Of a stretch of DNA of 64,000 nucleotides, positions 1 through 64,000 are shown in pieces. The position numbers were made by a program, and so were the translations under genes. Location of the stretch: contig JAHJLB010000018.1 in NCBI GenBank assembly GCA_018822105.1, positions 1 to 64,000 of the forward strand. The letters run 5' to 3'. The notes beneath the pieces were generated by a model. It saw only the letters and a program-made list of their open reading frames with translations, was not told where the DNA came from and made no database searches. Positions within the stretch are counted from its first letter, which is position 1. Each line of letters begins with the position of its first letter. This DNA comes from Pseudomonadota bacterium (GTDB taxonomy: Bacteria; Desulfobacterota; Desulfovibrionia; Desulfovibrionales; Desulfovibrionaceae).

Positions 1-2
1 CC

Positions 3-491
3 GGAGTGGAGCTGCCCGGCGGCAGCCCGGCCGAGGCCGGCCGCCCGTGGCCCGTGGCCCTGCTTTTGGCCTGGGCCGAGCGCCTGGGCCAGGACGGCCC
101 GGCCAGCCACGGGGGCTTCTCCTTTGATGCGGGAAAGCACCTTCCCGCCTGCGGGGCGGAGTGCCTGCACTGGGCCACGGTCCTGGCGCCCGACGACCTG
201 GACGCGCTGCGCCGCTCCGAGGCCAGCCTGGCCGGGACCTGGGGCGCGGAGGTGCTGCGCCTGGGCGCGCTTTCGGAATTGGGCCTGCGCGCCCCGGACG
301 ACTGGCGCGTGGGGTTGGCCACGGGGCTGTGCGACCTGCGCGTGTTCCGGCCCGACGCGGGCCTGTCCGAGCTGGCCCTGGGCGCGCAGCTGGCCGCGCA
401 GCAGGGCGAGGCCGAGGCCTTTGCCCAGGCCCTGGCCCTGGCCGACCCCTCGGGCCGCATCCGCCGCGCGCTGGAGACCTTCCGGCATTAG
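3..491 (+). CDS. C-terminal part of a protein beginning upstream of the window; unknown function
   Basis: Open frame from the window edge to the stop at 489-491; no recognisable motif. Confidence 0.5.
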   Translation, partial: GVELPGGSPAEAGRPWPVALLLAWAERLGQDGPASHGGFSFDAGKHLPACGAECLHWATVLAPDDLDALRRSEASLAGTWGAEVLRLGALSELGLRAPDDWRVGLATGLCDLRVFRPDAGLSELALGAQLAAQQGEAEAFAQALALADPSGRIRRALETFRH

Positions 492-534
492 AGGCCGAAG
501 GGCTTCGGACCCTTTCGCGCAGACGGGGCCTCGG

Positions 535-963
535 CTACTGCTTCGGCACCTCGAACCAGATCTTCTCGTCGTTGCGCTCGATCTTCAGGCAGGGCAGGCG
601 GCGGCTCTCGCCCTTCTCGTTCTTCAGGGTCACGAAGATGATGAGCCCCTTCGGCCCGGCGGCCTCGGCCTCGATGTCGAGCGCGCCCATGCCGGGCAGA
701 AAGGCCAGGGAATAGCCCGTGTCGCCCACGGCCCCGCCGGTGACCTTCTTGCCGCCCACGTACACGTCCACCTGGTAGGACGAGCGCTTGCGGAACTCAA
801 GCTCCTGGCGGTAGCCCGGATACAGGCCCCAGCGCGGCGCGGGGTCCAGGCTGGTCCAGGTCACGTCCACGCGTTCGATGACCGGGTCCCTGCCGCAGCC
901 GGCAAGGAGCAGCGCCGCGCACAGGGCGGCCAACAGGGCCAGAATTCTCTGCCAGGGGCGCAT
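535..963 (-). CDS. Small predicted lipoprotein, unknown function
   Basis: MRPWQRILALLAALCAALLLAGCGRDP: signal peptide with lipobox LAGC; the longer ORF in the track is over-extended upstream. Confidence 0.75.
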   Translation of the reverse strand: MRPWQRILALLAALCAALLLAGCGRDPVIERVDVTWTSLDPAPRWGLYPGYRQELEFRKRSSYQVDVYVGGKKVTGGAVGDTGYSLAFLPGMGALDIEAEAAGPKGLIIFVTLKNEKGESRRLPCLKIERNDEKIWFEVPKQ

Positions 964-1195
964 AGGAGCCTCCTTCAAGGGTGCGGGACATGGCTCCCCT
1001 CCTAACAGGCATGGCGCACCTTGAACAGCCCCCCAAGGCCTCGGGGCGGCCTCTGGCGGACGACGGGCAGGCCTGAACGTCCGCCCCGGGCGCCGGTGAC
1101 TGTTCTGCGCTTGCCGGGCCCATGCCCCGGCGCAAGGCGCCGCCAAAGCGTTTGAAACGCTGAAGGCCCTTGACACGCTGACTCGATAGGGGACA

Positions 1196-2293
1196 ATGCC
1201 CCGCATGCACTTCTTCCGCCCATCCACCATCGTCAACGTCCGCCTTGCCCCGCTTTTTGCGCTGCTGCTGGCCGCCTGCTGCGCCCTGGCCGCTGCCCCG
1301 CAGGCCCTGGCGGCCAACGCCGGCGGCGCAGCGAGCACTGCCCCAACCCTCATCCTCACCGAGGAGAACGACTTCTTCGCCGGCACCGACGAGCAGTACA
1401 CCAACGGCATCAAGCTGAACTGGATCTCCGGCGACCTCAAGGGCTATGCCGAGGACGAGCGCCTGCCGGCCTTCGTGCTGCCCTACCTGCGCGCCCTGCC
1501 CTTTGTGAACGAACCGGGCCAGCAATACAACGTGGCCCTGGCCCTGGGGCAGAACATGTACACCCCGCGCAACACCCAGGTCGAGTCCGCCCAGCCCAAT
1601 GACCGGCCCTACGCCGGCTGGACCTACCTTTCCCTGGCCCTGCACGCCAAGACCGCCAACCAGCTGGACTCCTTCGAAACCACTCTGGGCATCGTGGGGC
1701 CCTCGGCCCGCGCAGGCGAAACCCAGAACAACTACCACACCCTCATGGGCTTCAAGCGCGCCGAAGGCTGGCGCCATCAGATCCACGACGAGCCCGGGCT
1801 GCTGCTGTCCTGGCAGCGCACCCTGCGCGCGCAGCGCATCGACCTGGGCCGGGACGTGGCCTGGGACCTGCTGCCGCACGCGCGGGTCACGGCGGGCAAC
1901 GTGCAGACCCATGCGGCGGCCGGGTTTGAGACGCGCATCGGCTACCGGCTGCCCTGGGACTTCGGCACCTCGCTCATTCAGCCCGGCGGCGGCGTGAGCG
2001 CGCCCGCAGACCCCGACGACCCCCGCCTGCGGCTGGACGAGAGCTTCGGACTGCACCTTTTTGCCGGGGCCGAGGGCCGGGCCGTGGCGCGCAACATCTT
2101 TCTCGACGGCAACACCTGGGAGCGCAGCCCGAGCGTGACGAAAAAGCCGCTGGTGGCGGACCTCATGGCGGGCGTCGGCCTGGTGCTGGGCCGGGCCAAG
2201 CTCACCTACACCCACGTGTACAGGACAGAAGAGTACGACGGGCAGAAGGGCCCGCAAATGTTCGGCTCCGTCAGCTTGACGCTGACGTTCTAA
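1196..2293 (+). CDS. Lipid A deacylase LpxR-like outer-membrane protein (DUF2219 family)
   Basis: Signal peptide, then LILTEENDFFAGTDEQYTNGIKLNW and NDRPYAGWTYLSLAL, typical of the LpxR family; ends in aromatic F as OMPs do. Start may be 1205. Confidence 0.8.
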   Translation: MPRMHFFRPSTIVNVRLAPLFALLLAACCALAAAPQALAANAGGAASTAPTLILTEENDFFAGTDEQYTNGIKLNWISGDLKGYAEDERLPAFVLPYLRALPFVNEPGQQYNVALALGQNMYTPRNTQVESAQPNDRPYAGWTYLSLALHAKTANQLDSFETTLGIVGPSARAGETQNNYHTLMGFKRAEGWRHQIHDEPGLLLSWQRTLRAQRIDLGRDVAWDLLPHARVTAGNVQTHAAAGFETRIGYRLPWDFGTSLIQPGGGVSAPADPDDPRLRLDESFGLHLFAGAEGRAVARNIFLDGNTWERSPSVTKKPLVADLMAGVGLVLGRAKLTYTHVYRTEEYDGQKGPQMFGSVSLTLTF

Positions 2294-2343
2294 GGCGGGG
2301 GGAGCGGCCCGCGCGGGCGGCTCCGGAAAAAAGGGGGAGAGGC

Positions 2344-2550
2344 TTAGGCCTGCTGCGGCTCCGCGGCCACGGCCTCACCTGCCACGGCCTCGCCGGGCTC
2401 GGGCTGGCTGGGCTCGATGGGATTGCCGAACTCGTCAACCTCCACGCCGCGGTGGGCGGACTCCTGCTTGCGGCGCAGCTTCTCTTCCTTCTTCTTCTTC
2501 TTGGCCAGCTCCTTGGAGCGCTTCTCGTACTGATAGTTTGGCTTTGCCAC
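2344..2550 (-). CDS. Small Lys-rich conserved hypothetical protein
   Basis: MAKPNYQYEKRSKELAKKKKKEEKLRRKQE, a recurrent small proteobacterial protein type. Confidence 0.7.
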   Translation of the reverse strand: MAKPNYQYEKRSKELAKKKKKEEKLRRKQESAHRGVEVDEFGNPIEPSQPEPGEAVAGEAVAAEPQQA

Positions 2551-2786
2551 GGGCCTTCCTTTGCAAAAGGTTCACGAAGGGACGCCTTCCGCGTCCAGGG
2601 CCTCAAGGGTATCCTTTCCCGCCACTCCTGGCAACGACTTTGCGCCGGGCCGGGCCCCGGAGCCCCGCCACGGGCCAAACACAACGCCCAGGGGCCGGAA
2701 ACAGGCGCTCCCCGGGCCTCGGCCCCCATGCCCAACGAAACAACAACCAAACCGCCGGCCGCCGCCTCGCGACGCCGGGCCCGGGC

Positions 2787-3224
2787 TCAGGTGAACAGGC
2801 AGATCTTGCAATCCCTGGCGTAGCGCAGAAAATCCTCGGCGGTCCAGACGATGACCCCCTCAAGGAGCTTGGATTCGTCGATCTCCATCATGTCGATGGA
2901 CATCTTGCAGGCGATGAGCTGCACGCCCTCGATCTGGGCCATCTCCATGAGCTCGCCCAGGCTGGGGATGTTGGCCTTGTCGATCTTGTTCTTCATCATG
3001 CCCGTGGCCAGGCTGACCATGCCGGGGATGACGCCCATGACGCCGGGCGGAAAGAACTTGGCGTGGTCCGCCCCGCCCCGCAGCACCATGTTCAGGCCCA
3101 TGAACGAGTAGAAGATCTTGGTCTCCATGCCCAGACGCGCGGCGTTGATGCCCAGCACCAGGGAGGGGTACGCCCCGTCCAGGGAGTCCTTGACGCAGAT
3201 GAACGCAGCCTTTTCCCCTTGCAT
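2787..3224 (-). CDS. DsrE/DsrF/DrsH-like family protein
   Basis: MQGEKAAFICVKDSLDGAYPSLVLGINAARLGMETKIFYSFMGLNMVL...; DsrE-like fold pattern. The 624-aa ORF in the track is an over-extension. Confidence 0.8.
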   Translation of the reverse strand: MQGEKAAFICVKDSLDGAYPSLVLGINAARLGMETKIFYSFMGLNMVLRGGADHAKFFPPGVMGVIPGMVSLATGMMKNKIDKANIPSLGELMEMAQIEGVQLIACKMSIDMMEIDESKLLEGVIVWTAEDFLRYARDCKICLFT

Positions 3225-3382
3225 GACCAGCCCCCTGCGGCCCGGCGCCGCGGTCCCCGGTTGCGCCGGGCCAAGATTCGGCAAGACGCTTTGGCAGCAA
3301 AGGTATCCGGCCTGCGCTGCCGGGTCAAGGGGGGGAGCCGGAAATCCGCCGCCGCGTTCAATTGACCGGAACTTCCGCCTAA

Positions 3383-3427
3383 GCCGCAAGGGCTGGCCCA
3401 GGCTTCTCCTGGGCCAGCCCTTGCGGC
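3383..3427. repeat. Perfect 20-bp-stem/5-nt-loop intergenic hairpin, copy 1 of a dispersed family
   Basis: GCCGCAAGGGCTGGCCCAGG-CTTCT-CCTGGGCCAGCCCTTGCGGC, followed by GGGGATTCCAAAGGGCCTCCAGGCCCTTTGGC. Confidence 0.85.
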
Positions 3428-3479
3428 GCAACGGGGATTCCAAAGGGCCTCCAGGCCCTTTGGCCGCCGGAGGCTTTCC

Positions 3480-3561
3480 GGGGGCCTCTGGCCGCCGGAG
3501 GTATTGACGGGGGCCTCTGGCCGCCGGAGGTATTGACGGGGGCCTCTGGCCGCCGGAGGCT
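3480..3561. repeat. 29-bp tandem repeat, about 2.8 copies, running into the hemW stop codon
   Basis: Unit GGGGCCTCTGGCCGCCGGAGGTATTGACG repeated head to tail. Confidence 0.9.
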
Positions 3562-4732
3562 AGGGTTCCCCTTCCTCGAACCCCAGGGCGCGGATGATGC
3601 TGCTGGACACGAGCATGCCGGTGCGGGTGAGGCGCAGGCGGCCCTTGCCCAGGCGCACCAGCTCCTTCTGGCGCAGGGCCTGGATGATGGCGGCGTGGCT
3701 GTGCAGCAGGCTTTGGCCGCTGAGGCTGCGGAACTCGGCCAGGTCGAGGCCCCTGGTGGTGCGCAGGGCGAGCATGAGCCGTTCCTGGGCGCGGATTTCC
3801 GGGCTGAGGGTTTCGCGCTGATGCAGGCCGATCCTGCGGGTCTGAACCAGCTCGGTCCAGGCGCGCAGGTCTTCGGGGTTGGTCCAGCGCAGGGCCCCCA
3901 GGGTGGAGGTGGCGGCCGGCCCCAGGCCCAGGTAGTCCCGCCCCTCCCAGCAGGCCTGGTTGTGGCGGCAGGCCTGGCCCAGACGCGCGTAGTTGGAGAT
4001 TTCGTACTGCAGGTAGCCCGCGCCTTCGAGAAGCTCGCCGGTGTGCAGAAACATGTGCGCCAGCTCGCGTTCCGGGGGCAGGGCGCGCTCCTCCTCGGGG
4101 GCCTCGGCCAGGGGTGTGCCGGGCTCCAGGGACAGGCCGTAGCAGGACAGGTGTTCGGGGGCGAGCTCGACGGCCCGGCGCAGGGTTTCCAGCCATTGGC
4201 TTTCGCGCTGTCCGGGCAGGCCCCAGATGAGGTCCAGGCTGATGTTGGCGAACCCGGCGCTGCGGGCGCGGGTCAGGGCCTCCCAGGCCTGGCGGGCCGT
4301 GTGGGGGCGCCCCAGGAGGGCCAGCTCCTCGTCGCGGAAGCTTTGCACGCCCAGGCTCAGGCGGTTCACGCCCAGGGAGCGGGCGGCGCGCAGGAAGTCC
4401 AGGCTGGCGGATTCGGGGTTGGCCTCCAGGGTGATTTCGGCTTCGGGCGCCAGGTCGAAATGCCTGCGCAGGGCGCCCATGATGCGCTCCAGGTCCTGGG
4501 GCGAAAGCAGGCTTGGCGTGCCTCCGCCGAAGAACACGGTGGGCACGGCGAGGCGGCCCAGGCGGGCGGCCCAGAGGGCCAGCTCCTCCAGCAGCAGCGG
4601 CACGTAGGCTTCCAGGGCGCCCTCGCGCCTGGGCTGGGAGAAGAAGGCGCAGTACCGGCATTTGGCCCGGCAGAAGGGGACGTGGATGTAGAGGGAGACG
4701 GCGGGGGCTGCGGGGCCGGATTCAGCGCACAT
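3560..4732 (-). CDS. hemW: Radical SAM coproporphyrinogen III oxidase-like heme chaperone
   Basis: SLYIHVPFCRAKCRYCAFFS (CxxxCxxC) and FGGGTPSLL, HemN/HemW family; compact length fits HemW. Confidence 0.9.
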   Translation of the reverse strand: MCAESGPAAPAVSLYIHVPFCRAKCRYCAFFSQPRREGALEAYVPLLLEELALWAARLGRLAVPTVFFGGGTPSLLSPQDLERIMGALRRHFDLAPEAEITLEANPESASLDFLRAARSLGVNRLSLGVQSFRDEELALLGRPHTARQAWEALTRARSAGFANISLDLIWGLPGQRESQWLETLRRAVELAPEHLSCYGLSLEPGTPLAEAPEEERALPPERELAHMFLHTGELLEGAGYLQYEISNYARLGQACRHNQACWEGRDYLGLGPAATSTLGALRWTNPEDLRAWTELVQTRRIGLHQRETLSPEIRAQERLMLALRTTRGLDLAEFRSLSGQSLLHSHAAIIQALRQKELVRLGKGRLRLTRTGMLVSSSIIRALGFEEGEP

Positions 4733-5525
4733 AGCGGCGGGCGCCCATGTAGCGCTTGGCCCAGTAGCTGTCGTTCATGTTGGCCTCGGAGATGCTTCGG
4801 CCGCGCCTGGGGCTGTGCACGAAGATCCCCTCGTCCATGTAGACGCCCACATGCCAGCGGCCGCGGCGGTTGATCTTGTAGAACACGAGGTCCCCGGCGC
4901 GCAGCTCGTGGCGATTGATGCGCTCGCCGACCTGGAACTGCTCCCTGGCCGTGCGCGGGAGCGCGATGTCATGCTGCCGGAAGGTCCACTGGGTGAAGCC
5001 GGAGCAGTCGAAGCCGGTGCTGGGGATGGACCCGCCCCAGCGGTAGCGGCGGCCCTTCTGGGTCAGGCCCGTGCGCACGATGTCCAGGCCGAGGGAGGGC
5101 GGCAGCTTGGACAGACGCTCCAGGCGGGCCTCCACCTCCAGGTCCTCCAGGGAGGGGAATTCGGGTATGTCCGTGGCCTTGGGCGGGGCCTCAGCCAGAC
5201 CCTTGAGGCGGAAGGGCGCGGGGCGGGAGGCCAGAAGGCTGGGTCCTGGTCTGGTGGCGGCGTCCTGGGCGGGCTGCTCGGACTCTGGCAGGTGCTGCTC
5301 GGCCAGAAGCCCGCTGTTCTGGGCGAAGATGGGGTCCGGCTCGCTCAGGCGCGCACGCGGGGAGGCCGAGGAGGAGACCGTCGCCGGCACGCAGGCGGAC
5401 AGGGACAGCAGCAGCCCTGCCGCCAGGGCCAGGAGCATGGCCTGAGGCGAAGCGGCGGCTGTCGCTCGGAAGGGTCTGCAGGCGTTGGGCAGGGGTCGGC
5501 CCGGCCTGCTGGGCGCAGAGGTCAC
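4722..5525 (-). CDS. NlpC/P60 (C40) peptidase lipoprotein
   Basis: RYRWGGSIPSTGFDCSGFTQW catalytic Cys motif and GRWHVGVYM His motif; N-terminal lipobox LSAC; overlaps the hemW start by 11 bp. Confidence 0.9.
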   Translation of the reverse strand: MTSAPSRPGRPLPNACRPFRATAAASPQAMLLALAAGLLLSLSACVPATVSSSASPRARLSEPDPIFAQNSGLLAEQHLPESEQPAQDAATRPGPSLLASRPAPFRLKGLAEAPPKATDIPEFPSLEDLEVEARLERLSKLPPSLGLDIVRTGLTQKGRRYRWGGSIPSTGFDCSGFTQWTFRQHDIALPRTAREQFQVGERINRHELRAGDLVFYKINRRGRWHVGVYMDEGIFVHSPRRGRSISEANMNDSYWAKRYMGARRYVR

Positions 5526-5707
5526 GTGTGGTCCAGCTCCTTGGGAACCGCGTCAAGCCGGTGTCTCCGCCTGGGGGGGGACGGCTCAAGGCGGCCTGGT
5601 GCCTGGGCCGGTCCGCGTGTCCGCCGAGTGCGGCGGGGGTGTGGGATGATCAGGACCGGCGTCAGCTTTCGGGAGGTATAGCCCGAATGCCCCGCCCGCG
5701 CCAAGGG

Positions 5708-5760
5708 AAAAAGCGCAGGGCCCCTGGACGCCCCGCCCCGGGGCCGCAGGAGCCCTGCGC
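5708..5760 (-). terminator. Terminator-like hairpin with U-tract on the minus strand, in the leader of the NlpC/P60-hemW unit
   Basis: GCGCAGGGC (5713-5721) pairs with GCCCTGCGC (5752-5760), followed on the minus strand by TTTTT (5712-5708). Confidence 0.5.
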
Positions 5761-5880
5761 CCCTTGACCCCTCAGGCTGTCCAGGCTATCGGTCAGTCTG
5801 GAACGCTGTGCGCGCAGTTGCTTGCGGCGGCCATCGGCAAGCGCCGGTGGCCCTTGGCCGGGCCGCGCAAAGGGGCGAAA

Positions 5881-6861
5881 ATGACCACGCCGACCTATAC
5901 GCACCGGGACCTGTCCCGGCTCCTTGGGGTCTCTGAAACCACGGTGAAGAGCTACCGGAGCAAGTTTCCGGGTTTCCTGCCCGTGGCCCGCGAGGGCAAG
6001 CCCGTGCGTCTGCACCCGGAGGCGCTGGAGGTCTGCCGGCGCATCCGCGACCACTTTGCCGAGGGCTTGACCATCCACCAGACAGCGGAGCGCCTGCGCG
6101 GCGAATTCAAGGAATACCCGCTGGCGCGGCGCCTGGCGGCAGCCGGGCGGCAGGCGCCGGGAATGGGCCTGGGTGCGGACCTGGACGCCCGTCTGGAGAC
6201 CCTGGTCCAGGCCCAGGAGCAGGTGCGGCGGCGCATGGAGCAGATGGAGGCCGAGGTGCGCAACCTGGCCGCCATGGAGACCGCATCCAAAGGCCTGGTG
6301 CTTGAGCTGCTCCAGGAGTTCCGGGCCGCGCGCGCGGAGCCGGCCAGGCCGGCTGCGGCGGCCCCTTCAACGGCGGCGCAGCCCGGCGCTGCGGCTGGCG
6401 GCACGGTGCTCACGGCGCGCAAGATCGTCACAGTGCATGGCCAGGCCGGACAGGAGGCCTCCTATGTCCTGGGCCGCGAGCCCAAGCCTGAGCAGCCCTT
6501 TGCCCCGCCTGCGCTGCCCGGGGAAGACTTTCTGGACCTGCCGGCGGTCATCCGCTCGGACAAGGGCGAATTCCTGGCCCTGCCCGGCGGGCAGTCCATC
6601 GCGCGGCTGGTGGAGCTCTTGCGGCTCCAGGGCGGCGGGCAGCCGTCGTGGTTCGCGGAAGGCCCGGAGACCTGGGTCTGCGAGGTGCCCCTGGGTCCGG
6701 CCCTGACGCGGGAGCTCTTCTTCGAGCGCACCACCACCCCGCGCGGCAACCGCGTGGGGCTTTTCCGGCGCATGCGCGTCCTTTCCGGCCCGGACGTTTC
6801 GGAATTCGACACGGCCGCGCTGCAGGGCTTCTTCCGGGACCTGCGCCTCCAGCTCAGCTAG
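5881..6861 (+). CDS. MerR-family-like transcriptional regulator with coiled coil
   Basis: TPTYTHRDLSRLLGVSETTVKSYRSKFPGFLPVAREGKPVRLHPEALEVCRRI, winged-HTH MerR pattern, then a Q/E-rich coiled coil. Confidence 0.7.
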   Translation: MTTPTYTHRDLSRLLGVSETTVKSYRSKFPGFLPVAREGKPVRLHPEALEVCRRIRDHFAEGLTIHQTAERLRGEFKEYPLARRLAAAGRQAPGMGLGADLDARLETLVQAQEQVRRRMEQMEAEVRNLAAMETASKGLVLELLQEFRAARAEPARPAAAAPSTAAQPGAAAGGTVLTARKIVTVHGQAGQEASYVLGREPKPEQPFAPPALPGEDFLDLPAVIRSDKGEFLALPGGQSIARLVELLRLQGGGQPSWFAEGPETWVCEVPLGPALTRELFFERTTTPRGNRVGLFRRMRVLSGPDVSEFDTAALQGFFRDLRLQLS

Positions 6862-6864
6862 AAC

Positions 6865-7065
6865 CTACCCCGCCACCTCGAAGCCTATGGCCTCGATGGC
6901 CTTCTTGACCACGGCCGGATCCACGGGCGCGGTTTCCTCATAGGTGGCCTTGCCGCCCAGCAGGTCCACGTCCACCCCGGTGATGCCGGGGATGGCCTCC
7001 AGGGCCTTGGTCACGGACATGCGGCAGTGGTTGCAGCTCATTCCCTTCACGATGATGCTCGGCAT
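6865..7065 (-). CDS. copZ: Heavy-metal-associated (HMA) domain copper chaperone
   Basis: MPSIIVKGMSCNHCRMSVTKALEAIPGI; GMxCxxC motif; adjacent to copA. Confidence 0.88.
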   Translation of the reverse strand: MPSIIVKGMSCNHCRMSVTKALEAIPGITGVDVDLLGGKATYEETAPVDPAVVKKAIEAIGFEVAG

Positions 7066-7093
7066 TGCGGACTCCTTGTGCTTGGCGGTTGGC

Positions 7094-9628
7094 TTAGGGG
7101 GTGAAGAAGCGCAGGCGCAGGGCGTTGCCCACCACGGTGACGGAGCTCAGGCCCATGGCCGTGCCTGCGAGCATTGGGTTCAGGACCGGGCCGCCCAGGG
7201 CGTACAAGAGCCCGGCGGCCACGGGGATGCCGATGACGTTGAAGGCGAAGGCCCAGAACAGGTTTTGGCGGATGTTGCGCATGGCCGCCTTGGACAGCGC
7301 CAGGGCCGTGAGCACCCCTTCGAGCCCCTCGCGCATGAGCACGATGTCTCCGGACTCGACGGCCGCGTCGATGCCCGAGCCCATGGCCAGGCCCACGTCG
7401 GCCCGGGCCAGGGCCGGGGCGTCGTTGACCCCGTCGCCCACCATGGCCACCTTGAACCCGCGGGCCTGAAGCCGCTCGATCTCCGCGGCCTTGCCGTCGG
7501 GCTGGACCCCGGCCAGCACCTCGTCCAGCCAGCCTCCGGCCTCGCGCGCCAGGGTGGCCACGGCGTCGGCCGTGCGTTCGTTGTCGCCGGTGAGCATCAC
7601 GGTGTGCAGGCCCAGCCCGCGCAGCCGCGCCAGCACCTGCGGGGCCTCGGGCCGCAGCGTGTCGGCCACGCCGAACACGGCCACGGGGCGGCTGTCCATC
7701 TCCAGGCACAGGGGTGTCATGCCCTGGGCCGACAGGCGCAGCACGGCCTCGGCCAGGATCCCGCCCTGCCGGGCATCGGTGAATCCCGCTCCGGCAAAGG
7801 CGGCGTTGCCCATGCGCAGCCGGAACCCTGCCACCACGGCCTCCACGCCCCTCCCGGGCAGGGCCTGGAAGGATTCCGGCACGGGCACGAAGAGGCCGCG
7901 GCCCCTGGCCTCGTTCAGCACTGCCTGGGCCAGCGGATGCTCGGAGCGGCTTTCGGCCCCGGCGGCCAGGGCCAGGATCTCGCTTTCGGAGACGCCCAGG
8001 CCTGGGGCCACGACGAGCTCCACCAGCTCGGGCTTGCCGAAGGTCAGGGTGCCGGTCTTGTCGAAGACCACGGCCTGGGTCGCCCCGGCGGCCTGCAGGG
8101 CCTCGCCGCTCTTGACCAGCACGCCCAGCTGCGCGCCCCGGCCCGTGGCCACCATGATGGACATGGGCGTGGCCAGGCCCATGGCGCAGGGGCAGGCGAT
8201 GACCATCACCGCCGTGAAAATGCGCAGGGCAAAGCCCGGCGGCTGGCCCGCCAGGAGCCAGGCCAGCCCGGCCCCCACGGCCACGGCCATGACCACGGGC
8301 ACGAACACCGCGCTGACCCGGTCGGCCAGGTTGGCGATGGGCGCCTTGGAGCCCTGCGCCTGCTGCACCAGGTCCACGATGCGCGAAAGCAGCGTGTTTT
8401 CCCCGGTCTTTTCGGCCACGATGGTCAGCGCGCCCTGGCCGTTGAGGGTCCCGGCGGCCACGCGGTCGCCCGCGGCCTTGGCCACGGGCAGACTCTCGCC
8501 CGTGAGCAGGCTCTCGTCCACGGCGCTGACGCCCTCCCGCACCAGCCCGTCCACGGGCAGGCTTTCGCCGGGGCGCACCAGCACCACGTCGCCGGGGATC
8601 AGCTCGGCTGCGGGCAGGCGCACCTCCTCAATGCCGTGGTCGCCCTGGCGCAGCACCGCGGCCGTCTCCGGCGCCAGGCGCACCAGGGCGCGCACGGCGT
8701 CCGAGGTCTTGAGCCGGGATCTCGCCTCCAGGTACTTGCCCAGGGAGATCATGGCCAGAAGCACCGCCGCGGACTCATAATACAGGTCCTGGGCGTGCCG
8801 CGCGGCGTCAACGCCGAGCAGGATCAGCGCCGTGTTCCAGAGGCTGTGCGCAAAGGCCGCGCCCGTGCCGATGGCCACCAGGGAGTCCATGTTCGGCGCG
8901 CGGCGCAGCAGGGCCGGGATCCCGCGCAGATAGAAGCCCCGCCCGGCCACGAGCACCGGCAGGGTCAGCACAAGCTGGGCCAAGGCGAAGGCCGCCGGGG
9001 ACTGGTGCGGGTTGAGGAAGCCGGGCAAGGGCAGGCCGACCATGTGGCCCATGGACAAAACGAGCACCGGCAGGGCGAAGGCAAAGGCCGGGATGAGCTC
9101 GCGGCGCATGCCGACCAGCCGCGCGGCGGCCTCGCGGCGGCGCTCCTCGAACAGCGCGGCGGAGCGCGAAACCACCTGGGAGCCGAATCCGGCCTCGGTG
9201 ATGCGCTGGCGCAGGGCCTGGGGCCGGGTCAGGGCAGGGTCGTAGGTGATGCTTGCCGTTTCGGCGGCCAGGTTCACCTCGGCCTGGAGCACGCCTTCGG
9301 CGGCGCGCAGCACGCGCTCGATGCGCGCGGAGCAGGCCGCGCAGGTCATGCCGGTTACGGCCAGGAACAGCGTGGCCCCTGCCCCCTGTCCGGCGGCCCC
9401 GTCCGCGGGGTCGAAGACGGCCTCGAAGCCCGCGTCCTTGACGCCCCGGCTCATGGCCTCAAGGCTGACGCGCTCCGGGTCGAAGTCCACGGCCAGGCTT
9501 TCCGCCGCCAGGTTCACCTCCGCGCGCGACACCCCGTCCAGGCCGCGCAGGACGCGTTCGATGCGCGCGGAGCAGGCCGCGCAGGTCATGCCCTTGATCC
9601 GTGCTCTGGCGGTGCTGTCCTGTGGCAT
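7094..9628 (-). CDS. copA: Copper-translocating P1B-type ATPase
   Basis: Two HMA domains (GMTCAACS), CPC-like [33 protein letters not shown]. Confidence 0.95.
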
Positions 9629-9673
9629 GGCGGCTCCCTGGAAGATATTGCGATGCGGGCAAATGGGGAGATA

Positions 9674-9690
9674 ATACCGGGGCGGGGTAT
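9674..9690. promoter_or_regulatory. Candidate CsoR-type Cu(I)-responsive operator upstream of copA
   Basis: ATACCGGGGCGGGGTAT (17 bp), overlapping a TATTAT -10-like hexamer on the minus strand. Confidence 0.5.
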
Positions 9691-9838
9691 GTAAAGGCCC
9701 TGCCCCAATTATTTCTGTACGCCTGGCCCGGCCGGTCCGCAAGGGGCGCGAGGTTTCGGGCCGGCATTGCCTGCCGGAGCGGACTGCGCTAGGTAGCAAC
9801 CTTTGGCGACAGACCTGAACGCCCGGAGGCGAACCCCC

Positions 9839-10546
9839 ATGGCGGACCCCACCCCCCTGCCTCCCCGACCCGGCCCGCAGCCGGAAACCGCCCCAGGCGC
9901 CGCCGCAAGGCCACGGCGCCTGTGGTCCCCGGCCACGGTGCTCGTGGCCCTTTCCGCCGCTTCCGCCCTTGTGTTCCTGTTCCGCAGCCTTGCGCTGCCC
10001 GAGGACGCGGCCCGTCTGGTGGTGCTGGGCCTGGCCCTGGCCCTGGCCGGAGGTCTGCTGGCCCAGGCCGTGGCCCTGCGCCGGGCACGGGCCAGGCTGC
10101 GCGCCTTCGAGCTCGAAAGGGATTCCTGCCAGGCTTCCGGCTCAGGCTCCGCGCTGCGGCGTGCGGCCGGGCGCGTGGCGGTCATCGCCACGGATCCGCA
10201 GGGGCTTGTCCAGGCCTACAACATCGGGGCCGAGGCCATGCTGGGCCATGCGCCCGGCGAGGTGCTGGGGCGCATGAATCTTGCCGAGTTCAGCCCGGCC
10301 CCCGTGTCCGGGCCAGGCTGCGGCCCATCTTCTCCGGGACCGGACCCGGCGGCGCAGGTCTTCGCGGTCCTGGCCGCAAACGCGCGCCAAGGCGGTCGCG
10401 GGACTGCGGACCTCCGCCCCTTGACCTGGGTGCGCTCGGACGGGCGGACGGTGCCGATCCAGCTCGCCCTCAGCGGCGTGTATTCGCCCCAGGGCGCGCT
10501 GGAGGGCTTCCTGGCCGTGGGGCTGGACCTGTCGGACCTGTCCTAG
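9839..10546 (+). CDS. Membrane-anchored PAS-domain protein
   Basis: Two hydrophobic segments, then [36 protein letters not shown] (PAS) and [29 protein letters not shown] (PAC-like). Confidence 0.75.
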
Positions 10547-10751
10547 GCCCGGCCTTCCCCCTGGCGCCACGGCTTCCCTGACGGCGAAGCGTCACTTCCC
10601 TGACCATGCGCTCCTGCGCGCGCCGCAGCCCTGGCCGCCAAGGTCCGCCCGGCCTTGCTTTGCTCCTGTTGGCCCGGACTTTGCTTGTTCTCCTGCGGGG
10701 ACGCCGCGTCCAATGCCCCGGACCCCGGCCAGACCCCCCAAGGAGGACCCC

Positions 10752-11246
10752 ATGACCCGGCCCGTCCACATAGCCATCCTGCCTGCCCTTGCTGCGGCCC
10801 TGTTCTTCTCTTTGGCCTGCTTGGCCGCCCAGCGCGGCGAGATCAGCGAACTGAAACGCTCCACCCAAAGCGAATACCGCGCCGAGGTGGCCTACATGCT
10901 GGTTTCCGATCCGGAGTACCTGCACCGCCTGCAGGAGCAGACCAAGCCCGTGGCCACGGTGACGGTGACGGCCTACAACGCCGACCCGTCCCAGACCGAC
11001 AGCGACCCGGACATCGCCGCCAGCATGCGCCGGGTCAAGCCCGGCACCATCGCCGTGTCCCGCGACCTCTTCGACCGGGGCTGGGTCTTCGGCCGCAAGG
11101 TGCGCCTGGAGGGCCTGGGCATCTTCGAGATCAACGACCTCATGGCCGCGCGGCACAACCGGGCCATAGACATCTTCCTCTACAGCAACAGCAAGGCCCT
11201 GGCCTTTGGCAAGCGCCGCATCAAGGCCGCCCTGCTCTACATCTAG
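10752..11246 (+). CDS. Exported 3D-domain (double-psi beta barrel) protein
   Basis: ATVTVTAYNADPSQTDSDPDIAASMRRVKPGTIAVSRDLFDRGWVFGRKVRLEGLG; 3D-domain pattern with signal anchor. Confidence 0.75.
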   Translation: MTRPVHIAILPALAAALFFSLACLAAQRGEISELKRSTQSEYRAEVAYMLVSDPEYLHRLQEQTKPVATVTVTAYNADPSQTDSDPDIAASMRRVKPGTIAVSRDLFDRGWVFGRKVRLEGLGIFEINDLMAARHNRAIDIFLYSNSKALAFGKRRIKAALLYI

Positions 11247-11270
11247 GCCGCAAGCCCCGGCGCAACGAAA

Positions 11271-11304
11271 AAGGCCCGCCCCGGAGTGATCCGGAGCGGG
11301 CCTT
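11271..11304 (-). terminator. Intrinsic terminator between convergent genes
   Basis: AAGGCCCGC-C-CCGGA-gtga-TCCGG-A-GCGGGCCTT, with A-tract on the left (U-tract on the minus strand). Confidence 0.75.
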
Positions 11305-11322
11305 GGGCGTTTGGCGGGAAGC

Positions 11323-11895
11323 TTAGGGCTTCTTGGGCTCGGCAGCGGGCTCGGCGGCCTTGGGGGCCTCAGCGGCCTTGGGAGCCTCGACGGCGGGAGC
11401 GGCGGCCTTGGGGGCCTCGACGGCCGCAGCGGCGGGCTTGGCGTTCAGGTCGATGGTGGTCTTGTTGAACTCTTCAATGATCTTGTTGGTGATGTCGCTG
11501 GTCTCATCGGAAGACAGCACCACATCCTTGGCGATGATGACGTCGACCTTGTTGTCCTTGCGGTACTTCTCAAGGATCTTGTTGAAATTCTCCTGGAGCA
11601 GGCCCACAACGCGCTGCTGCTCGGTGCCCATGGTGGTCTGGTACTTGGTCACGGCCTCCTGGAAGGCGGCGGCGTTCTCCTGGGTCTGCTTGGCCTGGAC
11701 CTTCTCCTGGGCGGCCTTGGCCTCGGCCTGGAGGTCCGTGCTCTTGGTGCGCAGGTAGGCCATGGCGTCCTGGCCGGGCTTGGATTCGCGGAAGACCTTG
11801 GCCCCGTCGACAACGGCGATTTTGGGGGTGTTGGAGCAGGCGGCGAGCAGGCTGGCCACGGCCACCAGGATCAGAAGGGAACCGAACTTCTTCAT
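11323..11895 (-). CDS. OmpH/Skp-like periplasmic chaperone-type lipoprotein with repetitive Ala/Pro/Glu/Lys tail
   Basis: MKKFGSLLILVAVASLLAACSNTPKIAVVDGAKVF...; coiled-coil middle; C-terminal EAPKAA repeats. Confidence 0.7.
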   Translation of the reverse strand: MKKFGSLLILVAVASLLAACSNTPKIAVVDGAKVFRESKPGQDAMAYLRTKSTDLQAEAKAAQEKVQAKQTQENAAAFQEAVTKYQTTMGTEQQRVVGLLQENFNKILEKYRKDNKVDVIIAKDVVLSSDETSDITNKIIEEFNKTTIDLNAKPAAAAVEAPKAAAPAVEAPKAAEAPKAAEPAAEPKKP

Positions 11896-11975
11896 TGTGT
11901 GAATCCTCTTTGTGTTTGGCGTCTTATGCCTTGCGCCCCTCTTGCATGCCGCCAGGGACGGGCAGGGATCGAATA

Positions 11976-12836
11976 TTACTCCGCTTCGCCGCCCTTGGCA
12001 AGTGCTGAGCCCGCTCCCGCCCCCGCCCCCGGGCCGGTCCGGCCAGCATTGACGGTCAGGAAGGGGCAGAACAGCGCCGCCTCGGGCGTCAGGGTGCCAT
12101 CCAGGGCATACAGCGTCAACGGGGGCAGAAGCGCAAAGCCCGGGCCGCGGCCGCGCTGCCCGCCACGCAGGCATTCCAGCAGCACCAGCTTGGGCGCCTG
12201 GCCGGCCCGGCCCTGCACGGGCAGGACGCGGCGCGGCGTCAGGCCGTGGTCCTCCAGAACGCGCAGCAGCTCCGGCAGGCGCTCGGCCAGGTGCACCGCG
12301 AACAGGCGCCCGAGCGGGCGCAGGCTGCGGGCCGCGCAGGCGGCGAAGGCCGCAAGCCCGCCCGGCCCCTCGAAGCGCGCCCGGTTGCGGGCAACGCTCG
12401 GACAGGGCCGGCCCGTGCCGGCCTTGCGGAAGGGCGGGTTGGCCAGGGCCAGCTCCAGGCCCGGAGCAGGATGGCGGTACTCCCGCACGTCGGCCAGCTC
12501 GGCCCGGAAGCTCCCGGCGAGGCCCAGGGCGCAGGCGTTGGCCTTCGCCGCCTCGACCATTTCCGGTCCGCTGTCGATGCCGGTGAGGGCAAGGCCGAGG
12601 TCGGGCCGCAGCAGGATGAGACCGAAGGACGCCGCCCCGCAGCCCGTGCCCAGGTCCAGCCCGGCGAGGCGAGACGCGCGTCCCGGCCTGGGAGGGGCCA
12701 GGGCCTGGGCGGCGAAGGCCGAAAGCAGCAGGGTGTCGGCCCCGAAGCGGAACCCCCCGGCAGGCTGGGCCAGCCCGCGCGGAAACAGGCCGCGCCGGGC
12801 CAGGGCTGAATCAGGAGGGGCTGCGGGCTGTGGCAC
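11976..12836 (-). CDS. tRNA1(Val) (adenine(37)-N6)-methyltransferase-like protein
   Basis: LDLGTGCGAASFGL SAM motif and LALANPPFRK (NPPF/Y catalytic motif). Confidence 0.75.
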   Translation of the reverse strand: MPQPAAPPDSALARRGLFPRGLAQPAGGFRFGADTLLLSAFAAQALAPPRPGRASRLAGLDLGTGCGAASFGLILLRPDLGLALTGIDSGPEMVEAAKANACALGLAGSFRAELADVREYRHPAPGLELALANPPFRKAGTGRPCPSVARNRARFEGPGGLAAFAACAARSLRPLGRLFAVHLAERLPELLRVLEDHGLTPRRVLPVQGRAGQAPKLVLLECLRGGQRGRGPGFALLPPLTLYALDGTLTPEAALFCPFLTVNAGRTGPGAGAGAGSALAKGGEAE

Positions 12837-12851
12837 GGATTGCTCGGCGGC

Positions 12852-14027
12852 CTATTCCACGGCCTGCGGGGTCAGGGCGCGCAACTGCTCCTGGGCGCGC
12901 TCCAGCAGGGCCTTGGGCATGGTCTTGACCAGGGCCTCCTTGTGCATGGCGGCCATGGCCTCTCCGCCCTGCGCCGCCAGCTCCAACCACACGTACGACT
13001 GCACGGGGTCCTTGGGCAAGCCGCCCGCGCCTGCGGCGTAGAGGGTGCCCAGGTGCAGCCGGGCCTTGGAATCCCCGGCCTGGGCGGCCCGCTTCAGCTG
13101 GCGCGTGGCCTCGGCCAGGTTCTTGTCCCCGCGCGCCTCGGCCTCGCCCAGGGCCAGCTGGGTCTTGGCCTGGGCGTGGCCGGCCGCTGCTGCCGTGCGC
13201 AGCCAGCGCAGCCCTTCCTCGCGGTCCTGGAGCACGCCTTCGCCGCGCAAAAGCAGCAGGCCAAGGGAATATTGGGCCTCCACCACGCCCAGGCCGGCGG
13301 CCAGGCGGCAGTTCTTGGCCGCGGCCACGGGGTCGCGCTTCACGCCCCGGCCCAGGGACTGGAGGGTGAAGAGGTTGTACATGGCCTTGGCGTGCCCGCG
13401 CCGCGCCGCCAGCAGAAAGAGGTCATGGGCCTCGGAGTCGCTCTTGCGCACCGCCGGGTCGTTCAAGAGCAGCATGCCCGCGCGGTACAGGGCCTCGGCG
13501 CTGCCCTGGGTGCCGCTGGCCCGGTACCAGCGCAGGGCCTCCGGCTTGTCTACTGTTCCGGCCTGGCCCGTGGCCAGGACCTCGGCCAGGTCGAACTGGG
13601 CCAGCGGGTTGCCCTGGTTGGCGGCCAGCAGCAGCAGGCGCGAGGCCTCGGGCAGGTTCGCCGGCTCGCCCAGGCCCTTGCGGTGCATCACTGCCAGCCA
13701 GTGCTGGGCGCCGGCGTGCTGCTGCTCCGCCGCGCGGGAGAGCCAGACCCTGGCCTGGGCATAGTCCCGGTCAAGGCCGCGGCCCTCGAGATAGCGCGAG
13801 CCCAGGGCGTACTGGTCCTCGGCCTTGCCGGCCTCGGCGTTGGCGCGTTCGGCGGCGATTTTGTCCGGGGCGTCGTCCGCCGGGGAGGCTGTCTTCTGCA
13901 CGGGCTTGAGCCCCCATTTCAGCTGGGCCTGGGCCGCCGCCGGGGCATGAAGGAGCAGTGCGAGGCTGAGCGCCAGCACGGGGATCAAGGAACCAGGGGC
14001 AAGGGGGCGGAATGGGCGTCTGTCCAT
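12852..14027 (-). CDS. Exported Sel1-repeat protein
   Basis: Repeated A-x-YxLGxxxxxGxG...A..W...AA..G...A; signal peptide. Confidence 0.85.
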   Translation of the reverse strand: MDRRPFRPLAPGSLIPVLALSLALLLHAPAAAQAQLKWGLKPVQKTASPADDAPDKIAAERANAEAGKAEDQYALGSRYLEGRGLDRDYAQARVWLSRAAEQQHAGAQHWLAVMHRKGLGEPANLPEASRLLLLAANQGNPLAQFDLAEVLATGQAGTVDKPEALRWYRASGTQGSAEALYRAGMLLLNDPAVRKSDSEAHDLFLLAARRGHAKAMYNLFTLQSLGRGVKRDPVAAAKNCRLAAGLGVVEAQYSLGLLLLRGEGVLQDREEGLRWLRTAAAAGHAQAKTQLALGEAEARGDKNLAEATRQLKRAAQAGDSKARLHLGTLYAAGAGGLPKDPVQSYVWLELAAQGGEAMAAMHKEALVKTMPKALLERAQEQLRALTPQAVE

Positions 14028-14110
14028 GCGGCTCTCCCGGACGAAGGTATCAGGTGGGCAATATGCCAGGAACGTGCGGGAGTGTCGAGAGGCAAGTCCG
14101 GGGGCCGGCG

Positions 14111-15439
14111 TCAGGCGACGCGGGCCATGATGGGGCCGCCCGTGGCCACGATGGAGGGCGAGGCTGCGGGCGCGTCGGTGAAGACCATGTTCAGGATGCG
14201 CGCCGGAGTTTCGCTGATGTTCTGCACCGTGCGCTCGTTGACCACGGAGTTGTCGGCGTTGACGGTCTGGGAGAGGTTCAGGTTGAGGATGTTCTCCCTG
14301 TTCTCCGGGAAGCTGTAGGACACGCTCTTGTTGATGGAGTTGTCCAGGGTCAGGTTGCGCGTCTCCGGGAAGAAGTTCTGGTTGGTCACGCTACGCGGCT
14401 CGGAAAGGTCCAGGTTCAGGCTCTGGTTGCTGATCTCGTTGACCTGCATGGACGGGCGGGGGTCCGCCTCCATGAGGCGGATGACCGTGGGCCGCTCGTC
14501 GGCGAAGAGCACATGGGGCGGGTCAAAGGTCGAGGGCTTCAGGGTGTCCGAGGCCAGCACGGCCTGCCCGAAGTGGACGCGGTGGGGCTCCCAGACATAG
14601 GGGGCCTTGTAGGGCTGGTAGGCCGTGGAGCTGGTGGTGTGGGTGTCCACATGCATGGGGTGGTGCGCCACATGGCTGTTGCGCGGGGCGTGGAAGCGCG
14701 AGGCCGGGCCGGGCTGCACAAAGCCCACGGGAGAGGGCACCGTGCGCCCGCCGGGGGACACGGTGAAGGGCCCGGTGCCGGGGGTGGGCGGCATGCCCGC
14801 CGTGGCCTGGCCCATGGCCTGGCCCAGGCGCAGCTCCATGGGCGGAAACCCGGCCCCGGCGTAGGCCATGGTGGTCATGCCCGCGGCCTGGCTGGGGCCA
14901 GCCCCTGGGTTGCTGGAAGCCCCCGGAGCCACGGTGGCGGTGCTGGCCGAAACAGCCCCTGGCGCGCCCATGCCGGACACGGCGGAAGCCCCGGGACTGC
15001 CCGATCCGGCCGAGATGCCGCCGCCGGCTGATCCGCCGCCGCCCACATAGCCGCCACCGCCGCCGCCCATGTATCCGCCGCCGCCGCCGCCCACAAGGCC
15101 GCCGATGCCGCCGGGGCTGGTGCCGCCCTGCGTGGCCGGGGTTACGGGAACGGAGGCTGCCGGGCCGGGGATGGGAGCGTTGGTCGCGGCGCTCTGGTAG
15201 ACCATGCCGCCGCCTGCGGGAGCGGCATAGGGGATGCGCGCCGGGGTGGTGTCGATGGGCACGTAGCCCGCGCCGATGTATGGGATGGTGGCGGTGACGG
15301 GATAGACCGGGGTGTGCCCGGCGGGCGCGGGGGTCACGTGCCCGGCGGGCCCGGCCATGAAGCTTCCTGCCGGCCCTGCCGTGGTGTGTCCGGCCGGCCC
15401 GGCGACGATGTTGTCCGTGAGCCCGTACATGCCCGCCAT
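14111..15439 (-). CDS. Low-complexity hypothetical protein: AGPAGH repeats, Gly-rich block, Asn-rich C-terminus
   Basis: 442-aa ORF with distinct compositional blocks; no recognised domain. Confidence 0.6.
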   Translation of the reverse strand: MAGMYGLTDNIVAGPAGHTTAGPAGSFMAGPAGHVTPAPAGHTPVYPVTATIPYIGAGYVPIDTTPARIPYAAPAGGGMVYQSAATNAPIPGPAASVPVTPATQGGTSPGGIGGLVGGGGGGYMGGGGGGYVGGGGSAGGGISAGSGSPGASAVSGMGAPGAVSASTATVAPGASSNPGAGPSQAAGMTTMAYAGAGFPPMELRLGQAMGQATAGMPPTPGTGPFTVSPGGRTVPSPVGFVQPGPASRFHAPRNSHVAHHPMHVDTHTTSSTAYQPYKAPYVWEPHRVHFGQAVLASDTLKPSTFDPPHVLFADERPTVIRLMEADPRPSMQVNEISNQSLNLDLSEPRSVTNQNFFPETRNLTLDNSINKSVSYSFPENRENILNLNLSQTVNADNSVVNERTVQNISETPARILNMVFTDAPAASPSIVATGGPIMARVA

Positions 15440-15498
15440 CCCCTTGCCCGGATGCCGACCGTGGACCGGTCGGACCAGGCTCCTGTTTCAGGATGTCA

Positions 15499-15528
15499 AG
15501 AATACGCCTGACGGTCAGCCGTCGTCAA
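15499..15528 (-). promoter_or_regulatory. Sigma70-like promoter with palindrome in the spacer
   Basis: Minus strand TTGACG-N18-TATTCT; CTGACcGTCAG palindrome at 15508-15518 within the spacer. Confidence 0.45.
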
Positions 15529-15566
15529 GCCCCTGCCGAAAAAAATGTGCCGCGCGGCGCAAGGCC

Positions 15567-16280
15567 CTAAAGGGCCGTCTTGCCGCGCATAAGCGGCTTG
15601 GGAACGCCCAGGGCGCCCAGCTTTTCCTTGAGCCCGCGCGTGTCCGCCGGCGTGCCCTGGAAGAACACCACCACGCGGAACCAGGGCTGGCCGTTGGCCG
15701 TGCCGTTCTCGATGGCGGCCTTGAGGCCCTGGCCCTTGACCCGCTTGAGGAAGGCCGTGGCCTGGTTCTGGTCGGGGAAGCTGGCCGCCTGGTAGATATA
15801 GTCGTAGCGCCGGGTATCCTCGTCCTTTGCCGCCTGCTTGTCCGGGGCTGCGGCCTTGTCCGGCTTCTTCTCGTCCTTCCTGGCGACCGCCTTGGCGCCG
15901 GCCTTGGCTTCCGCCTTGGGGCTCTGGGCTTCGGCCTTGTGCTTTTCCGGGGCCTTGCGCTCCTCGCTGTCAATGGGCCGCGAGGGCTGCGCCTCCGGCC
16001 CCTTCTTGGCCAGCTGGTCGCTGTAGGTGAGCTCCTCGGCCTTCAGGATCTCCGTGGAGGGGCCTGGGCGGGCCTGACCCTCCGTGGGCATGATGCGCTC
16101 AATGGGCGGGATGGCCGCCTCGGGCCGATGGCCCCGGCCCACCAGCACACCCAGCACGAAGAACAGGGACAGGGACAGGGTGGCCGCCGTGGCCAGGGCC
16201 GCCAGTCCGCCGAAGGTGCAGTTGAAGGTGTACATCCGGCCGTGCGAGCCGGGATCCTTGATCTTGATGGGCGCGTTCAT
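15567..16280 (-). CDS. SPOR-domain membrane protein
   Basis: Single TM, Lys/Ala-rich linker, C-terminal YIYQAASFPDQNQATAFLKRVKGQGLKAAIENGTANGQPWFRVVVFFQGTPADTRGLKEKL (SPOR). Confidence 0.85.
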   Translation of the reverse strand: MNAPIKIKDPGSHGRMYTFNCTFGGLAALATAATLSLSLFFVLGVLVGRGHRPEAAIPPIERIMPTEGQARPGPSTEILKAEELTYSDQLAKKGPEAQPSRPIDSEERKAPEKHKAEAQSPKAEAKAGAKAVARKDEKKPDKAAAPDKQAAKDEDTRRYDYIYQAASFPDQNQATAFLKRVKGQGLKAAIENGTANGQPWFRVVVFFQGTPADTRGLKEKLGALGVPKPLMRGKTAL

Positions 16281-16313
16281 TGCTGTGCTCCTTGCGGGTG
16301 CTGCGGGACGGGC

Positions 16314-18029
16314 CTAGGGGGCGGCTTCGCCCGTCGCGTCCTCAACCGTCTGCTCCACGACCTGGTCCATGCGCTCCGGCGCCTCCACCCCCAAGAGATC
16401 GAGCCCGGCGGCCAGGGTGGCGGCCACGCAGGACAGGAGCAGCAGGCGCGCGGCCGCCACTTCGGGCCCGGCGGAAAGCACATGGTGCTTGGAATAATAG
16501 CGGTGCAAGGCCGCAGCCAGCTCCGAGAGATAGTGGCTCACCTGATGCGGAGCGAGCTGCTCCGCCGCCTGGGCCACCACGTCCGGAAAGCGCTCCAGCA
16601 GGCGGCAGACCTCCAGGTCGTCCACGCCCGCGAGCCCGGCATAGGCCGCCGGTCCCGGGCTAGCGGGCCGTATTCCCGCGAGCTCCGCCTTGGCCAGCAT
16701 GGAGTAGACGCGGGCGTGGGCGTACTGCACGTAGAACACGGGATTGTCCATGCTCTTCCTGCGCACCAGCTCCAGGTCGAACTCCAGCTGGGAGTCGCTC
16801 TTGCGCGAGAGGAACAGGAAGCGCGCCGCATCGGTGCCGACATAGGCAACCACGTCGGAAAGGGTCTCGAACTTCCCGGCCCTGGTGCTCATGGCCACCT
16901 GCTCGCCGTCCTTGAGCAGGCTCACCAGCTGCACCAGGATCACCTGCAGGGCGCCCTTTCTGCCCAGGGCCTCCACCGCGCCCTGCATGCGCGAGACATA
17001 GCCGTGGTGGTCCGCGCCCCAGATGTCGATGACGCGGTCAAAGCCGCGCTGGAACTTGTCGTGGTGGTAGCTGATGTCCGAGGCGAAATAGGTCAGCTCG
17101 CCGGAGGATTTGCGCAGCACGCGGTCCTTGTCGTCGCCGAAGTTCGTGCTGCGGAACCACAGGGCCCCGTCTTCTTCGTATGCCAGGTCGCGGGCCAGGA
17201 GATCGGCGAAGGTCTCGTCCACCTTGCTCAAAGCCCCCGGGCCGTCCGTCTGCACCAGGCTCTTCTCTGAAAACCACCGGTCATGGCCCACACGGAAGTC
17301 CGCCAGGTCTTTTTGTATCCCGCCCAGTATGTCCGCCACCGCATGGCTGAAGCAGATATCAATTGCAGTGTTTTCAGGTTGTTCGAAAATGTCTGGATTT
17401 TGTCTATACACTTCGGCGGCTATATCCTTGATATACTCCCCACGATAAAAATCCTCTAGATCCTCGCCCTGCCGGCCAGCCAGCTGGCGCAGGCGAAGCC
17501 AGACCGAGTCGCCCAGGATGCGCATCTGGCGCCCGGCATCGTTGACGTAGTATTCGCACTCCACCTGATGCCCGGTCTTCTTCAGCAGGCGCGCCAGGGA
17601 GTCGCCCAGGGCAGCGCCACGGCCATGCCCGATGTGCAGCGGTCCAGTGGGATTGGCCGAAACGTACTCCACCTGGACCCTCTGGCCGCGCCCCAGGTCC
17701 GACGCGCCATAGGCCGCGCCGGCCGCCTGCACATCCGCCAGAATGCCGTGCCAGAAGCCGGGGGCGAAGGTCACGTTGAGGAACCCGGGCCCGGCCACCT
17801 CCACACGCTCCAGCTGGTCGGCCCGGGTGCGCAGGTCCGCAGCCAGGGCCTCGGCCAGTTCGCGCGGCTTCATGCCCGCGGCGCCCGCCAGCAGCATGCA
17901 CACGTTGGCCGAATAGTCGCCGAACTTGCGCTCGCGCGGGGGCTCGATGACGGCCTTCTCCGGCCAGGGCAGGGCGCGCTCGGTCAGCGCGCTGCGCAGC
18001 ATCTCTTCAAAGTATTGCTTGGCTTTCAT
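16314..18029 (-). CDS. argS: Arginyl-tRNA synthetase
   Basis: [24 protein letters not shown] (HIGH), C-terminal anticodon-binding DALR region; starts [15 protein letters not shown]. Confidence 0.95.
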
Positions 18030-18154
18030 GCACTCCCCTCGGAAAATCTGCCCCCCTCTACCACCTTTCGCGGCGCAACAAAAGTCCCGCCAAGAGGGGG
18101 GGGCCGGGGCTCCACGCCCTCCGGCCGCCGGAGGCGAAGATCCGGCCCGAGCCT

Positions 18155-19054
18155 CTAGCGCCGGCGCGGCCTGCGCCCCTGGGGCGCCTTGGGCTCGTCG
18201 GTCTCGGGCGGCATGGCGTCGCCGGGCTGCAGGGTCGCGGTGGCCGGGATGACAAGGGGCTGGCCGAGGTTGGCCAACCGGGCCACGATGACCTCGGGAT
18301 TGGGGTAGGTGTCCTTGAGGCCCATGAGGATCTCGCGGGCCTTGGGGATGTTGCGCTCGGCCTCGTAGGCGTCGGCCAGCAGATAGGCGCTCATGACCTT
18401 GACGTCCTGCGGGGCCTTGGGCAGGGCCAGGATGCCCTCCAGGATGACCTTGACCTTGGCCCACTGCCAGGTCAGGCTGTGGGTTTGCGCCAACTCGTAC
18501 ATGGCGCGGCTTTTGGTCTCCACATCCTTGGCCTGGGCCACGCACTGGGTCAGCAGGTCCACGGCCAGGTCGCTCTTGCCCATTGCGCGATTGGCCACGG
18601 CCATGCGCATCTGGGCCTGCACGGCCTTGGCCATGTCGCCGTTGCTCGTGTCCAGGCAGCGGCCCCAGGCGTCCACGGCCTTTCTGCGCAGCCCCTGCAA
18701 CTCATAGAGCTCGCCCAGACGGTACAGCAGCGGCCAGTTGATCTCCGCCCTGCTGTTGTACTCCAGGGTGGCGGTCTCCAGCAGCGTCACGGCCTTGCCC
18801 AGGTCGCCCTTGACCCCGGAGGCGATCTCCACCAGCCGCGTCCAGGCCTCCAGGCGGTGCTTGCCCTGGGGGTCGGCCTGGAGATAGCGCTCGTAGGCCG
18901 TCTCGGCCTCCAGGAAATACCCCCCGGCGTAGGCGTCGCGGGCGATGGCCAGGTCCAGGGCCGGCCCGGACGGCGCGCCCCGGTCGCAGGCCGGCAGGCC
19001 TGCGCACAGGACGCAGAACAGCGCCAGCAAGAGGATCCGCGCGCGAGCGCCCAT
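18155..19054 (-). CDS. TPR-type lipoprotein
   Basis: [26 protein letters not shown] lipobox; TPR-like helices; downstream of gyrA. Confidence 0.8.
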
Positions 19055-19067
19055 ACGGCCTCCGGGG

Positions 19068-21539
<2,472 letters not shown>

Positions 21540-21780
21540 GTATATCCTCCGTATATGGCGGGCGGAGCGGCGGCGGGGGCAGAGGCCAGGCCCCTATCCC
21601 CCGGACCCCCAGCTCCGCCGGGGGTCCTGCGGTCCTCCGGCCCACCCCGAAGGGGCTGGTCCGAGGAAACCGTGCAGGACAAACTCATGAACAACAACAA
21701 ACCTCAACAGCCGGGAATCCCAAAGGGCATCCGCCGCTTTGGCTGGGGCTTGGGGGCAGCGCCCCCAAGGGCTCATTCCA

Positions 21781-24330
<2,550 letters not shown>

Positions 24331-25494
24331 TTAGGCATTTTCCTCGGCGTAGTAGGTCTCTTCCTGGATCATCATCGGCATGATGATGACGCTGTAGTTC
24401 TGGTCCTTGTCCCCGGCTATGCCGCAGGGCGCCTCGGCGCCGGTGAGGATGAAGGTCACCTGTTCCGAGGTGTAGTGCGAGAGGATTTCAATGAGGTTGC
24501 GCGTGGGGAAGGCTATACGCTGCAGATCCCCCTGGAAGGTGGCCTGCAGGGGCTCCTGCGCCGTGCCCACGTCCTGCCCCTGGCTGTAGAGGACCACTTC
24601 GCCAGGGCTGAACAGGAAGTACGTGCAGCGGTTGGAGTCGGTGTTGAAGATGCTGATGCGCTCCAGGGCCTCCATGAGCTCCCCGCGCTGCAACGTGAGC
24701 CTCGAGGACTCCGGGTCCTTCAATTTGGAAAGGAAACCCTGGTAGTTGGGGTACTGGTAAAAGGACAGGGGCAGGCTGAAGGTCTCGCGCTTGTCGCCCG
24801 TGCGCAAAAACAGCCGCTTCTCACCCAGGGACAGCTCAATCTCTTCCGATCCGAGCCACTTCTTCAACTCAGCCAAATATTTACGCTGGATGAGGGCACC
24901 CTCGCGGGGGAGCAGGGCATGGATGTCGTCGTTGACAAAGGTGAACATGGCGAACTGGTGGCCATTGAGGCCGCAGACCTCCACGCGCTTGCCCGCGGCA
25001 TCCTGCTCCGGCTTCAAAAGCAGGCAGGCTATGGCCTCCATGCTGTCCTCGTCGCTGATGCAGAAGCCTATCTTTTCGATGATCTCGTGCAGGAAGTCCC
25101 CGCTCCAGAACACCGTCTCGCCCTCGGGGAAAGGTGCAAAGGCCTGGAACCAGTCCGGCTCGTTGGCCGGCAGCTTGTATTTGCGGCTGCCCTGTTCCAC
25201 CAGCACGTTCTTGCCCTCGGCGTCGGCCTTGAGGGTCATCTCGCCTGCGGGCAGCTTGCGCACCAGATCGCAGAAGGCGCGGCCCTGCACGCCCACCCGG
25301 CCGGGCGCCTCCACCCTGGCCGGATACTCGCCGCAGAACTCCAGGCTGGAGTCCGTGGACATGATCTTCAGGCTGCCCTCGGCCGCCTCCAGCCAGATGC
25401 TGCGCAAAAAGGCCGCTCCGGTCTTGGCCGGAATGATGCCTGCGGACTTCTGCAAGCCCTCAATGATCTCTTCCCGGTTTACCTTCACAAACAT
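24331..25494 (-). CDS. dnaN: DNA polymerase III beta subunit (sliding clamp)
   Basis: Position between dnaA and gyrB; C-terminal MPMMI-type ending; length 387 aa. Confidence 0.92.
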   Translation of the reverse strand: MFVKVNREEIIEGLQKSAGIIPAKTGAAFLRSIWLEAAEGSLKIMSTDSSLEFCGEYPARVEAPGRVGVQGRAFCDLVRKLPAGEMTLKADAEGKNVLVEQGSRKYKLPANEPDWFQAFAPFPEGETVFWSGDFLHEIIEKIGFCISDEDSMEAIACLLLKPEQDAAGKRVEVCGLNGHQFAMFTFVNDDIHALLPREGALIQRKYLAELKKWLGSEEIELSLGEKRLFLRTGDKRETFSLPLSFYQYPNYQGFLSKLKDPESSRLTLQRGELMEALERISIFNTDSNRCTYFLFSPGEVVLYSQGQDVGTAQEPLQATFQGDLQRIAFPTRNLIEILSHYTSEQVTFILTGAEAPCGIAGDKDQNYSVIIMPMMIQEETYYAEENA

Positions 25495-25636
25495 AAGTAT
25501 TCTCCTTGGATGGCTTCTATGAGCAGCGCCGGTATGTGCGTAACAGAGGCAACCATCTTGATTTGCTTAAAAATATATAAACATGGGCTGTCGCTTCACA
25601 GGAACACGGTGTTGTTTCACACTGGCAAAACACCAT

Positions 25637-26980
25637 TCAGGCCGCCTGCCGACAACGAACCTTCAAATCTTTCAACAGTTGTTTCATTTCCTTGCCATCA
25701 TCATTCAATTCTTTGATTTTTTTCACCGAGTAGATGACCGTGCTGTGGTCTTTGCCGCCAAAGGCCCGCCCCAGGGCCGGATAGGACAGCCCCAGCATTT
25801 CGCGGCAGAGGTACATGGCCACCTGCCGGGCCAGGGCGATGCTCTGCCTCCGGTCTTCGCCCATGACATCCTTGCGCTTGACCTGGTAGTGCTGGCACAC
25901 GGTGTCCACAATGCTGTCGGCGCTGATCTTGGGCCGGTCGCGTTCCTCGGTGTTGGACAATATATGCTCGAAGTCGCGGGCGGAGATGTCCTTGCGCACC
26001 AGTTCGCGGAAGGCCAGAAGCTTGATGAGGATGCCGTTCAAGGCCCGGAAATTTTGGAAGCGCTGGGCCAGGGTCAAAATCTGTTCCTTGGACAGGGGCA
26101 GCTTCTTGGCCCGCACGCGCTCCTGGATGAGGGCCACGCGGACCTCCAGGTCAGGCTGCTTGAGGCTCACCACAAGGCCGCCCTCCAGGCGCGAGCGCAG
26201 GGCCGGGATGAGGTCTTCATAGGCGCTGATGCGGTCCTGGCAGGTGAAGACCATCTGCCGCTTGCCGTCGTGGAACTGGTTGAAGATGATGAGCAGCTCC
26301 TGCTGGAGCCGTTCGTCGCCGGCCAGCCAGTGGATGTCGTCCACCAGCAGGAAGCGGTGGCTTTCCACGTTGCCGCGGGCCGTCAGGTTGTCGCCCTGGG
26401 ACAAGAGCGAGCGCAAGCCTTCGCCCGTGGTCACCAGGATGTCCGAGGGCGGGTGGTTCTTGGACATGTCATTGGCGATGGCCTTGAGCAGGTGGCTTTT
26501 GCCGGAGCCGGACTTGCCGCAGATGACAAAGGGATTGAACTGGGCAGCGTCGTCCTTTGCCACCTGCCGGGCGGTCTCCAGCGGAAAGTAGTTCTTGGAG
26601 TTGGTCAGGAAGCTTTCAAAGCTGTACTGGGCATCAAAGGGGAAGCAGAGCTTCCTGGGCGCCGGCGCCGGACGCAGCCCCCCCGCAGGGCGCTGCCCCG
26701 GGGTGACGTAGCTGATGTCGCAGGCCCCGCCGTGAAAACTGTGCAGCTCGGCCTCAAAGCGGTCCTGCATGCGTCCGGCGAACCACTGGGCGAAATAGCT
26801 GTGCGGGAAACAGACGCGCACCTCGTGGCCGCCCTCGGACTGCTCGATGTCCAGGGGGTCGAACCAACGTTTCAGCTCCTGCTCGGTGCAGGAGCCCGCA
26901 AGGTGTTCACGCAGGGCTTTCTTCACGGTCCCGGGGCCTGTTTCCTTTGTCCAATTTGTGGAAAAACAAGGAGAAATCAT
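25637..26980 (-). CDS. dnaA: Chromosomal replication initiator DnaA (start 26980 ATG or 26926 GTG)
   Basis: FVICGKSGSGKSHLLKAI Walker A, LLVDDIHWLAG Walker B, C-terminal GKDHSTVIYSVKKI domain IV. Confidence 0.93.
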   Translation of the reverse strand: MISPCFSTNWTKETGPGTVKKALREHLAGSCTEQELKRWFDPLDIEQSEGGHEVRVCFPHSYFAQWFAGRMQDRFEAELHSFHGGACDISYVTPGQRPAGGLRPAPAPRKLCFPFDAQYSFESFLTNSKNYFPLETARQVAKDDAAQFNPFVICGKSGSGKSHLLKAIANDMSKNHPPSDILVTTGEGLRSLLSQGDNLTARGNVESHRFLLVDDIHWLAGDERLQQELLIIFNQFHDGKRQMVFTCQDRISAYEDLIPALRSRLEGGLVVSLKQPDLEVRVALIQERVRAKKLPLSKEQILTLAQRFQNFRALNGILIKLLAFRELVRKDISARDFEHILSNTEERDRPKISADSIVDTVCQHYQVKRKDVMGEDRRQSIALARQVAMYLCREMLGLSYPALGRAFGGKDHSTVIYSVKKIKELNDDGKEMKQLLKDLKVRCRQAA

Positions 26981-27145
26981 TTGTCTTCGGAACGGCTCCC
27001 TAGAGTATTCCGAATCCCTGTTACTCCTACCCGAAAAGCCCTCCGATGCCAAGCGAATAGAGCACGCCGCGCGCGGAAAAAGAATTGCCAATCGCCTCGT
27101 TTTGCGCCATGTTCCAGGGGGCGCGGCACTGGGGAGTTTTCCACA
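26957..27145. other. Candidate oriC sub-region with DnaA-box-like sites
   Basis: TTTTCCACA at 27137-27145 (+) and its reverse complement TGTGGAAAA at 26957-26965; dnaA-adjacent and at the gene-strand switch. Confidence 0.5.
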
Positions 27146-27194
27146 GGTTGGCGCGTTTTTTCCAGAAGGTGTTCAAACGGACCAGGGCAAGGGA

Positions 27195-27350
27195 ATGGGC
27201 AGAAGACGTCGCGGCCGCACGGCCTTCATCCTGGTCCTCAAGGGCGGCCAGATCCGGGTGCGCAAGCCCCTGGCTCCGGTGGCGCGGCCCATGGCAGACG
27301 CCCGGCGCAGGCAGCCCCGGCGCAGGCCCGATCTTCTCCTTGACGAGTAA
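27195..27350 (+). CDS. Possible small basic protein (51 aa) next to the origin
   Basis: MGRRRRGRTAFILVLKGGQIRVRKPLAPVARPMADARRRQPRRRPDLLLDE with GGG-rich RBS; no homology check done. Confidence 0.35.
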   Translation: MGRRRRGRTAFILVLKGGQIRVRKPLAPVARPMADARRRQPRRRPDLLLDE

Positions 27351-27417
27351 CGCGCGCCGCCGCCCGCAGTGGGCGCGGACACCGCCTCTCTAGGGGCTTT
27401 ACGCAGCGGAGGACAGC

Positions 27418-28590
27418 ATGGCTGGCAAGGCCAAGGTCGGAAAGACCATCGCCGAGATCAACGAGCGCATCAAGAAGGGCAAGGCCGTGGTGCTTACGGC
27501 CGAGGAAATGGTCGAGACCGTCAAGCGCCTGGGCAAGACCAGGGCCGCCAAGGAAGTGGACGTCGTCACCACGGGCACCTTTTCGCCCATGTGCTCTTCG
27601 GGCCTGCTGTTCAATTTCGGCCAGGAGCCGCCGCTGATGAAGGCCAGCCAGGTCTGGCTGAACAATGTGCCCTGCTACGCCGGCCTAGCCGCGGTGGACG
27701 CCTATTGCGGCGCCACTGAGCCCAGCGCGGACGATCCCCTGAACAAGGTCTACCCCGGCCGCTTCGCCTATGGCGGCGGGCATGTCATCGAGGATCTGCT
27801 GCGCGGCAAGCCCGTGCGCCTGCGCGCCAAGGCCTACGGCACGGACTGCTACCCGCGCAAGGACCTGGAGAAGGACGTCACCCTGGCCAGCCTGCCCAAC
27901 ACCTGGCTGCTGAACCCGCGCAACTGCTACCAGAACTACAATTGCGCGGTGAACATGGCCAACCGGACCATCTACACCTACATGGGTCCGCTCAAGCCCG
28001 GCTGCCGCAACGCCAACTACGCCACCTCGGGCCAGCTCTCGCCCCTGTTCAATGATCCGTACCTGCGGACCATCGGCCTGGGCACCCGGATCTTCATGGG
28101 CGGCGGCATCGGGTATGTCATCGGCGCGGGCTCCCAGCACAACGCCAAGCCGCAGCGCAACGAGCGCGGCATCCCCCTCTCGGCCTCGGGCACGCTCATG
28201 CTCAAGGGCGACCTCAAGGGCATGGACCCCAAATACGTCCGTGGCGTGTCCCTCATCGGCTACGGCTGCTCCCTGAACATGGGCGTGGGCATCCCCATCC
28301 CCATCCTGGACGAGGACATGGCCTGGTTCGCCGGCGTCAGCGACGCCGACATCCAGATGCCCATCAAGGATTACGGCTACGACTATCCCAACGGGGTCAA
28401 CCGCACCATCGGCTACGCCACCTTTGAGGAGCTCAAGAGCGGCTCCATCATGGTGGGCGAGCGCACCACGCCCACGGTGCCCGTGACCAGCTACACCATC
28501 TCCCTGGAGATAGCCGAGACGCTCAAGAAGTGGATCGAGGACGGGAAATTCCTGCTCACCGAGCCGCAGGACAAGATACTCTCCGTGTGA
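27418..28590 (+). CDS. Homocysteine biosynthesis protein, HcyBio/DUF39 family
   Basis: VTTGTFSPMCSSGLLFNFGQ..., GGGIGYVIGAGSQHN, SLIGYGCSLNMGVGIPIPIL; DUF39 signatures. Confidence 0.9.
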   Translation: MAGKAKVGKTIAEINERIKKGKAVVLTAEEMVETVKRLGKTRAAKEVDVVTTGTFSPMCSSGLLFNFGQEPPLMKASQVWLNNVPCYAGLAAVDAYCGATEPSADDPLNKVYPGRFAYGGGHVIEDLLRGKPVRLRAKAYGTDCYPRKDLEKDVTLASLPNTWLLNPRNCYQNYNCAVNMANRTIYTYMGPLKPGCRNANYATSGQLSPLFNDPYLRTIGLGTRIFMGGGIGYVIGAGSQHNAKPQRNERGIPLSASGTLMLKGDLKGMDPKYVRGVSLIGYGCSLNMGVGIPIPILDEDMAWFAGVSDADIQMPIKDYGYDYPNGVNRTIGYATFEELKSGSIMVGERTTPTVPVTSYTISLEIAETLKKWIEDGKFLLTEPQDKILSV

Positions 28591-28596
28591 CGGAAC

Positions 28597-28625
28597 AAGG
28601 GAGGCCGCAAGCCTCCCTTTTTTTT
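28597..28625 (+). terminator. Intrinsic terminator after the HcyBio gene
   Basis: GGGAGGCcgcaaGCCTCCC followed by TTTTTTTT. Confidence 0.9.
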
Positions 28626-28751
28626 GCCGGGCGGATTTTGATCTGCGCCCGCCCGGCTTTGCAAGAGCAGGGAAATTGGCTATGCTCCCCCAGGCCGGCC
28701 ACGGCGGCCCCTGCGCCCGGCTCAAACCTCCAACCCCAAGCAACCACGCCC

Positions 28752-29912
28752 ATGCCCGAAATCTTCCGCGCGGCCCGCATCGCGCCCATGACCCCCGGCT
28801 GGCCCCTCCTTGAGGACGCCGCCGTTGTGGTCCACGACCAGGAAATCCTGGACGTGGGCTATTTTGCCGACCTGCGCCGGACCCACAGCGGCCCTGTGCG
28901 CGACCTGGGCGAGGTGACCCTGGCCCCGGCCACCTTCAACAGCCATCTGCACCTGGAGATGAGCCACCTGCTGGGCCGCACCCGGCCTGGCCAGGGCTTT
29001 GTGCCCTGGGTGGAGAGCCTGCTGGCCCAGGACCTCTACGCCCTGGACGAGCCCCAGGTGCGCCGGGAGCTGGCCCGCCTGGAGAGCCGGGGCTGCGCCT
29101 TCGTGGCAGACATCAGCACCCGCAACGCCCCGCGCCTGGCCGCGATCCTGGCCGAAAGCGGCCTGTTCTTCGTCTCCTTTCTGGAGTCCATCGGCAGCGC
29201 CACGCCGGTGGACGAGGCCGCCCTGCTGCCCCAGATCCCTGCCGCGGCCGAGAGCGGTCGCGGGGCCTGCGCCGCCGCCGGGCACGCCCTGTACAGCACC
29301 AGCGCCGAGCTCCTGCGCGCGGCCAAGGCCGCCTCCGCGGCGCAGGGCCTGCCCTTCTCCCTGCACCTGGCCGAGCACGCCGACGAGGACGCCATCCTGC
29401 TCTCGGGCCAGGGCGCCTTTCTGGACCTGCTGCGTCAGCGCGGGTTCATCAAGGACTATGCGGCCCCGGGCAGTCGCCCGGTGCCCCTGGCGGCCCGGCT
29501 GGGCCTGCTGGACGAGGCCACCCTGTGCGTGCACTGCGTCACCATTCCCGACGAGGACATCGCCCTTCTGGCCGCAACCAGGGCCAGCGTGTGCCTGTGT
29601 CCGCGCAGCAACGAGCATATCGGCGTGGGCCAGGCTCCGCTGAGGAAGCTCCTGGACGCGGGTATAAACGTCTGCCTGGGCACGGACGGCCTGTGCTCCA
29701 ACGTCGACCTGGACCCCCTGGCCGAGCTGGCCTGGCTGGCCGGCCGGCAGGGCCGGGGCCTGAGCCTGTGTGAGGGCCTGGCCCTGGTCACGGCGAACCC
29801 GGCGCGGTTTTTCGGCCTTGCGGACAGGCTGGGCAGCCTGGCCCCCGGGCGCGCGGCGCGCTTCTCCGTGCTGCCAAAGGCCGTGCTGGAAGCATTTTCC
29901 GAGAGCATATGA
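28752..29912 (+). CDS. Amidohydrolase-family protein (chlorohydrolase/aminodeoxyfutalosine deaminase-like)
   Basis: [39 protein letters not shown] metal-binding motifs. Confidence 0.85.
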
Positions 29913-29977
29913 CCACCCGCCCCAAGCGGGGCAGCCCGGCCCGGGCGAATGTGGGGCCGGAGAGGAAGGACGCCGCC

Positions 29978-30934
29978 ATGCAGTGGAAGCATAAGGACCT
30001 GCTCGATGTCTCCCAGCTTTCGGCGGACGAGGTGCGCCACGTCCTGGCCACCGCCGCCTATTTCCGGGAGATCAACAGCCGCCCGGTGAAAAAGGTGCCA
30101 ACCCTGAAGGGCCGCAGCGTGGTGCTCTTTTTCGCCGAGCCCAGCACCCGCACCAAGACCAGTTTCGACATGGCCGGCAAGCGCCTCTCTGCGGACACCT
30201 TCGCCCTGGCCAAGAGCGGCTCCAGCCTGAGCAAGGGCGAGACCCTGAAGGACACGGCGCTGACCCTGCAGGCCATGAACCCCGACGGCATCGTCATCCG
30301 CCACGGCTCCAGCGGCGCGGCGCAGTTTCTGGCCGAGCGTCTGGAGTGCAGCGTCATCAACGCCGGCGACGGCCGCCACGCCCACCCCACCCAGGCCCTG
30401 CTGGACGCGCTGACCCTCTCGCGCCGCTGGAAGGGCGAGTTTTCAGGCAAGACCGTGCTCATCCTGGGCGACATCGCCCACAGCCGCGTGGCCCGCTCCA
30501 ATGTCCTGCTGCTGACCATGCTCGGCGCCAACGTGCGCCTGTGCGCCCCCAGGACGCTTTTGCCCCCGCGCCCGGACACCTGGCCCGTGGCGGTGTATTC
30601 CGAGCTGCCCCAGGCCGTGCAGGGCGTGGATGCGGTCATGTGCCTGCGCCTGCAGCTGGAGCGCCAGCAGGCGGGCCTGCTGCCCGGCCTGCGCGAGTAT
30701 GCGCGCACCTTCGGCCTCTCGCCCCGGCACATGGCCCTGGCCGCGCCAGGGGCCTGCGTGCTGCATCCCGGGCCCATCAACCGGGGCGTGGAGATCGACT
30801 CCGCCCTGGCCGACTCGGCCGAGAGCCTGATCCTGGAACAGGTGGAGAACGGCGTGGCCGTGCGCATGGCCCTGCTCTACCTGTACCTGACCCGAAAATC
30901 CCCGGACGCCGCGCAAAGCGGCATCCCGGCATAG
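29978..30934 (+). CDS. pyrB: Aspartate carbamoyltransferase catalytic subunit
   Basis: [38 protein letters not shown] before ATG 29978. Confidence 0.93.
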
Positions 30935-30943
30935 GAGCACGCC

Positions 30944-32299
30944 ATGCCCGATGACAACAACAGACCACAACAGGGGCGAAAACTCGACCTCGCTGTGCGC
31001 AGCGCGCTCTGGCTCGGCTCCCTGAAGGGCAGGCGCGACGAGCAGCCCAAGGGCCAGCTGGTGGACGTGCTGGTGGCCAAGGGGCGCATCGTGGCCCTGG
31101 TCCCGGCGGGCAGCCTGGAGGTGCGCGCCGCGCGCGAGGTCGACGCCCGGGGCTTCCTGCTTTTGCCGAGCCTCACCGATGTCCATGTGCACCTGCGCGA
31201 GCCCGGCCAGGAATACAAGGAGGACATCGCCTCCGGCCTGCGCGCCGCCGCCTTCGGCGGGTTCGGGAACATCATGTGCATGGCCAACACCAGGCCCGTG
31301 AACGACACGGCCAGCGTCACCGAATTCATGCTGGAGCAGGCCCGGGCGAGCTGGCCCGGCGGCCCCCGCCTGTTCCCCATCGGCGCCCTGACCAAGGGCT
31401 TGCAGGGCCAGGAGCTGGCCCCCCTGTCCGAGCTCAGGGACGCCGGCTGCAAGGCCTTTTCCAACGATGGCCGGCCCATGGAGAGCACCGAGCTTCTGCG
31501 CCGGGCCATGGAGTACAGCCAGGACCTGAAGCGGGTGGTCATCGACCATTGCGAGGACCCCTGGCTGGCCCCGGCTGCGGGCGTCAACGAGGGCGAGGTC
31601 TCCAGCCGCCTCGGCCTCACCGGCCAGCCGGACATCGCCGAGGCCATCCAGGCCGCCCGGGACGTGCTCCTGGCCGAATACCTGGGGGCGCCCGTCCACC
31701 TGGCGCACATCTCCTGCGCCAAGAGCGTGGCCGTCATCCGGGCGGCCAAGGAGCGCGGGGTGGACGTCACCGCCGAGACCTGCCCGCACTATCTGACCCT
31801 CACCGAGGACGAGGTGGCGGGCTACAGCGCCAACGCCAAGGTCAACCCGCCCCTCAGGCCCAGGGCCGACGTGGAGGCCCTGCTGGAGGCCCTGGCCGAT
31901 GGCACCATCGACATGCTGGCCACGGACCATGCGCCCCACGCCGCTCATGAGAAGGACGTGGAGTTTGACGCCGCGCCCTGCGGCATCTCCGGCCTGGACA
32001 CGGCCCTGGCCGTGACCTGGGAGCTGGTGCGCACGGAGAAATTGTCCTTTGTGGCCTTTGTTCGCGCCTGGACCACGGCCCCCTGCTCGCGCTTCGGCCT
32101 GCCGCTGAACGGCTTCGCCCCGGGCGACCCGGCGGACTTTGTGCTGTTCGACCAGGAGGCCCATTGGGTGGTGGGGCCGCAGACCATGCGCTCCAAGGGC
32201 AAGAACACCCCGCTCCTGGGCCGGACCCTGCGGGGGCTGGTCAGGGCCCATTTCCTTGCGGGCAAATCCGTGCTAGACAAGGACACGGCGGAGGCATAG
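30944..32299 (+). CDS. pyrC: Dihydroorotase
   Basis: DVHVHLREPGQEYKEDI, MANTRP, IDHCED, LAHIS, ATDHAPH. Confidence 0.94.
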   Translation: MPDDNNRPQQGRKLDLAVRSALWLGSLKGRRDEQPKGQLVDVLVAKGRIVALVPAGSLEVRAAREVDARGFLLLPSLTDVHVHLREPGQEYKEDIASGLRAAAFGGFGNIMCMANTRPVNDTASVTEFMLEQARASWPGGPRLFPIGALTKGLQGQELAPLSELRDAGCKAFSNDGRPMESTELLRRAMEYSQDLKRVVIDHCEDPWLAPAAGVNEGEVSSRLGLTGQPDIAEAIQAARDVLLAEYLGAPVHLAHISCAKSVAVIRAAKERGVDVTAETCPHYLTLTEDEVAGYSANAKVNPPLRPRADVEALLEALADGTIDMLATDHAPHAAHEKDVEFDAAPCGISGLDTALAVTWELVRTEKLSFVAFVRAWTTAPCSRFGLPLNGFAPGDPADFVLFDQEAHWVVGPQTMRSKGKNTPLLGRTLRGLVRAHFLAGKSVLDKDTAEA

Positions 32300-32357
32300 C
32301 CCCGCCAGGCGTTACGAACCACCGGCCCCGCCCTGCGGAGCCTCATGCGGAGGAGCA

Positions 32358-33704
32358 ATGAGCCAGCCTTTCAAGGACGCCGTGAGCCTGTGCAAGACCA
32401 TCATGCGCAACGGCTACGACGCCTACGTCATCAACGCCCGTCTGCAGAAGACCGTTTTGTCCGAGACCGAGACCGGCGCCGTGCAGGCCATGGACATCAG
32501 CACGGAGCTGGACTTTGACGGCCTGAAGCGGCAGTTCCCGAACCTGGAGCCCAGCAGCGAGCCGGGCTCCACGGGGCTCATCCGCCAGGGCAGCGTGACC
32601 TTCTATTTCCATCCGGCCGCCGTGGAGGACGGGTCGCACCCCGAGGAATGCGTGGCCCGGCTCACCCCGCGCCTGCTCAAGGTGCTGGAGCAGAAGGGCG
32701 AGATTCCGCTCTCCGCCGCCTGCCCCTACCTGCCCAGCCCCCAGGAGCAGGACAAGGGCCTGGCCGGCTTTGACGAGGGCGTGGTGCGCATCAAGGGCTT
32801 CCCGGACCAGGTGCTCAAGCAGGACTACCTGCTGGCCGTGCGGGCCATGCGCTTCTCCGTCAACTACCACCTGCCCATGGAGCCCAACACCTGGATGGCC
32901 ATCATCCGGGGCGCGCGCCGCGTGCTGGACTACTGCCCCGTGGCCGACATCATGGACGAGTGGCGCAAGGTGGAGGCCGAGAACCTCTGGAAGTTCGTGC
33001 AGCTTCTGTTCGAGTGCCAGATCCTGCACGGCCTGCTGCCGGAGATCGCCGCTCTGTCCCGGGTCAAGCAGATCAAGAACCCGGAGGAAGGCGAGGAGAC
33101 CGTCTTCGCCCACACCCTGGAGGTCATGCGGCACTACCCCGAGGTGCTGCCCTATGACTGGTACGGCACCATGGCCTGCATGTTCCACGATGTGGGCAAG
33201 CTGTACACCGCCGAGTTCTCCGACGGGCAGTGGAGCTTCCTCCAGCACCACCGCGTGGGCGCCAAGGTCACGCGGAAGATGCTCAACCGCCTGCACTTCC
33301 CGCCCGAGGACATCGACCTGGTCTGCACCCTGGTGCGCGACCACATGCGCCCGCATTTCATGCTCACGGACAAGGGCATGCGCCGGCTGAAGGCCATCGA
33401 CGAGTACCCGCGCATCCTGGAGATGGTCCGCGCGGACATCAAGGCCAGGAACGGCTCCTACCGCGAGTTCAACCACAACCTGAAGATGCTCGAGCGCGGC
33501 GACACGCCCGAGGAGTCCCTCGAGCCGCTGCTCAATGGCCGGGACATCATGCAGACCACGGGGCTCAATCCCGGCCCCACGGTGGGCATCATCCGCGATG
33601 CGCTGCTGAAGGCCCAGATCAAGGGCGACGTGCTGAGCCTGGACGACGCCAAGGCCTTTGTGAAGCGCTACGCCCAGGAAGAGCGGCTCGTCGGTTCAGA
33701 GTAG
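32358..33704 (+). CDS. HD-domain protein with degenerate poly(A) polymerase/CCA-nucleotidyltransferase-like architecture
   Basis: FPDQVLKQDYLLAVRAMRFSVNYH (NTase-family 'RR.RF' segment) and MACMFHDVGKLYTAEF (HD); canonical GGxxRD head absent. Confidence 0.75.
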   Translation: MSQPFKDAVSLCKTIMRNGYDAYVINARLQKTVLSETETGAVQAMDISTELDFDGLKRQFPNLEPSSEPGSTGLIRQGSVTFYFHPAAVEDGSHPEECVARLTPRLLKVLEQKGEIPLSAACPYLPSPQEQDKGLAGFDEGVVRIKGFPDQVLKQDYLLAVRAMRFSVNYHLPMEPNTWMAIIRGARRVLDYCPVADIMDEWRKVEAENLWKFVQLLFECQILHGLLPEIAALSRVKQIKNPEEGEETVFAHTLEVMRHYPEVLPYDWYGTMACMFHDVGKLYTAEFSDGQWSFLQHHRVGAKVTRKMLNRLHFPPEDIDLVCTLVRDHMRPHFMLTDKGMRRLKAIDEYPRILEMVRADIKARNGSYREFNHNLKMLERGDTPEESLEPLLNGRDIMQTTGLNPGPTVGIIRDALLKAQIKGDVLSLDDAKAFVKRYAQEERLVGSE

Positions 33705-33814
33705 CGCCGCCGCCCTCGCTGTTCCAAACAAGCCGCAAGCCGCGCATAGTCAAGGGTCATCAGGCCGCGCAAGCAAATAGCCCTACAAGCCGCGCAAGCC
33801 CAGGCCGAACCAAG

Positions 33815-33857
33815 CCGAAAGGGCAGTTCCAGGAGAAACCTGGAGCTGCCCTTTCGG
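33815..33857. repeat. Intergenic hairpin, copy 2 of the dispersed family
   Basis: CCGAAAGGGCAGTTCCAGG-AGAAA-CCTGGAGCTGCCCTTTCGG, 19-bp stem with one mismatch. Confidence 0.85.
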
Positions 33858-33932
33858 TGCTCTGGGGGGGAGCCCCCCTGGGCGGGTCCAGGGGCGGAGC
33901 CCCTTGGCCGCCGGAGGCTCTCTTCCCTGTTC

Positions 33933-34820
33933 CTATTCCGTGGCCTCGGGATCGTGCTCGGCGTCCTGGGCGCCGTCGCCCTCGCCGGTTTCCGGGCCCA
34001 GGTCCGGGTCGGTCTCGCTCAGGGCCACCTTGGCCGGGCGGGTGAAGGGCTCGGGATTCTCCATGCAGCGGGCGAAGACGAGAAAGCCCGTGTGGGCCAC
34101 CATGCGGTCTTCGGGCCGCAGGCGGTCGGGCACGATCTTGTAGCGCCGCACCAGGATCTCCAGGGCCTCGATCTCGGTGAAGGGCCCCTGCTCCAGGCCG
34201 CGGATGAGGTCGCTGACCTGGTTGCAGGTGGGCAGCAGAAACCCGCAGGTGGCGCCCGGGGTCACGGCGGGCGGGATGTGCCGCAGGCAGTCCTGGGGTT
34301 CGCGCACGTCCAGGAACAGGGCGTCGGCCCCGGTGTGCATGAACCCGGTCTGCTCGATGTCGCAGAGGTGCTGCTCCACGCGGTGCGTCAGGCCCACGCG
34401 GGCCAGGTTTTTCTTGGCCACCTCGTAGAACTCCGGGCGGCGCTCGTGGGTGTAGACCTTGCCGGTGTCGCCCACGTAGGTGGCCAGGGCCAGGGTCAGG
34501 CCGCCGGAGCCGGTGCCGGCCTCGATGATGTGCGAGCCGGGGGTGACGCCCAGCTTGAGCAGCACGTAGCCGATCTCCTTGGGGTACATGATCTGGGTCT
34601 GCCGCTTGACGCCCTTGATGAGTTCGTACACCGTGGGCTTGAGGATGCGGTAGGGGTGGCCCAGGTGCGAGCGCACGATGCCGCCGAACCCGGCCTCGGC
34701 GACGTCGGACATGAGGATGCGCCCGTCGTGGGTGTGGATTTCCTTGGCCAGGTCCAGGGCGTGCGTGTAGCGCTTGCCCTTGGGGCTGATGACCAGAACG
34801 AGTTGTCCGGCTTCGATCAT
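33933..34820 (-). CDS. trmI: tRNA (adenine-N1)-methyltransferase, TrmI family
   Basis: QIMYPKEIGYVLLKLGVTPGSHIIEAGTGSGGLTLALA; TrmI/Gcd14-type. Confidence 0.9.
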   Translation of the reverse strand: MIEAGQLVLVISPKGKRYTHALDLAKEIHTHDGRILMSDVAEAGFGGIVRSHLGHPYRILKPTVYELIKGVKRQTQIMYPKEIGYVLLKLGVTPGSHIIEAGTGSGGLTLALATYVGDTGKVYTHERRPEFYEVAKKNLARVGLTHRVEQHLCDIEQTGFMHTGADALFLDVREPQDCLRHIPPAVTPGATCGFLLPTCNQVSDLIRGLEQGPFTEIEALEILVRRYKIVPDRLRPEDRMVAHTGFLVFARCMENPEPFTRPAKVALSETDPDLGPETGEGDGAQDAEHDPEATE

Positions 34821-34925
34821 TTGGGTTCCTCCGAAGGCGGGGGGCCTTGTGTCGGCTTGGCCTACCGGGCCGAGGGCCCGGCGTCAAGGGCCGCTTGGCG
34901 GCGTTCGCGGGAGGGGGCGGCTTTG

Positions 34926-35951
34926 GTGCAGGCGGAGTCCTACCGATATGTCTTCGGACCGGTCATGTCCGGCCGGCTGGGCCGCTCCCTGGGGCTGGAC
35001 CTGCTGGGGTCGCGCGTCTGCTCCATGAACTGCGTGTACTGCGAATCCGGCCGGCTGGAGCGCCTGACCCTGGAGCGCAAGCCTTACGTGCCCGCGGCGG
35101 TGCTCCTGGCCGAGCTTGCGGCCTGGGAGGCCGCGCGCAGGGCCGCTGGTGAGCCCCTGCCGGAGGTGGTCAGCCTGGGCGGCCTGGGCGAGCCCACCCT
35201 GAACAGCCACATGCCGGCGATCATCGCAGGGGTGCGCCGAATCCTGCCCGGGGTTCCCGTGGCCGTGCTCACCAACGCCAGCCTCATGACCGATGCGCGG
35301 GTGCGCGCGGAACTGGCCGGGGCGGACATCATCCTGCCCAGCCTGGACTCCCTCGTGCCCGAGGAGTTTGCGCGGGTGAACCGGGCCCATCCGGGGCTCG
35401 ACCCCAAGGACGTTGCGGAGGGCATCCTGCGCTTCCGCGCAGAAGCCGGGGCCTGCCGGAAGGACAGCCAGGCAAGGCCCACCAGGGTCTTCCTGGAGAT
35501 CCTGCTGGTGGCCGGCATCAACGACTCCGAGCGGAACCTGGAGCTTTTGGCGGCGTTCTGCAACCGTCTGCAAGCGGACCGCGTGGACGTGACGACCCTG
35601 TCGCGGCCGGGCAGCGAGCCGGCGGCCCGGGCCGTGGACCAGGCGGTGCTGGCCCGCTGGAGCGCCCGGCTGGGGGGCCAGGCAGGGGTCGGTGCGGCCT
35701 GTCCGGCCCCAAGGGTTGCAGAGCGCGCGAAAAATGGGCACATACAGGGCGGGGACATGCTCCCAGGCGAGATCCGCTCACGCATCCTGGCCTCGCTGGC
35801 GCGCAGACCGCAGACGGGCGCGCAGCTGGCGGAGGCCCTGCTGGCGGACAAGGGCGCGGTGGCGGCCGCTTTGGCGGAGCTGCTGGACGCTGGCCGAATT
35901 TCTCTGCGCCGGCAGGGCGGGCAGGACTACTACCAGCCCCGGACCGGATAG
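34926..35951 (+). CDS. Radical SAM protein with C-terminal winged-helix-like domain (GTG start)
   Basis: SRVCSMNCVYCESG (CxxxCxxC-type), GGLGEPTLN; C-term MLPGEIRSRILASLARRPQTGAQLAEALLADKGAVAAALAELLDAGRI. Confidence 0.85.
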   Translation: MQAESYRYVFGPVMSGRLGRSLGLDLLGSRVCSMNCVYCESGRLERLTLERKPYVPAAVLLAELAAWEAARRAAGEPLPEVVSLGGLGEPTLNSHMPAIIAGVRRILPGVPVAVLTNASLMTDARVRAELAGADIILPSLDSLVPEEFARVNRAHPGLDPKDVAEGILRFRAEAGACRKDSQARPTRVFLEILLVAGINDSERNLELLAAFCNRLQADRVDVTTLSRPGSEPAARAVDQAVLARWSARLGGQAGVGAACPAPRVAERAKNGHIQGGDMLPGEIRSRILASLARRPQTGAQLAEALLADKGAVAAALAELLDAGRISLRRQGGQDYYQPRTG

Positions 35952-36026
35952 CCGCTGCCACGGCCCCACCGCAATGTGCGGATGGCACAATTTTCTTCAC
36001 AATTTTCTAGCTTTCGAGGTTCATGC

Positions 36027-37928
36027 ATGGACGATTCCCAACACAGGCAGGCCCCGCCCCAGGCGGGCGCCGCAGACGCCGCAGGCACCGGCCCCGACAC
36101 CCAGCACGCCGACTCCCAGCATCCGGACGGCAAGCCCAAGCGCTCGCGCGGCCGGCGCGGGGGGCGCGGACGCGGACGCGGGCGGGCCAAGACCGACCCT
36201 TCCGCCCAGACTCCAGCCACGCCCATGGAGGGCTCGCCCGAGGCGGCCGGCCAGGCCGGAGCCGCCAGCGCATTGGCCCATCCGGCCCCGGCCGAGGCCC
36301 AGCCGGCCGCAGCGCCCAAGGCCAGAAGCCGCGGTCGCGGTCGCGGCGGCAAGCCTTCCGAGGACCAGGCGGCCCAGGACGCGCCCTTGCCCCAGGCGGC
36401 CAAGCAGCCCCGAGCGCCCAAGGTTTCGAAGGAGGCCAAGGAGCCCAAGGAAGGCGCGGAATCCAAGAAGAAGCACAACAAGAAGATGTTCATCGGCGTG
36501 CTGCCGGGCGAGCTGGTGGAGGTGGTGCTCACCGAGGAGTCCGCCGTCCAGGAGTATTTCGTGGAGATGCTGCACCAGGCCAAGACCAAGGGCAACATCT
36601 ACAAGGGCTACATCCACAACATCGACGCCGCCCTCCAGGCCGCCTTCATCAACTACGGCGCGGAGCGCAACGGCTTTCTGCAGATCGACGAGGTGCACCC
36701 GGAATACTACCAGGGCTCCTATCCGCTGAAGAAGGGCGCGCGCTACCCGCTCATCCAGAAGGTGCTCAAGCCCGGCCAGGAGATCCTGGTCCAGGCGGTG
36801 AAGGAGCCCACGGGCAAGAAGGGCGCCTTTGTCACCAGCTACCTGTCCTTGCCCGGCCGCTATTTCGTCTACACCCTGGGCCGCGACCAGCAGGGCGTCA
36901 GCCGCAAGATCGAGGACGAGAAGGAGCGCGAGCGCCTCAAGAGCTGCATCGACCAGATCGGTCCGCCCGAGGGCGTGGGCCTCATCGTGCGCACGGCGGG
37001 CATCGGCCGGGCCAAGACCGAATTGGTGCGCGACTACAAGTTTCTGCACCGGCTCTGGGGCGAGATCAAGAAGAAGGCCCAGACCGAGAAACCCCCGGCC
37101 CTGGTCTACAAGGAGCTGGAGCTGGCTGTGCGCGCCGCGCGCGACTACCTGACCCCGGACGTGAGCGAGGTCTGGGTGGACGACCCGGAGACCTTTGAGC
37201 AGATCAGGGACTACGTGGCCCTGGCCTTCCCCAAGAGCCCGAACATGGTCAAGCTGCACTCCGACCACGACAAGACCATGTGGGAGCGCTTCGGGCTCAC
37301 CCGGCAGGTGGAGCAGATCTATTCCCGCGAGGTCACCCTGCCTTCCGGCGGCCGCCTGGTCTTCGACCACACCGAGGCCCTGACCAGCGTGGACATCAAC
37401 TCCGGCAAGATCGGCGGCGAGCAGAGCTTCGCCAAGATGGCCCAGAAGACGAACATGGAGGCCGCCGAGGAGATCGTGCGCCAGCTGAAGCTGCGCGACA
37501 TCGGCGGACAGATCGTCATCGACTTCATCGAGATGAAGGATCCCAAGCACTGCCGCGACGTGGAGAAGGTGGTCAAGCAGGCCATGAAGAACGACCGCGC
37601 GCGCACGGACGTGTCCAACATCTCGCCCTTCGGCCTCATGGAGCTGGTGCGCCAGCGCCTGGGCTCCTCGGCCATCTCCGTGTCCACCGAGCCCTGCCCC
37701 TGCTGCGGCGGCACGGGCATCCGCCGCAACCTGGAGTGGCAGGCCCTGCAGGCCATGAAGACCATCCACCGCCTGCTCCGGCGTCCCGGCTGCCCCAACC
37801 CGCTCCAGATGCCCCTGGGCCAGGAACTGGCCATCTACATGCTGAACAACAAGCGCGAGCTCTTGACCGAGATGGGCGCGCGCGTGGACAAGCGCGTGGA
37901 GATCGTGGTGGACACCAAGCTGGCCTAG
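36027..37928 (+). CDS. Ribonuclease E/G family protein with Arg/Gly-rich N-terminal extension
   Basis: GNIYKGYIHNIDAALQAAFINYGAERNGFLQIDEV (S1), RLVFDHTEALTSVDINSGK, DIGGQIVIDFIEM, CPCCGGTG. Confidence 0.93.
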   Translation: MDDSQHRQAPPQAGAADAAGTGPDTQHADSQHPDGKPKRSRGRRGGRGRGRGRAKTDPSAQTPATPMEGSPEAAGQAGAASALAHPAPAEAQPAAAPKARSRGRGRGGKPSEDQAAQDAPLPQAAKQPRAPKVSKEAKEPKEGAESKKKHNKKMFIGVLPGELVEVVLTEESAVQEYFVEMLHQAKTKGNIYKGYIHNIDAALQAAFINYGAERNGFLQIDEVHPEYYQGSYPLKKGARYPLIQKVLKPGQEILVQAVKEPTGKKGAFVTSYLSLPGRYFVYTLGRDQQGVSRKIEDEKERERLKSCIDQIGPPEGVGLIVRTAGIGRAKTELVRDYKFLHRLWGEIKKKAQTEKPPALVYKELELAVRAARDYLTPDVSEVWVDDPETFEQIRDYVALAFPKSPNMVKLHSDHDKTMWERFGLTRQVEQIYSREVTLPSGGRLVFDHTEALTSVDINSGKIGGEQSFAKMAQKTNMEAAEEIVRQLKLRDIGGQIVIDFIEMKDPKHCRDVEKVVKQAMKNDRARTDVSNISPFGLMELVRQRLGSSAISVSTEPCPCCGGTGIRRNLEWQALQAMKTIHRLLRRPGCPNPLQMPLGQELAIYMLNNKRELLTEMGARVDKRVEIVVDTKLA

Positions 37929-38017
37929 GGCTCATAGCCGTCTGCCCCCGTCCGGCCCGGGCGGTGGCAGGGGGCTGCGGATTCCGCAACAGACCGCAAC
38001 AAGCACGGTTTTCCCAC

Positions 38018-38632
38018 ATGCAGCCAGCCAACGCCGTCCTCCTGCACGCCTGCTGCGGCCCGTGCAGCATCATGCCCGTGCTGCGCCTGCGCGAGCTGGG
38101 CTTTGCCCCCACCCTGTATTTCCACAACCCGAACATCCATCCCTTGAGCGAGTACCTGCGCCGCCGCCAGGGCGTGCTGGACGTGGCCAGGCGCCTGGAC
38201 GCGCCCGTGCTCCTGGCCGACTCCCCGGCCGACGGCGGCGATCCCCTGGCCGCGCATCCGCGCCCCTGGCTCGAGGCCATGGCCGCCCTGGGCGAGGGCA
38301 TGACCGACATGGCCCGGCGCTGCCCGCTGTGCTACGAGCTGCGGCTCAAGCCCACCGCCCGCTTCGCCCGCGGCCTGGGCTTCGCCCGGTTCAGCACCTC
38401 GCTTCTGTACAGCCGCTACCAGAACCACCAGGCCATCCTGGACGCCGGCGCGCGCCACGCCGGACCGGACCTGGCCTTCCTGGGCGAGGACTTCCGGCCC
38501 TGGCTGCTCGATGGTGTGCGCCTGTCCAAGGAGTGGGGCATCTACCGCCAGCAGTACTGCGGCTGCCTGCTGGGCGAATACGACCGCTACAAGCGCGAGC
38601 TTGACGAGGCGCGGGCTCCCGGAACCTCCTGA
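38018..38632 (+). CDS. queH: Epoxyqueuosine reductase QueH
   Basis: LLHACCGPCS, FHNPNIHP, RCPLCYELRL, QQYCGCLLGEYDRY. Confidence 0.93.
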   Translation: MQPANAVLLHACCGPCSIMPVLRLRELGFAPTLYFHNPNIHPLSEYLRRRQGVLDVARRLDAPVLLADSPADGGDPLAAHPRPWLEAMAALGEGMTDMARRCPLCYELRLKPTARFARGLGFARFSTSLLYSRYQNHQAILDAGARHAGPDLAFLGEDFRPWLLDGVRLSKEWGIYRQQYCGCLLGEYDRYKRELDEARAPGTS

Positions 38633-38987
38633 GGCCACCCGCAAAATGCTTGCTCCATGTATTGGCTTGCGCCGCGTGCCAAGGTCTTCCCCTGGCCCGC
38701 GGTTCGTTCCGGCCTGCCCGTCTTGGGTGTGGGCGTCCACGCCCGGTTTTCGGCAGGCTGCGCGCTAGGCAGGCCCAGGCGGACGCGGTCTCGCTCCCTT
38801 GTTGCGCCTGCAACAAGCACGGCAGGTTCAAAATTTCTGCGGGGAACGTGAGGGCCACCAACACTCCTGGGCGCACTCCGCCTCTAGTGAGGCCTGTGGC
38901 AGAGCGCCAATCACGATACAGAATCACACCCCAGCAACAGGCGCTGGGAACAGTGTGCATCGGACGGGCGTAGTGACTGCTTACGAA

Positions 38988-39015
38988 TTGACAGACCCCA
39001 TTTATTTGTTACATT
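38988..39015 (+). promoter_or_regulatory. Sigma70-like promoter for the V4R-GGDEF unit
   Basis: TTGACA-N16-TACATT at the start of a locally AT-rich stretch. Confidence 0.5.
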
Positions 39016-39055
39016 TTATGTGCTGGGAAAGGTGCTTTTTCTGGAGGGTTAGGCG

Positions 39056-39571
39056 GTGAGAGACAATAAATATCAATTTTCCTGGGATCTTATTGGAGAT
39101 GTCGCCCTGGGACGTCCCAATCTGGGAACGAGCATGCGAGTTGAGGTGTACCGGCTGATGCAGTTCACCTTGCGTGATGTCCTGGAAAGCAAGTTCGGAA
39201 CAGAGAAAGCCGATGAGGTCTTCTACGACGCAGGGAAACTCGCGGGCGTTGCGTTCTATAAAGCGTTCTTCGGAAATATCAAGGACTTCAACGAGTTCGT
39301 GCTGGCCGCGCAAACCACCCTGCGCGACCTGGGCGTGGGCGTTTTACGCGTGGAGCAGGCCGACCTGGAGAAGGGGGCCTTTGTCCTGGCCGTGGCTGAG
39401 GACCTGGACTGCTCCGGCCTGCCGGAACTGGGCCACGGGGTCTGCATCTACGACGAGGGCTTCATTTCCGGGTTGCTGGAATCCTACTCCGGCAAGCCCT
39501 ACACCGTGAAGGAGGTGGACTGCTGGTGCACCGGCGGACGCACCTGCCGGTTCACTGCGGAGTGTGCATGA
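39056..39571 (+). CDS. V4R (4-vinyl reductase-like small-molecule-binding) domain protein, GTG start
   Basis: KYQFSWDLIGDVALGRPNLGTSMRVEVYRLMQFTLRDVL ... CWCTGGRTCRFTAECA, V4R-type pattern with C-terminal Cys. Confidence 0.75.
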   Translation: MRDNKYQFSWDLIGDVALGRPNLGTSMRVEVYRLMQFTLRDVLESKFGTEKADEVFYDAGKLAGVAFYKAFFGNIKDFNEFVLAAQTTLRDLGVGVLRVEQADLEKGAFVLAVAEDLDCSGLPELGHGVCIYDEGFISGLLESYSGKPYTVKEVDCWCTGGRTCRFTAECA

Positions 39572-40854
39572 TCGAAGACCGCTGTGCTCCCATGGCTGGG
39601 TCCGCCGCCCAGCCCGACCTGAAGCGTGTGCTTGAGGTTCTGCAGGGGGCCCTGCAATCTGCGACCGCGCCGGAAGCCCTGCCCGAGGATCTTCTCGGCG
39701 TGCAGGGCCTAGCTCCCTTGTACACGCAGGTCATTGACCTGCGCCGCTTCATCCTGGGCCTGAGCCAGGGAGACCTGCGCCAGAAGCTGGCCCACAAGGG
39801 CTATCTGGCTGGCGTGCTCAAGATGTTCCAATCCAACCTGAGCCACCTGACCTGGCAGACCCAGATGCTGGCCGGGGGCGATTTCTCCCAGCGGGTGGAC
39901 TTTCTCGGTGATTTTTCGATCGCCTTCAACTCCATGGTCGAACGTCTGCGCGATGCCAGCAGGGCCATACATGAGAGCGAGGAGCGCTACCGCTTCCTGG
40001 CCGAAAACTCGGTGGACATCATCTGGCGGCTCGATGCCGAGCACCACATCATCTACGCCAGCCCTGCCGACGAGCGCATACGGGGGTTTCACTACACGGA
40101 GGTCCTGGGGCAGGAGGTCTGGCGCGTCATGCAGCCGGATTTTGTCGCCCTCATGCAGGAACGCTGCCGGGGCTATCTGGCATCCATCGCAGGCAATTCC
40201 GACCCCCTGCCGCTGCGCGTGGAGGTGCCCCTGCTCTGCAAGGACGGCGGCAGCGTCTGGGCTGAGATCCTGTCTAAACCCGTGCGCGGAAATAACGGCA
40301 GCCTCCTGGGCTTCCATCTTGTGGCCCGCGACATCAGCCAGCGCAAGGCCTACGAGGAGCAGCTCGTGTTCGTGTCCACCCACGACGCCCTGACCGGCCT
40401 GCACAACCGCGCCCACTTTGAGGCCGAGTTTAATCGCGCCGCACAGGGGCGTGCGCTGCCCGTGAGCGTCATCATGGCTGATGTGGATGGGCTTAAGGCT
40501 GTCAACGACAATCTTGGCCACGCTGCTGGCGACGAGATGATCAAGGCCGCCGCCGACATTCTGCGTCGAGCCTTCCGCACCGGCGACCTGGTGGCCCGCC
40601 TGGGAGGGGACGAATTCGCCGTGCTGCTCGTTGGTGCGGACGAACACTGCGTGGCCCAATCGCTCAAGCGCATCCGCGCGGAGCAGAAAGCCTGCTGCCA
40701 CAGGGACAGCGCGGTTCCCGTGCGCATTTCGTTGGGCGCGGCCACGGCCCGGACCCCGGCTGAGCTGGGGCAGGTGCTGCGCGAAGCCGACCGCCGCATG
40801 TACAAGAACAAGTCCGAGCACAAGATCGCAAGCTGCGCGCGCCCATCGTCATAA
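39568..40854 (+). CDS. PAS-GGDEF diguanylate cyclase
   Basis: SEERYRFLAENSVDIIWRLD (PAS), THDALTGLHNRAHF, RLGGDEFAVLL; start ATG overlaps the V4R stop (ATGA). Confidence 0.92.
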   Translation: MIEDRCAPMAGSAAQPDLKRVLEVLQGALQSATAPEALPEDLLGVQGLAPLYTQVIDLRRFILGLSQGDLRQKLAHKGYLAGVLKMFQSNLSHLTWQTQMLAGGDFSQRVDFLGDFSIAFNSMVERLRDASRAIHESEERYRFLAENSVDIIWRLDAEHHIIYASPADERIRGFHYTEVLGQEVWRVMQPDFVALMQERCRGYLASIAGNSDPLPLRVEVPLLCKDGGSVWAEILSKPVRGNNGSLLGFHLVARDISQRKAYEEQLVFVSTHDALTGLHNRAHFEAEFNRAAQGRALPVSVIMADVDGLKAVNDNLGHAAGDEMIKAAADILRRAFRTGDLVARLGGDEFAVLLVGADEHCVAQSLKRIRAEQKACCHRDSAVPVRISLGAATARTPAELGQVLREADRRMYKNKSEHKIASCARPSS

Positions 40855-40943
40855 CCTTGACGGTGCTTCTGTCCGTTTTCACGGGGAACCCTTGAGCGCC
40901 AGGCAGTTTCCGCCGCTGGCACCGTGTTTGCATTTGCCTGGGC

Positions 40944-41990
40944 ATGGGAAGCACATGCCGCATACACACCAGCGCCCGGCGCGCTTTGGGCCTGGCCCTC
41001 CTGGGCCTCTGGCTCTTCTGCGCCGGCGGCTGCGCCATGATCCCCTTCGCCCTGACCACCACGGCCTCCTTGGCCATGCCGCAAACGGCCTCCCTGGCCA
41101 TGAGCGGGGTCAAGGGCGCCTACAAGACCATGCAGCTGGCCGCAGACGAGCGCGACATGAACACCATCATGCGCGACAACATGCTCACCCTCAAAGCCAA
41201 GAGCGCCCTGCTCACCGAGCGCAGCGCCACGGACGTGCAGGTCTACGCCTACACCGGGGACATCTTCGCCGTGGGCGTGGTGGACAACGAGGCCCAGCGC
41301 GACCATCTCATCCGCACCCTGCAGGGCGTCAAGGGCGTGGACGAGGTCAAGGGCGTCATCCGCCTGCGCGACATGGAGAACCCCTACGCCGGGCTCAGGG
41401 ACAATTTTCTGGAGAACACCACCCGCATGGCCCTGGGCCGGTATCTTCTGCACAAGAACGCCGGGGTGGAAATCGGCGCCGTGCAGGGCGAGCTGTGCCT
41501 CATGGGCGTCGTGGGCACCTATGCCGAGGCCCTGGACCTCATCCAGTACGTGGAGTCCGTGTCCGGTACGCGCGCCATGTCGCTGCTGGCCATCCGCGAC
41601 GAATACGCCACAGGCAGGCCGGAAAACAACAAGCGCTATCTCCTGACTCCTGCCCCCGCAGCGCAGGAGGCGAACGAAACACGGCAACTGGCCGCTGAAA
41701 GGCCGCAGACGCTGCCCAGCGCGCCGGTCATCGCCCGAAAGTTCAGGCCTGCAGCCGCGCCCGAGCAGCCCGTGGTCTGGAACAAGGCCCGCATCCGCCT
41801 GGGCGACAAGCTGCAGACCCTGGCCAAGCGCGCACAGAGCCCCAGCGCCAGGGCCGAGCTCATGACCCTGGCCGGGCAGGTGACCACCGACCACGACCTG
41901 TCCATCACCGACCGGCTCTCCGTGGCCGCGGCCCAGGCCAAAAACCAGCATGCGCGCCTGAAGATCCAGTCCCTGCTCGCGCTCTACTGA
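40944..41990 (+). CDS. BON-domain-type lipoprotein
   Basis: Signal peptide with lipobox CAGGC; LKAKSALLTERSATDVQVYAYTGDIFAVGVVDNEAQRDHLIRTLQGVKGVDEVKGVIRL. Confidence 0.8.
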   Translation: MGSTCRIHTSARRALGLALLGLWLFCAGGCAMIPFALTTTASLAMPQTASLAMSGVKGAYKTMQLAADERDMNTIMRDNMLTLKAKSALLTERSATDVQVYAYTGDIFAVGVVDNEAQRDHLIRTLQGVKGVDEVKGVIRLRDMENPYAGLRDNFLENTTRMALGRYLLHKNAGVEIGAVQGELCLMGVVGTYAEALDLIQYVESVSGTRAMSLLAIRDEYATGRPENNKRYLLTPAPAAQEANETRQLAAERPQTLPSAPVIARKFRPAAAPEQPVVWNKARIRLGDKLQTLAKRAQSPSARAELMTLAGQVTTDHDLSITDRLSVAAAQAKNQHARLKIQSLLALY

Positions 41991-42159
41991 CGTCCGGCCG
42001 CGGCCGGAAAGCCCGCCACCCCCCTCTTTGCCGTCGCCCGTGGCTCGTCCACTGCGCAGCGCTGGTGCGCCGGACGGCTGCCGGGCCCGCGCCTCCCCTT
42101 TCCCTGGCCCGGCAAATCGGCTACCTGACCCCCGTGGCATTCAAGCCGCGGAGGTCTCC

Positions 42160-42750
42160 ATGTTTCGCGACATCCCCCAGGCCATCGAGGTCACCCAGGG
42201 CCACCTGAAAGCGCTGGAGGCCTGGCGCAAGGCCCAGGGCACGACGCGCTCCCGCCTGCTGCGCCAGATCGCGCCCGAGACGGGCAAGCTGCTGGCCGTC
42301 CTGCTGGCCGGCGCCCCGGCGGGCGACGCCGTGGAGCTGGGCACCGGCGCGGGCTATTCCGCGCTCTGGCTGGCTTTGGCCTGCCGTCTGGGCGGCCGCA
42401 GGCTCACAACCCTTGAACGGGATCCGGCCAAGGCCGAGCTGGCGCGCCAGAGCTTTCGCGCGGCGGATGTGCTCGACGTGGTGGAGTTCGTGGAGGGCGA
42501 CGCCCTGGCTGGCCTGGAGGCCTTGCCGGGGCTGTCCTTCTGCTTTGTCGACGCCGAGGTGGGCCTGGCCCGCCAGGCCTATGAGCTGGCGCTGCCCAGG
42601 CTGGTCCGGGGCGGGCTGGTCTGCGTCCACAATGCCGTCCGCCAGGCCTCTGCATTCCAGGACTTCCTGCGCGACGCCGAGACCGACCCGCGCGTGGACG
42701 CGGTCATCGCGCCCGTCGGCTCTGGCCTGCTGGTCTGCCGCAAGGTTTAG
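42160..42750 (+). CDS. O-methyltransferase family protein
   Basis: AVELGTGAGYSALWLALA SAM motif; SFCFVDAEVGLARQAYELALPRLVRGGLVCVHNAV. Confidence 0.8.
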   Translation: MFRDIPQAIEVTQGHLKALEAWRKAQGTTRSRLLRQIAPETGKLLAVLLAGAPAGDAVELGTGAGYSALWLALACRLGGRRLTTLERDPAKAELARQSFRAADVLDVVEFVEGDALAGLEALPGLSFCFVDAEVGLARQAYELALPRLVRGGLVCVHNAVRQASAFQDFLRDAETDPRVDAVIAPVGSGLLVCRKV

Positions 42751-42889
42751 GCGGGAACATGCCCGGGGCCCAAGGCCCCTTGGCCTCCCGGATTTCTCTT
42801 CCTTTCTGGCTCGTGCTCAAACGCCGCAGGGGTCCGGGGGGAATCATTCCCCCCGGCGGGTCCAGGGGCAGGGCCCCTGGCGGCGCTCT

Positions 42890-45853
42890 TTACAGCACCT
42901 TGGTCAGGCTCAGGTCCAGACCGGAGGCGCCCAGGGCGTCCTTGCCTCCGGCGATGACCAGGCAGCCCTGGCTGGTGGCGGCGCGCACGGCCTCGCCGAA
43001 GTCCAGGAAGTCCTGGGGTCCTGCGGAGAGGACGGCTTCGCGCGCGGCCTGGCGGTAGGCCTCGTCCTCGCCGGTGAGGTCACGGGCCAGGGCGGTGAAG
43101 CCCTTGGCGTCGGGCAGCTGGTAGTGGTCCATGTCGCCCACGGAGCCGATGATGCTCTTGTCCAGCTCTGCGGCATCGAGCTCCAGCCCGGCGAGGTAGG
43201 GGGCCACCCCGGCGAAGGCCTCCACGGTGCGCAGCAGGTTTGGGTCGCGGTAGGAGACGAAGGTCAGGTTGCCGCTGGTGCGGCTGTACGACACGCCTGC
43301 GCCGTAGGCCCCGCCCTGCACGCGCACGCGCTCCCAGAGGTATCCGGCGTTCAGGAATTTCCCGACCACTGCTGCGGCCGCTCCGGGCGAATGGCCCAGG
43401 GCCTTCACGTTGGCCCCGGCGCAGACGTAGTTCACCTGGGCGGGCAGGCACAGGCCTTCGCGGGGGGGCAGGTCCGGCAGCACGCGCGGGGCCGGGGCCA
43501 GGGCCAGGTCGGGGACCGCTTGGAGCAGGGACTCCAGGCGTTTGCCGGTGTCGGCCAGGGCCGTGGCGTCCGCCGTGGCGTTGACCACCAGGGCCTGCCT
43601 GCGCAGCATGAGCCCGAGCAGGGCGTTCAGGTCGCGCACCACGCTCTCGGGGGCGGACTCCATGCGCTGGGCCAGCTCGCGCACGTAGAAGAAGCCGGTG
43701 AGGCCCTGCATGGCCTCGCCCATGGCCTGGGCCGCGCCGTAGCGCGCCTTGAGCCTGGCCGCGGCCAGGCTGTGTCCGGCGGGGATGAGCCGCTGCTCGC
43801 GCCGGGCCTTGGCCTCCAGCACGATCTTGCCCAGGCGCTCGGTGTCCGAGAAGTCCGGCTCCAGGAGCACCTCGGCGAGGATGTCCAGCAGGGCCGGGGT
43901 GCGCTCGGCCGTGGCCTTGGAGCGCAGGAACAGGCGCTGGGCCGGCAGCGCCGCGCTGGTTCCGTCGGCCTGCCGCACGGTGGAGACGAAGGGCTGGGCC
44001 CAGATGCCGCCGGTGGTCATGGCGATCTTCCGGGTAAGGTCCATGAAGGGCGTGCGCCGGGTGCCCATCTCCAGCAGGGCGCGGCCCAGGATGGGCACCA
44101 GCGGCAGGAGGGCATCGGGCACGGCGCTCAGGTCCAGGCCCAGGTCCAGGTAGACGATGCCGCTGGTGGGCAGCTCGTGCAGGTGCGCCGGGGCTCCGGC
44201 CAGGCTGGTCCGCTCGTGGGGGATGCGTGCGTTGGTGCGCGGCAGGTCGGCCAGGGTCAGGCGCGGGATGCGCGCCAGATCCTCGGGTGAGTCCGGGGCC
44301 TCCTGCAGGGCGTGCAGGGCGCGGGTCTCCTCCGCCAGGCGGTCCAGATCCGCCGGGGAGAGGGCGGCGCGCACGGCGGCCAGCCTGGCCTGTTCGGCGG
44401 CCTCGCGGGCCTCGCCCAGGGCCAGGTCCGGCACCAGGAGCACCAGGGCGCGGTGGGTGTTTTCCAGGAAGTGCGTGCGGATGAGGTTCTCCAGCAGGGG
44501 CTCGCCCGCGGCCAGCCGGGCCTTCAGGCGCGCCAGGGGGGCCTCGAAGGGCAGGAGCATGAGCGGGTCGCCGTCGTAGAGCCAGGTGGACAGGGCCTCG
44601 AAAAAGACCGCCAGGCCGCGCGGATAGCTGCCGGTGTTGTTCTCGCGCAGCTCGAACTCCACGCTGTTCATGGCGGCCTCGATGTCGTCCTTGTGCAGGC
44701 CGCCGCCGTTGGCCGTGTCGGCCAGGGCCCGCAGGGTGGAGAGCACGAGTTCCTCGACCCTGGTGGCCGCGTCCTCGGCGCCCTGGGCGTTCAGGCCCTT
44801 GAGCCCCACGGAGAAGGACAGCTGGCGCAGGTCCGTCTCCAGCCCGCCGCCGGCCAGATCTTCGCCCAGGCCGGAGTCCACCAGGGCCTTGCGCAGGGGC
44901 GAGGAGGGCAGGCCGATGAGCACATGCTCCAGCACGCCCAGGGCCAGGCTCAGGTCCTGCCCTGCCGCGGGGCCGGCGGGGTGGTGGGCTATCTCCGGCA
45001 GCAGGAGGTTCACCGTGCACAGGGCCTGGGCCTCGGCATCGTCGGCCGCGTAGTGGTGGGTGACGCGCCGGGGCTGGGCGAAGGGCGGCTGCAGGGCGAT
45101 GCCTGAGGCGGGCTTTTCTGCTTCCGCGAACTGCGAAAAGATTTCGTCCAGGATGGCCAGGCGCTTCTCGGGCTCGTCGTCGCCGGAGAAGAAGGCGTAG
45201 GCGTTGGACGGGTGGTAGTGTCGCGTGTGGAAGTCCATGAACTGGGCGAAGGTCAGGTCCGGGATGCGCTCGGGGTCGCCGCCGGAGTCCAGGCCGTAGC
45301 AGGTGTCCGGGAACAGGGCGCGCTGGGAGTACTCGGAGAGCAGGCTCTCGGGAGAGGAATAGGCGCCTTTCATCTCGTTGAACACAACGCCCTTGTAGTT
45401 CAGGGGCTCGTCCGGGGCCCCGGCCTCGTAGTGCCAGCCCTCCTGCTTCAGGGTATTTTCGGTGAGCAGCGGGAAGAACACGGCGTCCAGGTAGACATCA
45501 ACAAGGTTGTAGAAGTCCTGCGTGTTGGCGCTGGCCACGGGGTAGCAGGTCTTGTCCGGGAAGGTCAGGGCGTTCAGGAAGGTGTTCAGGGAGCCCTTGA
45601 TGAGCTCCACAAAGGGCTCCTTCACCGGGAATTTCTTGGAGCCGCAGAGCACGGAATGCTCCAGGATGTGCGGCAGGCCGGTGGAGTCCGCCGGGGGGGT
45701 GCGGAAGGCGATGCCGAAGACCTTGTTCTCGTCCGGGCTCTGGATGGACAGGAGGCGGCCGCCGGTCTTGGCGTGGCGGTACACGCGGGCCGTGGCGGAA
45801 AGTTCGGGGATGCTCTGCTCGCGCTCAAGGGCGAAGCCGTGGGTCAGGGTCAT
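42890..45853 (-). CDS. M16C family zinc metallopeptidase (presequence protease-like)
   Basis: GLPHILEHSVLCGSKKFPVKEPFVELIKGSLNTFLNALTFPDKTCYPVASAN: HxxEH and M16C signature; the 1317-aa track ORF is an over-extension. Confidence 0.93.
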   Translation of the reverse strand: MTLTHGFALEREQSIPELSATARVYRHAKTGGRLLSIQSPDENKVFGIAFRTPPADSTGLPHILEHSVLCGSKKFPVKEPFVELIKGSLNTFLNALTFPDKTCYPVASANTQDFYNLVDVYLDAVFFPLLTENTLKQEGWHYEAGAPDEPLNYKGVVFNEMKGAYSSPESLLSEYSQRALFPDTCYGLDSGGDPERIPDLTFAQFMDFHTRHYHPSNAYAFFSGDDEPEKRLAILDEIFSQFAEAEKPASGIALQPPFAQPRRVTHHYAADDAEAQALCTVNLLLPEIAHHPAGPAAGQDLSLALGVLEHVLIGLPSSPLRKALVDSGLGEDLAGGGLETDLRQLSFSVGLKGLNAQGAEDAATRVEELVLSTLRALADTANGGGLHKDDIEAAMNSVEFELRENNTGSYPRGLAVFFEALSTWLYDGDPLMLLPFEAPLARLKARLAAGEPLLENLIRTHFLENTHRALVLLVPDLALGEAREAAEQARLAAVRAALSPADLDRLAEETRALHALQEAPDSPEDLARIPRLTLADLPRTNARIPHERTSLAGAPAHLHELPTSGIVYLDLGLDLSAVPDALLPLVPILGRALLEMGTRRTPFMDLTRKIAMTTGGIWAQPFVSTVRQADGTSAALPAQRLFLRSKATAERTPALLDILAEVLLEPDFSDTERLGKIVLEAKARREQRLIPAGHSLAAARLKARYGAAQAMGEAMQGLTGFFYVRELAQRMESAPESVVRDLNALLGLMLRRQALVVNATADATALADTGKRLESLLQAVPDLALAPAPRVLPDLPPREGLCLPAQVNYVCAGANVKALGHSPGAAAAVVGKFLNAGYLWERVRVQGGAYGAGVSYSRTSGNLTFVSYRDPNLLRTVEAFAGVAPYLAGLELDAAELDKSIIGSVGDMDHYQLPDAKGFTALARDLTGEDEAYRQAAREAVLSAGPQDFLDFGEAVRAATSQGCLVIAGGKDALGASGLDLSLTKVL

Positions 45854-46102
45854 GCGGTCCTCGTTGGTGTTCGGGTGGCGGCGCAAGGAAGGCTCCCCCG
45901 CCGCACGTGTCCCGGCAGGATAGAGCAGAATGGCCCGGGGGGGAAGGGGGGCAGGCGTGGGCTTCGGCCCATGCGGCCGGGCCGCCTTGACTCCCCCGCC
46001 CCCAGCCCCTATTCTGCATAGCATTGGGCCATGCCTGCGCCGCCGCCTGCTTGCGGGCTCAAGCGCCCTTGCCCCAACCCCTACCCCAAACGGAGACTCC
46101 CC

Positions 46103-46750
46103 ATGGGCTGCTGCGAAACAGATCACGACCACGACGAGAGCGAATTCATGGAATGCGCCAAGGTGGGCCAGAAGATCAAGCATTTCACCCTGGAGGCCTT
46201 TGACCCCACCGAGGGCGGCTTCTGCGAGGTGGATTCCGAGAAGATCCTGAACGCCAGGAAATGGCTCATCCTCTTTTTCTACCCGGCGGACTTCACCTTT
46301 GTCTGCCCCACGGAGCTGGCCGACCTGGCCGCGAGCCACGCCACGCTGAAAAAGCTCGGCGCCGAGGTGGTCAGCGTGTCCACGGACAGCAAGTTCGTGC
46401 ACCTGGCTTGGAAGACCGACGAGCGCCTGCTTCAGGACGTCAAGTTCCTCATGGCCGCGGACCCGGCGGGGCACGTGTCGCGCTTCTTCGACGTCTGGGA
46501 CGAGGAGACCGGCATGGACCTGCGCGGCACCTTCATCATCAACCCCGAGGGCGTGCTGGTCTCCAGCGAGGTCAACTTCTACAATGTGGGCCGCAACGCC
46601 GAGGAGCTGGTGCGCAAGATGGAGGCCAACGTCTACCTGGCCAAGCACCCGGCCGAGGCCTGCCCGGCCAAGTGGAGCCCCGGCGACAAGACCCTCACCC
46701 CTGGCGCGGACCTGGTGGGCAAGGTCTACGAGGCCCTGAACCCCGAATAG
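46103..46750 (+). CDS. 2-Cys peroxiredoxin (AhpC/Prx1-like)
   Basis: FFYPADFTFVCPTELADLA peroxidatic Cys; resolving CPAKW motif. Confidence 0.92.
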   Translation: MGCCETDHDHDESEFMECAKVGQKIKHFTLEAFDPTEGGFCEVDSEKILNARKWLILFFYPADFTFVCPTELADLAASHATLKKLGAEVVSVSTDSKFVHLAWKTDERLLQDVKFLMAADPAGHVSRFFDVWDEETGMDLRGTFIINPEGVLVSSEVNFYNVGRNAEELVRKMEANVYLAKHPAEACPAKWSPGDKTLTPGADLVGKVYEALNPE

Positions 46751-46845
46751 CGCACTGAAGCATTCAGCCCGGTCCCGGAGGCGCACCGCACTTGCGCTCC
46801 GGGGCCGGGACACCCGTCCGCCCGAACCCGAGCCGAAGGCCACGC

Positions 46846-47574
46846 ATGAACACGGACGCCCTGCGCTACGACAAATGGTTCACCACGCCCGAGGGCAGCC
46901 ACGCCCTTGCGGCCGAGCGCCGTTTGCTGGACTCCGTGGTGGCCCAGTGGCCCCGGCGCAACCAGCGCGTGCTGGAGATCGGCTGCGGCACCGGCCTGTT
47001 CCAGCAGATCCTTTACGACGACGGCTTCTCCGTGGCCGGCCTGGACAAGTCCCCGCAGATGATCAGCGAGGCGCGCAAACGCCTGGGGCCCAACGCCGAG
47101 CTCTACGTGGGCAACGGCGAGGCCCTGCCCTTTGCCGACAAGGAGTATGACTTCTGCGTGCTCTGGACCGTGCTGGAGTTCTGCGAGAACCCGGGCCTGG
47201 TGCTGGCCGAGGCCGCGCGCGTGGCCGCCAAGGGCCTGCTCATCGGCTTCCTGAACCGGCACTCGTGCTATTGTCTGGCGCGGGGCTGGCGCTGGCCCTG
47301 GCAGGAGAGCTCCACCCTGTCGCGCGCGCGCTGGTACACCTGGCCGGAAATGCGCGCCCTGGCGCTGGTCAACACCGGGTTCAAGCCCGCGCGCACGCGC
47401 TCCGTGCTGCCCGGCCCGCCGTGCACCTGGCGCGATGCCCCGCCCTGGGGCTTCATCAACCGCCTCATCCTGCCGCCGCAGCTGGGCGCCATCTGCGCCA
47501 TGCGCATCGACCTCGTGGGCTACCAGCCGCTCACCCCCATCTATTCCTGGAAGACCGAGCCGGGCATCGGCTAG
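46846..47574 (+). CDS. Class I SAM-dependent methyltransferase
   Basis: VLEIGCGTGLFQQIL, LDKSPQMISEARKRL, EALPFADKEYDFCVLWTVLEF. Confidence 0.85.
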   Translation: MNTDALRYDKWFTTPEGSHALAAERRLLDSVVAQWPRRNQRVLEIGCGTGLFQQILYDDGFSVAGLDKSPQMISEARKRLGPNAELYVGNGEALPFADKEYDFCVLWTVLEFCENPGLVLAEAARVAAKGLLIGFLNRHSCYCLARGWRWPWQESSTLSRARWYTWPEMRALALVNTGFKPARTRSVLPGPPCTWRDAPPWGFINRLILPPQLGAICAMRIDLVGYQPLTPIYSWKTEPGIG

Positions 47575-47652
47575 AAATCCGGGGAACGACGCGAAGCGGC
47601 CCGGCTGCCCTGGCATGGGGTGGCCGGGCCGCTTATGTCGGCAGAACAAGCT

Positions 47653-48072
47653 TCATTTCACAATGGTCATATGGATGTGATCCCAGTGGGCGTCCAACTC
47701 CTCCTGTGTGGCCTCCCGGATGATCGCCCTTGTCTTTGTGTCTCTATGAAAGCCTCCGAGGGGGCTCATGAACAGCTCCACCTCCCGGTTGTCGCGGGCG
47801 GAAGTCTCAATCTCGCGAAGAAGCTTCCGCATTGCCTCACGCTTGGCTTTCGGCGCGGAGGGGTCAACAGCCAAGCGCACGGACATCTTGTTCACCTCAT
47901 TGATGTCCACGGCCCGGCCCTCAGCGTGGTCGGCATTCTCCTCTGCGCTTTCCGGCTCGGTCTCGGCAGCATGGTAGGTGATCTTCACCCGTTGGGCGCA
48001 TGCTTCGGTGGGAGGTCCAAGCATGAGAAAGGAGACAAGCAGCAGAAGAAGTGTTCGCATCAAATTTTCCAT
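47653..48072 (-). CDS. Exported small M15-like peptidase-domain protein
   Basis: Signal peptide MENLMRTLLLLLVSFLMLGPPTEACAQ; HAEGRAVDINEVN and HWDHIHMT (HxxGRAxD / HxH zinc-site pattern). Confidence 0.6.
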   Translation of the reverse strand: MENLMRTLLLLLVSFLMLGPPTEACAQRVKITYHAAETEPESAEENADHAEGRAVDINEVNKMSVRLAVDPSAPKAKREAMRKLLREIETSARDNREVELFMSPLGGFHRDTKTRAIIREATQEELDAHWDHIHMTIVK

Positions 48073-48075
48073 TAA

Positions 48076-48815
48076 TTACTTGCGAATGGTGATGTGAATG
48101 TGATGCCTGTGGTCATGAATTTCCTGGTCCTTGGCCTTTCGGCCTGAGCTTTTGCTGTTCGGATCAGCAGGCCGGAAGTACCCGTCCAGCGGGTCAATGT
48201 ACGCTTCCACTTCTTTGTTTGCTTCCGCAGCAGTTCTGATTACCTCAAGCCGCGCTGCATCGCTTCGCGCTGTTCCGCCGTCACACTGGGGTCTATGGCG
48301 TCTGAAACCTTCTTCCCGTTGACCCGGTTGGTGTCCACCGCCCGGCCCTCACCGTGAGGCCCCTTCTCACCGGAACGATAGCCGCTGTTCATGTTGAAGT
48401 TTTGGGCACTTGGTGACATGTCTAGAACACTTTGCACCTGTTTACGGGTGTTTGCGTGCAGCGCCTCAGGGTCTGGATTCTTCTTGCCGCTTTCGTCATT
48501 CTTCGTCGAGACGCCTACTCTTCCGCCCTTGCTCAGTGGCACCGGCGGAGGCGGGACAACCTTGCCCTTCTGCACAGGCGGCGTAACTGTCCCGCGCACC
48601 TCATGCGGCAGCGTGACCTTGCCCCGATATTCCGGGCCGCTTGATGCACCGCCGCCTGTTTCGCCGTAGTACCCGTGCCCGCCATAGGGCTGCGGCTTGT
48701 GGCCCGCGCCTATTTTGGTGCCGCCGCCCGAGCCCGGGCTCATTCCGGCTGTAGCCGACTTGTCGTCCTCGCTCACCCTGGTCCAAATGCGCTTGTCCGA
48801 GTTTTCCGTTTCCAT
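48076..48815 (-). pseudogene. M15-like peptidase-domain protein interrupted by an apparent frameshift near 48243-48255 (intact frame 48240-48815; remainder continues in the -1 frame to stop 48076-48078)
   Basis: Frame 1 ends ...GPHGEGRAVDTNRVNG...TAEQREAMQRGLR*; the other frame continues RLEVIRTAAEANKEVEAYIDPLDGYFRP...HDHRHHIHITIRK*, colinear with the downstream paralogue. Confidence 0.7.
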
Positions 48816-48839
48816 ATCCGACCTCCTATGGTCTTTCAA

Positions 48840-48922
48840 CGGAATATAGCCTGGGCTTTTGGGCCAGGACAAAAAGCACCCGTTTTTAGCCGGAAAAAGG
48901 ACGAAAATTCCCGGTTGACAGG
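48840..48922 (-). promoter_or_regulatory. 83-bp promoter-like module, copy A, upstream of the M15-like operon
   Basis: CCTGTCAACC...GTCCTTTTTCCGGC...TTTTTGTCCTG...GCTATATTCCG, aligned without gaps to copy B. Confidence 0.75.
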
Positions 48923-49032
48923 GTTTGGGACGCCTCCGGCGGCCGGGGGGCATGATGCTCCCCGAACCCCCTCATATGGGCTGAGCCGGGGTGGCTGGGG
49001 CGTCGGCATCGGCTGGGCCTGGACCAACACAA

Positions 49033-49077
49033 GCCGAAAGGGCTGTTTCAGGTTCCTCCTGAAACAGCCCTTTCGGC
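49033..49077. repeat. Perfect 20-bp-stem/5-nt-loop intergenic hairpin, copy 3 of the dispersed family
   Basis: GCCGAAAGGGCTGTTTCAGG-TTCCT-CCTGAAACAGCCCTTTCGGC, followed by GGGGATTCCAAAGGGCCTCAGGCCCTTTGGC. Confidence 0.88.
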
Positions 49078-49150
49078 GTACTGGGGATTCCAAAGGGCCT
49101 CAGGCCCTTTGGCGGGGTCTAGGGGCAGCGCCCCTGGCTCTTGCCCACTT

Positions 49151-50647
49151 TTACTGCACCTGGGTGGTGACCTTGAGCCCGTATTTTTCGATCTTGGCGA
49201 TGAGGGTGGGACGCGAGAGGCCGAGCAGCTTGGCGGCGCGGGTGCGGTTGCCGCCGGTGATTTCGAGCGCCTCGGCGATGGTGCCGCGCGCCACGGTGTC
49301 CAGCACGTGGTCAAAGGCGGCGTCCCCGGCCTGGTCGAGCAGGGCGCGGCGGATGAAGGCGCGCAGGGGGTCGTCGCCTGCGCCCGTTGCGGATGGTCCC
49401 TGTTGATTGCGGACGGCTGCCGAGCCGCCCTGCCCGTCGCTTTCCGCGCCGCTCTTGCCGATGGCCTGGCGCATTTCCTCCGGGCCGATGGGGCAGCCCC
49501 GGCTGAAGATCAGAGCCTTTTGCAGGGCATTGGCCAGTTCGCGCACGTTGCCCGGCCAGGGCAGGGCCGCGAGCAGGTCCAGGGCCTCGGGGGTCAGGCC
49601 TGGATTCTGCATGTCCATTTCGCGCGCCAGGCGCGAGAGGAAGTGCCGGGCCAGCAGGGCCACGTCGCCCTCGCGGGCGCGCAGGGGCGGCAGGCTGATG
49701 GTCACCACCTTGAGGCGGTAGTAGAGGTCTTCGCGGAAGCGACCCTCGGCCACGGCGGTCTCCAGGTCGCGGTTGGTGGCGGCCAGGATGCGCACGTCCA
49801 CCGGAATCATTTCGCGCCCGCCCAGGCGCTCCACCTGCTTTTCCTGCAGCAGCCGCAGGATTTTGGACTGCACGCCGAGGGGCATGTCGCCGATCTCGTC
49901 CAGGAACACGGTGCCGCGCATGCCCTGTTCGATCTTGCCCACGCGCCGGGCGCTGGCCCCGGTGAAGGCGCCTTTTTCATAGCCGAAGAGCTCGGCCTCC
50001 AGCAGGGTGTCCGGTATGGCCACGCAGTTGATGATCACAAAGGGTTTTTCGGCCCGCGCGCTGTGCTGCCAGAGGGCGCGCGCCACCAGCTCCTTGCCCG
50101 TTCCGGACTCGCCCCGGATGAGCACCAATGCCTCCGTGGGCGCGGCGCGGCCAATGGCCTTGAACACGTCCTGCATGGCGCGGCTGGTGCCCACCAGGGC
50201 GTCGCCCTGGTCGCCGCCGGCCCCGTTCTCAAGCCCGTCCTGGAGCCCTTCCTTCAGGTTGACGGCCACGCGGGCCCTGGCCAGCCGTCCGGCCTCCAGG
50301 GCCTGGTGGATGAGCCGCAGGATGTCCGGGATGTCGAAGGGCTTGAGGATGTAGTCAAAGGCCCCGAGCTTGGTGGCTTCGATGGCCGTTTCGGTGCCGC
50401 CGTAGGCGGTCATGATGATCACGGGCAGGTTGGGCACGGCCGCGCGCATGCGCTGCATGGCGGCTATGCCGGTGATGCCGGTCATGCGCACGTCCATGAC
50501 CACCAGGTCCGGGGCGCTGGCGGCGACCTCGCTCACCCCGGCCTCGCCTGAGCCAGCGGTGCGCACCTCATAGCCCTCGGCCTCCAGGATCTTGCCGAAG
50601 CTCTGGCGCAGCTGGGCGTCGTCGTCAACAATCAGGATCTGGGCCAT
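49151..50647 (-). CDS. Sigma54-dependent NtrC-type response regulator
   Basis: ILIVDDDAQLRQSF receiver, GESGTGKELVARAL, GAFTGA, Fis-type HTH GGNRTRAAKLLGLSRPTLIAKI. Confidence 0.95.
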   Translation of the reverse strand: MAQILIVDDDAQLRQSFGKILEAEGYEVRTAGSGEAGVSEVAASAPDLVVMDVRMTGITGIAAMQRMRAAVPNLPVIIMTAYGGTETAIEATKLGAFDYILKPFDIPDILRLIHQALEAGRLARARVAVNLKEGLQDGLENGAGGDQGDALVGTSRAMQDVFKAIGRAAPTEALVLIRGESGTGKELVARALWQHSARAEKPFVIINCVAIPDTLLEAELFGYEKGAFTGASARRVGKIEQGMRGTVFLDEIGDMPLGVQSKILRLLQEKQVERLGGREMIPVDVRILAATNRDLETAVAEGRFREDLYYRLKVVTISLPPLRAREGDVALLARHFLSRLAREMDMQNPGLTPEALDLLAALPWPGNVRELANALQKALIFSRGCPIGPEEMRQAIGKSGAESDGQGGSAAVRNQQGPSATGAGDDPLRAFIRRALLDQAGDAAFDHVLDTVARGTIAEALEITGGNRTRAAKLLGLSRPTLIAKIEKYGLKVTTQVQ

Positions 50648-50716
50648 GTCGTCTCTCTGCGGCCGGGGCCGAAGGTTTCAGGTTGCGGCGGCTTTCAATG
50701 AACCCGGCCAAGCCGG

Positions 50717-52255
50717 TCAGGATCTGAGCCATAGCTTCTCCCGAACGGGCAGCACGAGGACAAAGGTCGCGCCCTGGTTCTTGTCAGAGGGTTTGATGTG
50801 GATGTAGCCGCCGTGCTCCTCCAGGATGCGCTTGGCGATGGCCAGGCCCAGGCCCGTGCCTTCCTCCTTGGTGCTGAAGAAGGGCTGGAAGACCTTTTCC
50901 TGGAGTTCCGGCGGGATGCCCGGGCCGGAGTCCGCCACCTGGAGGATGACCACGCGGCCGAGGGGCTCCATGAACCCGGTCTGCTCGGTAATTTCGAGGC
51001 GTCCGTTCTCGCCCATGGCGTCGCAGGCGTTCAGGATGATGTTCACCAGCGCCTCCTTGAGCTGCTCGGGGTCCACGTTCACCTCGGGCAGGGGCTTCTC
51101 GCGCGTGAGGCGCACGTCCACGGCGTAGGTCTCCAGGCGGTGCTTGAGCAGCACCAGGGTCATGTCCACCACGTCGGAGGGGCTCAGGTGCTGCAGCTTT
51201 GGCCGGGGCGGGCGCGAGAACTCCAGGAAATTGCGGACAATGGTGTCCAGGTGGCGGATCTCCTCGCTGATGACCTCGAAGTCTTCGCGCTGCGTGGCCG
51301 AGATGTCCAGGCTGCGCTCCAGGGAGAACAGGCGCATCTTGACGCTGGTGAGGGGGTTGCGCACGCTGTGGGCCACGCCTGCGGCCAGCTTGCCCACCAG
51401 GGCCAGTTTTTCGGCCTGGATGAGATGCTGGCGCGACTCCTCCAGCAGGGTGTGGGTCTGGTCCACATCGCGCAGGAGCCCGTGCACCAGCTGGCCCACG
51501 GCCTGCACCTCGTCCGCGTTGCCCAGGCCCGCGGGCAGGCTCTCGTCCTCGTTCGGGCCCAGGGCCGCGCCCCGGGCCAGGTTGCGGATGGGCCCCAGGA
51601 CCTGGCGCAGCAGCACCCAGCCCAGCAGCAGGCCCAGCACCGCGCCCGCCGGAATGACGAACAGCGAGGCCGTTGTGGCCGCCCGGGCCAGGGAGCGCAT
51701 GGCCGAGACGCCCAGGTCGGCGTCGCGCCCGTGCAGGGCGAAGAGCTCCTGGGCCGCCTCCTGGGCCGCCTCGCGCTGGCGCACGGCCCTGACCAGGATC
51801 GCGGCGCCTTCGCCCGGCTGGCTCTCCACCAGCTGGCGCAGGATCTCAGCCTGGGTCCGGGTGGCGTCGTCCATGCGGCCGATGAGCTCGCGCCCGGCCT
51901 CCATGGGTTCGCTGGCGCGCACCTTGGCCAGGGTCTTGAGGATGGCCTCCTGCCGGCCCTGGAAGTCCTTCAGGCGCGTCGGATTCTGGCGTGCGGCCAG
52001 GGCGTCGGCCTCCAGGCTGATCATCTGCTCCGAGAGCGAGAGCGCGCTGACCTGCTGGCCCAGGTTCACCTGGCGCAGGATGTCCGTGGCGTCCAGGTAG
52101 TGCCGCGCCAGCAGGTAGGTGGCCGTGGCCCCGGCGCAGGCGCACAGGGTCAGACCCACCAGAAGGGCGAACACCCGCCCGCGCAGCGAGGGCTGGATGA
52201 GCAGGGCCAGGCGGCGGAGCGCCGCGCCCAGAAGCGCTTCGGACGGTGACTTCAT
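50717..52255 (-). CDS. Membrane sensor histidine kinase
   Basis: HAMP-like region, VGKLAAGVAHSVRNPLTSVKM H-box, NIILNACDAM N-box, DSGPGIP, GTGLGLAIAKRI. Confidence 0.93.
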   Translation of the reverse strand: MKSPSEALLGAALRRLALLIQPSLRGRVFALLVGLTLCACAGATATYLLARHYLDATDILRQVNLGQQVSALSLSEQMISLEADALAARQNPTRLKDFQGRQEAILKTLAKVRASEPMEAGRELIGRMDDATRTQAEILRQLVESQPGEGAAILVRAVRQREAAQEAAQELFALHGRDADLGVSAMRSLARAATTASLFVIPAGAVLGLLLGWVLLRQVLGPIRNLARGAALGPNEDESLPAGLGNADEVQAVGQLVHGLLRDVDQTHTLLEESRQHLIQAEKLALVGKLAAGVAHSVRNPLTSVKMRLFSLERSLDISATQREDFEVISEEIRHLDTIVRNFLEFSRPPRPKLQHLSPSDVVDMTLVLLKHRLETYAVDVRLTREKPLPEVNVDPEQLKEALVNIILNACDAMGENGRLEITEQTGFMEPLGRVVILQVADSGPGIPPELQEKVFQPFFSTKEEGTGLGLAIAKRILEEHGGYIHIKPSDKNQGATFVLVLPVREKLWLRS

Positions 52256-52317
52256 GTCCGGAGCATACCCCAGGCGCCCGGCGTTGTCAGCCTGCCCGGG
52301 CAGGCCCGGCGTCCTCC

Positions 52318-52400
52318 CCTGTCAACCCGCCATTCTTGTCCTTTTCCCGGCCAATTTCAGGTCAATTTTGTCCTGCCGGCAAACCCCGTGCTATACTCCG
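52318..52400 (+). promoter_or_regulatory. 83-bp promoter-like module, copy B, upstream of the lone terminase
   Basis: CCTGTCAACC...TTGTCCTTTTCCCGGC...TTTTGTCCTG...GCTATACTCCG; TTGTCC-N18-TATACT. Confidence 0.75.
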
Positions 52401-52403
52401 CCC

Positions 52404-53885
52404 ATGAGTCGAGAACGCCCCGGCACCCTGCATCTGCGTTACCAGGCCCCGCCCACCATCGCCCTGTTCATGAAATCCTCCGCCTTTTACCGGGGCCTCA
52501 TGGGGCCTGTGGGCTCGGGCAAGTCTTCGGGCTGCTGCATGGAGCTCATGCGCCGCGCCTTTGCCCAGCCGCCCGGCCCGGACGGGCTGCGCCGCTCGCG
52601 CATGGCCGTTTTGCGCAACACCTACCGCGAACTCAAGGACACCACGCTGCGCACCTGGTTGTCCTGGTTCCCGGAGGACACCTTCGGACCGTTCGGGCAT
52701 TCGGACATGCGCCACGCGGTGCGTCTGCCCCACCCCAGTGGTGGCGACGTTGTGCTGGAGGTGCTCTTCCGGGCCCTGGACAGGCCCCGGGACGTGCGCA
52801 AGCTCTTGTCCCTGGAGCTCACCGGGGCCTGGGTCAACGAGGCGCGGGAGATGCCCCTGAGCATCGTGGAGGCCCTGGGCGACCGCGTGGAGCGCTATCC
52901 GGCCAGGCGCGAGGGCGGCTGCGCCTGGGCCGGGGTCATCATGGACACCAACCCCCCGGACAGCGACCATTGGTGGCACCGCCTGGCCGAGGAGTCCCGT
53001 CCCGAGGGCTGGGCGTTCTTCCGCCAGCCGGGCGGCCTGCTGGAGCGCCAGGGCTCCTTTGTCCCCAATGTCCTGGCCGAGAACCTGGCGCATCTGCCCA
53101 AGGACTTCTACCTTCGGCGCATGGCCGGCAAGAGCCCGGCCCATGTGCGCGTGTATTATTGCGCCCAGTACGGCTTTGTGCAGGACGGCCTGCCCGTGTA
53201 TCCCGAGTTCTGCGACTCCGAGCATGTGTCCAGGGCCGAGCTCCTGCCTGTGGACGGCCTGCCCCTGTATGTCGGCCTGGACTTCGGCCTGACGCCTGCC
53301 GCTGTGCTGGGCCAGCGCCTGGCCTCGGGGCGCTGGATCATCCTGGACGAGCTGGTGAGCCAGGACATGGGCATGGTGCGCTTTGCCGGGCTGCTTCTGG
53401 AGCGCCTGCGCAGCCGCTACGGAAACCTTCTCCCTGAGATCTGGGGCGACCCGGCCGGCATGGCCCGGGCCCAGACCGACGAGCGCACGCCTTTCGACAT
53501 CCTGCGCGCCAGCGGCCTGCAGGCGCGTCCCGCTCCCACCAACGACCCCCTGCTGCGCCGTGAGGCCGTGGCCGCGGCCCTGTCCCGCAGTGTGGACGGG
53601 GAGCCTGGGCTGGTCCTGTCTTTGCGATGCCCCGTTCTGCGCAAGGGCATGGCCGGTGCCTGGCACTACCGCCGCGTCCAGGTTTCCGGCGAGGCCCGCT
53701 TTGTCGACGTGCCGGACAAGAACCGCTTCTCCCATGTGTGCGAGGCTGCGCAATACATGCTGGTGGGGGCCGGGGAAGGCAGGCGGCTGCTTGCTCCAAA
53801 GGGGCCAGCCAGTCCCCGCCCCTCCCGCGCCGAGAACCGCTCCCGGCCGGACAGCCTTCTGCCTTCACCCGCGAAGTCCCGCTGA
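52404..53885 (+). CDS. Phage-type terminase large subunit (TerL), solitary
   Basis: RGLMGPVGSGKSSGC Walker A, LELTGAWVNEARE Walker B-like, VGLDFGLTPAA and WGDPAG nuclease motifs, NRFSHVCEAAQYML; no neighbouring phage structural genes. Confidence 0.88.
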   Translation: MSRERPGTLHLRYQAPPTIALFMKSSAFYRGLMGPVGSGKSSGCCMELMRRAFAQPPGPDGLRRSRMAVLRNTYRELKDTTLRTWLSWFPEDTFGPFGHSDMRHAVRLPHPSGGDVVLEVLFRALDRPRDVRKLLSLELTGAWVNEAREMPLSIVEALGDRVERYPARREGGCAWAGVIMDTNPPDSDHWWHRLAEESRPEGWAFFRQPGGLLERQGSFVPNVLAENLAHLPKDFYLRRMAGKSPAHVRVYYCAQYGFVQDGLPVYPEFCDSEHVSRAELLPVDGLPLYVGLDFGLTPAAVLGQRLASGRWIILDELVSQDMGMVRFAGLLLERLRSRYGNLLPEIWGDPAGMARAQTDERTPFDILRASGLQARPAPTNDPLLRREAVAAALSRSVDGEPGLVLSLRCPVLRKGMAGAWHYRRVQVSGEARFVDVPDKNRFSHVCEAAQYMLVGAGEGRRLLAPKGPASPRPSRAENRSRPDSLLPSPAKSR

Positions 53886-54160
53886 GGTCGATTCTCGCTG
53901 CGCCCAGGCCCAAGGGCAGGTTCATCATCCTTGCCGTGGGGTCGGTCGGGAGGCATTCGCCCGCCCGGCGGCTCCGTCACATGGGTTCCATGTCCATGCG
54001 TCGGAGGCGTTGCTTTGGGGGCCTTGCGCGGCATCCTTGCTTGCGTTCTTGCGCCGGATTTGGCTATACCTTTTGCAGATGCCGGCCGATAAGGCACCCG
54101 AGACAGTGCATTGTCCTGGTCGGGTCAATCCGGCGGCATCGATAACAAGGCGGTTTTCCA

Positions 54161-54730
54161 GTGGCGAAGAAAGCAGAGAAAGAACCAGCTGTGGACGAGA
54201 CCGTTGGCGCCGAGGCTCCCAAAAAGTCCAAGAAGAAGCTGATCGTCATCGCCATTCTTGTGCTGTTGCTTGCAGCTCTTGGTGCGGGCGGCTTTTTCTT
54301 CTACAAGTGGATGGGCAAGAGGGCTGCGGCCGGGGGCGACAACGCCACCGAGCAGAAGGCGGAGTCCGCCCACGGCGAGAAGAAGGACGAATCCGCCCAC
54401 GGGGAGAAGGGCGCCGCCGTCGAGGGCGCCGGCGAGCTTGTGAGCATCCCGCCCCTTCTGGTGAATCTGGCCGAGCCCCAGGGGCGCCGCTACCTCAAGC
54501 TGGCCCTGGACATCGAGGTCAAGGACAAGCCTGCGGCCGAGATGCTCAACAAGAACATGCCCAAGGTCAAGGATGCCCTGCTGCTGCTGCTGTCCAGCAA
54601 GACCTATGAAGATCTCGGCAGCCTAGAGAACAAGATCCTGCTCAAGAAGGAGATCGTGGAACGTTTGACACTGGTCCTCGGGGAGCAGAAGGTCCTGCGG
54701 GTCTACATAACGGAAATTGTCATCCAATAG
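54161..54730 (+). CDS. fliL: Flagellar basal-body-associated protein FliL (GTG start)
   Basis: Single TM, then LVSIPPLLVNLAEPQGRRYLKLALDIEV ... VLRVYITEIVIQ. Confidence 0.9.
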   Translation: MAKKAEKEPAVDETVGAEAPKKSKKKLIVIAILVLLLAALGAGGFFFYKWMGKRAAAGGDNATEQKAESAHGEKKDESAHGEKGAAVEGAGELVSIPPLLVNLAEPQGRRYLKLALDIEVKDKPAAEMLNKNMPKVKDALLLLLSSKTYEDLGSLENKILLKKEIVERLTLVLGEQKVLRVYITEIVIQ

Positions 54731-54854
54731 CGCGAGCTTTGGTGGCGACGCAGTTCTGGCGAGCTTGCGTGAGCACGGGTTTTGCATTAGTGCTTTGAAG
54801 TGACCCGCGTCTTTCGGCTTTGCGGGCCCTTCACCTTCACACAGAGAGGACGGC

Positions 54855-55376
54855 ATGGCCGAAGACAAGGACCAGGACAAACTCGCCGAGGAATGGGCCA
54901 ACGCCCTGTTGACCGAAGACGCTCCCGCTGACGGTGCAGCGGCTTCCGGTACGGATGACGCCTTGGCTGATGAATGGGCCAAGGCCCTGGCCACGCAGGA
55001 AGTGGACGAGGTCAAAAAGGAAAAGGAGCAGGGCTACCTGCGCTCCCAGACCCATGAGCCTGAATTCAAGGACATGACGGAGGAGCACAAGGCCCAGCGC
55101 GCCAATCCCGGCACCAAGCGCGACCTGGATTTCATTCTGGACATCCCCCTTGAGGTCTCCGCGGAGCTCGGCCGCACCAAGCTTCTGATCAACGAGCTGC
55201 TGCAGCTCGGGCAGGGCAGCGTGGTCGAGCTGAACAAGCTTGCGGGCGAACCCCTGGAGATATTCGTCAACGGCAAGCTGGTTGCGCGCGGCGAGGCAGT
55301 GGTCATCAACGAAAAGTTCGGCATCCGCCTGACGGACATCATCAGTCCCATAGAGAGGGTCAAGCAGCTTGCCTGA
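54855..55376 (+). CDS. fliN: Flagellar motor switch protein FliN
   Basis: LDFILDIPLEVSAELGRTKLLINELLQLGQGSVVELNKLAGEPLEIFVNGKLVARGEAVVINEKFGIRLTDI. Confidence 0.95.
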   Translation: MAEDKDQDKLAEEWANALLTEDAPADGAAASGTDDALADEWAKALATQEVDEVKKEKEQGYLRSQTHEPEFKDMTEEHKAQRANPGTKRDLDFILDIPLEVSAELGRTKLLINELLQLGQGSVVELNKLAGEPLEIFVNGKLVARGEAVVINEKFGIRLTDIISPIERVKQLA

Positions 55377-55830
55377 TCAGCTTTTTTTTGACATCGTGAA
55401 GATGGTTGTGGCGCTCGCGTGCATCGTGGGCCTGATCTTTTTTGTGGTGTGGCTTTTAAAGCAGTTTTTGCCCGGCACGGTGCGTCGGCCGTACCAGCGG
55501 GTGGAGCTGGGAGTGGTTTCCCAGATCTCCCTTGGCTCGCGTCAGCGCTTGCTGGTGGTCCGCGTGGCCGAGCGCACCCTTGTGCTCGGGGTCACCGAGG
55601 CCTCCATCACCACCCTGGCGGAGCTTCAGACCCCGCTGCCCGCGCCCGCAGACCAGAAGGAAGCCGATGACCCGAGAATCTTCGCCGACCTGCTTTCCTG
55701 GCCCAAGGACAGCCTTGTCGCGTCAAAAGCACCTTCCGGCGCCCCTTCTGGCGAGCCAGCCGCCGCTCCGGCGTCTGTTGAGGATGAAGGGCCGCGCCTG
55801 TTCGCCCCTGGGGAGCGCAACACGCGCTAA
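55369..55830 (+). CDS. fliO: Flagellar biosynthetic protein FliO (TTG start overlapping the fliN stop)
   Basis: N-terminal TM, RRPYQRVELGVVSQISLGSRQRLLVVRVAERTLVLGVTEASITTLAEL. Confidence 0.85.
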   Translation: MPDQLFFDIVKMVVALACIVGLIFFVVWLLKQFLPGTVRRPYQRVELGVVSQISLGSRQRLLVVRVAERTLVLGVTEASITTLAELQTPLPAPADQKEADDPRIFADLLSWPKDSLVASKAPSGAPSGEPAAAPASVEDEGPRLFAPGERNTR

Positions 55831-56584
55831 CCTCTGCGCTCTCGCGCTTCTTTTTCTTTTCGTTCTGCTGCCTGCGGCGGCTTCTGCAGCCGCCCCTGCG
55901 GCCTCCCCGGTGCCGACCTTGACCATGCAGCTTTCCGGCGGGCAGAGCGAGCCCACCAAGGTCTCCATCGCCCTGGAGATCATGTTCCTGCTGACGATCC
56001 TGACGGTCGCCCCATCCATCGTTTTGACTATGACCTCCTTCACGCGCATCATCATCGTCTTCCATTTCCTTCGCCAGGCCATGGGCACGCCGCAGATGCC
56101 GCCCAACCAGATCATGACCTCCCTGGCCCTGTTCATGACCTTTGTCATCATGGGCCCGGTGATCAAGAACGTGAACGAGGAGGCCCTGCAGCCCTATCTG
56201 GAGGAGCGCATCGGCTTCCAGGAGGCCCTGGCCAAGGCCCAGGTGCCTGTCCGGGCTTTTTTGTTCAAGCACACCCGTGAAAAGGACCTGTCCATCTTCT
56301 ATTCCATCACCAAGGAGGAGCGGCCCCAGAACCAGGACCAGGTCTCCACCATGCTCCTCGTTGCCGCCTACACCATCAGCGAGCTGAAGACCGGCTTTTC
56401 CATCGGCTTCCTCATCTACATCCCGTTTCTCATCCTGGACATGGTCGTGGCCAGCATTCTGCTGTCCATGGGCATGATGATGCTCCCACCGGCCATGGTC
56501 GCCTTGCCATTCAAGATCCTCCTGTTCATCCTCGTTGACGGCTGGAGCCTTCTCATCGGCTCCCTTGTCAACTCCTTTGGCTGA
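55784..56584 (+). CDS. fliP: Flagellar biosynthetic protein FliP
   Basis: FLLTILTVAPSIVLTMTSFTRIIIVFHFLRQAMGTPQMPPNQIMTSLALFMTFVIM. Confidence 0.95.
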   Translation: MKGRACSPLGSATRANLCALALLFLFVLLPAAASAAAPAASPVPTLTMQLSGGQSEPTKVSIALEIMFLLTILTVAPSIVLTMTSFTRIIIVFHFLRQAMGTPQMPPNQIMTSLALFMTFVIMGPVIKNVNEEALQPYLEERIGFQEALAKAQVPVRAFLFKHTREKDLSIFYSITKEERPQNQDQVSTMLLVAAYTISELKTGFSIGFLIYIPFLILDMVVASILLSMGMMMLPPAMVALPFKILLFILVDGWSLLIGSLVNSFG

Positions 56585-56594
56585 CGAGGCAGAT

Positions 56595-56870
56595 ATGGCC
56601 ATCACCCCTGAATTCGTCGTCGGCTTTGCCCGCGAGGCCATGGAACTGACCTTGGTCATCTGCCTGCCCATGATGGGCGTCGGCCTTGTGGTCGGCGTGT
56701 GCATCAGCATCTTTCAGGCCGCCACGCAGATCCAGGACGCCACCTTGGCCCTGGTGCCAAAGCTTGTGGCCATGTTCATCGCCCTGATCCTGGCCTTTCC
56801 CTGGATCATGGACAAGATGATCACCTATACGACGAATCTTTTCACCAATATTCCTACATATTTGCGTTAG
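56595..56870 (+). CDS. fliQ: Flagellar biosynthetic protein FliQ
   Basis: MAITPEFVVGFAREAMELTLVICLPMMGVGLVVGVCISIFQAATQIQDATLALVPKL. Confidence 0.95.
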   Translation: MAITPEFVVGFAREAMELTLVICLPMMGVGLVVGVCISIFQAATQIQDATLALVPKLVAMFIALILAFPWIMDKMITYTTNLFTNIPTYLR

Positions 56871-57009
56871 CAGCGCACGGTCTCGCGGCGACCTTGCCAA
56901 AGCCTAGCGCCCAGGCTAGGAAGTCCAATGCGCACATCGCGCCAGGATTGATCCCCATGCCGCAAGCCCGATATCCAACGTTGTCTCACGTGTCCGCACG
57001 GTGCAGCCT

Positions 57010-58620
57010 ATGACCCCTGAACGCCTGCTGGCGCACCTGCGCGCCCGGCCATTGTTCTGGGCCATGTGCCTGGTGCTCGCGCCGACGCTTCTGCGCCTCT
57101 GGTTTGTCGCCACAGGGCAGCTCGGCCTGGTGCAGGACGAGGCCCAGTACTGGGATTGGACCCGGCACCTGCAGCTGACCTACTATTCCAAGGGCCCGCT
57201 CATCGCCTGGATCATCGCGCTGTTCACCAGCCTGCTGGGCGACACGGAACTCGGCGTGCGCATGGGCTCCATTGTCGGCGCGATGTTGTTTCCGGCCCTG
57301 CTCTGGTGGCTATTGGCCGTGCTCTGGAAGCGGCCCGTGCTGGCGGTGCTGGCGGTGTTCATCGCAGGGGTCTCGCCCCTGTTCCAGGCCCTGGGCATCC
57401 TCATGACCACGGACAATCCCTTCGTGCTCTGCTGGACCCTGTCCATGATCGCCCTTTACGCCGCCGCCACGCCGGACGAGGCCGGCAAGGACCGCGGCCT
57501 TTGGCCCTTTGCGCTTTTGGCCCTGGCCTTCGGCTCGGGCATCCTGGCCAAGTACACCATGCTCGGCCTGGTGGGTCTGGCCGCGGGCTACGGCTATCTG
57601 CTGCAGCGCGGCGGGGCCTTGCCTGCGCGGTTCTGGCCCCGTCTTGCCGTGGCCCTTGCCGTGGGCGTGGCGCTCGGGTTTCTGCCCACGCTCGTTTGGA
57701 ACATGCAGAACGGTTTTGTGGGCTACAAGCATGTGCTGCAGCTCATCGGCGTATCTGGCGAGGGCGCCAGGACCATGTTCCGCCTCTCCCGGGTTCCGGA
57801 ATACGTCGGCGCTCAGCTCGGTTTCGCCCTGCCCTGGTGGTTCTGGCTCATGGTGGTGGCCGGCTGGCGCGCGGCCCAACGCGTCTGGCAGCCTTCCACA
57901 ACCATCTCCAACGAAGCTGGCGGTCCCACGTTTACGCAGTCGACGCTTCTGGTCGTCTTTTTCTGGCCCATGACGCTGTTTTTTCTGGCCTGGAGCTTCC
58001 ACACCAAGGTTCTGGCCAACTGGAACACCGTGAGTTTCGTGGCCGGAAGCGTCCTTGCGGCCCTGGAGCTGGAGCGGCTTCTGCTTTCCGGCCCGTCGCG
58101 GCGCGCATGGCGTACGCTGGTGTCTTGCGCTGGCGCCAGCGTGTTTCTGCTGCTGTTTTTGCATCTGCACCAGCTGTTGCCTCTTCCGCCGAGCATCAAC
58201 CCCGCGCACCGCCTCAAGGGTTGGGAAGACATGGGCCTGCGCATGGGGCAGGTGGCGGAGCAGCGGTTTCCGGACCCAGCGCGCGTGTTTTTCATGAGCG
58301 ATGTCTATGACATCACTGCTTCGCTGGCCTTTTATGTTCCGGGCCAGCCGCGCGCTTACTGCCTGTGGTGGCACGACCGGCGCATGAACCAGTACGATCT
58401 TTGGGGCGGGCCTCAGGGCAAGCTCGGCTGGGACGCGGTCATGGTGCTCAAGGGCGATGCTGCGGGCATGCCGCCGGTCCTGTCGGACATGTTCGAGAGG
58501 GTTTCCGGGCCATACCGCTATGTGGCGACGTACCGCGGGGTTGCGGTGCGGCCGTTTTTCTACTTCCTGTGCTATGGCTACAAGGGCTTGTGGCCACGCC
58601 GCGACAATGGATCCTTTTGA
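57010..58620 (+). CDS. GT39/ArnT-like membrane glycosyltransferase (start 57010 ATG or 57001 GTG)
   Basis: LVQDEAQYWDWTRHLQLTYYSKGPLIAWIIALFTSLLGDTELGVRMGSIV, GT39-type DEAxYw motif, multiple TMs. Confidence 0.9.
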   Translation: MTPERLLAHLRARPLFWAMCLVLAPTLLRLWFVATGQLGLVQDEAQYWDWTRHLQLTYYSKGPLIAWIIALFTSLLGDTELGVRMGSIVGAMLFPALLWWLLAVLWKRPVLAVLAVFIAGVSPLFQALGILMTTDNPFVLCWTLSMIALYAAATPDEAGKDRGLWPFALLALAFGSGILAKYTMLGLVGLAAGYGYLLQRGGALPARFWPRLAVALAVGVALGFLPTLVWNMQNGFVGYKHVLQLIGVSGEGARTMFRLSRVPEYVGAQLGFALPWWFWLMVVAGWRAAQRVWQPSTTISNEAGGPTFTQSTLLVVFFWPMTLFFLAWSFHTKVLANWNTVSFVAGSVLAALELERLLLSGPSRRAWRTLVSCAGASVFLLLFLHLHQLLPLPPSINPAHRLKGWEDMGLRMGQVAEQRFPDPARVFFMSDVYDITASLAFYVPGQPRAYCLWWHDRRMNQYDLWGGPQGKLGWDAVMVLKGDAAGMPPVLSDMFERVSGPYRYVATYRGVAVRPFFYFLCYGYKGLWPRRDNGSF

Positions 58621-58680
58621 CCTGCTTGTTGGATTTTACCCGCCAAATTCGAGTAATTCAGTTTCCTTTCATGAATTCTT

Positions 58681-58729
58681 GTGACATCCGTTGACATTCT
58701 TTGACAACGGGTGCATAAACGCATACATC
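58681..58729 (+). promoter_or_regulatory. Phased TGACA direct-repeat array overlapping a promoter
   Basis: TGACA at 58682, 58692 and 58702 (10-bp period); last copy forms TTGACA-N17-TACATC. Confidence 0.5.
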
Positions 58730-58740
58730 GGTGTTCTATG

Positions 58741-59013
58741 ATGGACAACGGAGTACATGCGCTCGATGCAGCCCCGGTTCTGCCCCGGCTTTTGACCTTG
58801 AAGGAAGTCGCGAACATCTTGCGCATCCATCCCCGGACAGCGTACAGGTTGGTGCAGGACGGGACGCTGTCCGCCATCCGGGTGGGAACGCAGTGGCGCG
58901 TGACCGAAGAGGCGCTGCACGACTATGTTTCTCGAGGATGGCGGCACTGGCGGCCCGAGCCTTCCAGGGCCAAGACCCGGCAATACACGTTGCCCTTTGC
59001 AGACGAGGAGTGA
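58741..59013 (+). CDS. Excisionase/MerR-like helix-turn-helix DNA-binding protein
   Basis: PRLLTLKEVANILRIHPRTAYRLVQDGTLSAIRVGTQWRVTEEALHDYV. Confidence 0.85.
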   Translation: MDNGVHALDAAPVLPRLLTLKEVANILRIHPRTAYRLVQDGTLSAIRVGTQWRVTEEALHDYVSRGWRHWRPEPSRAKTRQYTLPFADEE

Positions 59014-59015
59014 GC

Positions 59016-59417
59016 ATGAACCACACGCCCGAGGGATTTTCCGCATCGCCTGCGCAGCCCAGAGTCCTGACCCTGCCCAATGACTTTGGCAATCCCATCG
59101 CCATGACCGCGAGCCTGGTTGCGGAGGACATCCATTTCAGCACCACCAGCGGCGTGCTTACCGTGGAGAAGCTGTATCGTTCGCCACAGGGCCTCGTGGG
59201 TTATGGCATCATCGCCGCTTCGGGCGAGCACCGCGAGCGCCGCGCCTACACCCTGGACGATCAGGGCGAGACCGTGGTCTGCGACAACGGGGCTTTTGCC
59301 CTGGAGCTGCCGGTGTGCGATCTTCATGAACTGCTGTGCATGGCCCTGCAGGCTGAGGACACCCTGGCCACGATCGGAGAGCATGCCCAGTTCAGCGCCG
59401 CAGTGAACGAAGAATAG
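59016..59417 (+). CDS. Hypothetical protein co-transcribed with the HTH gene
   Basis: ORF 2 bp after the HTH stop, followed by an intrinsic terminator. Confidence 0.65.
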   Translation: MNHTPEGFSASPAQPRVLTLPNDFGNPIAMTASLVAEDIHFSTTSGVLTVEKLYRSPQGLVGYGIIAASGEHRERRAYTLDDQGETVVCDNGAFALELPVCDLHELLCMALQAEDTLATIGEHAQFSAAVNEE

Positions 59418-59440
59418 AAGGCGTCCAGATATTGAATGAC

Positions 59441-59470
59441 AAGCGCCCGGAAAACCGGGCGCTTTTTTTT
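59441..59470 (+). terminator. Intrinsic terminator
   Basis: AAGCGCCCGG-AAAA-CCGGGCGCTTTTTTTT. Confidence 0.95.
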
Positions 59471-59487
59471 GCGCTCCGCGCGGTGGG

Positions 59488-60840
59488 CTACTCTTCGCGC
59501 TTGACGCAGTAGAGGGAGCCCAGGGCGTGGGCTCCGAAGTCCTCTTGGCCGGTGGATTCGATGACGGCGCGCCAGTAGTCGGATTCGATGTTCAGCATCT
59601 TGCGCTTGCTGGTGACCAGTTCCAGGGGCACGTGGACAAAGCGCGACTGCAGGCGGCTGATGACCATGCCGGTTTTCCCGGCCATGGCCGCGTGCACGGC
59701 GTTTTGGCCCAGAAAGCCGCAGTAGACGCGGTCATTGGCGTTGGCGGGCACGGAGCGGATGATGTAGCTGGGGTCGATGAACTTGATGGTGGTCTCCATG
59801 TCGCGGGCCTTGAAGTATTCCTTGATGCGGCTGATGAGGATGTTGGTGATGTCGCAGAGCACCGGGTTTCCGGAGGCGTCGGTCTTGCCGCTGGCCTCGC
59901 AGAGGTGCTGGCCTGCGCCTTCGGCCACCACGATGACGGCGTGTTTGCGCTTTTTCAGGCGAATTTCGAGCTGCTCCAGGAGCCCTTCGGGCCCTTCGAG
60001 GCTGAAGGTGTTTTCGGGCACCAGGACGAAATTGACCTCCTTGAGGGCCAGGGTGGCCTGGGCGGCAATGAATCCGGACTCGCGGCCCATGAGCTTGACC
60101 ATGCCGATGCCGTTGTAGGCCCCGACGGCCTCCACGTGGGCGCAGGCAATGGCCTCGGTGGCCTTTTCCACGGCGGTGTCGAAGCCGAAGGACTTGCCCA
60201 CGAAATTGATGTCGTTGTCGATGGTCTTGGGGATGCCGATGACGCTGATGCGCGAGTTGCGCGCTTTGATTTCCTTGACGATGTTTGCGGCGGCCTTCAT
60301 GGTCCCGTCGCCGCCGATCATGAAGAGCACGTTGATGTTCATGCGCTCCAGGGCGTCGACGATCTCATCGGCGGGTTGCGGCCCGCGCGAGGAGCCGAGC
60401 TCTGTGCCGCCGAAGACGTGGAAGTTGGAGACCTTTTCCGGCGTCAACTCAATGATGTCGTGCCCGTACTTGGGGATGAACCCCTGCAGGCCGTAGCGGA
60501 TGCCGATGACCGAGGCCACGTGGTAATGGTGGTAGGCGTCCATGACGATGGAGCGCAGGACGTCGTTGATGCCGGGGCACAGGCCTCCGCAGGTGACGAT
60601 GGCGCATTTGACCTTGGAGGAGTCGAAGTAGAGCTTGGGCCTGGGGCCGGCTTTTTCGAAGCGCATGGGGCCGTTGTGCGAGCCCAGGAGGTCTGCCTCC
60701 TCCTCGGTGAGGCTCAGCTCCAGCTGCTCCTCCTGGCCGATGAAGCGGCAGTAGCGCAGGGGTGTGGGGATCTTGGCCACGCCGAGGGTCTGGATCGCGG
60801 TGTTCAGGACGGACTTTTTTGAGCCTGCGCTTTTGGTCAT
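59488..60840 (-). CDS. 6-phosphofructokinase (long, plant/trypanosome-like group)
   Basis: CGGLCPGINDVLRSIV, MIGGDGTMKAA, GIPKTIDNDI, GRESGFIA. Confidence 0.9.
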   Translation of the reverse strand: MTKSAGSKKSVLNTAIQTLGVAKIPTPLRYCRFIGQEEQLELSLTEEEADLLGSHNGPMRFEKAGPRPKLYFDSSKVKCAIVTCGGLCPGINDVLRSIVMDAYHHYHVASVIGIRYGLQGFIPKYGHDIIELTPEKVSNFHVFGGTELGSSRGPQPADEIVDALERMNINVLFMIGGDGTMKAAANIVKEIKARNSRISVIGIPKTIDNDINFVGKSFGFDTAVEKATEAIACAHVEAVGAYNGIGMVKLMGRESGFIAAQATLALKEVNFVLVPENTFSLEGPEGLLEQLEIRLKKRKHAVIVVAEGAGQHLCEASGKTDASGNPVLCDITNILISRIKEYFKARDMETTIKFIDPSYIIRSVPANANDRVYCGFLGQNAVHAAMAGKTGMVISRLQSRFVHVPLELVTSKRKMLNIESDYWRAVIESTGQEDFGAHALGSLYCVKREE

Positions 60841-60933
60841 GGTGGTCTCCTGAGGCCGTAGGCCATTCATCTTATGGTTCCTATATCGAAGACTTACCTT
60901 GGCGTAAACTCCTCTGGCAAGAAATCTTTGGCA

Positions 60934-62490
60934 TCAACGAATCCGCAGGAGTCTTGCCGGCCCGTCTGCGGCTAGACCTTGGCGCAGGCTCACGGTGAAA
61001 CCTTCCGTGTCCAAAAGAGTCACGGGTTCAGGCATGTTCTGCAACGAGCCGGCCAGGGGCGCGGGCCTGGTCTGGATGCGCAGGGTGAGTTCGGGCGCCC
61101 GGTCGGTCCAGAGGTAGAGCTGCCTGGCCGAGATGGCGCGGCAGTTCACCTTGCTGCCGCTAACCAAACCCGGGCCGGACCTGCTGATGGTGTCGAAGAC
61201 GCGCAAATTCAGTCCCCGTATTTGCGCTGTGCCGTCGTTTCGGATGCCAACCGGCACCCAGTCCTCGGCAAAGCACTGAGTGCGCTCAGAACCCGTCTCA
61301 GCGTCGAAATAGCGCACAAGGCCGTCCACATCGGCCAGGCGCAGGCATTGGGCGTGCTCGGAGTGGGCCAGTTGCGGGAGGCGCGGCTCATATGCGGGCT
61401 CAGGCCTCCAGGACTGCCCCGGGAGCACATGGAACAGTTCTGCCCCGCGCAGTTCAAGCCACCCCTGAGGGCGCGGCGCCTCAGCGGAAGGATTCCCGGC
61501 GTCGTTGTCCAGGGCGCGGTTGTGCAGCACATCCCAGCGCACCAGCCTGCCCTCGCCGGTCCAGAGCCGTGCTTCCGTGCCGCTGAACTCGCCTCGCTGG
61601 AAGGGTCCGCCAGGAATATCCAATCTATGCAATAACTTGCCTGTTCGCGGATTCCAGGAACCGCCACGGCCCAGGGCGTCCACCGCCAGCAGCACCCCCC
61701 CGGCGTCAGAAAAGCCTATGGCCGCGGGCTGGCCCGGCAAGGTGGCCACATGGCGCATGTCCCCGCCTGTTCTGCCGTTGCCTGCAGATCCCAGCCAGAC
61801 GTTTCCTGCGGAGTCCTGGGCGGCCAGGAACTCGCCGGAGGCGTTCAGGGTCAGGCTGATGCGTCCGCTCAGCGTGGTCTCGACGCTGCTGGCCGGGCAA
61901 CCGGCACTTTGCAGATCGAAGAAGACCAGGCGGTTCACGCCTTGGGCCCAGGCGGCCAGCAGGTTGCCGTTTTTCGACAGCGCCAGGGCATAGGCCGGGT
62001 GGTTGTCCGGCATGGACAGGGCCGTGCAGTTGCCGGCGCCGAAGAGACGGATGCGCCCATCGGCATGACTGGCTGCGCCGATACGGCCATGTCCGGCGTT
62101 GGCGATGACCCCCGAGTCCAGCAGCACGGCGGTCTGCTCGAGACGAAGGTGCAGGCCCTGGGCACCGGCCCAGGTGCTGGAGCTTGGCACGAGAAATTCG
62201 CCTGGGTTCCGGTATTGCGCTTCTTGGTAATGACCCAGCCCATTGTCTGGCGAAACCGGATTATCCGTGTCCCGTCCGGGATTCTGCAGGTAGCTTTCCC
62301 CCACGACAGGCCTGTAGCCCTCTGCTGCTGCGTTCAGCGGAGCCACGGCCTGGAAAAGGCAGAGGAGGCCGAGGAAAAACGGTTGCCAGGTCCGCCGGAG
62401 CGGCGTGCGGCGAAAATACATGAACCCTGCCGGTGTGCTGGGGATTCTGTTGCTCCGTTGGATCAGGCGGTTTGCGGCGCGCAGGGGCAT
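60934..62490 (-). CDS. Exported beta-propeller-like hypothetical protein
   Basis: N-terminal hydrophobic segment; WD-like repeats (YALALSKNGNLLAAWAQ, LVFFDLQSAG, ISLTLNASGEFLAAQDSAGNVWLG). Confidence 0.65.
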   Translation of the reverse strand: MPLRAANRLIQRSNRIPSTPAGFMYFRRTPLRRTWQPFFLGLLCLFQAVAPLNAAAEGYRPVVGESYLQNPGRDTDNPVSPDNGLGHYQEAQYRNPGEFLVPSSSTWAGAQGLHLRLEQTAVLLDSGVIANAGHGRIGAASHADGRIRLFGAGNCTALSMPDNHPAYALALSKNGNLLAAWAQGVNRLVFFDLQSAGCPASSVETTLSGRISLTLNASGEFLAAQDSAGNVWLGSAGNGRTGGDMRHVATLPGQPAAIGFSDAGGVLLAVDALGRGGSWNPRTGKLLHRLDIPGGPFQRGEFSGTEARLWTGEGRLVRWDVLHNRALDNDAGNPSAEAPRPQGWLELRGAELFHVLPGQSWRPEPAYEPRLPQLAHSEHAQCLRLADVDGLVRYFDAETGSERTQCFAEDWVPVGIRNDGTAQIRGLNLRVFDTISRSGPGLVSGSKVNCRAISARQLYLWTDRAPELTLRIQTRPAPLAGSLQNMPEPVTLLDTEGFTVSLRQGLAADGPARLLRIR

Positions 62491-62515
62491 GGCCGGTCCT
62501 CAGGCCCGTCCGGCC

Positions 62516-63535
62516 TCAGGCCAGGGCCCGGAGCTCCTCAATGTGCATGTCCGGGTTCTTGTTGATGGCTTCGCGCAGGGCCTCGACGGAAGCCGTGGCC
62601 GCGCCCACCTGGGCCACCACGATGCCGGCCGCGTGGTTGGCCAGCACGGCGGCGGAAAGCAGATCCGCCCCGGCGGCCAGGGCCAGGGCCAGGGTGGCGA
62701 TGACCGTGTCGCCGGCGCCGGTGACGTCGAAAACCTTGCGGGCGAAGGTGGGGATGAGCCGCGCCTTTTCCGGGCCCTCGAAAAGGGCCATTCCTTGGGC
62801 GCCGAGAGTGATGAGCAGCTGCGCGCAGTTCAGGCGCTTGAACAGCTCCGCGGCTGCCGGGAGAGGGCCGTCCGGTCCAGTGGCGCTGCGGCCTGCGCCT
62901 TCGGAAGCCTCCTTGGCGTTGGGCGTCAGGATGTCGACATCCTTGTACAGGTCGTAATTCACGGGCTTGGGGTCGACCAGGATGCGCGGGCGGACCCTTG
63001 AGGGGCCGGTGAGCGCCCGCAGAGCGTCCATGAGCGCCCTGGTGACGACCCCCTTGCCGTAGTCTGAAACAACAACGATGTCATGCGTTTGCGCGTGAGC
63101 GGCGACCTTCTCCAGCAGGGCTCCAACAACGGCTTTGGAGAGGGTTTCGGTGTGTTCCCGATCAACCCTGACGATCTGCTGATTTTGGGCGATGATCCGG
63201 GTCTTGCGCGTTGTGCGGCGGCGATCATCCTGAACAAGGTCGGTCTGGACGCCGGCGTCCTTGAGCAGGCCGGTGAGCACGTGGCCGTCCTGATCGGAGC
63301 CGATGACCCCGATGATCAGGGCTTGACCGCCAAGGGCCACGATGTTTCGAGCGACGTTGCCGGCCCCGCCAAGGCGGTACTGCTCGTCGGACACTTGCAG
63401 GACGGGCACAGGCGCCTCGGGGGAGATCCTGGTGACGGTGCCGAAGGTGTAGTGATCAAGCATCACGTCACCCACGATCATCACGCGCCGGCCCGCCAAG
63501 CGGTCCACAAGGGGGAGAATGTTCGGTGTGATCAT
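62516..63535 (-). CDS. rfaE1: D-glycero-beta-D-manno-heptose-7-phosphate kinase
   Basis: VMIVGDVMLDHYTFGTVTRISPEAPVPVL, GGAGNVARNI, FDVTGAGDTVIATLAL. Confidence 0.93.
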   Translation of the reverse strand: MITPNILPLVDRLAGRRVMIVGDVMLDHYTFGTVTRISPEAPVPVLQVSDEQYRLGGAGNVARNIVALGGQALIIGVIGSDQDGHVLTGLLKDAGVQTDLVQDDRRRTTRKTRIIAQNQQIVRVDREHTETLSKAVVGALLEKVAAHAQTHDIVVVSDYGKGVVTRALMDALRALTGPSRVRPRILVDPKPVNYDLYKDVDILTPNAKEASEGAGRSATGPDGPLPAAAELFKRLNCAQLLITLGAQGMALFEGPEKARLIPTFARKVFDVTGAGDTVIATLALALAAGADLLSAAVLANHAAGIVVAQVGAATASVEALREAINKNPDMHIEELRALA

Positions 63536-63633
63536 CAGGCCTCTGCTCCGGTTTCGCAATCCGAGTAAGATCAAATTAAAAAGTTAAATATTAAAGGTTT
63601 AGGCTAGATGATGATCTGATGATCGCCGTGGCC

Positions 63634-64000
63634 CTAGGCTTCGTCCAGCCCCAGCAGCTTGGCCAGGGCCATGAGCTGCTCATTGGACTGGTAGGAGACG
63701 GAAAGTACGCCCTTGTCCATGCTGCCGGTGATCTTCACGCCTTTGCCCAGGGCCTGGGACAGGCCGTCCTGCAGCGCGCGCAGGGTGTCGTCCAGTTGGC
63801 GGGCGCTGCGGCCGCCGCGCGGTGCCTTGCCGCGCAGCTTGCCGCTGCCGTAAAGCTCCTCCGGCTCAGCCAGGCGTCCATGCTCCTTGAAGAACACCGC
63901 CTCGGCCTCGGCCTGGCGCACGGAAAGATTGAACTCCTTGATGCGCTGGTACAGGCCCAGGCTCGTGTCGCCCTCCACGGCCATGATGGCCCGGCCGTGC
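63634..64000 (-). CDS. parB: ParB/Spo0J family partition protein, C-terminal part (truncated by the window)
   Basis: AIMAVEGDTSLGLYQRIKEFNLSVRQAEAEA and a ParB-type C-terminal dimerisation region. Confidence 0.75.
   Translation of the reverse strand, partial: HGRAIMAVEGDTSLGLYQRIKEFNLSVRQAEAEAVFFKEHGRLAEPEELYGSGKLRGKAPRGGRSARQLDDTLRALQDGLSQALGKGVKITGSMDKGVLSVSYQSNEQLMALAKLLGLDEA

Follow-up and report, generated by a model that had tools for sequence, protein, structure and literature searches.

A solitary phage terminase gene as a probable unit of a scattered gene transfer agent in Humidesulfovibrio

The terL locus

The window analysed here is a stretch of 64,000 nucleotides (contig JAHJLB010000018.1, positions 1 to 64,000). 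Its features are listed in Table 1, together with the genes found behind the same promoter motif in the genome. The reading frame of terL runs through without internal stops, and the profile search assigned its product to PHROG phrog_2 ("terminase large subunit") with an E-value of 1.8e-19; no match was returned by Pfam, and a sequence search of the PDB gave no relative of TerL. The Walker A motif GPVGSGKS, the segment W-x-N-E-x-R-E and the segments GLDFG, GDPAG and SH..(E/D)A..Y are conserved across 17 homologues, in which the invariant residues include G37-S41, N145, E146, D293, D349 and H444. The open frame and these motifs bear out an earlier note on this DNA, which had described an intact terminase with Walker A, a Walker B-like segment and three nuclease segments.

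The left-hand neighbours of terL are genes for a histidine kinase and for a regulator of the NtrC type; to the right come fliL and further flagellar genes. According to the neighbouring gene calls and profile searches, none of the genes adjoining it is a recognised phage virion gene, and with host genes on both flanks the absence of an adjacent terS, portal or capsid gene, also noted earlier, was confirmed. The G+C content near terL is about 69%, and the signature of a foreign island was not seen. A DNA-level search against phages yielded only a short terminase match to Mx8, plus matches to regulators. In the phrog_2 profile search of the genome, terL was the sole genuine large terminase gene; a second, weak match (E = 2.8e-4) was rejected, as the gene reads as a PhoH-type ATPase.

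Table 1. Features of the terL window and genes preceded by the shared promoter motif
Feature	Position	Strand	Description and basis
terL, large terminase (packaging ATPase/nuclease)	52404..53885	+	493 aa; phrog_2 and conserved motifs
Shared promoter before terL	52318..52397	+	TGTCAA 52320-52325; 22-base core 52333-52354; GTCC repeat 2 52370-52373; -10 TATACT 52392-52397
Second promoter copy in the window	48840..48922	-	Core 48886-48907
Effector-like gene	48240..48953	-	Modular N-terminus with KIGAGHK, M15-peptidase-like C-terminus; by motif only
Partner gene of the effector-like gene	47653..48072	-	139 aa; apparent signal peptide, M15-like motifs
Host histidine kinase	50717..52255	-	Pfam HisKA/HATPase_c; conserved left neighbour of terL
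Host NtrC-type response regulator	49151..50647	-	Pfam Response_reg, Sigma54_activat, HTH_8; adjoins the kinase in relatives
Unit behind motif: TerL			
Unit behind motif: TerS			phrog_4044, 1e-19
Unit behind motif: small protein and portal			Portal PF12236, 2.9e-137
Unit behind motif: major capsid and small capsid-associated protein			Capsid PF19821, 6e-74
Unit behind motif: adaptor			phrog_394, 1e-49
Unit behind motif: scaffold-like protein			Gene position and matches to phrog_3742 and phrog_458
Unit behind motif: Bbp19-like protein			PF25181, 3e-19
Unit behind motif: long operon of acetyltransferase, internal protein, tail nozzle, fibre, holin and lysozyme			Nozzle phrog_376, 1e-147; holin PF11351, 2e-16; lysozyme PF00959, 5e-15

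A shared promoter motif

The sequence upstream of terL (TGTCAACCCGCCATTCTTGTCCTTTTCCCGGCC ... AATTTTGTCC ... TATACT) resembles that upstream of the reading frame 48240-48953 (-), which lies 3.5 kb from terL under the same promoter motif. Within the window, the pattern was matched twice, against 0.01 matches expected from shuffled sequences. Genome-wide, the 22-base core has 13 sites at up to three mismatches and none in the reversed control, and a longer form of the motif built from the same genome recovers all 13. The core consensus of 72 sites reads CCTGTCAAccgGgaATTTTTGTCCTTTTacCGGCCAAAaac.GG, after which come another TTTTTGTCC, a stretch of 17-18 bases and TATACT. The two copies of TTTTTGTCC are spaced by 32 bases, corresponding to three turns of DNA, and the second overlaps the -35 position; from this spacing we infer that one activator may bind twice on the same face of the DNA. 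The adjacent NtrC-type regulator was considered as the controller and, since the sigma-70-like -10 element does not fit a sigma-54 activator, remains a weak lead.

The same promoter arrangement precedes terL in relatives. Because the ATG of terL begins 6 bases past the -10 element in the genome under study, and 6-9 bases past it in the clear cases among relatives, the terL mRNA is probably leaderless. In the case of terS, the promoter is separated from the gene start by about 560 bases, with a small Ala/Lys-rich host gene on the opposite strand in between (L020:8379-8957), and both the long leader and the opposite-strand gene recur in G005, G084 and G111.

Within the genus (inferred to be Humidesulfovibrio), the comparison covered 11 congeners besides the genome under study, most of the compared genomes being draft or metagenome assemblies. 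In eight congeners the strict motif has 8-24 sites, with little or no excess elsewhere; few clear copies were found in G053 and G269. In G148, G264 and G191, a variant with CATCC or TATCC in place of GTCC precedes the particle genes, and the promoter therefore predates full dispersal of the set. In G111 and G084 several copies of the motif fall at the ends of contigs, which suggests that the assembly broke at repeats.

Virion genes behind the motif

Eight of the 13 sites head particle units, each beside unrelated host genes. Profile support is strong for the portal, capsid, nozzle and adaptor and clear for TerS, the holin, the lysozyme and the Bbp19-like protein; the capsid also has one relative in the PDB (9eg4, E = 3e-25). 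The long tail and lysis operon crosses the joint of contigs C12 and C28. As judged from the profiles, phage-derived genes for both the virion and DNA packaging are present (TerS, TerL, portal, capsid, adaptor, nozzle, holin and lysozyme), and the motif-headed genes make up a predicted, nearly complete virion set of a short-tailed phage. One promoter motif stands before all units of this scattered set and may coordinate their expression under host control. The search for portal and capsid genes elsewhere in the genome, which had been proposed earlier, thus located them, along with TerS and tail genes, at other loci under the same promoter.

The description of terL as solitary consequently holds locally, where its neighbours are host genes, and fails functionally, the promoter being common to the scattered virion genes. 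A large terminase kept for an unrelated cellular job, as a DNA motor or nuclease independent of particles, is the least probable of the explanations weighed here. It would fit the solitary appearance of terL; against it, the promoter and the presence pattern of terL match those of the capsid, portal, TerS and tail genes elsewhere, and terL adjoins terS in related genera. Nor was any support found for a defence role, which had also been suggested for this gene.

The closest phages are short-tailed ones, among them BcepC6B, Methylophilales phage MEP301 and Pelagibacter phage Hodr, and in IMG/VR contigs with a 48-56% identical TerL the portal gene lies beside terL, often with the capsid gene too. 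Genome G111 also has a distant second set, with genes for portal, adaptor and nozzle lying together (G111:C4:51009-59116), which looks like an ordinary related prophage.

Dispersal and conserved positions

The particle genes occupy at least five chromosomal places. Distances were measured inside single contigs of relatives: terL lies 160 kb from the portal gene in G053, 172 kb from terS in G005 and 289 kb from the nozzle gene in G193, the largest separation, while one contig of G084 carries the adaptor at 4, the portal at 78 and the capsid at 133 kb. The dispersal of the particle genes is real. A single contiguous region with its own lysogeny functions, as in a prophage, was not found, the genes lying up to 289 kb apart in single contigs, and no integrase, replication or att module was recognised in the gene calls around the units of the genome under study, nor in the clustered set of G191 (described below) and its flanks of about 20 kb. 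With the genes spread over hundreds of kb, the whole set cannot in principle fit one particle.

Synteny, the check proposed earlier, showed that the position of terL beside the same kinase is conserved across the genus: it was found in all eight relatives examined, with an extra predicted ORF in between in one of them (L052), and the NtrC-type regulator is kept next to the kinase at this site. The kinase gene is a marker of the orthologous site and stands outside the particle set. The right-hand (fliL) side varies across relatives. The insertion described earlier, with a two-component system on one side and the fli cluster on the other, is thus half borne out: the kinase side proved conserved in the genus, and none of the relatives examined showed the fli side. 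In most relatives compared, the portal unit keeps the same host neighbours, the capsid unit adjoins the gene at L020:3231 and the tail operon the gene at L014:8198.

Selection and inheritance

TerL is present as a single copy in 10 of the 11 congeners and is uninterrupted except for one copy split over two contigs. In the closest pairs its dN/dS (Nei-Gojobori) is 0.19-0.31, against 0.09-0.19 for rpoB, so that the dN/dS test suggested earlier places TerL well below 1. Within the genus, protein distances of TerL, portal, capsid, adaptor and nozzle track those of rpoB (r = 0.87-0.96, p ≤ 0.004). These data point to vertical inheritance of the particle genes with the host, under purifying selection; the tracking of rpoB, dN/dS below 1 and the host neighbours are what is expected of a gene transfer agent. 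The earlier note had named two outcomes that would speak against it, namely a terL within a complete prophage elsewhere combined with relaxed selection here, and absence from all relatives. Neither was found, as TerL is the only one of its genome, evolves under the constraint given above and is widespread in the genus.

Genome G287 (81% complete) is without TerL, TerS, portal, capsid, adaptor and nozzle and has one motif match at background level. The chance of missing all six unlinked genes is about 5e-5 (0.19 each; a rough figure, as completeness is not uniform), which makes their loss as a unit likelier, and the incomplete assembly could partly explain the absences.

Decaying prophage debris shuffled round the chromosome, or a fragmented prophage scattered by the assembly, is very improbable as a source of this pattern. 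The draft genome is indeed fragmented, and the G111 and G084 motif copies near contig ends would fit such an artefact. Against this, long contigs of several genomes carry the genes apart from one another, at orthologous positions and under shared promoters, and the reading frames are open in ten species, with dN/dS below 0.35 in most close pairs.

From a cluster to a scattered set

In related genera the same particle genes are clustered or half-dispersed. In G191, which belongs to another genus, they lie within about 18 kb in a phage-like order, with no integrase recognised in the cluster, and in G127, G148 and G264 the set is partly separated. Host-like genes (a TPR protein, an HD-GYP-like and a cyclase-like gene, named by eye) are already found among the phage genes of G191 (L284, G191:C22:52001-72000). 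The G191 arrangement suggests an intermediate state of dispersal.

TerL adjoins TerS in these related genera, and TerS itself differs between the two arrangements. In an alignment of 14 TerS proteins, the C-terminal half is 90% identical within the genus, against 37% for the N-terminal half, which falls to 22% among the deeper members of the genus; for three relatives from genera with terS beside terL, the TerS values are 49% and 64%. Weak helix-turn-helix or TerS-family matches, all below curated cut-offs, were obtained only in relatives outside the genus. The predicted helix-turn-helix region of TerS is thus apparently eroded in the dispersed genus and its C-terminus kept; a TerS with no recognisable DNA-binding domain has been described in known gene transfer agents and is a further feature that the genus shares with them.

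The same erosion bears on a further alternative, in which the virion genes serve as helpers in, or components of, a phage-satellite system and an incoming phage or satellite exploits the host-encoded particle to spread. Other elements might in principle make use of such a particle, and nothing specific to this was seen; no pac-like or satellite element was encountered in the loci examined here, and the DNA-binding half of TerS, by which such an element would be recognised, is eroded. We regard this explanation as highly implausible.

Effector-like genes under the same promoter

The remaining five of the 13 motif sites precede one RHS gene, three effector-like genes and one apparent RHS remnant; at the last of these (L022, G000:C63, site 6805-6826, minus strand) the motif copy stands before a remnant with no open gene. 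No Pfam or PHROG match was obtained for the effector-like gene of the window. Its start is likely the internal ATG just past the promoter and not the upstream GTG/ATG of the mechanically called ORF. The frame breaks near 48240 and the remainder of the domain continues in another frame to about 48076; decay, a sequencing error or a programmed shift would each account for the break (48076-48240) equally well. Homologues of the partner gene follow effector-like genes in G084, with 62% and 89% identity in L346 and L352.

Short RHS proteins and the modular family under the same promoter share N-terminal motifs (KIGAGHK..., LWI.DETG...) and differ in their C-termini (examples are found among loci L337-L396, namely L346, L352, L354, L377 and L389, and at 47653-48953 of the window). 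The C-termini are M15-peptidase-like by motif, Tlde1 L,D-transpeptidase-like (PF10908, 2e-12 and 1.5e-8) or CHAP-like, the last with an E-value of 1e-3 that is below the curated cut-off. Small membrane or signal-peptide genes come after many effector-like genes; this gene order is typical of effector-immunity pairs, and the genes may form such pairs. The number of effector-like genes varies between species; the particle genes do not vary. In G111, identical effector-like and partner units stand in tandem, each with its own promoter (L381, G111:C34:20314-23314).

That effector-like and partner genes use the same promoter keeps alive the alternative of a domesticated killing particle, a headed weapon of the PBSX kind that carries, or is released with, RHS and cell-wall-hydrolase effectors and in which DNA would be incidental. 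We consider this unlikely, as the catalytic residues of TerL, the C-terminus of TerS and the portal are kept under selection, which would be needless in a DNA-free weapon, and the effector set differs by species while the particle genes stay constant.

Comparison with known systems

The gene transfer agent of Rhodobacter capsulatus, RcGTA, resembles the present set in having phage-derived genes at several loci, vertical inheritance and a TerS with no DNA-binding domain (PMC9662315, PMC6854486). Unlike it, RcGTA retains a main structural cluster among its five loci (PMC9662315, PMC6854486), whereas terS, terL, portal, capsid and adaptor each lie apart here, and the profiles place the present virion in the short-tailed BcepC6B/BPP-1 type, with a capsid in PF19821 and a portal in PF12236. 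Dd1 of Desulfovibrio desulfuricans ATCC 27774, a gene transfer agent of the same bacterial order, has its genes in a single uninterrupted island, Ddes_0702-0725 (PMC5701242), in which terS directly precedes terL (PMC6854486). Set beside the present genes by its description, Dd1 likewise has a small TerS with no detectable DNA-binding domain (PMC11841831); its single island with adjacent terS and terL contrasts with the scattered set.

FpGTA of Faecalibacterium is a GTA-like element of the short-tailed type with unlinked operons and a TerS with no obvious DNA-binding domain (PMC12946183). It differs in its Gram-positive host and in having two operons, one of which holds terS, terL, portal, scaffold and capsid together, and the part of its description consulted here reports no promoter motif shared with effectors (PMC12946183).

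The podophages BcepC6B, MEP301 and Hodr have a TerL that is 46-49% identical. BcepC6B carries the same gene types in the order terS-terL-portal-capsid-cement-tail, with the terS, terL, portal, capsid and tail genes contiguous within 11 kb. In contrast to the present set, where there is no such linkage, all three are contiguous phage genomes of 34-42 kb, and BcepC6B has a repressor. In bracoviruses, the nudivirus-derived particles of wasps, virus genes dispersed in the host genome jointly make particles; the host is eukaryotic and the viruses are unrelated, so that the likeness is an analogy of architecture only.

Interpretation

In our opinion, terL is quite probably one unit of a domesticated short-tailed phage of the BcepC6B/BPP-1 kind, scattered through the chromosome under a shared promoter and acting, in these sulfate-reducing bacteria, as a gene transfer agent that has no core cluster. 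Gene content, inheritance and the form of TerS make membership of the gene transfer agents likely. The earlier proposal of a gene transfer agent with split loci, or of domestication, is accordingly supported by the scattered virion genes, the common promoter, the conserved position and dN/dS.

In the proposed mechanism, the promoters would fire and the portal, scaffold and capsid proteins would build a procapsid, into which TerS and TerL would load host DNA by a headful mechanism with no specific start site. The adaptor and nozzle would add the short tail, the holin and lysozyme would lyse the producer and free the particles, and these would deliver chromosomal DNA to relatives. At the same time the co-expressed RHS and peptidoglycan-hydrolase proteins would be released, or would be carried, to act on other cells. 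More speculatively, a single promoter network may serve a weaponised gene transfer agent, in which a dispersed, DNA-carrying particle is joined by polymorphic peptidoglycan-cutting and RHS effectors with immunity-like partners; DNA delivery and the killing of non-kin would then form one programme, with effectors possibly borne by the particle. We put this forward tentatively.

A literature search, most subscription papers lying outside it, found no report of a dispersed gene transfer agent or of one in Humidesulfovibrio, none in which terS, terL, portal, capsid and adaptor occupy separate places behind a common type of promoter and none whose regulon includes effector-like genes.

Gene transfer agents are usually found through clusters that resemble prophages, and searches for such regions would miss a system of this kind or label it debris. 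A single promoter motif before lone phage genes offers a simple search method. The readable series from clustered to scattered genes, alongside the erosion of the DNA-binding region of TerS, opens the steps of phage domestication to study, and the effector-like genes linked to the set pose a question that can be tested, namely what purpose gene transfer agents serve.
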